Assembly (NCBI RefSeq): GCF_010093595.1
Contig: NW_022985477.1
Location: forward strand, 62,001-126,000
DNA: 64,000 nt
Direction: 5' to 3'
From: Mytilinidion resinicola
Taxonomy: Eukaryota > Ascomycota > Dothideomycetes > Mytilinidiales > Mytilinidiaceae
Below are positions 1-64,000 of this stretch, piece by piece. Each line of letters starts with the position of its first letter. Positions within the stretch are counted from its first letter, which is position 1. The translations under genes were made by a program, and so were the position numbers. The notes beneath the pieces are model-generated. The model worked only from the letters and a program-made list of their open reading frames with translations. It made no database searches and was not told where the DNA came from.

Positions 1-1
1 A

Positions 2-334
2 GGGCTAAAATGGGTGAACCTACTTCTCAGCGAGATCTTCCCGGGTAAGCTAGCAATGATGGATGATGTGGAGGCCTGGGTCCAGATCGCCTGTCCGCGG
101 CTGAGTATAGACTGGGGCTATGCGTTCGAGCGGCCGTTATTGAGTCCTTATGAAGCGCTTGTTGCTCTGGGGGTGAAGGAGGCGGGGTGGTTAATTGAGG
201 AAGAAGGAGGGACAATAGGAGAAGTGGGAGGTGGTAAAACAAACGGAGTGTATCCCATGGATTTCTACTCGAAAGAAGGACTAGGGAGAACGACGGAGGC
301 AGGAGCGGTGTTGGAGGTTGAGATCAAAGCGTAG
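2..334 (+). CDS. dph1: Diphthamide biosynthesis protein 1, C-terminal part (5' end outside window)
   Basis: This is the last part of Dph1, which with Dph2 forms the iron-sulfur enzyme that transfers the 3-amino-3-carboxypropyl group of SAM to the histidine of elongation factor 2, the first step of diphthamide synthesis. The frame is open from base 2 and reads [12 protein letters not shown], then [17 protein letters not shown], followed by [12 protein letters not shown]. These are the hallmark C-terminal motifs of the family, and the Cys in [10 protein letters not shown] is the third cluster-binding cysteine. The tail after it (glycine- and glutamate-rich, ending EVEIKA) is short and low in complexity, as is usual for fungal Dph1. 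Only about 110 of an expected 400 or more residues are present because the window starts inside the gene. Confidence 0.9.
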
Positions 335-838
335 TGCTGCAATGGGGTAAGCACATAGAGGTGTTGGGGACATTTTCACGCATTGAAGGACCGGCGCATC
401 AAAAGGGGCAGATACCAAAATTCAGTTCGTGCAATCTCATCAAAACTCTTCAGCATTCCACGCAGTCAATTCCGCAACCCTTTGCGCCCAGAATGGGTCC
501 TCCGCCAGACCACGCACCCCTTAGCTTCCTCGGCGTCTCACTGAAAAGCATCACACGGTGAGTTTTGAAACTTCTTGCAACAAAACCACCGAACACGGCC
601 ATCCTGCGCGTACCTGTTCGCGTCTTTCAACAAAGCTGTCGCAAGGCCAATTCTGGATCTTTTTGCAACACAATTATGCAAAGCCGTTGATGCAGCACAA
701 TAATAATTAACAATCTAATTAGTTCGGAATTCAATTCCGATGCCGAGATTCCAGTGAAGCACAAATGACCTATTTTTCTACACAAATACTGACCAACTCG
801 CCCTAGATAGTGGTTTTTGGACATCATCAGTCGCCAAA
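335..838. other. Intergenic region dph1 to NTF2-like ORF
   Basis: About 500 bases without a supported gene. It should contain the 3' UTR of dph1 and the promoter of the ORF at 839. No repeat or RNA gene is visible. Confidence 0.5.
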
Positions 839-1269
839 ATGCCGATTGACATCGAAAGCCACATCCTCATCTCCCACGTGCTGAATAGCTACAGCACGCC
901 CTCCTCCGCCGCCGAAAAGACGGCTCTTTTCCCCCCCAACAGCACCCTCGTCGCCCACGGGAGATTCGAATACAAAGGGAAACCCACAATCGAGGCTTTT
1001 CTTGCTGCGTCTGAGAAAACGAAGAAGGCTGGACATCCTTTTCGTCATCACCTAAGCTCCATCAAGATAGTTACGGATGGCTCGGATCATGCTAGGGCGG
1101 TATCTTATTTCCTAGTGATGGGAAATACGGCACCGGATCATTGGGGCGTGTAAGGGATGTGTTCGTTAGGATTGGGGGCGAGTGGCTGTTTGAAGAGAGG
1201 AGGATTACGATTGACGGGGCTGATCCTCATGGGTGGATCGGGTCGGGAGCTGGACCGGTGAAGCTGTAG
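839..1269 (+). CDS. SnoaL/NTF2-like small protein, single-base frameshift
   Basis: The ORF starts at ATG 839 and encodes an NTF2-like alpha-plus-beta fold. It has a helical N-terminus, a VAHGRFEYKGKPTIEAFL block, and HHLSSIKIVTDG before a strand with RAVSYFLVMG. The first frame stops at 1153, immediately after DHWG. The next frame continues with RDVFVRIGGEWLFEERRITIDGADPHGW and stops at 1269. That is the expected terminal strand of the family, so one base is missing near the G run at 1141-1146. Rejoined length is about 143 residues, normal for SnoaL-like proteins. Members include polyketide cyclases, hydroxylases and unknowns, so the substrate cannot be stated. A spliceosomal intron does not rescue the frame because the only GT..AG span is about 22 nt. 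It is either a recent pseudogene or a homopolymer sequencing error. Confidence 0.65.
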
Positions 1270-1305
1270 CTTCAGAAAGGGAAAATGATGGAATCACGAG
1301 TATAT

Positions 1306-1330
1306 GGATATCCCGTTCAGCGGGATATCC
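1306..1330. repeat. Perfect 10-bp inverted repeat (hairpin)
   Basis: GGATATCCCG at 1306-1315 and its exact complement at 1321-1330 flank a 5-base loop. It lies 37 bp after the stop of the NTF2-like frame, in the probable 3' UTR. It may be an RNA hairpin or a footprint of a small foldback element. Confidence 0.7.
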
Positions 1331-1617
1331 TACTGTAATTTGAAAACGAGAAGCCAGCCGAGAATTAAGAAGAAAGATAAAAGAGCTTAGGCCATCGATT
1401 CCAGCCAGGGGCACGACAAAGAGGAAAAGTGCAGATACAGCGCTTCTTTAGGCCTCTTTACATACTCTCCTACAATTATTTGTGTACTTTGAAGCATTCA
1501 AAGTGAAATGCAGAATGCAAGTGAATGGTGGAGGTTCGGGACAGGCTGACTAATCTAGTCGTCTTGGCGAATTCAAGATCCGCGACCCTTGGACCTACTT
1601 CACTTCATCAATACAAC

Positions 1618-2829
1618 ATGGCGACCCTCAAATTTGGACTAAACGTCCAAAACAAGCAACAGAAGGTCCCAAATCGCCCAGCGCCTGCGAAACGAAAACC
1701 CATCTTCGACGAGGAGGACGAGGAAGACGAGTCCAATCGCCCCACCAAATCCTCAAATGGCGTTGAAGAAATCGCGGTCTTCGACCTTGACGAACCCAAC
1801 CCTACACCATCGACCGCTCCTCCGAAGAATACCTCAAAATCACAACCTTCCAAGCTGTCCGGTGTTCCGAAGTTAAAGAAAATAGAGGACGACCCCACCG
1901 CTGGCTATGGGGATATATCAACTCTCCAAGCTTCCATGAAGCATGCCGAAGAAGCTCTCGCCGTCGATCCCTCCATTTATGACTACGACGCCGCGTATGA
2001 TGCGATTCACACCAAAACCGCCGCCAAAGCTGCCGCCGAGCGCGACGATGCGGTGCAGCGCAGACCAAAGTACATGGAGAAAGTGATGGAGTCGGCGGAG
2101 GTTCGCAAGCGGGATCAGCTACGGGCGAAGGATAAACTGCTACAACGAGAGCGGGAAGCTGAAGGAGACGAGTTCGCGGACAAAGAGAAATTCGTGACGG
2201 AGGCGTACAAGGCGCAGCAGGAGGAGGTGCGAAAGGCCGAGGAAGAAGAGAAGGCGAGGCAGGAGTTGGAGGAAAAGAAAAGAAAAGGGAAGGGTATGAC
2301 GGGTTTCTATCGTAAAATTATGGATGAGGATGAGGAGAGACATCGGGCGGCAATGGAGGCAGCAAGTCTGTCGGGGAAGATGGGGGGTGAGAAAGTGGAA
2401 GAGGCCCCGAAGGAGAAATCGGAGGCGGATATTGCGAGGGAGCTCAATCAGAAGGGCGGGAAGATCATCATCAATGAAGAAGGGCAGGTTGCGGATAAGA
2501 GACAGCTACTCACGGCTGGGCTCAATGTGGTCGCGAAACCTAAAGCACCTACTTCGGCGGCTACGGCGACTACTCGACCGGGTGGCCTTCAGCCAGGCTA
2601 CAAGGGTCGTGAAGGTGTACAGAGATCGGTCAGAGAGAGGCAATCGAAGATGATGGAAGAGCAATTGGAGCAGGCGGCGAAGCGTGCTGCTGATGAGGAG
2701 GCTGAAGAGAGACGGAAGCTTGAACACACTTCGAAGAGCCGCAAGACGGACTCGGACATTAGCAGTGCAAAGGAGCGGTATCTCCAGCGGAAAAGGGACG
2801 CTGCTGCCGCTGCCGGAAAAGGATCGTAG
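1618..2829 (+). CDS. NSRP1/CCDC55-like nuclear speckle splicing regulator (DUF2040)
   Basis: The frame is open from 1525, but ATG 1618 gives MATLKFGLNVQNKQQK, the conserved N-terminus of the NSRP1 (CCDC55) family, so it is chosen as start. The protein has 403 residues. An N-terminal KRKPIFDEEDEEDE acidic stretch is followed by the DUF2040 core at about residues 125-260. That core contains PKYMEKVMESAEVRKRDQL, then a highly charged coiled coil (REREAEGDEFADKEKFVTEAY) and GMTGFYRKIMDEDEERH. The C-terminus is basic and helical. The animal homologue is an RNA-binding regulator of alternative splice-site choice in nuclear speckles. The role in fungi is inferred. The gene is unspliced and contains no frame breaks. 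Confidence 0.85.
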   Translation: MATLKFGLNVQNKQQKVPNRPAPAKRKPIFDEEDEEDESNRPTKSSNGVEEIAVFDLDEPNPTPSTAPPKNTSKSQPSKLSGVPKLKKIEDDPTAGYGDISTLQASMKHAEEALAVDPSIYDYDAAYDAIHTKTAAKAAAERDDAVQRRPKYMEKVMESAEVRKRDQLRAKDKLLQREREAEGDEFADKEKFVTEAYKAQQEEVRKAEEEEKARQELEEKKRKGKGMTGFYRKIMDEDEERHRAAMEAASLSGKMGGEKVEEAPKEKSEADIARELNQKGGKIIINEEGQVADKRQLLTAGLNVVAKPKAPTSAATATTRPGGLQPGYKGREGVQRSVRERQSKMMEEQLEQAAKRAADEEAEERRKLEHTSKSRKTDSDISSAKERYLQRKRDAAAAAGKGS

Positions 2830-3081
2830 AACAATCAAGGTATTACCTGGGGAATTACCGAATCAACCATCACTCGTTTTAAGGTTTCGGGCTCTCAGGT
2901 AGGAAATTTCTCATGGAATTTCGAGAAGACACTCTGTTCCCATCCTTAATATGCTCTTAAAATTTCATGAGCAAAGGTGATTTCATTTAGACAATCACAC
3001 CTAAAAAATCACGTAGCTAACAAATACCCTCAGCCGTCCTTAAGCTCTGGAGTACTCAATCAAATACTTACCATTGGCCTG

Positions 3082-3552
3082 TCAATTTGGCATCTCCTGA
3101 TGCTGCACCAATCCCTCTCCCTCCTTCAACCACCCCACACGATGCTTAACCCAAATCTCTCCTTCTGGCTTCACATACTCTACCCCCGATCCCACATTCA
3201 GCGCTCCCGCTTCCACAATCACGAGCCCCTTGAATCCCTCCGCCTGAGTCTCCTTACAGACCGTGGTGCCGCAGTTTCCACAGAAAGAGGTTGTGAACTC
3301 ATCGCCCGCTTCCTGCGTAAAGACATAATGCTTAGGCGCTCCAGTGATGGAGAAAGAGGTTGCCGGAACGAACATGCTGGTTGTGAAGAATGAGGGGGTC
3401 AGCTTGCGGCATTCAAGGCAATGGCAGAGGACCTAAGTTGAATGTTAGTAAGCAGGCGTTCGAAATGAGAGGGATGGGCCCTTCATGGTCTTGACCGGCT
3501 CGCCGGTGATCTCGAACGTGAGCTTCTTGCAAGCGCAGCTTCCCTTTGCCAT
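3082..3552 (-). CDS. GFA/CENP-V-type zinc protein (glutathione-dependent formaldehyde-activating-like)
   Basis: Two exons: 3552-3496 and 3432-3082. The 63-nt intron has a perfect GCTTACTAAC branch region and a CTTAG acceptor, but a weak GTCAAG donor. The joined protein (135 aa) starts MAKGSCACKKLTFEITGEP and continues VLCHCLECRKLTPSFFTT, then FCGNCGTTVCKE. The cysteines of GSCxC, CHCxxC and CGNCG are the two-zinc signature of the GFA family (Mss4-like fold). Members include S-(hydroxymethyl)glutathione synthase and many small uncharacterised fungal proteins, and the substrate here is not predictable. The frame is also open 30 codons upstream to 3642, but the proline- and threonine-rich extension is not typical, so ATG 3552 is preferred. 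Confidence 0.85.
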
Positions 3553-3642
3553 GGTGGGCTTCGGTTCTATTGGCGTTCCTTGAGTGGTCTGCGGTGCTGG
3601 TGTAGGTAGTTGAGGTATTGAAACGAAGCGCAGGTACATCAT

Positions 3643-5030
3643 TATGATACGAATGGCACGGGCACCTCTCTTTTATATTCTAATTGTATATCTGTTCTCT
3701 CGAGTCTGTTTTGGCGTACAATGGCTCCGCATTCTCCACGGCCCTCCGCTCACCTCAGCTTGACCTAGGGTGCGGGCCAATGGGGGAATGGTGATGCATG
3801 GGGGGTTGAAGACTCGTAAGAGCTTGAGGCTGTCAAGAAATGGTGGATAACGAAGACAGTTTTGATCATCCACGAATTGACAGATCACCTCAATAGTGTT
3901 TCGTACCATCACAACGTTCAGTAAAACTTTTTTTAAAGCCTCTAATACGCCGCTTTACGGTACCACCGTGGGCTGTAGAGTACATATGCCCGTGTGATTC
4001 GACTACATAAAAAAGCGGCCAAGCACGTGACCAATCCTCTCTCAGTGATGACTAAGACTCTAGTCTTCACCCGGAGTAGTCCTATGGAGACGTTCTGTCA
4101 TTTCTCTCGCTTTCATAAGACGGAATCCCTTCTGTAATTCCTCTAGTTCTACTGTGGCGTATGAAGCACGTGATGCGGCCAAAAGATACGTGCCCAAGGC
4201 AAACTCGACTTCATCTCCCACATTTACCAACCTCGTCTGTCCTGGCGCATCGACCTACAACGCCCCGGGAGCTGAGTTTCCCGTAGTAGCTCAATCGTAT
4301 CTGAGCGAAAATCCACCTTCAGTCAGAAAGAAGAAGCCCCGGGCACGGTAGCTAAACTGGCGCTCTCTGTACCTCAGCGAAAGGGACAGCGCTCATGAAA
4401 GGTAGTCGTAATTCTAATGGCTGTGATGGAACTGTTGCCTCTTTTCAATGCAAAGATCTCATTGTTTATTGTGTAGTTTGACATCGCTCGTAGAACCCAA
4501 AAGCTCACGGCTATCTCGCTTTGACCATTCGGAACATTCACTACACAAACTGCGCTTATTCGTCACGGGCACTAGCATAGACCACCTGTCTGTTTCTAGA
4601 TATTAGACCACTAGGAAGACATTTTAAGGTCGGTATTCGAGCCAACAACACAAACCTTCCCAACTGCGCGCACCCATACCGCCAACCTCTCCCAGCTGGT
4701 TTCATTCCCTCATTCGCTCTTTTGCACGCGCCCGAACACACCAAAAATATCGTACTACTAGGCACAGCGCAGCCCGGAAGGTGTTTGGGGACCCCACCGA
4801 GGTGAAAACTCAGCTTGAGAGCGTAGACTCGTCATTGTCTCAGGATTGCAGCACATCACTGCGTCTTAGACCTGTGTATTTCCATCCTATTTCAGAGTCT
4901 CTTTCGAAGGGAGTTCGTCACACGTACTTCACATCCTAAATACTGTCTGGACGCTCCACTGTAAGTCTCTACAGGCGTTTGAATCCTTTCACTCGAGCCT
5001 CTTTTCCAACAACGCTAGCCCCTCAAAACC
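3643..5030. other. Intergenic region without supported gene
   Basis: About 1.4 kb. Several short frames exist (for example a 65-codon ORF at 4154-4351), but none has a recognisable motif or splice continuation. No tRNA, repeat or inverted repeat stands out. Confidence 0.4.
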
Positions 5031-6878
5031 ATGGACAGTCCCGAGATGCCACAAGGCGAGGCTCTGGAGCTGTTCATGCCGATTTTTTCTGGCAATAAAG
5101 ACGATTATGGCGGTGGGAAAGTCTCTCCTCGTCCGCTAGCGTTCGACCGCCTCAGTGAAGGAAGACACTCCGGCTCAACCTCGCGCCTGCTCACGCTACC
5201 CATCGAGATCCTAGGAGTGTTCTGGGCCATATTTCCAGCATATCATTGTCTTCCCTGGCTCTAGTGAATAGTGATTGTCGTCAGCTTGCTTGTTCTCGGC
5301 AATTCCGAAGCATTTTATTCGACTTCAGCCCTGCGAGCCGAAGGCTCCTGTCAGTTCTACAATCTGAGGGAAACGAACGCTCAGAGAACAACGGCCGCAC
5401 ACAGAAGCCGTCACTCGGCGCATGTATCCGGCGCATAACAGTGGCAACCAACCCTTATTGGCTTACAAAACGATATGGTATCAGCTCCGATGACTGGGGC
5501 AACGAAGACAAAGAGGTCAAAGCGGCAGTATCAAGTGCCAACCGCGCTTATTACCGTCATGTGTCCGGAATTGGCGCTGCAGCTTCGTCGACTTTGTCGT
5601 ATCTAGAGCTTCTAGATTGGGAAGATAAGGTGACACTTCCGAAATCATTCTTTTCAGCAATCTCAGAGTCAGCGGTTCAACATCTAAAGCTCTTCCGCAC
5701 GCAAGTCAACGATGAGTTTCAACTAGAATACTCAAAGGGAAACGTTCTACGTACGTGGCCTTTGCGTTCTCTTCACCACGAGCTTATATAGACTCTCCTA
5801 GGAGAAGAGGAAGGACATGTCTCCCCTCTTTACTCAAGCATTCTCCAACTTTGTGCGCGAACACTGGAATCTCTTGCCTGGACTAATATCGGGTTCCCGC
5901 GTAGAGAACGAGATATTGAAGACTTCAGCGGCAAGCTAGCATTGTCGAGCTTTCCCTCCCTACGAAACCTTCACCTTGGACACGGTATAAGCTGGACTCG
6001 TCTAGGCTGCAGAAAATCATTCCCTTTGGCTCAGAATGCGAACTACAGACTCTCGTTGTCAATACGAGCTCCAAGTTTATGGGCTCATTCTTTGGCAAGC
6101 GCGGCCAAATACTGTCTTTGAAGGCACTGATTCTGGAAAACTTTGAGTTCGAGGAGGAAGCTTTCCCATTTCCCGAAGCGAATCACCACGTTTCTAGGCT
6201 ATGCCTCGTCGTAGCGCTTGCAGAGCATACCGCAGCGCATGTAACACGACTGATTGCTAGTTCCTTCTCAAATCTGACATCCTTACGTCTGCACTGGGAA
6301 GCCATCTCCATTCCTAAACCCCACCTAGAGCTCATTGGTAGAATTGGGACCTTACCTTAGAGCAGATATGATTGAGCGCTGGAAACCAATGTGGCTGGAA
6401 AAATGACTGGCTAGTGGACGACGCCGCTATCAAGAGACAGCTCACAGGACTGCAGCGCCTCAAAAAGCTCGCATTCGGTCGCCACTCGTGCTTGCCTTAC
6501 GGTGATCCCGAGATATGGAGTTTCGTGAGGTGCTATGCAGACGAAGTTCCTCCTTATGGCCTTTTCCAACAGCTTCTAAGGCAACGAATGATAACAGAAG
6601 GCTGGGCCGACAATTTGTCCAACGTATCACGCAAGGAGAGGAACAAGATCCGTGGCGTCGCCTGGGAAGAGGCTCATCGAGGCCGCATGAAGAACATGGC
6701 CAAGAAATACGTGCGTCTCTTTCCCAACCTCGAATGGATGTATCTAGGGCAACTTCTCGTGGGTGTGCAAGATCTTGGAGGTGATGCTGGCAGGCAGGCG
6801 GAAATACTCTCTGGAGAGCGGGATGAGTGCTGGACATTGCTAAGACGCATTTTCGAGGCTACATCAGTCTTTGAATGA
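5031..6878 (+). pseudogene. Decayed F-box protein of a multi-copy Pezizomycotina family
   Basis: Successive pieces in different frames make one protein of this F-box/LRR-like family. They are: SRLLTLPIEILG (F-box start) near 5190; SSLALVNSDCRQLACSRQF from 5246; CIRRITVATNPYW; LSYLELLDWEDKVTLP and QHLKLFRTQ; a middle part from 5800; and SAGNQCGWKNDWLVDD to CWTLLRRIFE from 6372 to 6878. Breaks seen are: loss of one base near 5217; an in-frame TAG at 5789-5791; a frame change near 5998; a 5-bp tandem duplication (TTACC) near 6350; and a TGA just before LSAGNQ where arginine (CGA) is likely ancestral. The full-length family normally has one long frame of roughly 550-620 codons. The F-box would have recruited substrates to an SCF ubiquitin ligase. 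Nothing suggests that the copy is still functional. Confidence 0.8.
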
Positions 6879-8230
6879 GATCGTTTTACAGCGCCTGGAA
6901 CAAAAGCCTGCTCACTCGTACACGCCACTGCTCGGGGTCCTTCCTTGCGTTATTGGTATGAAAAGCCAGGATAACGCAGACTGGAGCGGTCCCAACCACT
7001 TCTAATCGACCTATTGCGCGGTTTCGTTCGTGGTGGCCCAGCGTTCTATCAGATTTCGGAAGCAAGATTACAGCTAGCTACAAGAGGTAAGAGGGAATGC
7101 ATAACTCTAGAGGTGGTGCTTGCGGAACACCTTCTCGTCATGCACGAATTGCCCTGCCTTTTGCTTTTCTTTTCTTTTCTTTCACTTCCCTCTTTTCCCT
7201 TCTCCCATACCTCCTTTCCAAGTTTTCTCCCCTCGCTTGAGTTCGTACTCTAAGCTTCATAGCCAATAAAAAGGACTTCGAAGTCAGCATCAGCTAAATA
7301 TACGAGAATTAGGAAACATCTGTGGGTCTGCTCAAGGTTGTTGGATTTGTTTGCCGGCCAAAGAACCGGGACGGAGACTACATGATTATTACCTACTCGG
7401 AGCGAGCTCAATTCGTGTTCCGCCGACTAGAACAGGGCAGTACTTCCCTTTACTGTAAGAGACTAACCGATGGGTAGGCATTTACTCGCGCAGCGACTCA
7501 ACCAGTCGTATAGCCTCTAGCTTGACTCTTTAACCTGCATATCACGTTTTCTTGGTCCTTCATTCTTGGTCCAGGTACCTGAGCTGCCGTTCTTTATAGA
7601 CGTGATCTCTCATTGCTCAGAGGTATTATTCTTAGACGATGTAGCTGAATTCACAACGAAGAACGTTCTACCCCGTCTCTAGCGACTTCAGAGAAGCAAC
7701 GATGCAAGAAGTAAGTTCGGGCTATCAGAAGGGGAGCTGTTCTACGTTAATACCGGGCAGCGCCGAATCCACCCGATGCTTCACAAATTGCACAACTCAC
7801 CAAAGATTCCGAGAGCCCGGTAGCACCCTACGATCACCATTTCCCCGCATCTTGATCCACACCCCGGGTTTTTCTCCGCATTTTCACCCCTTGGCAACAG
7901 TATCTTTGACAACGCAGGAATAATCTCACTCCCGTAACAACGTATCACGTTCCCACAAAATGCCCCTAGCGCTGATCGGCGTACGATCTAATGAGTAGGT
8001 ACCTTGCACTATCTCTCTTCCTGGTCTAGATGATGAAATGGCGTGCTGAGAGCTTTTTCTTGATTTTGTGAAGGTGTACGGTAGAGCTGCTTTCTTCATT
8101 CCGATCCGGCTCAGCACGGCAAGTGTTCGGCGCGGAAACGAGGAATGAAGCCATTGAAGCTAGCGGAGGAGAGCATGCCCATACCCAAGGGGTTTCGCTC
8201 TATGGCGTTCTTCGGGCAAAGTACGGTGTG
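6879..8230. other. Intergenic region with pyrimidine-rich tract
   Basis: No supported gene in about 1.35 kb. A strongly pyrimidine-biased tract (TTTTC/CTTCC runs) spans about 7155-7240. Such tracts are common in fungal promoters. The rest shows no recognisable feature. Confidence 0.4.
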
Positions 8231-8238
8231 TATAAATA
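8231..8238 (+). promoter_or_regulatory. Probable TATA box
   Basis: TATAAATA lies 86 bp upstream of the ATG at 8317 of the secreted AttH-like gene. Position and sequence fit a core promoter element. Confidence 0.5.
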
Positions 8239-8316
8239 CATTGGGGACGGTAGAGGGCCAATCGTCGTTGTCATCTCATTGAGCACGCTCTCCTTGATAC
8301 ATTTATTGTTTCAGTC

Positions 8317-9443
8317 ATGCAGCTCAAAACTTTCATATCTCTCTGGGTCTGTCTTGCAGGTCCCTGCGCTGGCTGGCTTCGGACCGCCCCAGACATCAGC
8401 CCTTTCGATATAAGCTATACAGTAAGATATCAATGAAAATCAGCTCCGCAGCGGCACCAATCCGCTTGTTAACACCCCACCCCTAGGACGACATCGGCCT
8501 CCCCACCGTCGACGACCTCCTCGCCTACAACGGCACTAACGACGGCGCCGGCATCAAAAGCTACTGGTTCATCAGCTTTCTCTCCCTCGCCAACGGCCAT
8601 GACTACTATCTCCTGCACAGCACCTCCAATGGCGGCCCCGGCAAACTGGCAACCTCCATCTCGCTCATGGACATCACAGACAAGACTTACTCCGGCCGCA
8701 CGTGGTCGCGCCCCGGGCAGCTCTCCACCACCAAAGCCGACTCCCTCTCCCCAGACTTCCTCCACCTCTACGCCACCACCGAAGACAACTACTCGCAGTA
8801 CAAAGCCGTCAGCGTAGTGCCCGCATTCCCCTTCAACCTCACCCACACGCCCAAAGGCGCGGGCTCCTACCAAGGCGGCGCGGGGACCTACATCTGGGGC
8901 GGCCTGCGCTGCTGGGCCTGGGACGCGCCGGAGGCCCTGACCACCGGCACGCTGACCATCGACGGCGCCGAGGTCGCCGTCATTCCCGAGAAGTCGATCA
9001 CGTGGATGGACTGGCAGTACGGGCCGGGCTACGCGAGCGAGGGGTGGTACTCGTTCGTGATCGCGCTGACCAACGGCGTCAAGATCACGACCATGACGAC
9101 GTACCCGAACTCCAAATATCCGACCGGCAGCGTCGCGACGCTCGGGTTCCCGGACGGGCATCACGAGGTGTATGCGCTGGACCGCGATTTCCACCCCGCG
9201 GACCCGTGGGTGTCGAAGGATACGAACGTGACGTACTACAAGTCGTACCAGGTGAACGTGCCGGCGAAGGGGATCTCGTTGAATGTGAGCCTGGCGATGG
9301 AGGGAGGGGAGTTGTACAATCCGGATACCGAGGGGATTATTATTGCGGATACGTTTTCGTATTTTGAGGGGACGTATGAGGGGTTGCCGGTCACGGGCTG
9401 GGGGAACTCGGAGCGCATGTCGGGGAATAGTCCAAATGTGTAG
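8317..9443 (+). CDS. Secreted AttH/CrtC-type lipocalin-like protein
   Basis: Two exons, 8317-8421 and 8487-9443, with a 65-nt phase-0 intron (GTAAGA donor, TTAACA branch region, CCCTAG acceptor). They join to 353 residues. The N-terminus MQLKTFISLWVCLAGPCAGW is a signal peptide. The mature part has SYWFISFLSLANGHDYYLL, a GGLRCWAWDAPEAL block, WMDWQYGPGYASEGWYSF, and near the C-terminus GTYEGLPVTGWGNSER. This resembles the two-lobed lipocalin-like architecture of AttH/CrtC-related fungal proteins, a group that includes kievitone hydratase and pericyclase-type Diels-Alderases. Several N-glycosylation sites (NLT, NVT, NVS) fit secretion. No cluster of secondary-metabolite genes adjoins it, so the substrate is unknown. 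The family call is from motif appearance only. Confidence 0.6.
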
Positions 9444-9676
9444 AGGGAGACTATGAATAAGTCTGTTTATGAGTACATGGTATAACAGAAAGCCTCCAAG
9501 ACGACTGAGACTCTTATGAAATCGAATTTACAAAACTAATATACAAGTGTGCGGCTAGACGCTCCCGGAAGCTACATCCTCACGGGGTCCTCAATAGGAG
9601 CTTTTGAGTGCACATGCTTGAGAATCAAGCGTGTGTGACGTTTTTGCTAGATTTGTTCTCGACGAAGGATTTGTCT

Positions 9677-12600
9677 CTAAATCTGTTCTCGACGACAGAG
9701 CCGCAATCTCTCGGATGAGACTTGTGGTTGTTTCCGGCTACGGATACGCTGTCTCTTGGACAAATGCTGAACTTGTTTCAGGCTAGGGACACGCGATCTC
9801 TGCAACAAGTACTGAAGTCTCTGGTTCTCGATACGCAATCTCTTCAACAAGTTCTCAGCTTGCTCCCGTCTAAGGGAATGCAATCCCTTGAATGAGTATC
9901 GTTGCCTTCTTATAAGAAGTCCTGCGCGCTTGCGCCTGTTGATCACTTCCATCCGAATTTGCTTAAGGGCGCGAAATACGCTCAATAAGCTGGATCCGCG
10001 ACGTTTGCATTCGAGTCGCCGCGCAATTCCGCGTGCAAAGGGCGACCTCAAAACGGTCAGCATCTCCACCAACCGCTCTCCTAGCAGCTGTACTTGCTGC
10101 GCCTGCTGAGAGAGTTTGACCTCGCAGCGAGCAATCCAAAGGGCATAGAACGTGTTCAGCCTGATCAAGCGGTCTTGGTGCATTTTGTGCGATAAAGGCT
10201 GCGAAGCAAGCGCTTTTCTCGATTTTCTCCTGGCTTGCTTCAGATTGACGATGAAATGCCGGTCAATACGCAATTCGCCATCTAGCACGGTTTGCACTAC
10301 CCATTGGATGCCACGGAGATTGTTAATGCAACCATAGGCATAGAGAAACATCGTCATGAACCTGATGTCCACTGGAATTTCCCTCGCCCACGAGGATAGA
10401 TACACATCAGTGAGTAATACCACTGCTTCGCGAGGTTTTCTCCGATGTACGAGATTGTGGGCTCCTACGACAGCGATGTAATGCGCTGGGGCCAGGTTGC
10501 CTTCACTCCGGTTCCGGAAAGAAGCGAAGACTGCATCGTGAATCTCTTGAGGAGACATCCTCGAAGAGATCATGTGGTGGTGGAGGATGGGTGCTTGCGC
10601 CCTTCGAACATCCATTCCTAGTTCTCGAGCCCTTTCGATGATGGGCGCAGCCTTCGAAGCATCGCCGCTGTTGCTTCGAAGGGCAGCTTCGACTGCTATT
10701 TCCATAGTGACCTGACTGCCTAGGAGCCCTTTATCCAAGAGCTGACTATACTCTTTCACCACCTCCTCGTTCTTCCCTTGATTTAAGGCAAACGTCATGG
10801 TCGCTTCAAGACTATTCCCGTATAATGTGGACGACGACTTCTCGGCAGACTGATCTACGTCCGCTATTTGTCTCTGGAGCTTCCTGACATACGCCAAAGT
10901 CGGTGAAACTCTGGCTAATTTCTCAAGCTGTGTAAGATCTTCTTCGAAGACATCTTCTTTGAGGGCGTCTTTTTGGAGGGCATCGTTTTGGAGGGCATCT
11001 TTTTGGAGGGCATCTTTTTGGAGGGCATCTTTTTGGAGGGCATCTTTTTGGAGGGCATCTTTTTGGAGGGCATCTTTCTCGAATGGCGGCGCGCATGGAT
11101 GAGAATTCGCCCAACGTGGAGAGAGTGGAGGCGAAGTTTGTGTTGCATCTGGAGCCACTGGAAGCAAGAAAGGAGCATTTTCAATTCGTGTATAACGACT
11201 GACTGAAGGGTAAGTTCGCATCGGGAGAATTCGTGCCGAATGTTCCTCGAAGACATCTTCTTTGAGGGCATCTTTTTCGAGGACATCTTCTTTGAGGGCA
11301 TCTTTTTGGAGGGTATCTTCTTCGACATCTTTTTCGAGAGTATCTTCGACGACAGCTCTTTCTATGATATTGTCATCAGTGATATGATCTCTCGGGGTAG
11401 GACCTTCCGTGATATGGTCTTCCATATCGTGTAGTTTTACGACGCCTTGTCCATACACCGCATCGAACTCTTTGCGCCCGCCTTGAGCTCTGACTCCGCG
11501 TTTGGCCTTAAGGTGGAAAGCCATGGAAGCCTGCAGCAAGGGGGCAATCCCGTCCGAAAGCAAGCCTTCGCGATGCCGAGCTCTCAGCTGGTTCCATCCT
11601 TGTGCGTATTTACGCTTAAGAACGGGGTCAGCCGAACACAGCTTGCGTGCAAGTCGAAGTAATGTTCCGTGGGGCGGTCGGTGTGTGAGGAAGAAGCGTC
11701 GGAGAACTGTGACAGCAGTCCGCGTGTTGACTGAGAGTCGGAAGCCTTTGGACCGTAAATATCCAACCCAGCCGCCGATAGCATCAACCCGTGAATCCTT
11801 GGTAAGCGCGTCTACCACAAGGTCCAAAGTCCTTTGAGTTGGGATCACTTGATACTTTTCGATGGCTTGGGAAACAAAACTTTGCGTTGCTTGAGAGTCA
11901 TGGCCCCTCATGTAGATCTTGAGGACGGGATTGAAGACAGTCTGAGAGAACTTATGGATGGAAAGAAGCAGATCCGCTTGATGGGCGTCTTCCAGAACCT
12001 TTCCTAGAATTTGCCACTGAGCTTTGCCGGCAAGATATACCAGCATATCTGCTATAGTATCTGAGGTCCGTTCAGCCCATTCCGCTGGCGATATGTTTGG
12101 CTGGCCTTCCAAAGCTAAGCGCCGTATGGAGATCATTTCGCGCGAGACCGTCTTCAAGGGAAGATTTGCAAATCTTGCATGTGCGGTTATCTCCTGCGCT
12201 AGTGATTCCACCGATTCCATGTTTCGAGTCTCTCTCCAACAGCGTCGGAGTAGCTCTGGTAGGGATAGAAGACAGTACTCCTGTAAGCTATTCTCATCTA
12301 GAGGTCCAGGAAGAAAGCTCCCAATAGATTCCACCGCGACTGAATACGGAGCATGTAAGGCTAGCGCCCAGCAAACTGCTGGACGTATGCTTGTGGCTCC
12401 TCCAGATTCATAAAAGTTGGGATCGTCGTGGTGCTTCTGAAATAAGTCGATAATCGGGCCATAGTTCTTGTTGCTTGCATAAGCTCCTACTAACATTTTG
12501 CCCAGGATTCCTATGCTTTCCTTGTGGAATCGTTGAAACCATTCGTACATCTGGTGAAGAACATCGACTAATCCGTCTTCGAGGCCGCGCGATGCAAGCT

Positions 12601-14464
12601 TCCAAGCCAAATGCGAGATAGTCGTCTTACCCTTCCTATTTGCTGCCGGTGCCATGTTAATAGTGTAGAGACGAGCAGCCTCAGTAACACGGTCTGTTCT
12701 CAACAAGTGATCACACCGCTTCCGAACCTGGTGTAACCAGAGGGGCCTAAAAGTGGGTATGACTTTTTGCAAGAGTGTATTAGCCATCTGGTCCTCCAAG
12801 GTCATATCCAAGGCCTTCTGGTAGAAATGCTTAATGATCTCCTGTAGCAGCCTGTCGTCCTCTCGTTTTTTGGAAGTCGCCTCCAAGACCTGCCCGAAAT
12901 AGTTTTTCAATGAGGCTCTTGCCGTCGTGCTAAACGTTCCGAAGGTCACCACAAGTAGTTGGAAGGCATCGTCTTCTCGAGTTGTCTGCAAGAGGCCCAA
13001 AGCAGCTTGGCATATAAGCTCAAGCAATGCAGGGGTTACGTAGTCCCACTGTCGTAATCGACGGGACAACGCAATCAGGGGATCAAGCAGGCGTTTCTCT
13101 GCAGCGAGTTCGAGAAGCACAATGGCTAGGTCTGGCACAAATGATGCTTTGAGTGAATTTTCAAGGGTTGCGTTGGCTGGGAAATGCTCCAGAAAAAAGG
13201 CGACAACTCTCCCCAGCTCTTCGTCCTTCAGATCTTGAATTGCAACTGTTTTCAGATTGACGGCTTCTTCGCCGAGTGAAATGGGAATGAGACGCCTCCA
13301 TAAATCTTTTGTCGCGTCGCCCTTCCCTGATTCCAGGCGCTCAGCCTTATACCAGATGCAAAATTCTATTAATGCTGAGCCGAGGTTTTCAGCATTAGCA
13401 ATTCTCTGCGCCCTTGGGAGAAGTGGTATCTGAAGGACCCGGTCTTGTTGAGAGTCTCGCCGCCCTTGGTGGCGCTGATGTCGTGCATGTAATTCAGACA
13501 CAGTTTTCCGCAACTGAGGCATGATCTTCAACGTAGGTGAAGTTTTGGTAGATATAGAGCGTCTTTGAGCGGGCGCTAACTTAGAGAAGCCTTTCGGTAA
13601 TGACTGCGTTATGGCCCGTAGTTTGTCGAGAGAAAGGAGTCGGTCCATGACTTGGGGTATTCTAGGCAAACTGTCGGCCAGGCGTGGCTTAGGAGGGTTG
13701 TCACTGATAGTAAGGACATCCCGTACGAAATCATGGCCATTGGGGCTCTGCTCGCTCTCTTTGCCCGTTCCTGGGAGTGATACCGATGCTGATCCCCCTA
13801 ACTTCTCAAGATCACGACGACTTCTTTTGCTCCGCTTATTCCCTAACTCTTTTGCTAGCTGGTTTTCATAATTCAGCTCTATTTGGATTTCTCGGTTTAT
13901 TCGATTGATAGCCTTTTCCTTCCGAGAATCGTTTCCGTGGCCTTTCTCTGGAATCGAGTATCCATACCCGTATCCGGTATGTAGCCGGCTGCTCGTATCC
14001 TTACTCGATTTGCCTGTGCTGGGTGGCTCTAGTGAAGAGGGCCCGATGACGGAAGAGGCATCCGGCGCTGGTTTGACCCCAGCCAACACCGCCACATGCT
14101 CCCCATTGTACTCATCTTCGATCTCTGGTATCAATCGGGCTCGTCGACGTTGCCCAATGGCTCGCGCGTAGGCTCTGTCGATTTCGGAGACTGAGAGGGG
14201 ATGAGGTCGCGGCGATTCGAAAGGAAGCTCAGGAGGGTCTTCGTTGCGGAGGCTGGCGATAGCCACGTTATGAAGATGCCTGCGATAGGCTGACACAATC
14301 TGGCCTCTCTCGATGATGTGCTTGCAAATGCAGATCCGCCTGCGTCGTTCTTCGAACAGGAGGAGTGATGCGCCGGTGGTGACTCCCAGAGAGCCGTACA
14401 GCGCAGCTTGTCGGAGGGCCGAGAGAGCGCCATTGGAAGGAGCTCGCGGGGCGGTAGCGGGCAT
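9677..14464 (-). CDS. Large pentatricopeptide-repeat-like mitochondrial protein with KDALQ repeats
   Basis: One uninterrupted frame of 1595 codons. The N-terminus (MPATAPRAPSNGALSALRQ, then a hydrophobic AALYGSLGVTTGASLLLF and an RRRR cluster) looks like a mitochondrial presequence or anchor. Residues of about 370-1000 and 1230-1430 are helical with PPR-like pairs (for example LVVDALTKDSRVDAIGGWV and YIAVVGAHNLVHRRKPREAV), which suggests an organellar RNA-processing or translation factor. Between them is a low-complexity acidic insert of EDVLEKDALKED units followed by eight KDALQ pentapeptides. The C-terminal 130 residues are very basic and coiled, with repeated QRLRIENQRLQ-like segments. The exact mRNA target cannot be inferred. 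No intron or frame break is evident. Confidence 0.7.
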   Translation of the reverse strand: MPATAPRAPSNGALSALRQAALYGSLGVTTGASLLLFEERRRRICICKHIIERGQIVSAYRRHLHNVAIASLRNEDPPELPFESPRPHPLSVSEIDRAYARAIGQRRRARLIPEIEDEYNGEHVAVLAGVKPAPDASSVIGPSSLEPPSTGKSSKDTSSRLHTGYGYGYSIPEKGHGNDSRKEKAINRINREIQIELNYENQLAKELGNKRSKRSRRDLEKLGGSASVSLPGTGKESEQSPNGHDFVRDVLTISDNPPKPRLADSLPRIPQVMDRLLSLDKLRAITQSLPKGFSKLAPAQRRSISTKTSPTLKIMPQLRKTVSELHARHQRHQGRRDSQQDRVLQIPLLPRAQRIANAENLGSALIEFCIWYKAERLESGKGDATKDLWRRLIPISLGEEAVNLKTVAIQDLKDEELGRVVAFFLEHFPANATLENSLKASFVPDLAIVLLELAAEKRLLDPLIALSRRLRQWDYVTPALLELICQAALGLLQTTREDDAFQLLVVTFGTFSTTARASLKNYFGQVLEATSKKREDDRLLQEIIKHFYQKALDMTLEDQMANTLLQKVIPTFRPLWLHQVRKRCDHLLRTDRVTEAARLYTINMAPAANRKGKTTISHLAWKLASRGLEDGLVDVLHQMYEWFQRFHKESIGILGKMLVGAYASNKNYGPIIDLFQKHHDDPNFYESGGATSIRPAVCWALALHAPYSVAVESIGSFLPGPLDENSLQEYCLLSLPELLRRCWRETRNMESVESLAQEITAHARFANLPLKTVSREMISIRRLALEGQPNISPAEWAERTSDTIADMLVYLAGKAQWQILGKVLEDAHQADLLLSIHKFSQTVFNPVLKIYMRGHDSQATQSFVSQAIEKYQVIPTQRTLDLVVDALTKDSRVDAIGGWVGYLRSKGFRLSVNTRTAVTVLRRFFLTHRPPHGTLLRLARKLCSADPVLKRKYAQGWNQLRARHREGLLSDGIAPLLQASMAFHLKAKRGVRAQGGRKEFDAVYGQGVVKLHDMEDHITEGPTPRDHITDDNIIERAVVEDTLEKDVEEDTLQKDALKEDVLEKDALKEDVFEEHSARILPMRTYPSVSRYTRIENAPFLLPVAPDATQTSPPLSPRWANSHPCAPPFEKDALQKDALQKDALQKDALQKDALQKDALQNDALQKDALKEDVFEEDLTQLEKLARVSPTLAYVRKLQRQIADVDQSAEKSSSTLYGNSLEATMTFALNQGKNEEVVKEYSQLLDKGLLGSQVTMEIAVEAALRSNSGDASKAAPIIERARELGMDVRRAQAPILHHHMISSRMSPQEIHDAVFASFRNRSEGNLAPAHYIAVVGAHNLVHRRKPREAVVLLTDVYLSSWAREIPVDIRFMTMFLYAYGCINNLRGIQWVVQTVLDGELRIDRHFIVNLKQARRKSRKALASQPLSHKMHQDRLIRLNTFYALWIARCEVKLSQQAQQVQLLGERLVEMLTVLRSPFARGIARRLECKRRGSSLLSVFRALKQIRMEVINRRKRAGLLIRRQRYSFKGLHSLRREQAENLLKRLRIENQRLQYLLQRSRVPSLKQVQHLSKRQRIRSRKQPQVSSERLRLCRREQI
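10961..11076. repeat. 15-bp tandem repeat inside the PPR-like gene
   Basis: On the plus strand the unit GGCATCTTTTTGGAG is repeated about eight times, nearly perfectly (one ATCGTTTTGG variant near 10981-10990). On the coding strand it gives KDALQ per unit. The unit length keeps the frame. A related, more diverged array (EDVLEKDALKED type) occupies about 11240-11340. Confidence 0.9.
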
Positions 14465-14878
14465 TGGCGGCGAGCGTAGGATAGCACTGACAATTCCTGC
14501 TCATGGTGAAGGCCATGGGAGCATGGTATTGGGCGTCAATGGGGGACTGTCGGCGTGGAGATGGAGCGCTGAAGTTTGGGTTGCAGAGGTCGAACCACCG
14601 AACGTCTTTACGTCACGTGATAAGAGATCATGAAATCATTCATGTATATATGTCGCGCGCAGTCAAATTTGAATCACAAACTTTAAGAAGTTATAGGTTA
14701 CATCACGTTCGCTCCTGGGCCTTTGTCTTGTTCATGTCTCATTCGGCTGCGGTAAACTAAAGCCGTAATTTATAAAGTATAGTGTCTTGTTTGAGCTATT
14801 AATATTGCCAAATTCATGCTGATTGCCAATGTATTCCAAGAGATAGAGGGCAATGATACAGCCTCTACATCTTTGGCC
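14465..14878. other. Intergenic region between PPR-like gene promoter and 2OG oxygenase 3' end
   Basis: About 410 bases with no supported coding sequence. It should hold the promoter of the minus-strand PPR-like gene and the 3' UTR of the downstream minus-strand oxygenase gene. Confidence 0.4.
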
Positions 14879-16174
14879 TCATTTCAAGTAAAAGTCAACC
14901 ACATCATCGCCATACCACTTGCGGCCCACATCTTCATGACTGCGGATCCACTTTCGAAGTTGAGACTGCCCAAGACTATCCCACCGAGGATCAAGGAAGC
15001 TGGCGACGGTATTGCTGTTACTCGCTTCAGTTGACTGCTTTCGCAGTTTTCGAACTGACTCCGGAATATACGTCTGTACTTCTGATACAGTCAGATCGAG
15101 GGGGAGCCCCTGGAAAAACGGAATAGAATATCTTGGCTTTGACGACGAAGTAGGGACCTAAAATTGAAAATGTAGAGGAAAAGTCAGTAATTGATCGTCT
15201 AATGCGACTGGTCGCTTGACAAAGCAGGGCTACAGACCGACACACGATGGACAGTAGCCTTGACAGCTCCCTCCGTTGCTGCTTCGAAAGCATTCCCGAA
15301 GTTCACCACAAAGGTGCCCTCAATAGGCGGAACAGGAACCCAGTCTCCCTTGGCGTTGACAACCTCTAGGCCTTCTTCCTGGCCGACTTGGTACAAGAAA
15401 GTCAGCCAGCCACTAGAGTCTTTGTGAGCGCCGACTCCCTGACCTCGAGATTGCCCTGTACTAGGCGGATATTTGATGAGTTTGATACGATGCTGCGGAG
15501 GCATGTATTTCCCATTCTCGGCGGAGTGCTGAATGCTCTTAGGTAAGAAGAAGTCGTCGAAAGTTCCAAGCGGTATCCCAAACGCTTCCTCTACAAGATG
15601 GACGAAGCGGTACGACAGGGCTTGGAGAGCATCGTGGTAGCTTCTAGGCATCAGTCTCTAAAGTGGCGCGGTGTTTAGGCAGATGCTCTGACTTTGTGAA
15701 GGCTTCTCGAAAGCCCGGTATCAAGTCTTCGCGAGGCCACTGATTGGGGCCACGCAGACGCCAATACTTCTTCGTAAAATCTCTACTGCTCTTCTCGTTT
15801 GAGGTTTTTGGTTCTACAGTCGCTCGCCATATTACGGGAAGGTCAGTGGCGAGATCGAACTGTTCTCGGAGATCCTTCTTCCCTAGAGTAGATTCCTCCG
15901 CAAAGCCGCTGTAGCCCAGGAAATGTGGAGAGTTTAGCTTTGACAAGGCAGCTTTCGCTTCGTCGGGCTGGTCAAACAGCCGTGGAAGTCTTGACACCAG
16001 ACTCGCTATTGTGTCTTCTGCAACGCCATGGTTTTGAATATAAAGAAAGCCGACATTGAAAAGTGCATCGTGAAGCTGCTTTAAGAGAAGGGGTTTCTTC
16101 AACGGATCGTCTGCATAGGAAAGATCTAGGATAGGAATAGAAGAAGCGTGCAGAGAGGATACCTCGCACGTCAT
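14879..16174 (-). CDS. Isopenicillin N synthase-like 2OG-Fe(II) dioxygenase
   Basis: Three exons: 16174-15693, 15643-15238 and 15157-14879. The introns are 49 nt (GTCAGA..CCTAG) and 80 nt (GTCTGT..TTTAG). They join in frame to 388 residues. The N-terminal domain (IPILDLSYADDP, LHDALFNVGFLYIQNHGV) is the DIOX_N fold. In exon 2 the iron ligands are HKD in GAHKDSSGWLTFLYQ, with the distal His in TVHRV. RYSIPFFQGLPLDLTV in exon 3 carries the RxS 2-oxoglutarate-binding motif. All key residues are present, so it should be an active oxygenase on an unknown substrate. It could be a catabolic or specialised-metabolism enzyme. An upstream in-frame ATG at 16222 would add 16 residues; 16174 (MTCEVSSLHASS) is preferred. 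It is divergent from atg3, with about 350 bp between the start codons. Confidence 0.88.
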
Positions 16175-16525
16175 GTCTCGATGGATCGTATTGGGATGTC
16201 CGAAAATGACTTGATGGACCACATGCAGTCGTGAAAGGACTAGAGAAAGGAGAAAAAAAGAGGGTACAAAGGGTCAGTTGATGGTCCTGGTGCACGTGCC
16301 CGAGTAAGACGATTCCAGAAGTCGAGTTGGAAGATTGTGAGGATGCTCGTGGCCCTCGACAAGCAGATGACTTGAGGTACTTGTCAGGCACTGAGGATGT
16401 GGCAGTGAATGCGCTAATCCACGGCAAGGCAACCCCTCCATCGATCTGTGTCCTCCGCCTAGGTACCTACAAACTCCAACATCCTCAACACTACAAACAC
16501 CCCCACCACCACACATCTCGCTACC

Positions 16526-17708
16526 ATGGCCTACAACTTCGTTCGCTCGTACATAGACACCTTCCGCGAGCGCACCGCGCAAATCTCCCACACCTCGACC
16601 TTCCGCAACACAGGCCAGATCACACCAGAGGAGTTCGTGCTTGCGGGCGACTTCCTCGTATTCAAGTTCCCCTCCTGGTCGTGGGCCGACGCCTCGCATC
16701 CCTCAAAGCGCGTCTCGTACCTCCCCGAGGGCAAGCAGTTCCTGGTCACACGAGGCGTGCCTTGCCATCGCCGGCTTGACGACAACTTCGCTGGAGAAGC
16801 AGGCCAGGACGAGACACTCGTGCGGGATGGCTTCGCGGCGGGAGAGGGCGAACCAGACGACGATGGCTGGCTGAGGACTGGGGGCATGGCAGCTAGCCAA
16901 GAGGCGAGGGTGCGCGATGTGCGGACGGTCGACGAGAGCGGGAATCTGGGAGAGGCGGGGGAGGAGGACGAGGAGATTCCCGACATGGAGGATGACGACG
17001 ACGAGGCCATCATCCGAGAGCCGCAGTCTGGCGCCGGGACTTCAGCGTAAGTGGCACTCTGAAAAGAACCTGAGGTTCACCGAAGGTATCTATTCTAACA
17101 GCACCCAGGCCGCTCCGAACATACACCCTCTACATATGCTACTCTGCTCACTACCGTACCCCGCGCCTCTACCTCTCCGGCTACGGACCGTCCTCCGAGC
17201 CACTCCGACCACAACAGATGATGGAGGATATTGTCGGCGACTACAAGGACAAGACAGTGACCATCGAGGACTTCCCTTTCTTCGAGGCGGCCATCAAGAC
17301 CGCCTCCGTGCACCCCTGTAAGCATGCGTCGGTCATGAAGGTCCTCCTCGACCGTGCAGATGCTGCCTTGAAGCTCCGACTAGCAAAGCTCAAGGCCGGA
17401 AAGGATGTCTCCAAACTGGACAGCGGCATGGAGGGCCTTGTCGACGACACAAAGCTCTTGAAACTGACAGAACGGGCTAAGCATGCGGAAGGCGAGGAAG
17501 GCGGCAAAGACAAGATGGGAGACGAATGGGAGGTCCTGGAGGAGGGAGCAGAGGACGACGAGGTTGCCATCCGCGTAGACCAGTACCTCGTCGTATTCCT
17601 TAAGTTCATGGCTAGGTACGTTCCACTCCCGTATAACATTTTACAAAATATCCTAACCTCCGTAGTGTCACGCCGGGCATCGAACACGACTTCACTATGG
17701 GGGTATAG
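16526..17708 (+). CDS. atg3: Autophagy-related protein 3, E2-like conjugating enzyme
   Basis: Three exons: 16526-17046, 17109-17615 and 17666-17708, giving 356 residues. The first intron begins GTAAGT; the second is 50 nt with a CCTAAC branch site. Atg3 takes Atg8 from Atg7 and conjugates it to phosphatidylethanolamine on the phagophore. Seen are: the N-terminal amphipathic region [35 protein letters not shown]; the acidic flexible loop ([14 protein letters not shown]); [20 protein letters not shown]; and the active-site [10 protein letters not shown] with catalytic Cys244. A second flexible, lysine-rich loop follows before [21 protein letters not shown]. Length and motif order match fungal Atg3, with no breaks. 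Confidence 0.96.
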
Positions 17709-18350
17709 ATTGAGTTCCTAATCTCTAATATTTTGGAAGCGGGCGTTTCAAGGTCACGGCTAGGGGTGACTGGTGTTGTCGTGCTTTACATCTGGCGGCG
17801 TTTGCGGAGGTAGGCTGAAAGCGGTCATAGAATGGACACTACCTAGGTAGTCTTTGCGGACAAACACGCTTATAGTAACGCGATACTATAGTTCTGTCCG
17901 TCACGATTCTGCTCCGCCCTGTGACCTTGTCATCACATGATGACTAGAGACAGTACTACGACCTTTTTTGCCTACACTTGGATATCACGGTATGAGGCCC
18001 TCCAATATAGTTTCAAGAATGTGGACGAAATGTAAGTGAATCGTTTTGGTTGAACGGACGGTCCGGAAAGTCGCTAGGAAATCTCGGACAACCTTACGTC
18101 CAAATACTCAACAGGGATAGTAGCGTAATTTCTTCTCCGGGTTCCTAGTTATATGAACCTTCCCACGCAGCATCCACAAAGTGTAGGCAAATTTTGTAAC
18201 AACATCATACTTTCACAGGACATTCTGCTAAGCTTTGTCACAACTACTGCACTTGTTATACCCGAGTTCAAAGCTCTCCTAGTTAACTCAAAACTTCATT
18301 TCTTAACACTCTCCTACGCGCAGCAAATTGTCCCTACCCACATCTCCCCC
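17709..18350. other. Intergenic region downstream of atg3
   Basis: About 640 bases with no supported gene. It should contain the 3' UTR of atg3 and that of the minus-strand hypothetical gene. Confidence 0.4.
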
Positions 18351-19114
18351 TTAACCACCCAAACGCAACCCCAAACAAACAAACACATACCCCCTCGCGC
18401 CCCAATTCCAATGCCTCATCCCCACAGGCCTTCTCACACGCCCCTCTTGGCCCTCATATGCAAAATCTCGCTCCATTCCTCCCCTATGCCGGGTAAACAC
18501 TCCTCCCATGATCCCAATTCTATTTGAAGGGCTTAGATTCAGCGATCGTAGGAGCATGGACGGCGCCTCGAGGCTACCGAGGGACAAGTCGCCAGAGGTG
18601 TCACGGGACACATTGGGCACGGATGAGTAGAGGCGAGCCAGGGTAAATGGTGGGCTGAAGAATGATTGGAGGCGGGTGGGTGGTGGGTCGAGGTCGTCGT
18701 TGGGGTCGTCATCAAGGAGGCCGGGATCTGGGGAGAGTTTGGAGGCGGAGAGGCGGCTGGCTATGTCGCGCTGTGAGGGGTAAGTATGTGCTGGAGGATT
18801 GCGTGGGCGTGTCTCAGGCGGGTTGGGAGCATTTGGGATAGCTTGAAGAAGCCTGAAGAATGGGAGAGGTGGCTGAGACGGAACAAGCACGGAAGTTACA
18901 CAAGAAGCAGACGCCCAAGACGTAATAGGAAAGAGGTTGAGGCCAGACACGACGACAGGAGAGTAGTTTCTACCTCGGACACTCCTTCAGCTCTCATCTG
19001 CTCTGCGAGACGCTCGACGTCCGCGGCGGAGGGCGTGATAGGCACGGCAGCAACGTTGACCAGAAACGCGAAGAGGCAGTCCAGAAAGACGGCTATGATG
19101 GTATGGCGAGTCAT
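18351..19114 (-). CDS. Hypothetical secreted or membrane-anchored protein
   Basis: Not recognised. The first exon (19114-18974) starts MTRHTIIAVFLDCLFAFLVN and reads VAAVPITPSAADVERLAEQM, a convincing signal peptide. A 101-nt candidate intron (18973-18873, GTAGAA..TCTCAG) joins phase 0 to a 522-nt frame rich in proline, serine and arginine (DDDPNDDLDPPPTRLQSFF). The total is about 220 residues. The splice donor is weak, so the join is tentative. No domain or cysteine pattern suggests a role. Confidence 0.35.
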
Positions 19115-19368
19115 GCTTTCGATACTGCAACTTGTAATGGTCGAGAGAAGAGAGGAAGCGGTATCAAAGTGGTGATAGCTCTACTTGAGAGGACCAGAAA
19201 TCACGAGCGCGTTTCAGGCTCTCGACAATATCTCTGGTGGAATGAAGAACTCTATCGAGAGAAGTGATATCAAAAGGATAGACAATGGTTGGAAGTATGA
19301 ACGAAAGTGGAGTCGAGTCCCGGCATTGGGCCGACTAGTAGAGGGCAGAGATCCAGCTACCTTAGTTG

Positions 19369-19972
19369 CTATATACTTTCGTCTCGTCTGCCATCCCACC
19401 ACTCCAACTCAGACCATGCACGCTCCGCCGTATCTGTATCCCCAAAAATGATGAGGCGCGACGGGGCGGCGTCCTTGACCTCGCATCCCTTGCAGAACAC
19501 CCCCGCGACACGCTTGAACACGCCAACCCTCTTATCTCGAGCCCCAAGAGTTTGGAAACTGATTCCTGTTCTTCCCATCGTGCTCAATGGGCCCCTTGTG
19601 GCATCTAGAGCCCTCAATTGCATGAAAAACGCGTCGCCTCGTGATGGTGGAACAGGTCTTTCCTTACTGCCGTACATCCCCAACTTCCCTTTCCGGACCC
19701 AAGACTTAGCGCTGGGTAAGAGATAAAAGGGCGAAGAGCGCGCTCTTATACAAGCAAAGGAGGCGTCGCACTCACGTCCATGGGTCGTGCTTTAGCGTAA
19801 CCGTTGCTGCTTGAATAGTACATTGCTCGTCAACGTGGCTGTCTCGCGGAGTCGCTCCGAAGCATTCAGGAAAATACGAAAGCACTATGCCGCGAAGATG
19901 TTGAACGGGTGTAGAGAGACGCGTCGACAGGTGAGGAGAACGTGCACAAAATGCACAAGTAATGCACGCCAA
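19369..19972 (-). CDS. Unrecognised two-exon gene, 5' end unresolved
   Basis: The frame from 19972 down to 19776 ends VTLKHDPWT at a consensus GTGAGT donor. After a 64-nt intron (19775-19712, TACCCAG acceptor) it continues phase-correctly as AKSWVRKGKLGMYGSKERP and runs to a stop at 19369. The joined protein, about 178 residues, reads like a real globular protein (LRGIVLSYFPECFGATPRD; FKRVAGVFCKGCEVKD). There is no in-frame ATG at the upstream end, so a short first exon must lie above 19972. I do not recognise the family. Confidence 0.5.
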
Positions 19973-20228
19973 GCTTGGAGCTATGACGACTCCAACATTA
20001 CTCCATTCCCCTCCACCCCTCTTCTTTCACACTTTCCACCGACCTTCTCCATCATCGTATCCTCCAACTTGGTTTGAATCATCACATACAATGAATTGCT
20101 ATCAGACTCCTCACAGGTTGAAGCCGCCCAACTGGAAGTTTAAACGTCACTTGTTGGATATCAGCTAAAGCTTTCCCTTGCATCCCCTTAGCTAGCATTC
20201 ACTTCCTTGTGCAACCTTCACACTTACC

Positions 20229-22478
20229 ATGGAGGATATCACGTCCTCACAAACCCTTGCGGACGACGGTCCCGAAAGAGAAGGGGCCGCCCTTGATCTA
20301 AGCGCCTTTCCTCCGTTCTTCATTCTAACGTCTCATTTCCAAAAAGAAGATATACGCGTCCTTGAGGAACAGCTAACAGAGTGCGGTGCACGGCTGAGCT
20401 ACGATCATACAGAGGTCAGGCTTTTCATTGGTAAAGTCGGGACGAAACGGAGAGCCGAGTTCGAGTTGCGAAGTCTGCACGTCTTCACCCAAGACACAAC
20501 GCCTACATTACGGCATAACAAGGCCCCAGCTGCTCTGGAACCTGCTAGCAAAAAGAGGCGTATCGAAAGCGAGTCTAGACCGGAGACTACAGTCGCCGAA
20601 ATTCACGATGATTTTACAGTAGAAGGAGAAACGACCGAAGACGAATCCCTTGATATTGCCGAACCGATTGGGACGACAGTTGATTCTGATAAGACCAAGC
20701 CTGGATCCCTCGACAATCCGATTGGTATGCTCGATGATGATTCTACCGCGGAGGGAGAGGCTTCATACCCCGAAGATGGGGATCAACGCGGCTATCCTAA
20801 AAGAAAACGTGACTCATCGAATCCGCTCCGTGAAATCACGAACATATCCGCCGTCGAATCTATATCCAATGGTATCAAAGACGCTGTCACCGTTATAAAA
20901 GTAGAATGGCTTCAAGACTCGATAGCTGCTCGAAATGCCCTACCGTTGGATGGGTACATGGTGTATCAAGGCAAGCTTATCGACCAGAAAACAGCGAGTC
21001 CTGCTGTGCAACATCAAGCCTTGCCCGCACTTCGTAAGGCGGTCCCAAGATCTCAACATGCCCTAGCGCGAAGGCCCCATACTGCCCAAAGTATCCTAGA
21101 AAGAGCACAAGCTGATGCGGCAATCACGCCTGCTTGCAAGCCGAGGAAAGACCCTTTCAGGTCTCGACGAGAAGGGGCACGCCAGTTTGAAAACACAACT
21201 TTTGCATCCCAAAGCCAAAGGCATGGCCTCCTCTCAACCTCTCATGCAGCCCACCTGCTCCAACAAACAACGAGCGAGTACGAAGGCGAAAGCAGCGACA
21301 TCCCCGAGCCTCCAGCCTGGGTGAAGGCGAAGCTGAAATACGCCTGCCAGCGCCAAACGCCACCCAACCCCCCCAACGACCCCTTCATCGATGAGCTCAA
21401 AAAGATCCGAAAAGCACGCCTCCTCACAGGCGACGAGATCGGCGTACGCGCCTATTCAACCAGCATCGCCGCCCTCGCCGCCTACCCCTACCACCTCACC
21501 AGCCCCAAAGAGATCCTCTCCCTGCCCGGCTGCGACGTCAAGACCGCCAACCTCTGGGTCGAGTACAAGAACACCGGCCACCTCCAAGCCGCCGACGACG
21601 CCGAAAACGACGAAGTCATGCGCGTCCTCGGCCTCTTCTACGATATCTGGGGCGTCGGCGCGCCCACGGCCCGCGAGTTCTACTTCGCTAACCACTGGCG
21701 CGACCTCGACGACGTCATCGAGCATGGCTGGAGCTCCCTCACGCGCGTCCAGCAGATCGGCGTGAAGTACTACGACGAGTTCAAAGAAGCCATTCCCCGC
21801 GCCGAAGTCGAGGCCATCGCCACGACCATCCACGCCCACGCGATGCGCGTCCGCAACGCCAGGACCACGTGCACGATCGTGGGCGGCTACCGCCGCGGGA
21901 ACGCGACGTCCGGCGACGTCGACGTGATCCTCTCGCACCCGGACCTCGGCGCCACCGCGAACCTGGTCGCGGACGTCGCGGCGTCGCTCGAGGACGAGGG
22001 CTGGATCACCCACACGCTGACGCTGAGCCTCCACGGCACGCACCGCGGGCAGGCGACGCTCCCGTTCCGCGCGAGCGGGCCCGCGGGCCACGGGTTCGAC
22101 ACGCTCGACAAGGCGCTCGTGGTGTGGCAAAACGTCGCGTGGGCGAGCCGGGCGGCGGATCGGGCGGCGAATCCGCGGGCGAAGAACCCGAATGTGCATC
22201 GGCGGGTTGATATTATCGTCGCGCCGTGGCGGACGGTGGGGTGCGCGGTTATGGGGTGGAGCGGGGGTACGACGTTCCAGCGGGATCTGAGAAGGTACGC
22301 AAAGGCGGTCAAGGGGTGGAAGTTTGACAGTAGTGGTGTGCGGGATCGCAGGACGGGCATGGTGGTGGAGTTGGAGGGGGAGGGGGGCATGGATGGGACG
22401 CCGGAGGAGGCGGAGCGGAGGGTGTTTGAGGGGATGGGGTTGGCGTTTGTGGAGCCGGAGATGAGGTGTACGGGGTAG
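20229..22478 (+). CDS. Family-X DNA polymerase (Pol lambda/Pol4-like)
   Basis: A single 749-residue frame. The N-terminus has BRCT features (FPPFFILTSHFQKEDIRVLEE; later VIKVEWLQDSIAARNALPL), then a Ser/Pro-rich linker. The polymerase core starts near residue 380 (NDPFIDELKKIRKARLL). It has helix-hairpin-helix motifs (EILSLPGCDVKTANLW; FYDIWGVGAPTAREFYF), then GGYRRGNATSGDVDVIL with catalytic Asp563 and Asp565, and HRRVDIIVAPW with Asp661. GWSGGTTFQRDLRRYAK is the nucleotide- and template-contacting part. All three metal-binding aspartates are present. The enzyme should act in base-excision and non-homologous end-joining repair in the nucleus. GC content rises sharply in the catalytic half (about 21,450-22,450) without a frame break. 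Confidence 0.92.
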   Translation: MEDITSSQTLADDGPEREGAALDLSAFPPFFILTSHFQKEDIRVLEEQLTECGARLSYDHTEVRLFIGKVGTKRRAEFELRSLHVFTQDTTPTLRHNKAPAALEPASKKRRIESESRPETTVAEIHDDFTVEGETTEDESLDIAEPIGTTVDSDKTKPGSLDNPIGMLDDDSTAEGEASYPEDGDQRGYPKRKRDSSNPLREITNISAVESISNGIKDAVTVIKVEWLQDSIAARNALPLDGYMVYQGKLIDQKTASPAVQHQALPALRKAVPRSQHALARRPHTAQSILERAQADAAITPACKPRKDPFRSRREGARQFENTTFASQSQRHGLLSTSHAAHLLQQTTSEYEGESSDIPEPPAWVKAKLKYACQRQTPPNPPNDPFIDELKKIRKARLLTGDEIGVRAYSTSIAALAAYPYHLTSPKEILSLPGCDVKTANLWVEYKNTGHLQAADDAENDEVMRVLGLFYDIWGVGAPTAREFYFANHWRDLDDVIEHGWSSLTRVQQIGVKYYDEFKEAIPRAEVEAIATTIHAHAMRVRNARTTCTIVGGYRRGNATSGDVDVILSHPDLGATANLVADVAASLEDEGWITHTLTLSLHGTHRGQATLPFRASGPAGHGFDTLDKALVVWQNVAWASRAADRAANPRAKNPNVHRRVDIIVAPWRTVGCAVMGWSGGTTFQRDLRRYAKAVKGWKFDSSGVRDRRTGMVVELEGEGGMDGTPEEAERRVFEGMGLAFVEPEMRCTG

Positions 22479-23102
22479 ATTTGCGAGTTGTTGCAAATTG
22501 GGCCGCGGATTGTTCTGCGTTTAGGTACCTTTGTAACGTGGAGTGGATGGGAATATGATGTCTTGGCCCCCACTATTGAGTTGAGGCACACGAGGGGGAG
22601 GTTTCCACGCTTCTGCCGTCTATCATTGGAAATTAGCTTGATGTAAGATGTAGCTTATAGGAATCTTGATACTACATTCGAGTCCGCGAGTCAACCTCAA
22701 AAAGCATCTCTAAATCTCCCGAGAACGTCGTCATGCAGCCAGACTTCAACCCTTTTCTTGCTCAGAGTTACAATGCACATTGATTCGAGACTAATATCAA
22801 CTCCGCCTCCTGGTAGCTAATAGTACAACAATAGAAAAGACTGCATCATCCCAAACAATGCCGACCAAGTCTCGTAGACCAAAAAAATCAAATCCAACCC
22901 CTAAAAAGCACCCAAATGCCATGCCCCATCCAGCCAGAGGCTCGAAGCCCCTTGATCGAAAACATGACTCCCAGGATATGCTTCTACAGCAATAACAAGA
23001 ACTCCACTCAACACCCCCATCCATCCAGACATGCACACGTAGAAACCCCTCTCACTCCCACACATGATCCGTCCGCGCAAGCCCAGTCAACCCCACCCGT
23101 CT
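22479..23102. other. Intergenic region, convergent 3' ends
   Basis: About 620 bases between the convergent polymerase-X and set9 genes. No gene is supported. Confidence 0.4.
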
Positions 23103-25179
23103 TCAAATCGTAAACCTACCCCTCCGTCCCCTCTTCTTCGGACTCTCAACCTCCACGCTCTCACTCGCCGTGCGCTCCCTGCTCTCCGTCTCCCGCCTGC
23201 TCAACAGCGCCTCCCGCAACCCCCTCCTCCCGCCCTTCCTGATGCTCCGCTCCTCCTCCGGCTCCACAAAGCGGTGGATAGTCCGGTGGTCCAGCACTCG
23301 CTCCTCCTTGTCCCACTTACCCTCGCGGTCCGTTTTCGGCCACGCGTAACCATACAGCTTGGAGTGCCGCTCGCAGCGCGGGCACTCGATGCGCGTGTGG
23401 TACGCGTCGGCCTGCACAAAGTCCGCGTCGCACGTGCGGCAGCTGACCCAGCGGCTGTACTTGGCGGAGAGGAGCGCCGTGGTGAGGGTGTAGTCGCCGG
23501 GGCGGCGCTGGGAGCTCGACACGGAGGCGTCGGAGGCCGAGTCGAGGTCGAGGGGGAGCGGGGTGGCGTTGCGCAGGCTGTCGGTGCGGCGCGAGATGGA
23601 GCGGGTGGTGCGGGGGATCAGGGGCGGTTTTTGGGAGACGGAGCGCTTGCGCGCTGTTACTGCTTGCAAGGTGTCGTCGAGTTCGTAGCTTTCTGAGAGT
23701 TCGGAGAGCTCGGATTCGGCGTCGGCGTTAAGGAGGGATGAGATGGGGATCGTGGTTGGGGATGGGAGGGATTGGAGGATGGAGGGGACGGCGACTTTGA
23801 TGGTGTCGAGGGTGGGATCTTGGGTCTCTGTCATGATGGCGTCGTCTTCCTCGGATGTAGCATCAGTTGACTGTGTTGATTTTGGGGATTCCGCGGTTGA
23901 TGGGGTTCGTGGAGTCGTCTGTCGCGAGCTATCTGCTTCGTCTAGGGCCATCGTGAGCAGCCCATCGCGCTGCTGGGTACGGATTGCTCTCGAGGCGTTC
24001 GTCATGGGATCCTCGATGCTCGATATTGGTACTTCCTGTCGAAGTGAAGACATGCTGCGCTCCTTCTTGAGCGCTAGAAACTTCAAAGGCCGCTTCAGTT
24101 TTTGTGCGCTGTCCGCGTTCACTGACGGCGCGGGTGATGCTGGCGTTGAGGCCAGAGGACTCTCTACACGACGCCGCTTCCGCTCATCAATGGCAGCTGG
24201 AGTGGAGTCCTTGGACGAACTGTCGACCTCCGTGCCATACTTCCTCTTTCGCCTCAACAGATAGGCTCCTTCTTCCGGTACCTCTTCAGGCACAGGTGTA
24301 GCCTCGTCGCTCTCATCTTCATTCTTTACAGGTGCCCAGCCATTAGCCAGCTGTCTCTCACATGTCGCGCAAAGACACTCCTGGTTGTCTTCTCCGAAAT
24401 AGTTATCACCATAAGAAACAGTGATCTCGTCTCCAATCTCAATATTCTTGACCGAAACAATCTGCATACCATGCGGCCCTTTTGTAGAGAGCTTTGCGTT
24501 CGCGTCGCAATCATGATTGGCAAACCGCGCCGGGCCTAGAAACAGCGATCGCGTCTTCTTACGGCTCGAGACAACAATGCTGAAATCTAATCGTGAATCG
24601 TCCAGGTCGTCCTCCTCCTTCTCCGTGAGCGCAACCTGAATTCCCGTCAGGTACTTGATCTCCTCACCCTTCTTGATCTCCCTCCTCGCTGTGACCGAAG
24701 CCTCTTGGGTATCAATTGTGTAGCGGTTCGTAGTGGTGACCTCGAATGGACAGTCCGGCATGTACATGTTGACATACTTGCGCAAGTGGCGCTGGAAGTG
24801 CTCTTTCTCGTCCTTGGTAGACAGACGCTGGCTGAAGCTGCGGATACCGGACACCAGTAGCAGTTGCGAGACTGCTTTCGCGGGGTCCTTCTCTAGAATA
24901 ACGCATTTGCGCAGAATGTCTGCGGGCTCTTCCTCGCGAATTCCGCGCGACGCAGAGTAGCGGCTACGATTCTTGCGAATGGTGGTCCAGAAGTACACCT
25001 GTAAGAAGCGGAAAGAATGAGCATCGCTAGTCGCGCAAGATGTGACGGCCATGATAGAACACATGGGCGTGAGATTGGCTTACCCGGTCGACCATCGCAT
25101 CGGTTATGAGGTCGTCGTATGAGGCCAGCTGGCCAAGGGTAAGTCCCCCCTTCTTGGCGAGCGCTTCCTTGAGCGCCAT
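23103..25179 (-). CDS. set9: Histone H4 lysine-20 methyltransferase Set9 (Suv4-20 family)
   Basis: Two exons: 25179-25084 and 24998-23103. The 85-nt intron (GTAAGC..TTACAG) joins phase 0 at DRV-YFWTTIRKNR. The product has 663 residues. It starts MALKEALAKKGGLTLGQLAS and contains the Suv4-20/Set9 N-terminal helical region (VSQLLLVSGIRSFSQRLST). The SET domain follows: ARREIKKGEEIKYLTG, then GPARFANHDCDANAKL (the NHDC cofactor-binding motif), EIGDEITVSYGDNYFG, and the post-SET cysteines in ECLCATCERQL. A long disordered Ser/Pro-rich tail carries a second cysteine group (CRTCDADFVQADAYHTRIECPRC). Set9 methylates H4K20 in DNA-damage signalling and heterochromatin. It is divergent from the mitochondrial uL14 gene. 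Confidence 0.95.
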
Positions 25180-25665
25180 GGTCGCGTCGCGTCGGCAGCC
25201 TCTACACCGAAAGAGTGCGCAGAGCAAATGCAGAGGGGCAAGTCTGCAGATTGGTGGTGTAGGCGCGAAAGGGGGAGGTTGGGGTGACGTAGGAGAGGAA
25301 ACGAGACACAGATCCAAGAAGGGACACGACACGCATGGAAGTCCGGTGAAAGGAAATAAAGACAACACGACACGAGAGACAATGGAAAGGAAGACCCAAG
25401 GAGTGACTGGCACAAGAGGGAATATGGGGCAGAGGCTCGCGGAAGACGCGGTGTAGTTGCAGGCGAGCAGGGCTGAGCCGCTGTCCGAAAGTGGCACAGT
25501 GGCACCCTTGCTCGAGTGCAGGCCGGGACCAGGGCTTCGAGTTGCCCTGCGGCGGTGCGACGGCGGAGTTTTGCATCAAGAGCCGCGAATCCCTTCACCC
25601 GCCAGACCGCCCATTCCATCCCCAGGCCACCAGGCCCGAGACCATCAGCGTGGACGCCGGGCAGC
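25180..25665. promoter_or_regulatory. Shared divergent promoter region set9 / uL14m
   Basis: 486 bp between the two ATG codons hold both 5' UTRs and promoters. ORFs here are not supported. No clear TATA box is visible. Confidence 0.4.
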
Positions 25666-26272
25666 ATGATCCAGCTAAAGGTACGCCGCAGGAACTTCAT
25701 CGCAGTGGACGGCGCAATGCGCAGCCCCCGTTGAATATCACATCAGCCACTGACCGCTCTATCTCTATCCAGACCCTCGTCAACTGCATCGACAACTCGG
25801 GCGCCGCCATTGTCGAGTGTGTAAACGTCCTGCGATCCAAGCGGCCTGCCAAAGTTGGTGTGTGACAGCAGCATTGCCTCCAATCTACCACCAGATCCAA
25901 CCCTAGCACCATCACCACGTGCGCCTCGATCCAAACCAGATCCCCGCTGACTTGGTATATGCAGGCGACCGGATAGTAGTGGTTGTCCAGAAGCAGCGCA
26001 ATTTCGGCCCCGAGTCTGGTCCAGGTGGCGCCGTCTCCATCAGCGCAGCGAACAAAGTACGGCGTGGTGACATACGGCATGCGGTCGTGGTTCGGACTGC
26101 GAAGAAGTACCAGCGGCCGGACGGGAGCGTTGTCAAGTTCGACGACAATGCGTGCGTGTTAATCAACAAGGCCGGGGAGCCCATCGGGACCAGGTTGAAC
26201 GGCATCGTGGCTGCCGAGCTGCGGGAGAAGAAGTGGTCGAAGATTCTGTCACTGGCACCGATGCATCTATAG
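25666..26272 (+). CDS. mrpl38: Mitochondrial large-subunit ribosomal protein uL14m
   Basis: Three exons: 25666-25680 (only MIQLK), 25773-25857 and 25965-26272, totalling 135 residues. The introns are 92 and 107 nt. The joined protein reads [20 protein letters not shown], then [20 protein letters not shown]. It continues with a five-stranded barrel: [17 protein letters not shown] and [19 protein letters not shown]. This is the L14 signature with the family's usual length. It lies on the large subunit next to the bL19/L3 region and helps form an intersubunit bridge. Bacterial uL14 is shorter by about ten residues. Confidence 0.93.
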
Positions 26273-26615
26273 GCGCAAGAGGGGCGTTGAGGAGGATGAT
26301 CAATTGTATATCAACAGTACTACGAGGATATAAATGCCTTTTCAACAAATCCTTGTCTAGCTTTTCGGTCTTCTATGTGACAGCCAGGGGCGAAGGCACC
26401 CAGAGCTCAATATCGTGAAAGTTCCCACCGGGCCACATCGCCCTCGGACTGGGCGAGGCGTCGTGGACCTCGTGCTGCAGCAGCTGCTGATCTAGGGGTA
26501 TCCGAACCCAGAACTCCGACTCCAAATAAGATTCGTGATTGATCGAAAGATACCAAACTCCGTCCCAATGCCCATTTTTGCACGCCAGCCATGCACGTTC
26601 GCCGAATCCATGAAG

Positions 26616-27436
26616 TCACTGCCACACGTTGCCGCATCCGCAACATACATAGTACAATTTCTGATAGTGAAAGCTGTAAGCAAAATGATGAGGGAACGGG
26701 TAAGGAGGTAGATCAGGGTCATACCATTCCGGTTTCGGCAGTCCGCTGCTGAGACTGGAAGAAGACGGCCTCAGGCTCGCCGCAAGCAGGACAGGGCTTC
26801 TGGATCCGAGGCAGCTATAGTCGCAAGAAAGAATAGAAGTTAGCCAAGCAAGCCCAAAGTGAGCAAAACAAGCAACGAACGAACGAACGTGCAAGCGAGC
26901 TCAAGACTTTGAAGAGTGCTTGTCACCCTCTTGTTTAGAGGTAGACGCAGACTGCTGGTTGTTCTCGGTCATGGACATGGACATGGAGTCGTCGCAGTCA
27001 TCAGCTTCCATGTAGAAGCCTCCGTCCGACTCTTGCCCACATATTTCGCAGAATATCTCCTGTCCACACATTGTGCAAAAGCCAGGGATGGTGTCGGAAA
27101 GAGAGGCGTCGGAAAGAGATTCGGAGAGACCAACCGTTGGGTCCTGGCCGACGTCCTGGGTGATGCCGGCGGTGTCGCCGACCGTCGAGGCAATCTCGTG
27201 GCGCATAACGCAGGCGGAGGGGGCGGGTTCGGTGAAAGAGCAGGTGCGGCAGGCGAAGAGCAGGCGGTTGTTCTCCTTGTCTTCCTTGGGGAAGAGGAGG
27301 TTCGAGCTGCAGGCGGTTAGCGGCATGCTTGCGCAAGTGAGGCGATGGGAACAACATACCATTCGGAGCAGAAGCGGAAGAGGATCTTCTTGGAGGCTTC
27401 TGCGCCCATGTCAGAGGCAGCTGGGGACGCGGCCAT
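26616..27436 (-). CDS. rpb9: RNA polymerase II subunit RPB9
   Basis: Four exons: 27436-27360, 27306-27135, 26814-26725 and 26660-26616, giving 127 residues. Zinc ribbon 1 is FRFCSECSNLL with Cys23/26, then LLFACRTC with Cys45/48. The linker is VGDTAGITQDVGQDPT. Zinc ribbon 2 is KPCPACGEPEAVFFQSQQR, then LYYVCCGCGNVW. All eight cysteines are present. Rpb9 affects start-site choice, elongation and transcript-cleavage fidelity. Introns 1 and 3 are 53 and 64 nt, but intron 2 is 320 nt. Its donor (GTTGGT) is weak, and the sequence stays open in frame for 77 further codons, so a retained-intron isoform is possible. Its acceptor side (GGCTAAC branch, CTATAG) is good. The gene is divergent from ess1. 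Confidence 0.95.
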
Positions 27437-28022
27437 GGTTCGGTGACGGCCGGGTTGGAGGTTGTGTGCTTGGGCGGTGGGTTTGGGGTTTGGGGGTTGT
27501 CTTGGTGGTGACAGCTTGCAGCACGGGATCTGTGTATGAGACTTTCTGGACTGCGGGTGCTGGAGATTGGGGGTGGAGGAATTCACAAGAGGCAAGAGGA
27601 GCAGGAGAAGCAGGAGAAGCAGGGGAAGCAGGGGAAGCAGGGGAAGCAGGAGAAGCAGGAGAAGCAGGACGGCTTTTGAAGAAGGCGAGCCGATCTCCAG
27701 GTGACTTCCAGGGCAGCAGGCGCTAGTGCCGCAAGCAGCTTAACGTTCCGTACGATACGCTGACTCATTGTTGTTCCAGGCGACGGGCGCCGCGTGACTG
27801 CCCTCACGGCGAAGGCCCAAGGACCCCGCCACCCGCCAAATCGCGCCTGCCCCAGTAACGGCCCCGGATTTCGCAGCCGCCCTGTGAGCCCTCCTCTGTC
27901 AACAACGACCTCATCCACGGATCCCTCCGCTCCAGCACCTGCACACTGCCCCCTCTACCCTCGGCCCTCTTCCTTGACCCCCGAGGGATATCTGCACGTG
28001 TCGCTGTTGACTCGCAGCAATA
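27437..28022. promoter_or_regulatory. Shared divergent promoter region rpb9 / ess1
   Basis: 586 bp between the two start codons. It holds both promoters plus a purine-rich 9-bp tandem array at 27597-27668. No gene is supported here; a long Gly-Glu-Ala ORF is a product of the repeat. Confidence 0.5.
27597..27668. repeat. 9-bp purine-rich tandem repeat
   Basis: Consecutive AAGCAGGAG or AAGCAGGGG units, about eight copies, lie in the rpb9-ess1 intergenic region roughly 160-230 bp upstream of the rpb9 ATG. Confidence 0.85.
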
Positions 28023-28776
28023 ATGGTCAGTGGCGGTGCACGCTCTCTGCAGTGCCCACTTGCGGCCGCAGTTCTCGTTTCATTGAAGACTCACACGGGC
28101 TCTACAGGAAGCATCGGGGCTGCCACCCGGATGGGAGGTCCGCCGCTCCAACACCAAGAACCTGCCCTACTACTTCTGCCCCGACACCAAGGAATCGCGA
28201 TGGGAGCCCCCGGCCGACACAGACCCCGAGAAGCTGAAGCTGTTCATGGCCAAGTTCCACAGCTCCAGAAACCTCAATGCGGAGCGGCCGGGAGGGCAGG
28301 AGGGCAAGATTCGCGCCGCACATCTGCTGGTGAAACACTACGGCAGCCGACGACCTGCCAGCTGGCGCGAAGCCAAGATTACCCGCACCAAGGAGGAGGC
28401 CATGGCTATCATCCTGGGCCATGAGGCCCGCATTCGAGCTGGCGCCGTGTCGCTGGGAGACCTGGCCACGACCGAGTCCGACTGCAGCAGTGCGCGCAAG
28501 AGGGGCGACCTGTATGTTGAACCGGGCGCATCGAGACGTTGGGCATCGACATGCTAACAACCGCGTGGTAGGGGCTTCTTCGGCCGTGGGGATATGCAGA
28601 AGGAGTTTGAGGATGCCTCGTTCGCGCTCAAGCCGGGCGAGGTCAGCCAGGTGGTCGAGACAGCGTCGGGTCTGCACCTGATAGAGAGGTAAGACGCAGC
28701 ATATTTGACACTCAATAGCCCCACTCCACGTGGCCGAGCATGCGCTAACGGCCCGTCTCCATATAGGCTCGAGTAG
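28023..28776 (+). CDS. ess1: Peptidyl-prolyl cis-trans isomerase Ess1/Pin1
   Basis: Four exons: 28023-28025, 28108-28511, 28572-28688 and 28767-28776, totalling 177 residues. The first exon appears to be only the ATG, followed by a GTCAGT donor; joining gives [19 protein letters not shown]. The WW domain covers about residues 5-40 (two Trp, in GWEV and RWEPP). The parvulin domain starts [20 protein letters not shown], with the phosphate-binding basic loop. It ends [27 protein letters not shown] and [10 protein letters not shown]. Ess1 isomerises phospho-Ser/Thr-Pro bonds, chiefly in the Pol II CTD. Introns 2 and 3 carry GCTAAC branch sites. The start rests on splice consensus and frame; an alternative short first exon further upstream cannot be excluded. 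Confidence 0.92.
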
Positions 28777-29902
28777 GTCGTCGAGGGGGGTTATTTCTGG
28801 CGTCTGGATCATTATGCGCGGTCGTCCAAATCGGTTTGGGGCCATTCTGGGCTCAGATAAAACGCATGGCCCTCGACTGCACGAGGCGAAGAGGTTGGTC
28901 GACGTGGCTCGACAAGATAAGCCTGCAAATGGAAGAAGTGTTTCGACATGGGTCGCGGAAAATGAAATGGCTCATCATCTGCACATGCAGTTGCGGAGGC
29001 TGCGGCCTCACTGTGACGTTTGTCAAACGATGCTGTTCACTGGCCATCATGATGCTGTCATCTGAATGATGGCGCCAGGCCAATTGTTCCATGGTTTTCT
29101 CTGCTGCTACTGCAGAAGCGTAGCCCTTCAATCTCTACTAATGGCCATAGGTACATGTCCAGGGCATGAGCCTCTACGCTTCACGGTCCTCCAGGAGTAG
29201 GACAGATCACCACCAAAAGTAGTCGCACTTTCCCCTCATCCTCGCAGCCAATCCTCGTCTACACCATCGATCTCGAAACGCTTCTCGGAGCCTTCCGAGG
29301 GCTGGCCTCCCATCTCGCCGGTATTCGCGTCGACCTACCTCAGTGAGGCATCCCGGCGAACTTGCGCCGGAACGCAGTCGATTTGGTTCAGCCCTGGGGC
29401 CATTCGCATCACGACCATACGTCTGGCCTCTAAAGTTGGTCTAGACACTCGGCGGTCCCACTCTCCACCGAACCCCGCGCGTTGCCTGCGGCCAAGCCTG
29501 CGCAACGCGTCAAATACGGTCAGGCCATATCGGAATTCAAGAAACGCGTCAGGTCATCATCCTTGCCTTTGCAGTTACTGGAGACGCCCGGCAGCAGCTC
29601 GAAACACTTAACCGCGAGCCAATCCGCTGCCTGCGCTTCGATCCTTGTCTCCGAGGGAAGCTAAGCCTTGACATTCTTAAGCTGCAGCTCCGATCCCCAG
29701 ATTCCAGAGCAACCGTCTAGGGAGCTACTCTCTAGCAGCAACTCTACTCACACCTCCTCTTTGCATATCCTCGAGTGTGATTCTGACTTCACCTCTCCGA
29801 CCCCTCAAACGTGCTACCTGTCGTCAGGGAGCTCTGTTTACGTTCTAGACTGCTCTATTCTCCGACCACCACCCATTGCCCAACGCAGATACCAAAGACG
29901 CC
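28777..29902. other. Intergenic region
   Basis: About 1.1 kb without a supported coding sequence. It includes the ess1 3' UTR and the probable promoter and 5' UTR of the next gene. Short frames (for example 29482-29664) lack recognisable features. Confidence 0.35.
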
Positions 29903-30784
29903 ATGCCCGCTGTACCCCTTCTCCAAGGCAAAGGCCTTCTCAAGGGCAAAGACATGGTGTACGCCTCTCCTGAAGGATTCAGGGCCCCAGAAAAGCGTGG
30001 GCGGAAGCCCATTCGCTGCCTTTCGTTCAACTCTACTATCCCACCAGTCCCTATGGTAGAGGCTCTAAGGACAGCTTGCCCTCGAAACGGCGGTGCCTTC
30101 AGTTATAATCCAGTCCATCTATCGGTCTGGTACATGCCTGAAGAGCTGTGGGCCCGCCTCCCCACTCGACTTACCGGGAGTATTGCAGCAGTACAGCACG
30201 CCGGTGCAGCCGTCTTCACCGGGTTCGAACGCCTCGAAACACTGGGAGAAGCTCTATCTCCCAGCGAAAATGCCGAGGACGATATCGTGCCCGTCCCCGG
30301 CGTCGTCAAGCCCCGCGGTCTCAGCACCATTACCATCTCCTCCAACGACTCGGACGCTTCAGCAACGAGCTCTCTCGCATCCTCAGTGGTGTCCACCCCC
30401 CTGTCCACGCCTAATCTCTTCTCAATGCCGGTCTCACCTTTTTCACTGTCACCGTCCAGCTTCGAGAAGACTACTTCAAAGCCCCACCAGCGCCATCACG
30501 CACGCTCTTACACGACCCCGATGGAGCCGGACATGGCGTACTACACTCTCGAGCTCTCCCACCTGCGCACCGAATCGCTGCCGTGCCTCCGCCACGCGAT
30601 CCGCGTCGTCGACCGGGAGTTGAACGAAAGCAAGCGGCTCGTCGAACTTGACGAGGAAACCCTGGGCGAGTTCGAGGCGTGGTGGGTCAAGAAGAAGGCG
30701 ACGGCGATCGGGCTCGACCAGAAGGGCCTGGCGCTGAGCATCCAGCGGGGCATACCGACCAATGGCCTCGGCTGGTCTGCGTGA
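29903..30784 (+). CDS. Hypothetical protein, Ser/Thr-rich middle
   Basis: A 293-codon frame from ATG 29903 (the frame is open slightly further upstream without an ATG). It is not recognised. The N-terminal third is globular (RGRKPIRCLSFNSTIPPVP; FSYNPVHLSVWYMPEELWARL). The middle is a Ser/Thr/Pro-rich disordered segment (about residues 140-215). The C-terminal 80 residues are predicted helical and charged (YYTLELSHLRTESLPCLRHA; LDEETLGEFEAWWVKKKATA). No signal peptide or membrane segment is seen. Codon composition resembles the neighbouring genes, which supports a real gene. Confidence 0.55.
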   Translation: MPAVPLLQGKGLLKGKDMVYASPEGFRAPEKRGRKPIRCLSFNSTIPPVPMVEALRTACPRNGGAFSYNPVHLSVWYMPEELWARLPTRLTGSIAAVQHAGAAVFTGFERLETLGEALSPSENAEDDIVPVPGVVKPRGLSTITISSNDSDASATSSLASSVVSTPLSTPNLFSMPVSPFSLSPSSFEKTTSKPHQRHHARSYTTPMEPDMAYYTLELSHLRTESLPCLRHAIRVVDRELNESKRLVELDEETLGEFEAWWVKKKATAIGLDQKGLALSIQRGIPTNGLGWSA

Positions 30785-32040
30785 GGGCTAGTGAGGAGCA
30801 GCTGTGGACAGGTAGAGGAGCCGGACGACGCTTTCCGTACGATTACGACTGGGAAGAAACTGGGGAGGTTAGATTGGGTGGAGGTTGTGGTCAAGAGACA
30901 GGATGATCTGGATTCAACATCTGGGGTTTCTAGCAGGGTTATGTTTGTAGGATGTTAAGTTTCTGGAGTTCAGTCATTTATTTCTGTCTGAAGCGTGGGC
31001 ACGACGATCGGTTTGGAGCGGACCGAGAGATTGTTGACGCGTTGAAAAGCGAGTTTGTTAGCAGTTGTATGGATTTCTGTATTATTTTGTTGTGGGCGAG
31101 CTGGTGTTTTGGGAAACTGGGTAGTCTCTTTGTCTGATATCAACACAGCTCAAAGAATGTACCCCCGAAGCTCGCGCTTTCATAACTGTAAATTGGTGTA
31201 GTCAATGTACTATCTTCCATTAACCATCGTTCATTAGCCATTATTCATTACATATCCAGTGTTTCCTCACCCTTAATGTACGTCACGTTTCCCACCGCAA
31301 TCTCAAATGCATTTCCCATCTTCTCACGTTCACATCGCCCATGCCCCATCTCCTCTCCCCACCCGTTCCATCCTCCGTCAAGCTTCAGAGCCCAGCCACA
31401 CAAAAAAAAAAGCAAAATCTACCTAGCCACCATACCTTTGTACGAGCGATCTCCACGGCCCGCCCCCATACGGCAGCTCCACCCGCGACGGACTTCAACA
31501 TCTAGCGGGCTGGACTGCAACCGCATCACTTCATGCTTGTCGCGGCTGCTTGAATGTCTCGCGATATTCCACAGTAAACCCTGCTTATAGCGATACGCCT
31601 TTCTCCGAAGGGGTCGCATCATAATACAGAGATTATCACTGTATCAAAGGATCGCGTGGGAAGCGATGCGTAAGCCAGCAGCCCCCGCCCCCCCCAAAAA
31701 AAAACACCAAGATTAGGGGGTCCAGACTTACCCGCCAATACCAAACAGTACTTCTGGTTAGTGTGATTGTGAGGAGCGGGTCTTGGTGTTGTTGTTGGAG
31801 TAGGTAACCGGCTTATTACTGTAGAGGCCATACGAGTCTGGACGGTTGGGGCGAAAGATATTATGGTATGGAAATGGTTGCTATACCCGGATATTATGCT
31901 GCCGCGGGTTTCCTGTACACGCGCCGAGGCTACCCGCTGGCCGCCAGGCGCCAGCCCCCGGATTCGGGATGCCCGGATTGAGGTCCCGTACAGCCGGCCG
32001 AGATGGGAGCGAGATAGGGTTCGGAGATCCTGGGGGCGTG
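30785..32040. other. Gene-poor region
   Basis: No supported gene in about 1.25 kb. Short homopolymers (A run at 31,401-31,410; C then A runs near 31,690-31,705) and small frames only. Confidence 0.35.
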
Positions 32041-32688
32041 GTGGGAAGGTGGAGGCTAACGCGGGTATGCGGGCTGGAGTCGAGGTGGATCGTGGTGGAG
32101 GTGTTTGTTAATGTTTACTGGTGTTCATTGGGTTAGAGGTTACAAGAGCGGCGAGATCCGGGGAGTTGGAAATGGATGGGAATAGCTGGTTTGGTGGTAT
32201 GTGTTTCCTTCGCTTAATGGTAGAGGACTTCATAACTGTGGATAGAGGATTTCATAGCTACAGATAGACTCCAATGATAGTGAGTACTACGGCTTTTGAT
32301 GATGTCTCGGTAATCTTTTAGCCGGATACAAGGAAAGACTGTAGTGAAGCGAGATAGAAGACGTCAACAGAGGTCGCTGCTAGGCTTAGGAGTGGTGGAT
32401 GAGGTGGGAAGGTGGAGACTAACGCGAGTATGCGGGTTGAAAACAAGGTGGAGCATAGAGAATGTGGTTCCGTGGATAGATGTGTCGGTAATGGGTGTTT
32501 CCATCACAGGTGGATAGAGGATGATGGGTCTCATGGCCTATTGTAGCGGTTCTAAGAATAATGCCACCAATAACAGTGAGACGTACGGCATCTGATGATG
32601 TCGAAGTGAAATTTTTGCACCGGGTATAAGGAAAGACAGGAGTGAGGCGAGAAGAAAGACGTCAACAGAGGTCGTTACCGGGCTTGGT
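32041..32688. repeat. Degenerate tandem duplication, two copies of about 0.3 kb
   Basis: Copy 1 (about 32,041-32,393) and copy 2 (about 32,404-32,688) share collinear blocks. GTGGGAAGGTGGAG at 32,041 recurs at 32,404. The block with GATGATGTC near 32,300 recurs near 32,593. GACGTCAACAGAGGTCG recurs about 295 bp later. Many differences in the first shared block are transitions (C/T, G/A). No coding function is seen. Confidence 0.7.
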
Positions 32689-33398
32689 GTTGGTTACGCT
32701 GCTTAGCATGTGTGGCTGCAGTGGATAGCGTCGACGGCATCTCCTAATTGGGAGTATTTCGGGAAAAATGATACGATATTTTTGATAGGAACATCCAGGA
32801 ATATGACGATAGGCTGATTGGTATGCATACTAACAGGAACAAGGCACAACGCTGCTAGTCACTATGCGGTAGTGCTAGGCGGTAGTTTTGGACCTCCTAT
32901 GTAGATTAAGATGCTTGAGATGATGCTGAATTGACAACTTCGCAAAACAGGAATGATGGAGTGCCTTTCTGGCTTCGTTTACAATGCTGGTACTAAACGA
33001 CAGCAATGCTAGGGCCATTAGGGCTTGAAACCTGCATGCGTGGGTTTTATATTGTAATGCTCCAGCCTTACCACTTCCATGGTAAATGCAATTCGTGCGC
33101 CCGTTGCGGGATGAGATCCATCCGCACGATCAGAATGCAAATATACCCGCCTATTGTCCTGCCTAGCCAAAAGAGCCATAATTCCTAAGCGCCAGTCCTT
33201 CCGTTTTCGACCCGTGGGTTCCAAACTCCAATATGCAGCACCAAAAGACCTTTCAAGTCTCGTGCAGAGGTAAAGCCGCCGTCCTACTCAAGACGGGCCA
33301 TCGCGTTCGTTGAAAGCCGTTCTCGGGAAATCGCATCGAGGCACAACCAGCAGCATATCGCCTAATCCTCATCTTAAAATCATGTCAACACTCTATCT
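32689..33398. other. Intergenic region without supported gene
   Basis: About 700 bases. Nothing recognisable beyond the probable 3' end of the next minus-strand gene. Confidence 0.35.
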
Positions 33399-33919
33399 CT
33401 ACTGCACCTCGTACACCTCCAGCGCCTTCTCTAAGTCAGCCAGACTCATGCGGTCTCCGTACGAGTCCATGAGGTGCTGGTTCCTTTCCTGCTGCTTGTC
33501 CCGCCGCGCGGCCGGCGGCAGGTGGCCGTGGTTGTGCTCCTCGAGTGCGTTCGCGACGGCGAAGCCTGCTCGTGCGTCAGAGGTTGAGGGAGACCCGCGT
33601 AGGGGTGAGAGGGGGCTGGAGAGCCAACCGAGGGCGACTAGGGCACATGCGGGAAGATACCTGAGATGAAAAGTTAGTAACATAGAGCTTGGATAGTGAT
33701 GTAATGGAGCAAAGGCAGAGGAAGCCGGATTAATGGGAACGTGTTTACATACCATCGGCCTATCTTCCCAACTTTCGGCACTGTAGGTGTGGATGTAGGG
33801 GTGTGTGTGGGGATATGCGAGGTAGGATTGTATGAGGCATGGAACTGCGGCGGCGCGGGATGGACGCGGGCGGCAGTGGAAATGGGTCGGCGAAATTGGG
33901 GAGGAGGCGTAAGAGGCAT
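33399..33919 (-). CDS. Small hypothetical mitochondrial membrane protein
   Basis: Two exons: 33919-33753 and 33660-33399. The 92-nt intron (GTATGT donor, TTACTAAC branch, CTCAG acceptor) joins phase-correctly at KIGRW-YLPACALVALGWL, giving 142 residues. The N-terminus (MPLTPPPQFRRPISTAARVH) is basic, Ser/Pro-rich and free of acidic residues, like a mitochondrial presequence. One short membrane segment (ACALVALGWL) follows. After it come AGFAVANALEEHNHGHLPPA and a charged helix (RDKQQERNQHLMDSYGDRMS). The family is not recognised. Topology suggests an inner-membrane protein with its tail in the intermembrane space or matrix. Confidence 0.6.
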
Positions 33920-34892
33920 CTCTGCTGATTCAAAATGGATGATTCAAGAGAAAGATATCTCGTTACGGTGGAAGAGTTGAGGTTCAAGTTCTTTCAATGT
34001 CCGAGGCCTCGGTACAGGGGAAGACGGATGTAGCGAAGCACTTGAAAGTGACGACAAGAACTTCAAAAGTGAGTATGTCAAGCGATAGATGCGAGGGGGT
34101 TGACGGTGAAGCTTGATATGTGAGTGGCAGAGCGGGACGTATACACGATAGCTTGGTGCGCTGTGTGCGCTGTCCATGTACTATATGAAATACCGTGAGA
34201 CACAGGCTGGTAGTATGCTCGTACCAGCCGATGTCGATCCGCGGCCGAGCAGGTGATGGAGCATCTGCACACCATGGCACCACCCGCAGCCCAAGCCCCG
34301 CATGGATTGGCGTGCCTCCCCGCTCCGAGAGCCTCGGAGGCTATTGGACAGGACTGCGCTGTATCCGTGACGTTTTCGTGTTTTGCCCCATGTTGTTTAG
34401 CCTACGAGCCTGCGCCAAAGTAGTGGCCGTCTGTGCCGTTAATCTGTGTCTCCATCCACGGTATTGAAGGTGTTCCATTGGGTTGGAAGCAGCTTCTGTG
34501 TAGCAGAGTTGATGGCGCCGCGGATGTGATCGAGTGATCTTTCATCATAATGCGGGGTGGATGTTCGACCGTTGGGTGACGGTGGGGTGAGAAAGGGGCT
34601 GTCACCTGGTTGGACAGGGCTGAGTTGTCCGGATCCTACCGACGGCATTGCCGGCTGCTCTGCTAACTTACCCGGCCGCATTTCCGACCGCATTTCCGAC
34701 CGCTGCAGTTCGGTCACCATGTTTGTTGCACGTGTCTCTCGAGTTCGAAGAGATATAGCAAAAATAGATCCATTACAGACCTGTCTAGTGCCATCATTCG
34801 CTAGGAAAGACGTGATGCAGTGGCGGTATTGTGATGCAGTGATTTAGGAAGCCAAAAAGTTGATGGCTTCTGCAAGAGAAAGAACAAAATTG
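33920..34892. other. Intergenic region without firmly supported gene
   Basis: About 970 bases. A 93-codon minus-strand frame at 34,439-34,720 looks partly protein-like (SLDHIRGAINSATQKLLPTQ) but has no recognised homology or splice context. It starts with a 13-bp direct repeat (GCATTTCCGACCG) near 34,678-34,702. Confidence 0.3.
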
Positions 34893-35029
34893 TAGTCCCA
34901 CTGGGGATCGAACCCAGGACCTTTCGCGTTGCTTTTAGGCAATGTGAGGCGAACTGGACGGAGAATTAGACCGTTTTGATGGAATGGAGGAGGATTCAGC
35001 TTACCGTCATACCACTAGACCATAGGACT
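34893..35029 (-). tRNA. tRNA-Val(CAC) with two insertions
   Basis: Read on the minus strand, the 7-bp acceptor stem AGTCCTA/TGGGACT closes with discriminator A at 34,893. The D arm is GTC-TAGTGGTAT-GAC, the anticodon stem is TTCGC/GCGAA around loop CTCACAC, and the T arm is CTGGG-TTCGATC-CCCAG. The anticodon is CAC (34,946-34,944). The A box TGGTCTAGTGG (35,022-35,012) and B box GGTTCGATCCC (34,914-34,904) match consensus. Between A37 and C38 lies a 14-nt canonical intron (34,942-34,929). Unexpectedly, a further 51 nt (35,004-34,954) separate G26 from the anticodon stem; they start GTAAGC and end CCAG. Without both inserts the tRNA is 72 nt, and its region GTTCGCCTCACACGCGAAAG is the usual tRNA-Val(CAC) sequence. 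A TTTT Pol III stop is at 34,889-34,886. Confidence 0.9.
34954..35004 (-). other. 51-nt GT...AG insertion in tRNA-Val
   Basis: It lies precisely between nucleotide 26 and the first base of the anticodon stem. Its ends are GTAAGC and CCAG, with a TCTAAT branch-like motif 12-17 nt before the 3' end. One base of junction ambiguity exists, because the flanking G can belong to either side. GACGG spanning the 5' junction (35,008-35,004) is complementary to CCGTC (34,961-34,957) near the 3' junction. It could therefore be a spliceosomal-type intron or a non-canonical tRNA intron. Confidence 0.75.
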
Positions 35030-37172
35030 TTGGTTGATAGCGAAAAATATTCAATATACAAAACTCTGTAGCGTGAAGGCAAAAAGCAATCCGAAGGGCG
35101 GTATCATGTGCCCCTTTCGCTTTTGAACACGCCGAACCGCCCTATGGACACCTAATATTGGCGGCGTACCAACGACTTTCCTGACAGAGAAACCAGGCCT
35201 AGCCATAAAATGCCATAAAAATGTGGGCTAGCCACCACATTCGCGCTCGATTTTAGAGGAAAACAGCTGAAATCTCGAACAGTAATGATATGTTTTAGTG
35301 TAGATATGCACCGAGGCGAGGTATCGAGCAAAACTGCTCTATTATCCCGAAATTCTGGTTTTGGTTGGTTCGGGTTCCCACTCGTTCATCACCATCATCC
35401 ATCATCAGTGCACACGTAAGGAAAGACTCCCTAGACGTATAACAGTAACCATGCCATTCAAGCTTTTTCACACAAATTTGTTGACGACGGAAGGCCGCCG
35501 TGTGAAGTGCTCCCAGACACTGAAAATATCAGAATGTGATGTGAAGTCCCGCGCGTTGTGATTCAGGCTTCCACGCGAGCTGCCTGCCCTCTCACTTTTC
35601 ACTCTGTCTGAAACCCTCCATATGTTCCAAGAAAACAGCTCACGAGAAAAGTTCATCATGCCATGATCTAGGTAGAACTTGATGCGAGTTTCACATTTGC
35701 ATCTTCATAAACAGCCTTCAGATGGACGTGGATGCTCTCTAGATTCTCCGGACTCCATAGGCCGACATTCTCAAGCGTCTTTCGCGTGAGAGAAATCGAT
35801 TGCATTTATGAAAACCAGACAGAGCGGCGACACTAGAATTGCTTTGCAGTCTTGCGCGGCCAATCTCCGAGAAGGGTAGGGCTACTATTTCAGTGCGGCA
35901 TTCTTGGCTGATACGATTTTGGATATTCCCAACCTTCTGTGCTGTCTCCCCTTGACGATCTCTAGAATCGATAATCTCTAGATTCTCTAGAGACACTAGT
36001 CCTACGTCTATGGCAAATAGAGTTATCGTGAATTGGCTGAGTGGTCTCAGAATCACTGGAACATTCAGTGCTTCGATGTCTGAGGGAGAAGCCATAGCTG
36101 CAATCGCATCTGACCGGCTCGCCGATATTAAGAAGACCGACTTTAAAGTCTCCAAGCATATCGGAAAGGAGAAGAGTGCTCGCGCCGGACTACTCCAAGC
36201 GCCATTGCCATCACAGCGAATCTCAGCGGTACGGAAATTGATATCACACCCCACAAAATAGGGCAAGATTACGCCTCAGACACGCCATGGTCGACACTGG
36301 AAAGATAAGAATGTCAAGAGTTTCAACATCGGCAACTTAATCCTTTCGGATGAAGTAATGCTTCCCAACGATCATGATAAGCTATGCATACGGTTAGGGG
36401 TAAAGGCCCATTGCAGCAATAGTACTGGGTCACAAGTCCGAGCACACCGATATACATTACTCCAGCCACACTCTTGCTCACTCGACATTACTGAAAGGAG
36501 CACCTTAGCTAGGAGGTATTATCGTCGTCAAAGCAGAGTCTAGTTTCCATTACGTTGGCCTTTACATCGTACTTAGAGTTTCAAAAGCCTATCGGGGTAC
36601 CCCAAGCAGTCGCAGGGAGTGCTCAAACCTATGCCTTGGTAATTTAATTCTTCAAGTCAGCTTCTGCCAGCAAGCGAACTACAACAAGCACCCTCATCTT
36701 CGTACTCTCAAAGCGCTCGCCGAAATGTCCCGCCAGAGCAAATTTCAGGAGAAAAGTGCATGCGCGATGCTACTGGGGTCTCTCGAAGTCCGGCGCGTTC
36801 CCTTCTCGAAGAAAGCCAATAGTGTCGAAGCTAAGATAGATGGCAAGACGAAAGACACATCTAGAACGATAGCGATGATTGGAAATACTCGACCGAACGG
36901 CGTTATTCAGAATGTAGCATCACCAGAGCTAGTTGCGCAAGAAGACGTAGACCAAATCATTGAGGATGTGACCGACGATGAATTGGATCTTGACGACGAC
37001 GACCCTGGCGCGCAGCCCCCAGGCAATAGAAGTGATCTATGCGCAACGACAGATATTTTTCGGCTGGCAAAGAAACCGCCAACAGGACATGATTCATAAA
37101 CGAACCACACCACACCACGGAACCCAGAATCTCCCCCATCTCCCACCCCTCCATCCAAACCCTTCCCGCATA
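35030..37172. other. Gene-poor region
   Basis: About 2.1 kb. Open frames at 35,739-36,266 (minus, 175 codons) and 36,725-37,099 (plus, 124 codons) have no recognisable motifs and are not called. TCTAGA-rich short palindromes occur at 35,957-35,998. Confidence 0.3.
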
Positions 37173-37284
37173 CAGTATCCCCCCCTGTACGGGCTGCGCA
37201 GGTCAGTGCTGGGCAAGGGTCAATTACACTGTAAAAACCCTTGTCCAGCACTGACCTGCGCAGCCCGTACAGGGGGGGATACTG
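37173..37284. mobile_element. Foldback MITE, Tc1/pogo type, copy 1
   Basis: A 112-bp element made almost entirely of 47-bp inverted repeats (one mismatch) around an 18-bp core. It begins CAGTATCCCCCC and ends with the complement. It is flanked on both sides by TA, the target duplication of Tc1/mariner/pogo transposases. It shares the CCCCCC-GTACGG-CTG motif with the copy at 41,751. Confidence 0.85.
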
Positions 37285-38068
37285 TACCATGCCAACACAT
37301 GGCCCTCGATCCATCGCACCGTCGGCTACCACACCACAGCACCGAGAACCACGGACGGACCACCCACACAGACCAACCACACGGGAGCGGGCCACCATCC
37401 GCACCCGCCAAGCCGGGGAGCAAACCGGGGGGTGGGCGCGGGGGGGCCCTGCATGCCTTGACTCAGCAACCACGAGGGAGTTGACATTGCGCAGTTCGCA
37501 TTTGGTGCCGGGGGATGTTGGCGGGGGCTCGGGCCGGGGTGCGTGTGCGTTCCGGGGGTGGGCTGGGGATTGGGCGGCTAGTTTCATGCGTCATGCGTAG
37601 CGGCATTTTGGAGAGTCAGTTTTTGGGGGCATACGGGGTGGGTACACTATCCACTACCAGAAGCAAGAATGGCGTTGGTGTTCAGTTCAAGAGTTTTAGA
37701 GTTTCTGTTGCAAGATGGCGCGGTTGATATTGACTGACATCTGAGACGCATTCTAGCTGCAATTAATTGCTGCTCAATTGAATGACCTAAAAGATTGTCC
37801 AAACTCCACTAGTTCCAGGGAATCTGGAACAAGGGATCCGATTGCTCTCTAGGATCATCCGAATAACATCTCCTCGTCGTCTCCCTCTTGAACTTTGCCC
37901 TTTCCCTTCACCTTTTTGGCTTCAGATTCGTCGCCGGAGTCCCGACCTCTCTTAGAAGTGATCACCAACTCGTGCACGGCCACCAGCTAATGCACGGTTA
38001 CCGAGCGCCACCACCACCATCTTCAAAAATTCACAACTTCATCAATTTTCTACTAAATTGCTTCAAAC

Positions 38069-38844
38069 ATGGATCAAATGGAAGCCGCGATCGCGGAGCT
38101 TCGTATCAGCGATGTCAAGAACATCACAAAGGTTGCTAGGGAACACGGGATTAACCGGAGTACCCTCTCTCGCCACTACCATGGAAAGACAGTATCTCGA
38201 TCGGATGCGCACGAAAATCAACGAAACCTCAACGCTGCGCAATCGGCTGCGCTTCTTGGCTATATTGAAAGCCTCACAGAGAGAGGATTGCCTCCTACCA
38301 TCGAAATGCTAAGGAATATAGCTGCCGAGATTATAGGCTATGTACCAGGCAAGAATTGGGCCACCAGGTGGATTTCTACGCACAGTACAGTTGTAATGGA
38401 AGAGTGCACGGCAGGGGGCTCGTAGATGGAATTGACGATTTCGTGTATTGAGAGACGAATCCTTAAGGAATCGTGATGCGTGGCCTAGGGCTGTATATAC
38501 CCCGGCCTAAGCGAGCACGTGACTCGCAGAGGTCTCACAGGCTATACGCCTGCGCAGGCGGCTGCATGATTTGGAGAGGATGTATCTGCATCCTGTCCGG
38601 TGGCTATATACTGTAGGTGCTCCGGTCACCTCACAGTATTGCTCAGCAGAAAGAGGATGCACGTGAGAAGGAAGCCCAGCAGGCATTTAGGCAATTGATT
38701 GGTGAAAGTAAAGCTAAGAAGCTATTCACACCAATAAAGAAGGGCTTAAGGAAGGCAGAACAAAAGGTGATAATTGATTTGGAGGAGGAAGAGGCCCCCA
38801 CAGCTTTAGGCCGACCACGGCGTCAAAAGAGGCTTCCTCTTTGA
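38069..38844 (+). mobile_element. Internally deleted pogo/Fot1-like transposase remnant
   Basis: The 118-codon frame from ATG 38,069 contains a psq-type helix-turn-helix (ITKVAREHGINRSTLSRHYH) followed by the start of a CENP-B-type DNA-binding domain (NLNAAQSAALLGYIESLTER, then GLPPTIEML). The DDE catalytic domain is absent. A lysine- and glutamate-rich segment at 38,617-38,844 (AQQKEDAREKEAQQAFRQL) in another frame looks like the C-terminal tail of such transposases. The arrangement indicates a large internal deletion. Terminal inverted repeats could not be fixed. Confidence 0.7.
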
Positions 38845-39192
38845 TTTGACGATGACGTTGTGTATATAGAATGAAAGAGCAGCCTCAGTTGCCTCACCTC
38901 CTTGATTTTTGTGTATATAGGACGTTGCGTTGTGTTGCAAAGCTTCAAGTTGTGATTCGAGTTGATTTTCGGAATCCGTGCATGAGGTGGTGGCCGTGCA
39001 CGAGTTGGTGATGGTCAAAGCATATTGAGTGTTCCAGACACCTTGCTTAACATGTATGCATAGTATGACTCTTATTAGATAGCTTCCCATGTATGTATGT
39101 AAGGTCTAGTCTATCGACGGAGCTACATATATACAACAGTGATTTTTGGCTCCACCAAGCCAACTGCCCCGGTGTTTTCAACATCCCACCAT
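38845..39192. other. Intergenic region at the MFS gene 3' end
   Basis: About 350 bases without a supported gene. It should hold the 3' UTR of the minus-strand transporter. Confidence 0.35.
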
Positions 39193-41311
39193 CTACAACC
39201 AAGGACCACCCGCGGCAACAACAGGGCCGTCCCCAGTATCCGTCTCCGGGTTGATGCGCAGGCCCTCTACAAGCTTAACATCCACCTCACCCGTCAGAAG
39301 GTTGTCGAAGCTCTTGCTGAGCGCCACAAACGCAATACACGGCACGCCTAACGCGATAGTAGCATAATATATGATGCGGAAGCTGCTAATAAACGCCTTC
39401 TGCAGTCCCATCACCGCGAGACCAATCTGCTCCGGCTTCAGCGCCGCAAGCGCCGGGCTGGTTGTGATGCCGGCCATGAGGGCTTGGATGACCTGGGGAA
39501 TGACGGTGGGGTCGACGCCGGCTTCCGCGAGCGGGACGGCGACGTCTGTCGGGAGGAGCTCGGTGAGCTTGTTGGTGAGGATGACGGAGTAGGCAAAGCC
39601 GGCGGCGGAGGAGCCGATGACGCGCAAGAAGACGTCGAATTGGAAGGCGGTGCCGAGCCAGCGGTGAGGGACGAGTTGCATATAGGATGTCATGCCCACG
39701 ACGATTCCGCTGTAGACAATGCCCATGAGGCAGACGATGGCGAGGGAGCCGGAGGACTTGGTGGGAGCTGTGGAATGGTCAGATGGAAGGACTTTCCAAT
39801 ATTTTTTGCGAGAATAGATGAGCGCTTACACAAAGTAGCTTGACAAGCGGACAACAGAGTCAAGGTAAAGACCAGGAATGTGAGGATCCAACGTGAGAAT
39901 CTCGCGAACTTCTGGAAGATCAAGCCATACAGTGGCGAGAAAAAGATGCCTGCAAGCGGTGCTGCCGAGGTGTACCACCCGGCTATGATGGAGTCCTGAG
40001 TATAGAGTAGGTGTACTTGCTGGGGCCAGACAACAGAGGTAGTGTTGAAAACTAGGGCGCAGAAGAGAATCGGGAAGAGGAAGGTGGTGAACTGGCGGTA
40101 TTGTGCAAAGACCGTGCTGGGGAACATGGCGAATGTGAGTTTGTTTCGCATAATGAAGCCGTACGGGATTGTGCCAATAACCATGCACAGACCAGAAATG
40201 AGCGTTCCTAGAGTCTTTGGGTCGTCCCTAGGTGCTAAAATGAGCCATATGTCTCAACGTAATCAAATGGAAGACTTACCAAGGATATTGGAAGAGCCCA
40301 AAGGTGACACCGAGAAGAGCGAGACAAGCTCCCATGACCACGAGAACTGCGGCAGTCCAGTCCAAGTTGAGAAGCTGCTGCGAAGCTTTCCTTCCCTCAT
40401 ATCTGACGTATTGATTCATTGGGTGATAGAACAGGAACGTGAGGATGAAAGCCAGAATGTTGATGGCAAAAGGGATCCAGAATATGACAGTCCAGTCGTA
40501 ATGGATCAAAATGCTTGCAGCTGTAGAGACGTTAGTCGCTGAGCATTGATACAACTGTATTGCGACCCCTAGGGAAGCTCACCAGTGACAGGACCGAAAG
40601 CAGCAGCAGGTGCAAGTGCGGCGGCAAATGACCCGATCGCAAACGGTCGCGAGTGTCGAGGTACCATTTCTGAAAGAGCTGGAATAGCAAGCTGGTGCAT
40701 GGCAGCTCCCATCCCGGTGATAGCACATGCTCCATATAGCCTCGGGATCGTGGACACATTCGCCGATACAATGAGACCGATGAAAGCGAGCACACTTCCC
40801 GCGAGGATGAAGTTGCGTCGGCCATAGATGTCGGACAAGTACCCTATCACAGGTGCAGGCACAGTGGCTGTGAAGATGGCCATTTGGCCAACCCATGGGT
40901 ACTCATTTGTCGGGCCTGGGAAAAAAGATGAGCACTCTTTCTATGACGCACAAAGGAGGAGCCTACCAAGCTTCGCGTTCAAATATGTCATGGAGTTCTG
41001 AACTAATACTTGACTATACACGTCCGAAATGAAGCCCAGAAGGAGACCCTAAACATAAATTAGTTTCCAGAAGACTTTGACGACGTGGTATCGACGGCAA
41101 TGGTATAGGAGGATTAGGAGAAGGCCTAGAAGGGATGTCAACTTACAGAAAGTGCTAGCCATTTTCCTATGGAGAAGTGGAATGGTTCCTCAGTTGTAGC
41201 CCGTGTGTCGTAGCGTTCAACGGTTTGATCGAAACCTCCCTTCTCAACATCATGACTGTAAGACTCTGTAGGAGTGGCATTCCCCTCATTAGATGCCTGT
41301 GACGACGCCAT
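39193..41311 (-). CDS. TRI12-type major facilitator efflux transporter
   Basis: Six exons (41311-41147, 41048-40967, 40915-40583, 40520-40280, 40227-39830 and 39767-39193) join in frame to 597 residues. The N-terminal tail (MASSQASNEGNATPTESYSH) is cytosolic, followed by about 13-14 hydrophobic helices. The MFS signature between helices 2 and 3 is IGYLSDIYGRRNF. Other motifs are ITGMGAAMHQLAIPALSEMV, then RPFAIGSFAAALAPAAAFGP (motif C-like), and the C-terminal LSKSFDNLLTGEVDVKLVEG. This arrangement is typical of fungal TRI12/siderophore-type drug:H+ antiporters of the plasma membrane. The substrate is unknown. The introns are 51-98 nt with usual GTAAGT-like or GTGAGC donors. No frame break was found. 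Confidence 0.88.
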
Positions 41312-41750
41312 GATGTGCAAGAGCTTAGAGAAACGTTCTGTGTGACACTCGAATTGAGGAAACCAGGTACAGCCCTTCGAATTCCATCTGAAGGGAAACC
41401 CCAGAAATATATAAGAATCTAGAAAACGCCGAGACGGTGCACAACTTCGCCAAGCAAGCATGCAGCCGTTTTCGGGATTGCGAAGGCGGCTGTCTCCGAG
41501 AAATCAGAAGATCATCATCGGTACCGTACCTTCAAGGCAAGGGCCAGCATCATTCATGCACAACAAGGGGCGGGGAAGAGCAACCGGGGAACAGAAGGCA
41601 TTGGCCACCCGGATCAAAGAAGAAATGCTGGGGTGGATCGGACTTTATTCGTCTAGGTCAGATCTACTACTCTCAAGAAAACCGAAATGAAGCAAAAGCG
41701 CCGGAGCGTGGAGACATTAGAACCGTTGATTTGGGAAATGAGACTCTCTA
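41312..41750. promoter_or_regulatory. Upstream region of the MFS transporter
   Basis: About 440 bp from the transporter ATG to the MITE. Presumed promoter region. No specific site is identified. Confidence 0.3.
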
Positions 41751-41864
41751 CACTCTCCCCCCTGTACGGACTGGACACCACCGTGCGTAGAACAGGGGAT
41801 TTTACATACAAAAACCCATGTTTTGCGCACGGCTGTGTCCAGTCCGTACGGGGGGGGGAGAGTG
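41751..41864. mobile_element. Foldback MITE, Tc1/pogo type, copy 2
   Basis: A 114-bp palindromic element with arms of about 49 bp. It starts CACTCTCCCCCC and is flanked by TA on both sides. The motifs GTACGGACTGGACA and CCGTGCG match between arms with a few C/T and G/A mismatches. It is related to the element at 37,173. It lies between the 3' end of the twinfilin-like gene and the MFS promoter. Confidence 0.85.
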
Positions 41865-41993
41865 TATACCATACCATGCATGCAGTATAACGTGCGTTTG
41901 TCTCCACCGTCCCCCGGAATGGACACAGACCTCCGAAGTGCGTCGCCAACCGCGTGGGCGTTTCGGGGTGATTGCTAGGTATGGCGCAGTTTC

Positions 41994-43032
41994 CTAGCCT
42001 AGTAAATCCGGGGTCAAGTCTTCGGGACCATCAATTTCTATCTTCCTGGTCACTTCCACGCCCGCTTCCCTCGCAATCACATTTACCAGTCCCGGAACTG
42101 CCATGGTATGGGTCATACGAGCCTTGACTGTGGCGTCTGGCGGGCAGCAATAGATGAAAATGAGCGAGCCGGATTCGGAATGATTGTAGAAGGTGAAGCT
42201 TGGTTGTGGTGAGACTTTGGACGGAAGCTCAGACGGTAGTGCATGAATCTCGGACAGCCCAAGTGTGATAGTCTCGGTTGGAACGTCGACAAACTAAGAG
42301 AAAAATGGTGAGATCCTTGTAGTAGAAGATAGTACTACATATGTACATAGATACACCATGTGGGTCTGAACTTACGAGTTGTACGATACAGTAGATCCTC
42401 TCGACATCAAGTTCGTTAGTGCCGCTTTGGCCTCATCTGTTATGGGCATTGTCAGGCGGCGATCACACAGTCTGCAATGGTGTTTGGTGTAACCGAGATC
42501 CACGAATCGTGGCATACCCTGCGTCGCGTGCACTACCCTGTTCTCTCCCTCATCCATGTGTTCTGGACTCTCGAATTTGCTTAACGACGCTTCTCTTGAC
42601 TCCCACGCTCGCCAATCCAGAATGTCGGCAGGCTCCTTGCAGATACATGCATACAAAAGATTTTCGGCGCCTAATTCGGCAGCTACAGCCAACCTTTCGT
42701 CCATGATGAGCTTTCGCTGATCCTGAGGGGCCAGAAAAGGAACATAGGTGATGAACACTAGTCTGCCCTGCTCTCTGATGATGACATAAAGTGGAGATCT
42801 GGGAGTGATGTAGCCGTCGAGGAGGGAGAGCGAGGCCATCAAGTCTGGTTCCAAGTGTTTCTCGGGTGTAATGGCAGGAAGCGGCTGGAGATCATCAGAG
42901 ACTTTGATGAGCAGCGCGAAGCACGACTCGTTGCACAAGAAGTCACTGATAGCTTTGTGGACGCGGCCTGCTAGAGCCATGTGAGTGACACTTGGCCATG
43001 CATAATGGGGGCCTTGAGTACATACCAGCCAT
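41994..43032 (-). CDS. Twinfilin-like ADF-H protein with a frameshift
   Basis: Proposed exons: 43032-43026 (seven bases, ATGGCTG), 42967-42376 and 42293-41994. Exon 2 gives GRVHKAISDFL, then LIKVSDDLQPLP, SLSLLDGYITPRSPLYVIIR and LVFITYVPFLAPQDQRKLIM, the first ADF-homology repeat. Exon 3 gives FVDVPTETITLGLSEI, SFTFYNHSESGSLIFIYCC and PPDATVKARMTH, the second. Twinfilin sequesters ADP-actin monomers and caps barbed ends. Near 42,390-42,400 the frame must change: the downstream frame reads CIVQL into FVDVPTET (family NLVQL..DVPTET), but the upstream frame runs into YNS-stop. One base is apparently missing. A CRLCDRR segment in the linker is unusual. Identification is good for the C-terminal half and moderate for the N-terminal half. 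Confidence 0.7.
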
Positions 43033-44059
43033 ATCGAACTCCTCTTAGCAAATGCCGACCCTCTGACGGCTCTTAGCAAATAGCAGATATCCTTAGATTT
43101 CTAGGGGAAAGAATCTCTTATGAATTACTGCCTGTGGTGTTGGCGGACCAAATCACGCCGCGGACGCGCGGAGTTGACGCATATCTCTGCGGAGAACTAG
43201 GCAGAGAACTCAGTTGTACAATGATGAAGGAAGCCTGATATAGCGGATGTCTGGTAGCAATACTACAGCATGAATCCAAGGTTGTCAGTCTATCTCTAGT
43301 GGTGCTCGTCGTATGTGTGATCTCTTTCGCAGCTATACCGTCCGAGGCAGTCAGGTCGGTTAACATATTGCTCAAAGCTGTTGAAGTATATGTCATCTAG
43401 ATCTCTGAAGGCGCATCGAAGCGCTTCTGACAGCAGTAAACAAGTGTACACCGATCTATTGAAGCATAATCTACGAGTTCTGGTTTCCGCGCAGGCCGCG
43501 GGAGAGCTCCGAAGGAAGTCAAGACACGAGGCTTGGGACGGTGATGGATCAAAGACGACAGAAATGAATGTCGGGTAGCATGATGCACACCGTTCTCTAT
43601 GGCGAAAGAAGAGATGAATCGAGTTGTTGGGATAGAGGGAGCGGGATTCCGACTCTCTGCCAAGAAGAATCCCACATTTAGATGCAGGAACCACCCGCCT
43701 TACGTCACCGACACTTGAGCCGTCCTCCAGTTCACCCGTGTAGGCCATGCTCCACCGTCGCGCATCAGTACCAGCGTACAATTGCCGGCTGACAGTTGAC
43801 AGCACTATTCCCGCGTGGCCTCTCCCTTGACGCTGGGGCGCGTCCTCCCCGATTCTGCAGCCATTCAACGACGAGCCCTTCACCCGCCTGCGTCTGCGAA
43901 TACCTCGCCGCCAACGCATACGATCTCCACCCATCACCTCTCGGACTCGGCTATTCGCCATCACATCTCCAACCTTGAACCTCTTCACAGAGCGACTAAT
44001 ATTCGATATCATTGCCTTGCGAGCCCTACCCCCGATATCCAGACAGCAGCTTCCTCAGC
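43033..44059. other. Intergenic region upstream of the coiled-coil gene
   Basis: About 1 kb. A 238-codon minus-strand frame (43,296-44,012) exists but has no recognised domain and is arginine/cysteine-biased. It is not called. Confidence 0.3.
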
Positions 44060-44782
44060 ATGCGCCCGAAGCCTGCGTTCACCATCGATATCCCGAAGAT
44101 GGAACCCCAATCCGCCGTCGACGTCTCCTCTCCATCAGCCGCTCCGATCTACGATCGCATTGCATCCCTGGAGGCCCTGCGTCAAGAGCACCTCCGCGCC
44201 GCAGCCGAGATTGAGAAGGAGGTCGCCCGCCTCCACGAACTCCTCGCAGACACCAACAGTGATCACACCAAGGCTGTCCCCAAGCCTGCCCACCCTAAAC
44301 TCACCTTCAAATCACAAGTCCAGTACCATGACGACCCTTCCGAGCCCGTACAGCCCGACAACATCCCCGCTCAGCCGAATTCATCCGCCCTCTCCGTCTT
44401 CATTGAGCCCGCCCCGCTGCACTCCCCGCTCCCAAAGGCGAACCTCATGTACGCGGGCCACACGCCACTGCTGCCTGGCTCGCCGTCCCCGGAGCACCGG
44501 TCGCCGACGGCTGAGACGACACCGGAGCAATACCTCGACGGGCCACTGACGCTGCCGCTCGCGCCTGGCGACGGCAGCGACGATGGCATAAGTCTGCGCG
44601 CACTGGGAGAGAGGCTGGCGGACATCGCGAAAGAGCGGGTCGAGGACACGCTCGAAGGCCAAGTCCGTGTGAAGTCGGAGACGGTGGAGATAGTGCTGAA
44701 CCGGAAGGAGATTGAGGCGGATGGGATATTGCTGAAGAAGACGCAGCCGATGAACATGGGCGCGCCGATGGGGCAGATTTGA
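44060..44782 (+). CDS. Hypothetical coiled-coil protein
   Basis: The frame is open from 44,012, and ATG 44,060 starts MRPKPAFTIDIPKMEPQ, giving 240 residues. A short coiled coil (about residues 30-66, containing SLEALRQEHLRAAAEIEKEV) is followed by a proline/serine-rich disordered middle. A conserved-looking helical end (SLRALGERLADIAKERVEDT, VEIVLNRKEIEADGILLKKT) follows. The family is not recognised. Codon use and GC match nearby genes. Confidence 0.5.
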   Translation: MRPKPAFTIDIPKMEPQSAVDVSSPSAAPIYDRIASLEALRQEHLRAAAEIEKEVARLHELLADTNSDHTKAVPKPAHPKLTFKSQVQYHDDPSEPVQPDNIPAQPNSSALSVFIEPAPLHSPLPKANLMYAGHTPLLPGSPSPEHRSPTAETTPEQYLDGPLTLPLAPGDGSDDGISLRALGERLADIAKERVEDTLEGQVRVKSETVEIVLNRKEIEADGILLKKTQPMNMGAPMGQI

Positions 44783-45596
44783 GCCACCATTCTGTGCGGA
44801 CCCCTGATTTACGACCCCCTGTGACGATATCTACTTGGAGACAATTTGGGACATTCTGGAGGCGTTTTCATTGGCACAGACGGAAGCCGAGGGAGGCATC
44901 GGAAAAGGGCTCGGGAAATGGGTGATTTACGACTTGGACGGACCATCTGCATTGGCGGGAAATTTCGGGTTTGGTCAACTGATAGCGGTGTGGCGGGTAG
45001 CCCGTACGTAGTGTTCGGATGGACCGTTTGCTACATATGAATTCCGAACAGGATTCATTCATTGGAATGCTGGAGAATCTAGCAGCACCGGCAGCTCAAC
45101 GCTGCAATTATATAGTGTCTAAAATGGATAAGTGGTCAATCAGAGCATATAAGAATGGTTAGTTTATGCGGTGTGGAAGTGCATGGGCAATCCGAGATGT
45201 CTCAGTGCTCGTGCATGACTTTCTTCGAAGTCATCTGCCTTTCAAAAGAGAGGTCCAAAATGAGTAGACATCTACTTCTCAGCAGGGAAACCAAACCTGG
45301 CTGCAGCACCCAACTGAAAAGTGTGTTACATCCGAAAACTGCACACAAACGTATGTTTGTACAGAACGAAGGCTTGCCGCCATAAATTAGATATCATAGA
45401 GGAAACTCCCAATAGGCCACATGCAAAATATAATATATACGTTTAATACATACGTTTCATACAACTGTTCGCGAATAGCTCCAACAGTGACGGCCAGAGC
45501 TATTCAAGCATTATGTAAAATAAACGTTCGAAATCAAGCCATCTTGATGGAAACTACTCATCTTCTCTCAACCTCTTTTGGCCAGCTTACGCGACA
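44783..45596. other. Intergenic region
   Basis: About 800 bases. AT content rises towards 45,100-45,550. No supported gene. Confidence 0.3.
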
Positions 45597-48500
45597 CTAT
45601 TGCCTGTTGCCACAGGTGTAGCAGGCGGAAACTTGATGAGTAGCGTTCTGGATTGGGGTAATCGTCGTTGAAGTTGAGTGTGGTAGTGCTGACTGCGAAG
45701 AGCCCGACAGCTTTGAATTAGGCCCCGGAGTGCCGATCGTGGGCTCTGATGTAGATGGCAAATGCTTGGGGGCACTTGTATTGTCGAGTGAAGAAGTCGA
45801 TGTACCTGCGGGCGGTGCTGGTGGATTGAGATTGTAGAGCTCTTCGAAGCGCGCCCCAAGCGCTTCTCTCATCTGCTGCTTTGGAATGCGTGATATATGG
45901 TACTGCGTTTCCTCTTTTGTCCTCTTCCATTGCTTATGACGCCTTCTCCATTCGTTTTCCTTCTTTTCCACGAGAAAGGTGGGTGGAGTCTTACTATCAT
46001 CGAGGCGGATATGAAAACCAGCGACGATACGCTGTGCTATGTGATCGTTGAGCGACATTTCATATGACTTGTAGGCTAAGGGCTCGTCAGGTCCAGCAAT
46101 GATGCCGTCAAGCAAGCGGCAGCTATTGCAGCCGCAACCAGGACGAATCTCCACGGCATATTCAGGCAGCTAGATGGGTTCTACGGGTACCTTGCGTCCT
46201 ATATATGTTGCGAGAAGACTCCGTACCATGTCATCGTATAGTTAACGCGTCGTGGCTGGTCCCCTGTATTTCGCCTGGCAGTTGACGACATCCTTTAGGA
46301 ACGGCACTATACGATTTTCGAAGATCTGTGGGCTAATGGAGTGTGCTTCGGTCCGAATGGTCTCTAGTATCCAGCACGCTTCTTCGTTTAGTCCAAGGAA
46401 AATACATTGTTGCATTAGCAACGCAATCCCCGCGAAGTTCAATGAATTTGGTCAAGTAGTTCGGCTTGAGACAGTGCTCCGACCTGTCTTCTGTCGTTTG
46501 TTTTGATCGTCCTTCTCTAGGAATGTGATGGTTTCTTTGAGGGATGGGAAAAGAGCTTTGACCGCAAGCTTCGCGGTTTTTTTCCCAAACCCGAACTCAT
46601 TTTCTTGAGCGGCTTTGTAGATGTTGTTTTTGAAACCTAAAAAAGTTGTCAAGTATGCTTTCCTTCCCTGGAGGCCATTGACGAAAGTGCCCACACATTC
46701 AAGGACGACTGTTTCATCGATGCCTATCGATTTGTGAGTGAGCAGCTTTCCAGGCACCCATAGCATACGATCAAAATTCGCCGTCTGCATGCTTGTGTTT
46801 AAGACCATCTCTTTACATAAACTCCCTAGCGTTTTAGTGCCGATAAGATTTTTGTCTTTGGCTTTTGATAGGATGTTGATGAGTCCGCCGACCCGGTGAC
46901 CATCCAGAATGATGTGCGCTCGCTGTGATGGCCAGCTAAACCCGCGGACAAAGTTGGCGAAATATTGGCTAGGAAGATTTCCACGAATCTCTGCATTCAT
47001 TAATGCCCTGAGCAGGTCCTTCATGAATTCTACTATCCATGGAGAACCAGTTGCATAGGGAAGCAATTCGTTGACGTAGTCAGGAGCTCATTCTCGGGTA
47101 CCAGTCTCTGTTGGTCAGAAAGAAGGTGCTTGAGCAAGAATATCGCTTGGTTGTCGTGCACAAAGCGTTTCTTTAGTGCTGGGAAAACTCCACGAAAGAA
47201 CGTAGGCGCGAAATCGGGATAGGGCTTGACTTCCTCGGAGTTGCGACTATACTGAAGACACGCCTCGACGAATTCAAGCGGAACATGCTGGTCTACAATG
47301 ATGTTCTGCAATCTGTTGCTTGTCAGTACCGTAAAGTAGATAAGTTGACGCTAGTCCCAAGTTTCCATCAGGTCTTGTTGATTCCGCAACAGTGTAGCCC
47401 ATCTCATGATGTATTTGCAATCGTCTTTTCCCAGTTTACCGCGTCTCGAAAGCGCGAACTTGACGCTATTGTCATACCATCGTAGCGCCATGGTGGGCTC
47501 CATCCTAAGGTAGAGCAGTACATGGTTGAAAATGTTTGTGGATATTTTCAATGCATCAGTTGTCTCTCGATACCCATTCATCTTCCACCTGAGCCTGTAT
47601 AGATAGTCAGTCTTATATGCATTTCAGATGACGTCTAGTATACAGTAGTGAGGGATTACCAAACTAAACGACGTGAAACGAGACGATGTAGTTACGCAGT
47701 TAAACATTTATTAGCCCCTTGTTCGGCAATGGTGGCATTTAGTTTTGTACAGCACTCTTCTGAAATCCTGACACATGCAAGCTGCTGCTGACGCGAAAAG
47801 ACCGAAACATTGGTCATCGAGTGCATAGGATAGTATTCTTTCCACGTCGCTCTCGTGGACTTTCGAAGAACCAGCAATTGCCGCTGCCAAAGCAACCTCA
47901 CAAATTTTATTTCGATCAGGTTGCGCATTTGTGATGGACCGGTCCAACCAGGTTCGAATCTGATTCGCGTTGAGTTGGCGAAAAATGAATCAAATGACAT
48001 AGTCCTCGACGAGAAGAGCGGTCTGTGCTGCATGAGTCCTGGACCAAACGGCGGAAGAAGAGAAATTTGATTCACCTTGTCTCGCCAGACGTGTGTTGCA
48101 GATCCATGGCGACTTTCGTAATCTGTCTTTTCGTCTGGCTCCCTGTCCTCCCGTGGTGAAGGTACTCTGGATAATGGCCTCCTCCTGGTCTATCACCACG
48201 TCACTAGCCAAGACACTACCACCAGGCTCCACGACACATTTGAGGGTTAGTTTGCAATCAGTTTCATCTTCCATGAAGTGATGCGATCCAGGGTCAGAAT
48301 CGTAGGCGCAAATGCCGTTAACTTCGCGTTCCATATGGGCAAATACGAGTCGAAAGTCAGTCTTTTGGCTGATCTCGTGGAGATTCCGGACTCGAATAGC
48401 GTCAAGGCCGGTAAGCGCCGATTGCGTAAGGCTTGCCGCTGCAACGTCTGCTCCGGAATCTAGAACGTAGGTGAATAGTTTGGCTTTAGGTCTTCATCGA

Positions 48501-48990
48501 CGGAAAAGAGAAGTTTCTGCCACTTTTTCATCACCCGAAGAAGCTCCATCTTACTCGCTCCAATAGGAGCCGCTTTCTGTATCGAATTGGGTTTCTGGTA
48601 TATAGAATGGACCAATAGCATCCGGCGACCAGAAGTCACTGGAGCAAGCTGGACATCGACGTCGGAGAACCACGCGAAATAGGACAAATCAAACGCGGAA
48701 GTCTGATCGGTATCGAACGATTTTGTCTCACCGTCGAAATCAAAAGTGATCTGCCCTCCATGGTGTCTAGAGGGCAGGCAAAACGCCAACGTTGCAATCC
48801 ACTTATCGGGCTTGCAAGGCAACGCTATCGAGGAGCTGTGACTGCAAAGAAGCAGATCTTGATCATAGGTATATGGCGCATTGATTCCTAGCTCTCTAAT
48901 CACCTGGGAATGTAGGTCGTTGATGTATTTGACCAAGCGGGATCCTGGAAAGTCGTATTTCTCCATGCGTGCTCGCAATGCGTTAGCAGT
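45597..48990 (-). pseudogene. Decayed 2OG-Fe(II)-oxygenase-like long fungal protein
   Basis: Minus-strand fragments collinear with a long fungal protein family whose N-terminal part resembles 2OG-Fe(II) oxygenases. From 48,978 they read WIATLAFCLPSRHHGGQITF and LAPVTSGRRMLLVHSIY. Then come ALTGLDAIRVRNLHEISQ and FRLVFAHMEREVNGI (48,400-48,280). Several helical blocks follow, and finally IRPGCGCNSCRLLDGI at 46,150 with a disordered tail to 45,597. The expected iron-binding HxD and distal His are not visible. Breaks include frame changes near 48,475 and 47,085. In-frame stops are TGA at about 46,453, TAA near 46,242 and TAG near 46,172, each explicable by a C-to-T change from CGA, CAA and CAG. 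The gene borders the RIP-mutated block, so leakage of RIP is a plausible cause. Confidence 0.7.
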
Positions 48991-49143
48991 GGCGCAGGTC
49001 TAACGGCATGAGAGGGGCGTGGTCCAAGACTTTCCTTTGAAAGAGGCAATCGTATGTCTCCATAGCCCGGAACAGGTAGTACGATATCCCAATGTGCACC
49101 CGAGCAATTTCCTTTCCCGTTCAGGAACCTGAGCTGTGGCTGT

Positions 49144-49223
49144 GCATCCTGAGCCAAGACTGAGCGCATCTGAGCCGAGACTGAGCAGGGTGAGCGCATC
49201 CTGAGCCGAGACTGAGCGCATCG
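49144..49223. repeat. About 25-bp tandem repeat, three imperfect copies
   Basis: Three copies of GCATCCTGAGCCGAGACTGA-like units in tandem, immediately before the AT-rich block. Confidence 0.75.
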
Positions 49224-52200
49224 TTGGAACCTAGTTTTGGGCCCTGTATTCGACAGGGGTGTTGAGACAGGGGTCCTCACCCTACCTCGGAAGGCCCATT
49301 TCCGGGCCTATAGGCCTGCCAGGTTCCAGTTTCAGGGCCCTAATTCTTAAGTAAACTTACCCTCCGATAGAAAATAGTATAAGGCTAATCTGCGCCACTT
49401 TATTATCTATACAAGGGTAGAGCTATAAGTAGCTAATAGGTTCTAATATTGCCTAGGGGGTCTAAAGGCTGTATTATTACCAAATAATTAAAGGTATACT
49501 ATACTATTTTTATAAAGGCTTTTAAATTAAATCTTCCTAAGTTACTATAGTATATATATTCTATTTTTTTATTTCTATAGGTATAGTAATACTACTTCTA
49601 GAAAACCTATACTATATACCTACTAAAGAAATACTTTTCTACTAATAGATTTCTTCCTAAAGGGTTATATTAAGGATTTCTAAACTGCTTATATAAACCT
49701 GCGCTGTATAATTACTACTTTATTACTACTATTTTAATTTTTTAATAGCTTTTTCTTATACTTTTACCTTTTTTAGGAACTAGTAGTATAAATAACGCAT
49801 TTTTCTATAGTAGCTAAAACGTACTATTAAGGTAGAATCTATTACTAATATTATATAAGCCCTAAATAGAGCTAGACTTATACCTTTTTAGGGTTTAAAC
49901 TACTTACCTAACTAATTTAGGGCAGTATATATAAATCTTTTTCTAAAAATATATAAATAAAAACGCGTTAAAAGTACTTATAAAGGCTTAAATCTACTAT
50001 TAGCTTTATATAACTCCTAGTTTTATTAGCTTAGCTAGATATTTTTACTAAAAAAGCTAAAGCTATTATTACTTTTATATAACTTCCTATTCTATTAAAC
50101 TTAGCTTAGGGTTATTACTAGGGTTAAATCTATTAGTAATCTTATACTATTTCTAGTTTATACTAAACTTAGCTATTATAACTAGAGAAATCCTATAAAA
50201 GGTAAAAAATACTTAATACTAGGGTATATTTTAGGACCTAGGAACTAACTACTAATACTAAAAATATAAGTTTTTTATATATTAGTTAAATAAGTATAAA
50301 GTAGATACCTAAAGGCTAAAGTAAGTACCTAGTAATAATATAACTAGCTGTATATAGATTAGGTGTCCTAATTAGAAAATAGTTAGGTTAGTTTATTAGA
50401 TAAAACTTTTTTCCTTTTAGTAGTTAGTTTTCTAAAAGCAGTGTTTTTAAACTAAGGTAGATACTATTTAAGGTAAAAAACTGTCTTAATCTAAGGCTTT
50501 CTATTAGCTAGGCTTCTACTAGCCTATACTTTAGAGTAAAAGCTACTTTTACTAAAAAAAAGCCTTAAAAAAAGATATAGAAAGCCCTAATAGCTATAGT
50601 AGCAGGTATAATAAAGCTAAGGCTAAAGGCGGCTTAGAAATAAGGCTATAATACTATTACTGCCTGCTAAGGTCTTTTTTCTAGGAAAAAAGATACCTTA
50701 TACCTTAAACTTTTATAAAGCAACTAATAAGGTTAAGTTTATAGCTATAATCTTTTATTAGATAATATATCCTTTCTCCTCTAAATTCTTTCTATAGTAT
50801 GCCTAAAATTTAGTTATAATACCTTTACTATTTAATTTAAATCTGCTATAGTTATATACCTATACTAAACTAGGAAAAAGTAGTAGTAAAGGTAGAAACT
50901 TAGTATACGCGGAATTTTAGCTAGTAGAGCCTTAAAGGTAATAGCTAGAAGCTTACTTATAGGTCGGATAATAAGGTATATACTACTGCCCTAAAAGTCC
51001 TTTATATAGAATTAGAGAATAATAAATTAATATAATATAAGCAGGCTTTTATTACTATAATCTAACTTTAGACTAGTTATAAAGGTCCGGATTAGGTTAT
51101 TAAGTAGGGGAGATTATATAGTATAGACTTAATATAAACTTTAACTATAGTATTCTAAAGTAGTAATAAAATAGTATAAAAAGGCCGGTCTAGTATATAT
51201 TTTTCTAAACAGCTCGCAGGTATTAATAACTCTATACCCTACCTCCGCGGATTAAACTATACGGCGCAGCTTATTATTACCAGGAGAATCTATAATTAAA
51301 GGAATAGATAGTATATTTATTATCTATTAATATTCCTAAAAACTTATAGTATAATAGGGTTTTTTATAATATAGGTTTATATAAGTACTGCTAAATCCTT
51401 TAAACTAATCCCTAAATTCTATAGGCTCTAGTACTAGCTACTGGCGGGGATACTTTTACGGGCTTATTTATAGCTCCGACGGCCTATAATCGGGTATAGA
51501 AAAAGAAGGTAGTAAACTTAGACCTAAACTAGTTTTTATTGCAGATACTAGGTAGTATTAAGGTTAGGCAGATATATAGACTATAAGTTCCTATAAAAAG
51601 ATAAGCCTATAAACGCTATCCTATTCTATATAAAAGAATACGCGGTAATATAATATAGACAGAAATTAAAAGGAATATTTCCTAGGTTTCTATAAGTTAA
51701 AAAGGTAATAGGAGGTAATTAAGTTAATTTACTAAGCTTAATAGATCTATTTTTATCTAAATTAGTATAAAGTCTAAAAGGCTATATTATTACAGGCTAG
51801 GATTTAATCCTGCTTTTTAAGACTAAGAACTAAGTTATATAAAAGTAGCCTTAGACTAATTCCGGGGTAAAGTAGTAATAAGGGCTTTAATTAGCCAAAA
51901 ATATATCCGAGCTTTATATTAGACTACTAAGGCTATACCGCTCCCTACTGCCTATTTTAACTCTCCTAATATTTATATAAAATATATCTTTTCTCTCCTT
52001 CCTCTACTTCTATTAATATAGCTTATAATTATAAGAATTGCTTTAGCTAGCTGTAAACTGGGCGGACCGGTTAATATACCCTAATAGATTAACTAAGCAA
52101 GCTATTCTTCTAATATCGGACGTGGGCTAATATATAATTTAATAATGCGCTTTATTCCAACTCTATATATTTTAAGCCTGTGCCTAGATTGCGAATTCTT

Positions 52201-52339
52201 AATTTATAGTAGATATAGCTAATATTAGCTAAATAAGTTTATAGGTATATTTCCGCCTCTAAGTATATATATAAGGAGCAAGAACGTATATACAGCTGTA
52301 CAAAGACTATAAGGGAAATAAGGCCGTTTCGCAATAGTT

Positions 52340-52885
52340 CCTGCACTAGACAGACCTCCTACCCTACCTCTCTATAGCTAGAGAGATGGCAACGGAAAAG
52401 CTGGCTATACAGCTAGCCGACTCGTATAGCCACGCCCCAAGAACAGAACTACATGCACGCACGCACATTGCATAACCACAGGCACGCCCGCAACAGGGCA
52501 ACCCCCCCAATTTCCTATTGTCCTTCAATTCAATACCTTGGCTTTTGAGAAAAAGGGCACGCGCGTACGGCAAGGGCACGCGCGCCCTAACGCGGACCCC
52601 GGACCTTACTAACCTTCTGGACAACGTACAACCCTGGAACCTAGGGCCTACGGACACCGGATCGATCCTGGAGAATGCATCAAGATGGCTTACTCCGTGG
52701 CGATGCTCACAGAGCTGCCACGCGTCCCCTACAGCCGCGCAGAAACAAAAGGAACGCAAGGCGTTATACACTGTAGAAAACAAGGTTTTCACCCGACCGC
52801 TATAGAGCGAACGGTTTCCCCTTGTAAATAAAACCTAGATAGCACTGCCGCATGGACCCTAACGGGAGCTAAATCGGCCTAATAG
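52340..52885 (+). mobile_element. 3' end of a LINE-like element (less mutated island)
   Basis: A GC-normal island in the TA-rich block. Its last part (about 52,801-52,880: CGGTTTCCCCTTGTAAA, then CATGGACCCTAACGGGAGCT) also occurs at 58,852-58,925 after the LINE fragment. This identifies it as the shared 3' tail of that LINE family. A 95-codon plus-strand frame (52,518-52,805) ends just before the tail and may be the end of the element's ORF or unrelated sequence. Confidence 0.55.
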
Positions 52886-53555
52886 AACCTAATAATAATA
52901 TAAGGAGCTCCTAGCTTTATATTAATTTTATTCCCTATGCGCTTTTTATCCCTACACCACCGCTTCTATTAAACTATCTATTTTAATTAAGTTCTTAATA
53001 GTTGCGCGCTGCACTCTAATATTAAGGTCTTAAAACTATTTTATATATTTTAAGAAAGAAAGAATAGCACTGTTAATTATAAATAAATATTAATCTACTG
53101 CTTAAGCCCTAAGGCTCTAAGCCTCTATTAAGCAAAATAACTAAAAGTATAAATAGCACTATATTAGTAGCTTTATCTATAGGAATAATACTGTCTTTTT
53201 TATATATTACTAATTCTCTAGTATACCCTGCTCTATTAATATAAAATAGACTAGTACTGCTGCTATTAGCTGTTCTTTAGCAGTAATATACGCAATCTAA
53301 CCTTTATAGTATTCCTAGAGCTTCCGTCTATTCTATTCTAGTCTGCTAGGTATAGCACCTCCAGCGCTATTTTATAGTTTATCTCTACTTCTACCTATTA
53401 AGCGCGTAGTATTGCAGACTCTATTACTATAGGAAAGTCCAGCTAAAAAATAGTTAAAATAGGGTTAAAAGAAGAATAATATAATTATTAAGCTTAAAGG
53501 AACAGGAATAAAATAGAAGGATATTGCGAAGCACTTCCCAGAATAATTAGCTATT

Positions 53556-53823
53556 TGTCACGGCTTAAACGGTGAAGCTTGCTGCACAGTGTAACACGTG
53601 ATGTTAGGACCCGGCGAGAGGCCTTATTGCAAGGGCTTATGCGAGCCTTAGCAGGAGTATACCTGCCGACCGCCGCCCTGCCTTCTTGTAGCTCCTTAAG
53701 CTACATCTTATTATTTAACCCGCCTGCCTGCCGTGCATTATAGAACACGTAGTGAATTTAGTTATTACTTCTACCTACCTGCCCGAGCTAGCTAGGCCAA
53801 TCCTGCCGCCCGAGACCGTGACA
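53556..53823. mobile_element. Solo LTR (268 bp) with 5-bp target duplication
   Basis: It starts TGTCACGG and ends CCGTGACA, a perfect terminal inversion with TG..CA ends. It is flanked by CTATT on both sides (53,551-53,555 and 53,824-53,828), a classic retroviral-type integration duplication. The interior is GC-rich and not RIP-mutated, unlike its surroundings. This is probably a Gypsy or Copia solo LTR formed by recombination. Confidence 0.88.
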
Positions 53824-54970
53824 CTATTACTTGCCGACTCTAATACTAGAATTACCTTAAAAAGCGCGCAGTCTAGAATAAAAAGAAAAAAAATAAGCTT
53901 GTAAGGCTTTACGCTTAGTAGGTACCTTCTTAACTACCGCCCTTTAAAAAACAAAATATGTATAATACTATAAATATTGCGTTTTATAGCACCTTAAGTC
54001 TACCTCCCTACTTTTTTACTACTACTTTACTAATTTATTAAACCCTAACTAATATATTAAATAGATTTAAAAACTAGATATAGTAAAAAGTTGCTTTAGA
54101 AATATAAGTTTTTTAGAGGTCTGCTAAAAGTATATACTAGTAGCTAGGCGAGCAAGAAATAAGCGCCCGCGCTAACGCTCCCGTTTTCTAGCTCTACTTT
54201 TCTACTACTAGTACTAATATACTTTTACTTTTTAGTAGCTATTCTATAATATTATATTTTATACTAGTAAATATCCCGTAAATATAAAGCCTAGTATTTA
54301 GGTAATACTATTAACTATAACTATATCCGCCTTATTACTAACGCTTTAATACTGGGCCTACGCCCTAGAATAGCTTTTTTAAGCCGCTGCCGCTCTATTA
54401 GCTTAAGATTATAATTTAGCCTACTACTATAGCTAGGTTTATAACTACTAACTCTATAGCTAGTATCTAAAAGTAATTTAGTAAGTAATAGTAGCGCTAG
54501 AACAGCACTAGTATTAGGGCAGAAAAGGAATTAAAAAGGTGTTGGCTTTATTAAACTATATCTTAAAAAAAGGAGGAAGTTTAGGTGTATAAATATAACA
54601 AGTAGGCTAAAAAGCTAGGGAATAAGAAATCCGGAGAGTATATTATAGTATAGTAGGACTAAAAGTAGAATAGAAAGTAGAATAGAGGATAGAATAGAAA
54701 AGAAAAAGGTAAAGTGAAATTATCTAGCTAGGTTATATATATTCTCCTAGTTTGCATTCTATATCTAAATAGTATATTGCCTTTTAATAACGTAGTTATT
54801 CCGTTTCTATTTTACTTTTACAACTTATTATACAGCGTGGAAATATATAGACTATACTTAGTTTTAAGGCGTTAATATATTAGAGGGTTACCTTACTTAA
54901 GCGCTAAACTGCCTTTTAATAGCGTTCTTCTAATTATATTTCTATATTAACCCGTTTTAAAATTTATATC

Positions 54971-55049
54971 TACTTATAAGCTATATATATATACACACCT
55001 TCTCCTATTAATAAGGCTATAGATATCCGTTCTTAAAAGTTTCCTATAT
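54971..55049. repeat. Dispersed repeat, copy A
   Basis: A roughly 80-bp stretch (TAAGCTATATATATATA, then GGCTATAGATATCCGTTCTTA) closely matches 59,055-59,131. It is probably part of the same old element family within the RIP block. Confidence 0.6.
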
Positions 55050-56984
55050 TAATCCTTTTTAGTATAAAGGGCCCTAGTGCTTTATAATATATATATTCTA
55101 AGTTTTATAAGGCTAAATCTTTTTACGCCTTGCTCTAGTTGCTTTCTATATTATTATCTAAATCTATAATACCCTAGGATACTATAAAGCCTAATTAGTT
55201 TTAGGCTTTAGTACCTTAAGCCTATATTCTAAAAACATCCTTTTATCTAATTAATATTTAACCTAGCAAAAGCTTAATAAGAGCGCAACTTTCGTCCGGC
55301 CAGATATTAGTATTTAGCTCCGCCCCGCCGAAATAATTTGCCGTCTTAAGAAACTATATAGTTTTAAAACCCAGCAGCTTATTTATAATATAGGATAACC
55401 TAATATATTGCGGTTTTATTAGTAATAAAGACCTTTATTTTAATAATAAAAAAGCGCCTATTCTAAAAAAGGCACTATTACTACTAAAACTACAATTACT
55501 AGTTCTACCTTAATTAGAAAGGGAAAAAGTAGATTAGTTGTAATAGATATACTATATATTATAGAGTAGAGTAGTAGAGAAAACACTACTATAAATTAGC
55601 GAAAATTTAAGGAAAAAGTCTAAATAAAGCTAGAAATATAAAGTATATATACTTTAATTAAGGATATTAAAAGCTACTATAGTAGGAATCTATAAGCAGG
55701 ACGTTTTTATTATAGTATATACTTAGACTTTCCGCAATATAATTACGTAATAGAGGTAGTATAAGGCTTAGCACTGCTTTACTCTACTCCTTCTACCTTA
55801 TATACTCTTTTAACCTGCTTATTTTTTTTTACCTGCTTAGCTGCGCGCTATATAGTATATAATAACTGAAATTCTTCTTTAATCTACTTAAGCCCCGCTG
55901 TAACAACGCCTGTGTTTTTATCTAAGCCCGCTTTATACTATTTTACTTGCTAGTCTTCCTATAACTGCACGCCTTACTACTTAACCCTTAATCTATACTA
56001 AAGCCGCGTAACTAAGTAATTGTTTAGAAAGCCTAGGGATATTTATATAAGGTTACTGCACCTATTAAAAACGCAGTAAGAATTAAAACTGCAGGATAAG
56101 TTTTAAAATTAAAACCCGCTTTCCTATATTTTAGCTTACTATCCACCTTTTAGAAGTAACTACCGGATTACCTTAAAAGCTAGCCTTTTTTTTTTTTTAT
56201 ACTCCTAAGCACTAATATTCCTATTAAAACTAACTTTATAATACTAATAAGCTGCAGCCTTCTATTCTATTATTACTATGCCTAGACTAATTCCTTTTAA
56301 CCTAATATATTACAGGCCTTACCACCGGCTTTACCTATTCTAATAGACTATACTTAAATAATAAGTGCTAATATAGGTAGATTATTAGTTAGATAAAGGC
56401 TTACTAGATAATAACAGGAATATAGATTGCAGGATGTTAATTCTAAGCCTGTAATTATTAATAAATATATATAAATTGCTATTGCAGTTTTAGCTATAAA
56501 TAACCGAATAAGCGGCCGGGAGAAGTTTTTTAGGTGTGGCAACTTATATAACTATTTACCTTAAGCATATTCTATACCTTATAAACAGCTCCGGATCTAG
56601 TAGAAAGCGCTTAAGCAGGCTAAGCCTTTACGCCCTATTACTCTGCTAATAAGCATTTTTGCTAATACTATATAAAGGAATATATAAAAGGCGCCGCTCC
56701 TAATTCCAATTCTTTAGATAATAATAATAAGTTTCCGTTTTACTACCCTTTAAACACTTTTGCAGCCTGCTACTATTTGCGGCAGCAGGCGGTTAGTAGA
56801 AGCCTATAACTCTCCCGGTAGTTTATAGCTTATAGAATAATTTACGGATTCTCTTTTTATAGTTTTCTAGCTTTAGCTCTACTTCCTTTCCTCTTTCTTC
56901 TTAATAATATTAAGCACACCCGATATAGTACTTTAAGCGTAGCTGCCTTGCGCGCTCTAACGCCGTTTAATATCCCGTTCTTTA

Positions 56985-58930
56985 CGGTGCATGGAGTGGG
57001 CAAGAAAGCATAGAGCAGTCTTTGCGCCAGATAAATACCACCTAATACACTTCACAAAAGCCCGCAAGTTTGTCAACGTAAAAGCTACAGTTAATATACA
57101 GGGCTTTACCGAAGGCCCTATAACAGACCTAAGAATGCTAGGGGTCCAGGTGGATTCCAAACTTAAATGGGGCCCGCATATTAACACCACGAAGAACAAA
57201 GCCACGGCCCAGATGGGGGCCCTTACGAGGCTCACGGCGTCGACCTGGGGCGCAAGCTTCCGGAAGGCACGCACAATATACTCGGCGGTTATTAGGCCTG
57301 CCATCACGTACGGATGCACCTCCTGGTATACTACACCGGGCATAAAAGAGCAGATCAGCAAGACAAAGATTAAGCAGCTCGAAACAGCACAGAACCAGTG
57401 CCTTTGTGCTATCTTAGGGGCATACAAGACAACAAGTATTAGGGTGATGGAGCACGAGACATTATGCCCTCTACTCCGGCTAAAGCTGGAGGAACTTACG
57501 GTGGCCTACGCAGACCGCACACGCGAGGGGCCAGCCCGCGAGCACATCGAAACCTAATGCAGCCGCATAAGAGAAACTGTCCGTGCTAAATACAGGCCGA
57601 AAGGAACACCACGGTACGGCCCAAGCAGGCGCGACGAACTCCGCAAGCTCGCGGCGAAGGCATCACGGCCAGCCGCACGATACGAAGGCGAATCGGAAGA
57701 ATCCTATAGGCGCACGAGGCGTGGCATGATCCAGGATGAATACGAAGAGAAGTGGAAGAAGGAATGGGAAGCCTACCGTAAAGAACTACGCCAAGGACCC
57801 CCAACACCAGCACTCGACACTAAATGGAGCAAACGACAAGAGGCACTACACAAAGGACTCACGAAGGTAGAGAGCACAATTATCACGAACCTACGGACGG
57901 AGCATATAGGGCTCAACGGTTACCTCCACCGTATGAGAGTGCCCGGCCACCCGACGCCGGCATGCCCTTGCGGGCATAGCCTCTAATCCCCAAGACACAT
58001 TGTGATGAGTTGCGGAAGACACGTTGAGGGCAGGGGCGAGCTGTTCCAGAAGGCCAAGACGAGGACGTATGAACAGCTCTACAGAAGCCAGAAAGGAAGA
58101 AAGGCCGTGGCCCAATNNNNNNNNNNNNNNNNNNNNNNNNNNNNNNNNNNNNNNNNNNNNNNNNNNNNNNNNNNNNNNNNNNNNNNNNNNNNNNNNNNNN
58201 NNNNNNNNNNNNNNNNNNNNNNNNNNNNNNNNNNNNNNNNNNNNNNNNNNNNNNNNNNNNNNNNNNNNNNNNNNNNNNNNNNNNNNNNNNNNNNNNNNNN
58301 NNNNNNNNNNNNNNNNNNNNNNNNNNNNNNNNNNNNNNNNNNNNNNNNNNNNNNNNNNNNNNNNNNNNNNNNNNNNNNNNNNNNNNNNNNNNNNNNNNNN
58401 NNNNNNNNNNNNNNNNNNNNNNNNNNNNNNNNNNNNNNNNNNNNNNNNNNNNNNNNNNNNNNNNNNNNNNNNNNNNNNNNNNNNNNNNNNNNNNNNNNNN
58501 NNNNNNNNNNNNNNNNNNNNNNNNNNNNNNNNNNNNNNNNNNNNNNNNNNNNNNNNNNNNNNNNNNNNNNNNNNNNNNNNNNNNNNNNNNNNNNNNNNNN
58601 NNNNNNNNNNNNNNNNNNNNNNNNNNNNNNNNNNNNNNNNNNNNNNNNNNNNNNNNNNNNNNNNNNNNNNNNNNNNNNNNNNNNNNNNNNNNNNNNNNNN
58701 NNNNNNNNNNNNNNNNNNNNNNNNNNNNNNNNNNNNNNNNNNNNNNNNNNNNNNNNNNNNNNNNNNNNNNNNNNNNNNNNNNNNNNNNNNNNNNNNNNNN
58801 NNNNNNNNNNNNNNNNNNNNNNNNNNNNNNNNNNNNNNNNNNNNNNNNNNNCGGTTTCTCCTTGTAAACTAGCCTAGATAGAACAGCTGCATGGACCCTA
58901 ACGGGAGCTACACCAGCGTAATAGAATTTA
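56985..58930 (+). mobile_element. 5'-truncated Tad-like LINE (reverse transcriptase C-terminal part)
   Basis: The translated frame reads WARKHRAVFAPDKYHLIHFT and LGVQVDSKLKWGPHI, followed by IYSAVIRPAITYGCTSWYTT. These are the C-terminal half of the reverse transcriptase and the following thumb region of fungal non-LTR elements. Downstream are lysine-rich helices and a zinc-knuckle-like PTPACPCGHSL..HIVMSC. Two in-frame TAA codons (57,555-57,557 and 57,984-57,986) probably derive from CAA. An assembly gap (58,117-58,851) interrupts it, and the family 3' tail follows at 58,852. The left border with TA-rich DNA is abrupt, as expected of 5'-truncated insertion. Confidence 0.8.
58117..58851. other. 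Assembly gap (735 N)
   Basis: Unknown bases inside the LINE. Frames running through it are meaningless. Confidence 1.
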
Positions 58931-59054
58931 ATAATAAAATAATATATCTATATAAGATATAGCAGATACCCCTATACTAAGGATATAACCCGTAGAAAAT
59001 CCGGGCAGGGGCTGGCGTGCGTTTATAGGACAATAAAAAACTTTTATTAATCCG

Positions 59055-59131
59055 CTTATAAGCTATATATATATATACTATCTCTAAAACTATTAATAAC
59101 GCTATAGATATCTGTTCTTAAGGATTTCCTA
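59055..59131. repeat. Dispersed repeat, copy B
   Basis: Matches 54,971-55,049, with GCTATAGATATCTGTTCTTA differing by a C-to-T type change. Confidence 0.6.
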
Positions 59132-59504
59132 CCCGGATCCCGCCTATTTCTTAGAGCGGTACCTAAAAGAATACTCTAAACTAACCTTTAGTTATTTAGA
59201 CTATATATACTTAAATCTATTTAACTAATAAAATTATAGTATAAGTATTCCGGTAATATAAAATATTACTAACTTTTAGTATAGTCTGCTATTATATTGC
59301 CCCTAGTAGAATAAACTAAGCCTACTATAAGTAAAGCCTTTATAGGCTAGCTTATAGTTTAGGAAGCTATAGTAGATAACTATAATAATATTTCCTATAT
59401 AATAATAATTAGGCTTCGGACGTTGCTAGTATTTATTATATAGAAGCTATTCTATTATAAATACTAGGAAGATATAAAAGCCGACTTTATATACTAAATA
59501 TATA

Positions 59505-61347
59505 ACGTATTCCATAAGCGAGCCGTCCACCCAAGCGAGCCGTCCACTTCATCACGAAAACGCGACGCGTTAACTTCCAACCACCATGCGTCGACAACAC
59601 AACGTGCAATCAATACAAAATGAAGGTCGAATATGCATGGCTATCGCAGCAATCAATCGGCAGCAATTTACAAGCGAACGGCGCGCTATTACAATATATG
59701 ACGTCCCCAGAAGCACACTTCGAGATCGACGCGCTGGAACAACCCCACGACGCAATTCTAAGCCTAATTCGAAGAAGCTTTCAAAGCTAGAGGAATCAGT
59801 TATCACTCAACATATACTCGACCTGGATTTGCGAGGATTTCCGCCTAGCTTGTATGCTGTACGAGAGATGGCCAACAAATTGCTTGCTAAGCGCGCCGCC
59901 GGCCAAGTTGGCAAGAACTGGCCAGAGAACTTTGTTAAGCGAACACCTAAGCTTAAAACATAATTTAATCGAAAGTACAACCGTTAAAGAGCTCTATGCG
60001 AGGATCTAAAAGCTATTAGCAATTGGTTTAAGCTTGTGCGCAATATAAAAGCAAAGTATAGCATCCTGGATAAAGATATATATAACTTTAATAAAGCCGG
60101 CTTCTAAATAGGTGTTATTTCAACGGGCGTAGTTATAACAGGCTCTAAGCGCCGTAATTATCCAAAATCTATACAGCCAGGCAATTGCGAATAGATAATA
60201 ATAATCTAAGGTATTAATGCCTATAGATAGGCTATTCCACTATTTATTATCTTTATAGGTATATACCACCTTTCTATATAGTATAAGGGCAACAATATAC
60301 CACTAGATTAGGTTATAGCAGTAAGCGATAATAGCTGGACAATAAATAAGCTTAGTATTACCTGGCTACACTATTTTAATATGCATACAAAAGATCGCAC
60401 GATAGGCACGCACCGGCTGCTAATTATTAATGGCCACGAGAGCTATATCTTGCTTAAATTCCAATAGATTTATAAGGAGAATAATATTATTACTTTCTAT
60501 ATGCCAGCGTATTTATCGCACCTGCTACAGCCGCTTAATATTAGCTGCTTTGCGCTAATAAAAAAGGCGTATAGGCGCTAAATTAAGGACTTAGTGCGCC
60601 ACTATATTAACTATATTACTAAGCTAGAGTTCCTGCTAGTATTTAAAGCAGCTTTCTACAGCTTAATCGTAAAAAGCAATATTTGCGCAGGCTTTTAAGG
60701 CGCAGGCCTTATACTACTTAATCTAGAAGCAGTGCTATTAAAGCTTAATATTAGGCTCTGTACGCTATTACCTCCGCCTGCCGCCGTGGAGGCTTTATAG
60801 GAATTAAAAACACTAAGCAACGCTCTTAAGCTAGGCTCTTAATTAGCTTTAATTTATAAGCGCATTTAAATGCATTAAAATAGCTCGCCTACAGCTATTT
60901 TTAACTCGCTTAATAGCCTTTCTAAAGGTGCTAAAAGCATAATATATTAAGCTGCGCTGCTGCGTAATACTGTTACCAGCCTTTAAAAGGCAAATAAAGC
61001 CGCTATAAAGCGCAAGGCGCGCAAAAAAAAGCGCATTTAGAGGGAAGGAACTCTAATAATAGAAGCAGGCTTTTAAATAGCTGCTTAACGGCTTAAGAAG
61101 GACGCTTAAAGTAAAAAGCAGCAAGGTGGAGCAGGCTCTAATAGAATCGTGCGGCGCTGTGGGCGCTGCGGCGAGTTAGGGCACAATATTCGTACGTGTA
61201 AAAACGATGCAGAGGTTGCTGCAGATTAGGCTACAAGTTGTATATAGTTGATATCTATTAGCGTTGTGGAGCAATTAACGTTTAAGGCAGGTTTTTATAA
61301 TAAAGTGGACGGCTCGCTTAGGTGGACGGCTCGCTTATGGAATACGT
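59505..61347 (+). mobile_element. Complete pogo/Fot1-like DNA transposon with RIP-mutated transposase
   Basis: An 1843-bp element flanked by TA (59,503-59,504 and 61,348-61,349). The inverted ends start ACGTATTCCATAAGCGAGCC, and each contains GCGAGCCGTCCAC twice in tandem. The first 125 codons (59,586-59,963) are intact and give a CENP-B-type DNA-binding region (FPPSLYAVREMANKLLAKRA, GKNWPENFVKR). The rest is readable but full of stops. It includes YNFNKAGF, GVISTGVVITGSKRRNYPKS (DDE region start), RLLIINGHESYILLKFQ and AYLSHLLQPLNISCFA, and it ends with a CCHC knuckle CGRCGELGHNIRTC. Stops fall where Trp, Gln or Arg are expected, so RIP is the likely cause. It is not autonomous now. Confidence 0.9.
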
Positions 61348-64000
61348 TACTATATTTATAAATAATAGTATAATACTTATAATAAAGGCAGAAGTTAATA
61401 TAAATAAGTAGGAAACGGGCGTTGTATATAATAGACTAAGGGATATTTAGACTTACGTTATTAGCGTAGGTATTCTAACGCCCTATAAGCTCTCTAGTAG
61501 AGTAATAAATAAAAGGAGTATATTTAAGTAATATATATACTAATTAACAGCTTTTTTATAATCCCTGGCCCAGCTACGCGAATTAAGAGATAAAAACTTA
61601 AATATAGAAATATTATATCTTAACTAAATAGAGGAGCTAAAAAAAAAGTAAGAAATTAGCCCGAAAATTGTAAATACCTACTAAAGAGACTAGGAGATTC
61701 TAAGAATATAGTATTAAGCTTTAAACGTTCGCGGTTTATAGCTAATACTAAAGGCAGAGATATAGTAAAATTATTCTTAAGAAGGTAAGGCGCCTTATAG
61801 ACAAGCGAGGTGAAATAGTTAAAGTATCTGCAACTCTAAATAGTATACCTGTTCTTAAATATTATAGGGATTTTCGGTTTATATATTATAATATTAAGAT
61901 AGGAACAAATAAATTCTAAATTAGACTTAGAATTTATCCTTAATCCTAAGCTACTATACTATAGAACTAGAGGGTTATAGTATTTAGATACGTAGAGGGG
62001 AGGTTAAGTTATTTTAGCTTATATAGAGGCATTCTCGCCTGCATTTAATTTAATTCTTAAGCTATTCCTATTAGTATATTCTATATTATAGTCGTCTAAC
62101 CTCTAAAAGCGCTCCCTTACCTATCGGCTTATTCTATATCCGGCCCTTTTAATTCTATAGATATAAAGTTGTCTAGATAATATAATATGCTGCTAGAAAA
62201 GGAGCGTATAGAGCAACTAGTAGCGCCTTAGCAAAGAAATTGAAGATAAACAGGGCCGGCCGAACGGAAGGCAATTCTTAATATAGTACTGCCTTTAGAA
62301 GCTAAGCGGCTAGCAGTAGTAAAGGATATTATAATAACAGATCCTTAGAAATATAAATATATATGCGGAATTAGTCTATATAGTACCTTATAGAGTGTTA
62401 TAGCGTATATATATATAGTAAAATAGGAACTATAGTTACTATATATTATCCCCCTATTCCTATCGCTAGACCGTGGCACGCAGTGCATGTATAAACGCGC
62501 AGAGCCTAGCCCACGCTATAGACACGTTAGGAGCTTCTATTATTAGAAGATAGTTAATATATATATTAATTTATTTACTAGTAGTAGTAGGCGGATAACC
62601 TGTAAAGCTATTAGCTCCTAACTTAGAAATTTAACTACTTTACTATTGCGGGACTATTATAATAATAGGCTCTTTAAGATAATCGGTCTATATAAAAGAT
62701 ATATTAGGAAGCGCCTACTATTAGAAGTTAATACGGTGCATATATTTAATGAGATAGGGTTTATAGTTACTTTAAGTTATTTACCTATTACCTATTACTA
62801 GATACAGTATATTGCATATATATATATTAAGGCGCGGTTTATAATTATTAGGGTTAGTTTAACCTATAAGTTGCAACTTCTATATTAGATTATAGTAAGG
62901 CCTATTCCGTGCTATTATATAGATCTTAATAGCGGTATTACGTATAGTAATTCCCCTTAAATATACCTTTTTTAGCTTAACTATTAGTTATTTATATTTG
63001 TCGATATAAAAACGTGTTTCTTTAAAGTTTAGTTGTTTCTTTTATATTTTAACAATATAAAATTATATTATTTAGCTCCCTCCGGGCTCTATCCTTTCTA
63101 TCCCCCTAAACCTACCCTCTAGAGGCTATAAGCACTACTAAAAAACTTCTTCTGCAAACTATAGACTTCTATAATACGGCCTTTATTATATTTAAAGAAT
63201 ATACTAATAGCTACTATATAATAACTAACTTTACAGTTCTTAAGTTCTTCTATAAAACGCACCTAAGCTACTATATAACTACTACTAAGCTACGCGTTTA
63301 TAATCTTCTTAACTTCGTGTCTACAGGCAAAGTATTAGCTATACTAAATCTAAAGAGTAATATTTTTAACGCCACCTATACCTAGAAGCCTGTAGGTAAA
63401 GGTATAGAAAAAAAGAAATACCTTAGGAAACTAAGGGATTATATAAAGTTTAGGTAATACCTTTATACCTAAAAGAATTATAAGTTCCTAGTCTATAATA
63501 TTAAGTAGACTAAGCTACTATATACTATAATATAAATACTTTATATACTATTACTACGCTTAGGCGTTAAAGTTATAAATAGGTATTATAAGTTTACTAA
63601 TACGCTACTTCCAGTAGCCGGTAAATAGACCTCCTAACTCTATAAAAAGATCTATATTTTTAATAATAGCTACTAAGCTAAGAACTATAAGCTATAGGCA
63701 GCAGTATACAGCGCCTTATAGAATAAAGTAATCCTTAACAACGTAATAAAAGTAAGTCTTATTAATAACGTATAAGGTTTCTTTAATATGCAGGCCCTTT
63801 ACCAGGAATTTACAGTGCTGTAGAAGCGTAGTATTATTTTCTATAGTATGCTAGGGAATAGGAAGATAATCTCTATTAAGGCGCTTATAAATGCGCTATA
63901 TAAGCGGCCCGACCTAGTGCTAAGTCTATATATTAAGAGTTTTAAGAATTATAAGGGGCCGCAGGTTAGTATTTATAGCATCTTTATACAGGCGCAGGCG

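Follow-up and report, generated by a model that had tools for sequence, protein, structure and literature searches.

Sequence evidence for spliceosomal-type introns in tRNA genes of Mytilinidion resinicola

Introduction

In the textbook view, introns of nuclear tRNA genes are removed by the tRNA endonuclease and those of mRNAs by the spliceosome. A tRNA-Val(CAC) gene of the ascomycete Mytilinidion resinicola raises the question of whether the two can meet in one gene, as it carries a canonical intron between bases 37 and 38 together with a 51-nt insert between bases 26 and 27 that looks like an mRNA intron. The window, that is the whole stretch analysed, comprises 64,000 nucleotides (contig NW_022985477.1, positions 62,001 to 126,000), and coordinates below refer to it. 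The initial annotation had left three readings of the insert open: a spliceosomal intron, an ectopic endonuclease-type intron and a dead gene copy. The first is now strongly supported by 24 like inserts in 19 other tRNA genes and by three paralogues with an empty site. Judged from sequence, the probability is about 0.87 that the Val insert represents a U2-type spliceosomal intron and belongs to a set of at least 25 spread over 20 tRNA genes. Searches of openly licensed PMC papers yielded no earlier account of tRNA genes with such introns.

The tRNA-Val(CAC) gene

The gene lies on the minus strand at 34893..35029, a length of 137 nt with both introns included. Exon 1 (35005..35029, 25 nt) holds bases 1-26, with base 17 absent, and was delimited from the sequence and the deletion scan described below. 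It is followed by the 51-nt insert at 26/27 (34954..35004, GTAAGC...CCAG, placed by the blind deletion scan), by exon 2 (34943..34953, 11 nt, bases 27-37 with the anticodon CAC), by the canonical 14-nt 37/38 intron (34929..34942) and by exon 3 (34893..34928, 36 nt, bases 38-73). The two introns are confirmed where the initial annotation had placed them. Within the insert the branch-like TCTAAT contains CTAAT at 34965..34969, whose candidate branch A (34966) is base 13 when counted back from the intron's 3′ end. The B box (GGTTCGATCCC, 34904..34914) and a terminator-like TTTT for Pol III (34886..34889), which had both been described as intact, are present in the sequence. A TATA seen in the sequence and in a loose survey lies at 35055..35058, 26 to 29 nt 5′ of the gene. 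Removal of both introns leaves a tRNA of 72 nt with a cloverleaf score of 60, ordinary genes of the same genome scoring 53-65 where 53 is the cut-off.

The resemblance of the insert to introns of neighbouring protein genes also holds. Two ATG3 mRNA introns on the plus strand of the window share its layout, one of 62 nt at 17047..17108 (GTAAGT...TCTAAC...CCAG) and a second of 50 nt at 17616..17665 (GTACGT...CCTAAC...GTAG). They were located by tblastn with Atg3 of Lophium mytilinum (the nearest match of the window's Atg3 protein, at 86%), and their ends were set by splice pattern and reading frame. The window also encodes a DNA polymerase lambda-like protein that shows 93% identity to a Mytilinidion resinicola protein and 83% to that of Lophium mytilinum. 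By these proteins the genome falls within or close to the Mytilinidiales (Dothideomycetes).

Genome survey of interrupted and ordinary tRNA genes

The assembly surveyed comprises 47.1 Mb in 44 contigs. Candidate loci were taken from an Rfam scan, B-box patterns and similarity search and were read in part, so the numbers of interrupted genes and inserts are lower bounds. The whole-genome Rfam tRNA search scored 63 of 1387 candidates (37 rows), and B-box patterns were adopted for that reason; the first pattern covered 100 of its 324 places, and gapped variants were added later. Since the patterns demand a T-run and a B box in one piece, they overlook genes with a split B box, and L130, which has one, surfaced through the similarity search alone.

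Among the loci read, at least 20 tRNA genes contain at least 25 extra inserts, one or two per gene, located in the D arm, anticodon arm, variable arm, T stem and T loop. Besides the window Val-CAC gene these are two Arg-ACG genes (L027 and L130), Arg-TCT (L037), Arg-CCG (L038 with L121), Ser-AGA (L033), two Ser-GCT genes (L036 and L122), Leu-AAG (L039 with L120), Leu-CAA (L041), Leu-TAA (L128), Thr-TGT (L102), Gly-GCC (L104), Ala-TGC (L025), Ala-CGC (L134), Asp-GTC (L132), Pro-TGG (L135), Pro-AGG (L136), Ile-AAT (L137) and L124, which is probably Ile-TAT, with a mismatch at 31-39 and an unsure identity. Canonical 37/38 introns are abundant in the same genome: by parse they occur in 40 of 41 distinct ordinary tRNA sequences (43 parsed rows, from which two were dropped as misparsed interrupted genes). 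Several interrupted genes have one as well, and with both kinds counted a single tRNA gene here can hold as many as three introns. In contrast to these canonical introns, the new inserts lie elsewhere in the tRNA, carry GT-AG and branch signals and fall within a narrow length range. Anticodons for which the loci read contain no gene in any form include Val-AAC, Ser-TGA, a second Met-CAT and perhaps Gly-TCC. Loci read and rejected as tRNA genes are L047, L060, L066, L103, L105, L106, L119, L125, L129, L131, L138 and the family L109/L111/L114/L116.

Splice signals of the inserts

The 25 inserts are 49-57 nt long (mean 52.7). They begin and end with GT-AG in 22 cases, with GC-AG in one (CCAG|GCAAGT) and with GA-AG in two (GAAAGT). 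At the 5′ site G occupies position +1 in all 25 and +5 in 24, while A is found at +3 in 22 and at +4 in 20; GT-AG or GC-AG ends, as in U2-type introns with their extended 5′ site, are present in 23/25. A U2-type branch site, YTRAY whose A lies 10-15 bases from the intron's 3′ end, occurs in 24 inserts, and the stricter CTRAY in 22. When the interiors were shuffled (2000 trials, window 9-15), YTRAY appeared in a mean of 2.16 and a maximum of 9 of 25. The 40 canonical 37/38 introns served as a control: two are GT-AG-compatible, even with shifts of up to 3 allowed, and one has the branch motif.

Two features count against the spliceosomal reading. The second insert of Thr-TGT is the exception for the branch site, having no motif near its 3′ end, and two Ser genes need the rare splice pair GA-AG. 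The latter inserts occupy the same T-stem site in L033 and L036, which have different anticodons, and start with GAAAGTG.

TTTTT is found in one insert of 25, that of the degenerate L128, and TTTT in two (shuffled mean 5.4). Allowing a loose match, a TATA-like motif is present at a distance of 25-65 nt upstream in 13 of the 14 interrupted genes with enough sequence and in 27 of the 41 ordinary ones. The scarcity of internal T-runs and the upstream TATA fit transcription through the introns by Pol III, without proving it.

The inserts could be copies of one mobile intron family, an introner-like element striking tRNA genes. Such elements are known from Dothideomycetes, as stated in parts of PMC4457414, a paper whose main text does not mention tRNA, and the empty-site paralogues described below indicate gain or loss of inserts. 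A common mobile source is nevertheless very unlikely, as the 25 inserts are not mutual copies: their best pairwise identity is 0.62 and their average 0.47, whereas 200 shuffled pairs average 0.36 and reach at most 0.49, an excess that shared signals could explain. A 201-bp query containing the Val insert, the one insert of the 25 that was searched, matched only itself in the genome. An introner origin concerns the source of the inserts and is compatible with their removal by the spliceosome.

Placement of the inserts

The position of the inserts was assessed by a blind scan in which all single deletions of 35-79 nt were ranked by a cloverleaf score ignorant of splice signals; the five genes with two introns were scanned with the other intron removed beforehand. 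For the Val gene, 2 of 2033 positive-scoring deletions are joint best, one base apart, and one of them is the GT-AG deletion, which upholds the earlier claim that removing the insert regains an exact tRNA. The assigned intron is among the top-scoring deletions for 19 of the 25 inserts. It falls one point below the best for the Gly insert and the second inserts of Leu-AAG and Ser-GCT L122, two points below for the first insert of Thr-TGT and the second of Leu-CAA, and three points below for the second insert of L124 (rank 233 of 3356). The assigned intron of Asp-GTC is top-scoring in a tie of 18. Placement in the D loop is loose, with 20-44 ties in four genes, and GT-AG is therefore weaker evidence there than at stem junctions. 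The spliced cloverleaf scores 58-65 in 19 of the 20 interrupted genes and 54 in L128; removal thus restores the tRNA product, the exact placement in loops not being unique.

By this assignment the inserts are located in the D stem, in the D loop, at 26/27, in the anticodon stem, in the variable arm, in the T stem and in the T loop. A site at 34/35, inside the anticodon of Leu-CAA, is less sure because that second insert scores two points off the best. The insert of L130 divides the B box (GGTT|CGACCCC), and introns also break the A box in L038 and L124. In L025 the end of the intron seems, by eye, to rebuild part of the A box.

Off-site introns are known from other lineages, and the inserts could resemble those of archaea or red algae, in which the tRNA splicing endonuclease recognizes and cuts bulge-helix-bulge (BHB) or related structures. 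As described in parts of PMC9602550, one tRNA of the red alga Cyanidioschyzon merolae can be interrupted in this way in several of its arms. The GACGG/CCGTC pairing across the Val insert, to which the initial annotation had drawn attention, does exist, but it is not unusual: BHB-type pairing as good or better is found in 22.5% of 200 shuffled inserts. The second insert of L124 has a full 4-bp central helix, matched by 4% of shuffles, and the corresponding value for Ser-GCT L036 is 5%. Over all 25 inserts, however, BHB-type junction pairing shows no excess (the median fraction of equal-or-better shuffles is 0.555), and a full central helix is found in 1/25. The absence of BHB does not settle the matter by itself: according to parts of PMC3978253, no defined BHB is formed by many of the ectopic tRNA introns in the nucleomorph of Guillardia theta. 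The inserts lie away from position 37/38, where tRNA endonuclease introns are expected and where alone the yeast enzyme is said to cut in a passage of PMC4033280, and they have splice-site and branch-site sequences in common. Cleavage by the endonuclease is accordingly very unlikely, and the spliceosomal reading is preferred for these inserts.

Empty sites and selection on the mature tRNA

Three interrupted genes have a paralogue without the GT-AG insert. Gly-GCC L104 and its counterpart L019 differ at 0/71 mature positions, Ile-AAT L137 and L015 at 1/74, and Asp-GTC L132 and L062 at 6/72. Filled and empty tRNA sites are short, constrained and directly comparable, and are therefore informative on intron gain.

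The inserts might instead be tolerated in dead tRNA copies whose spliced product is never made. L128 (Leu-TAA) looks degenerate, with G at base 8, a mismatch in the acceptor and TTTTT inside its insert, and for seven interrupted genes an uninterrupted gene sharing the anticodon is known here (Gly-GCC, Asp-GTC, Ile-AAT, Thr-TGT, Leu-AAG, Leu-CAA and Leu-TAA). Against this stand the non-random sequence of the inserts and the spliced cloverleafs, which, save for L128, score as ordinary genes without decayed stems or invariant bases. Base pairs were compared over seven gene pairs: the three empty-site pairs, the Arg-ACG pair, the Ser-GCT pair, Thr-TGT L011 with L102, its interrupted counterpart, and the Pro pair, in which both genes are interrupted. 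They differ at 33 base pairs, 31 of which are kept by two-sided changes and one by a change on one side (A-T to G-T), the remaining pair (13-21 of Thr) being lost. Changed pairs are kept in 8/8 cases between the Ser-GCT genes and in 3/3 between the Arg-ACG genes, all four of which are interrupted. With 32 of 33 changed pairs kept in diverged copies, the pattern is unlike that of decaying genes, and part of the change may predate the inserts.

The supply of anticodons also argues against dead copies. In an incomplete census, interrupted genes alone were found for ten anticodons, namely Val-CAC, Arg-ACG, Arg-TCT, Arg-CCG, Ser-AGA, Ser-GCT, Ala-TGC, Ala-CGC, Pro-TGG and Pro-AGG, of which the first seven were covered by the similarity search for further copies. 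A joined query of eight mature tRNAs detected no uninterrupted copy of the seven tRNAs in question in the genome; it recovered the Gly empty-site copy and a second Arg-ACG gene, itself interrupted. The same query overlooked the divergent Ser-GCT L122, and the reach of the similarity search is therefore limited. Normal further tRNA-Val(CAC) genes, which the initial annotation had named as grounds for calling the locus a pseudogene, did not appear: in a non-exhaustive search the spliced 72-nt query matches this locus alone. A dead-copy origin is thus improbable for most of the genes, L128 excepted.

Detection by tRNA gene finders

Interrupted genes of this kind are poorly handled by existing programs. 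The default Rfam scan of the whole window reports no tRNA, and ARAGORN without introns finds nothing there. With lax filters, a 301-base region gives 36.6 bits for the Rfam tRNA family (RF00005, positions 1-71 of 71) across the 137-nt Val gene, the gathering score being 29. ARAGORN with introns switched on misreads the unspliced Val gene as Glu(ttc). Applied to all 20 unspliced interrupted genes it detects 10, four of them with the anticodon assigned here; after removal of the inserts these numbers rise to 19 and 15. For four spliced genes, including the Val gene of the window (called as Trp), a different anticodon is named because ARAGORN sets the 37/38 intron elsewhere. As its anticodon calls are unreliable here, a purpose-written cloverleaf scorer was used, which gives doubtful parses among ordinary genes too (L016, L100, L113, L123) and leaves L118 unclassified. 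According to parts of the tRNAscan-SE 2.0 paper (PMC8450103), eukaryotic tRNA genes are restricted to one intron. Since finders built for a single 37/38 intron misread or miss such genes, similar interrupted tRNA genes may be hidden in other fungal genomes.

A possible maturation pathway

The sequences make a strong case that many tRNA genes contain spliceosomal introns, and from it we infer that the spliceosome removes the inserts and the tRNA endonuclease the 37/38 introns. In the Val gene, Pol III would transcribe through both introns as far as the T-run. The nuclear spliceosome, with U1 at GTAAGC and U2 at CTAAT, would then excise the 51-nt intron as a lariat and join bases 26 and 27. With this intron gone the pre-tRNA would be able to fold, and the tRNA endonuclease and ligase would take out the 14-nt intron. 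The usual substrates of the spliceosome are capped Pol II transcripts, which counts against this scheme. If the spliceosome does remove the inserts, it must accept short, presumably uncapped Pol III transcripts with exon pieces of 10-89 nt, the range found within the interrupted genes, and splicing has to precede both folding and cleavage by the endonuclease.

A second, spliceosome-dependent route of tRNA maturation is likely to exist in this fungus. Pol III pre-tRNAs would be its routine substrates, and translation would rely on it for about ten anticodons. Some of the introns concerned split the B box, as in Arg-ACG L130, and one, with less certainty, splits the anticodon of Leu-CAA L041. 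The three empty-site paralogues suggest that gains are continuing.

Comparison with other interrupted RNA genes

Nuclear rRNA genes of ascomycetes hold spliceosomal introns. Like the tRNA genes described here they are non-mRNA hosts, but theirs are Pol I transcripts and not tRNA. Closer in kind are the introns of fungal U6 snRNA genes, which are mRNA-type introns in a small structured Pol III RNA. They have been gained several times in fungi, to judge from the title of a reference within PMC5832005, and by analogy the introns in the tRNA genes were probably also gained separately. In contrast to tRNA, U6 is itself a part of the spliceosome, and the present case involves about 20 tRNA genes and many insertion sites. 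Three U6 copies found here align with Rfam U6 over its whole length and are intronless, and a fourth, cut at the 5′ end, is also without visible intron.

Introns of fungal U3 snoRNA, as described in parts of PMC5832005, share with the inserts the GT-AG ends, an RCTRAY branch site and presence or absence between paralogues, their host being a snoRNA and not a tRNA. The same source gives branch-to-acceptor distances of 6-36 nt for fungal introns. This 2017 survey names U3 and U6, in the passages concerned, as the sole small structured RNAs for which frequent interruption by an intron is known.

The atypical introns of C. merolae, the G. theta nucleomorph and archaea likewise lie off 37/38, and in C. 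merolae and archaea several can occur in one gene. Parts of PMC9602550, PMC3978253 and PMC4033280 describe BHB motifs in red-algal and archaeal tRNA introns off 37/38. In contrast to the C. merolae and archaeal introns, which depend on BHB and the tRNA endonuclease, the inserts described here show no excess of that motif.

Other Pol III-like loci

Reading of the candidate loci also brought to light several other elements. The U6 snRNA-like copies L101, L098, L127 and L133 (three identified by Rfam; L133, the 5′-cut one, by eye) each have a B-box sequence shortly downstream. The ACAGAGA region of L098 is altered, and this copy may be a pseudogene. L109, L111, L114 and L116 form a repeated Pol III-like family recognized by eye, with an alike TATA-containing upstream region, a TACTAACCAGCAGGAACCTTGCCCTAGTGG-like core, a downstream B box and a T-run; it has no Rfam match. 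L060 contains an inverted repeat at 1620-1700, the longest exact arm of which is 37 bases, directly 5′ of a B-box-like sequence and T-runs. Like G-rich units (AAAAAGGGGGTGTG...) adjoin the three tRNA genes L041, L100 and L128 at differing places, as seen by eye. A B-box site with a GGCGCCGGAC-like end after it recurs at C3:638895, C7:1163713, C13:944809, C21:732275 and C34:251192 and, judged from the matched letters, is possibly a tRNA-derived repeat.
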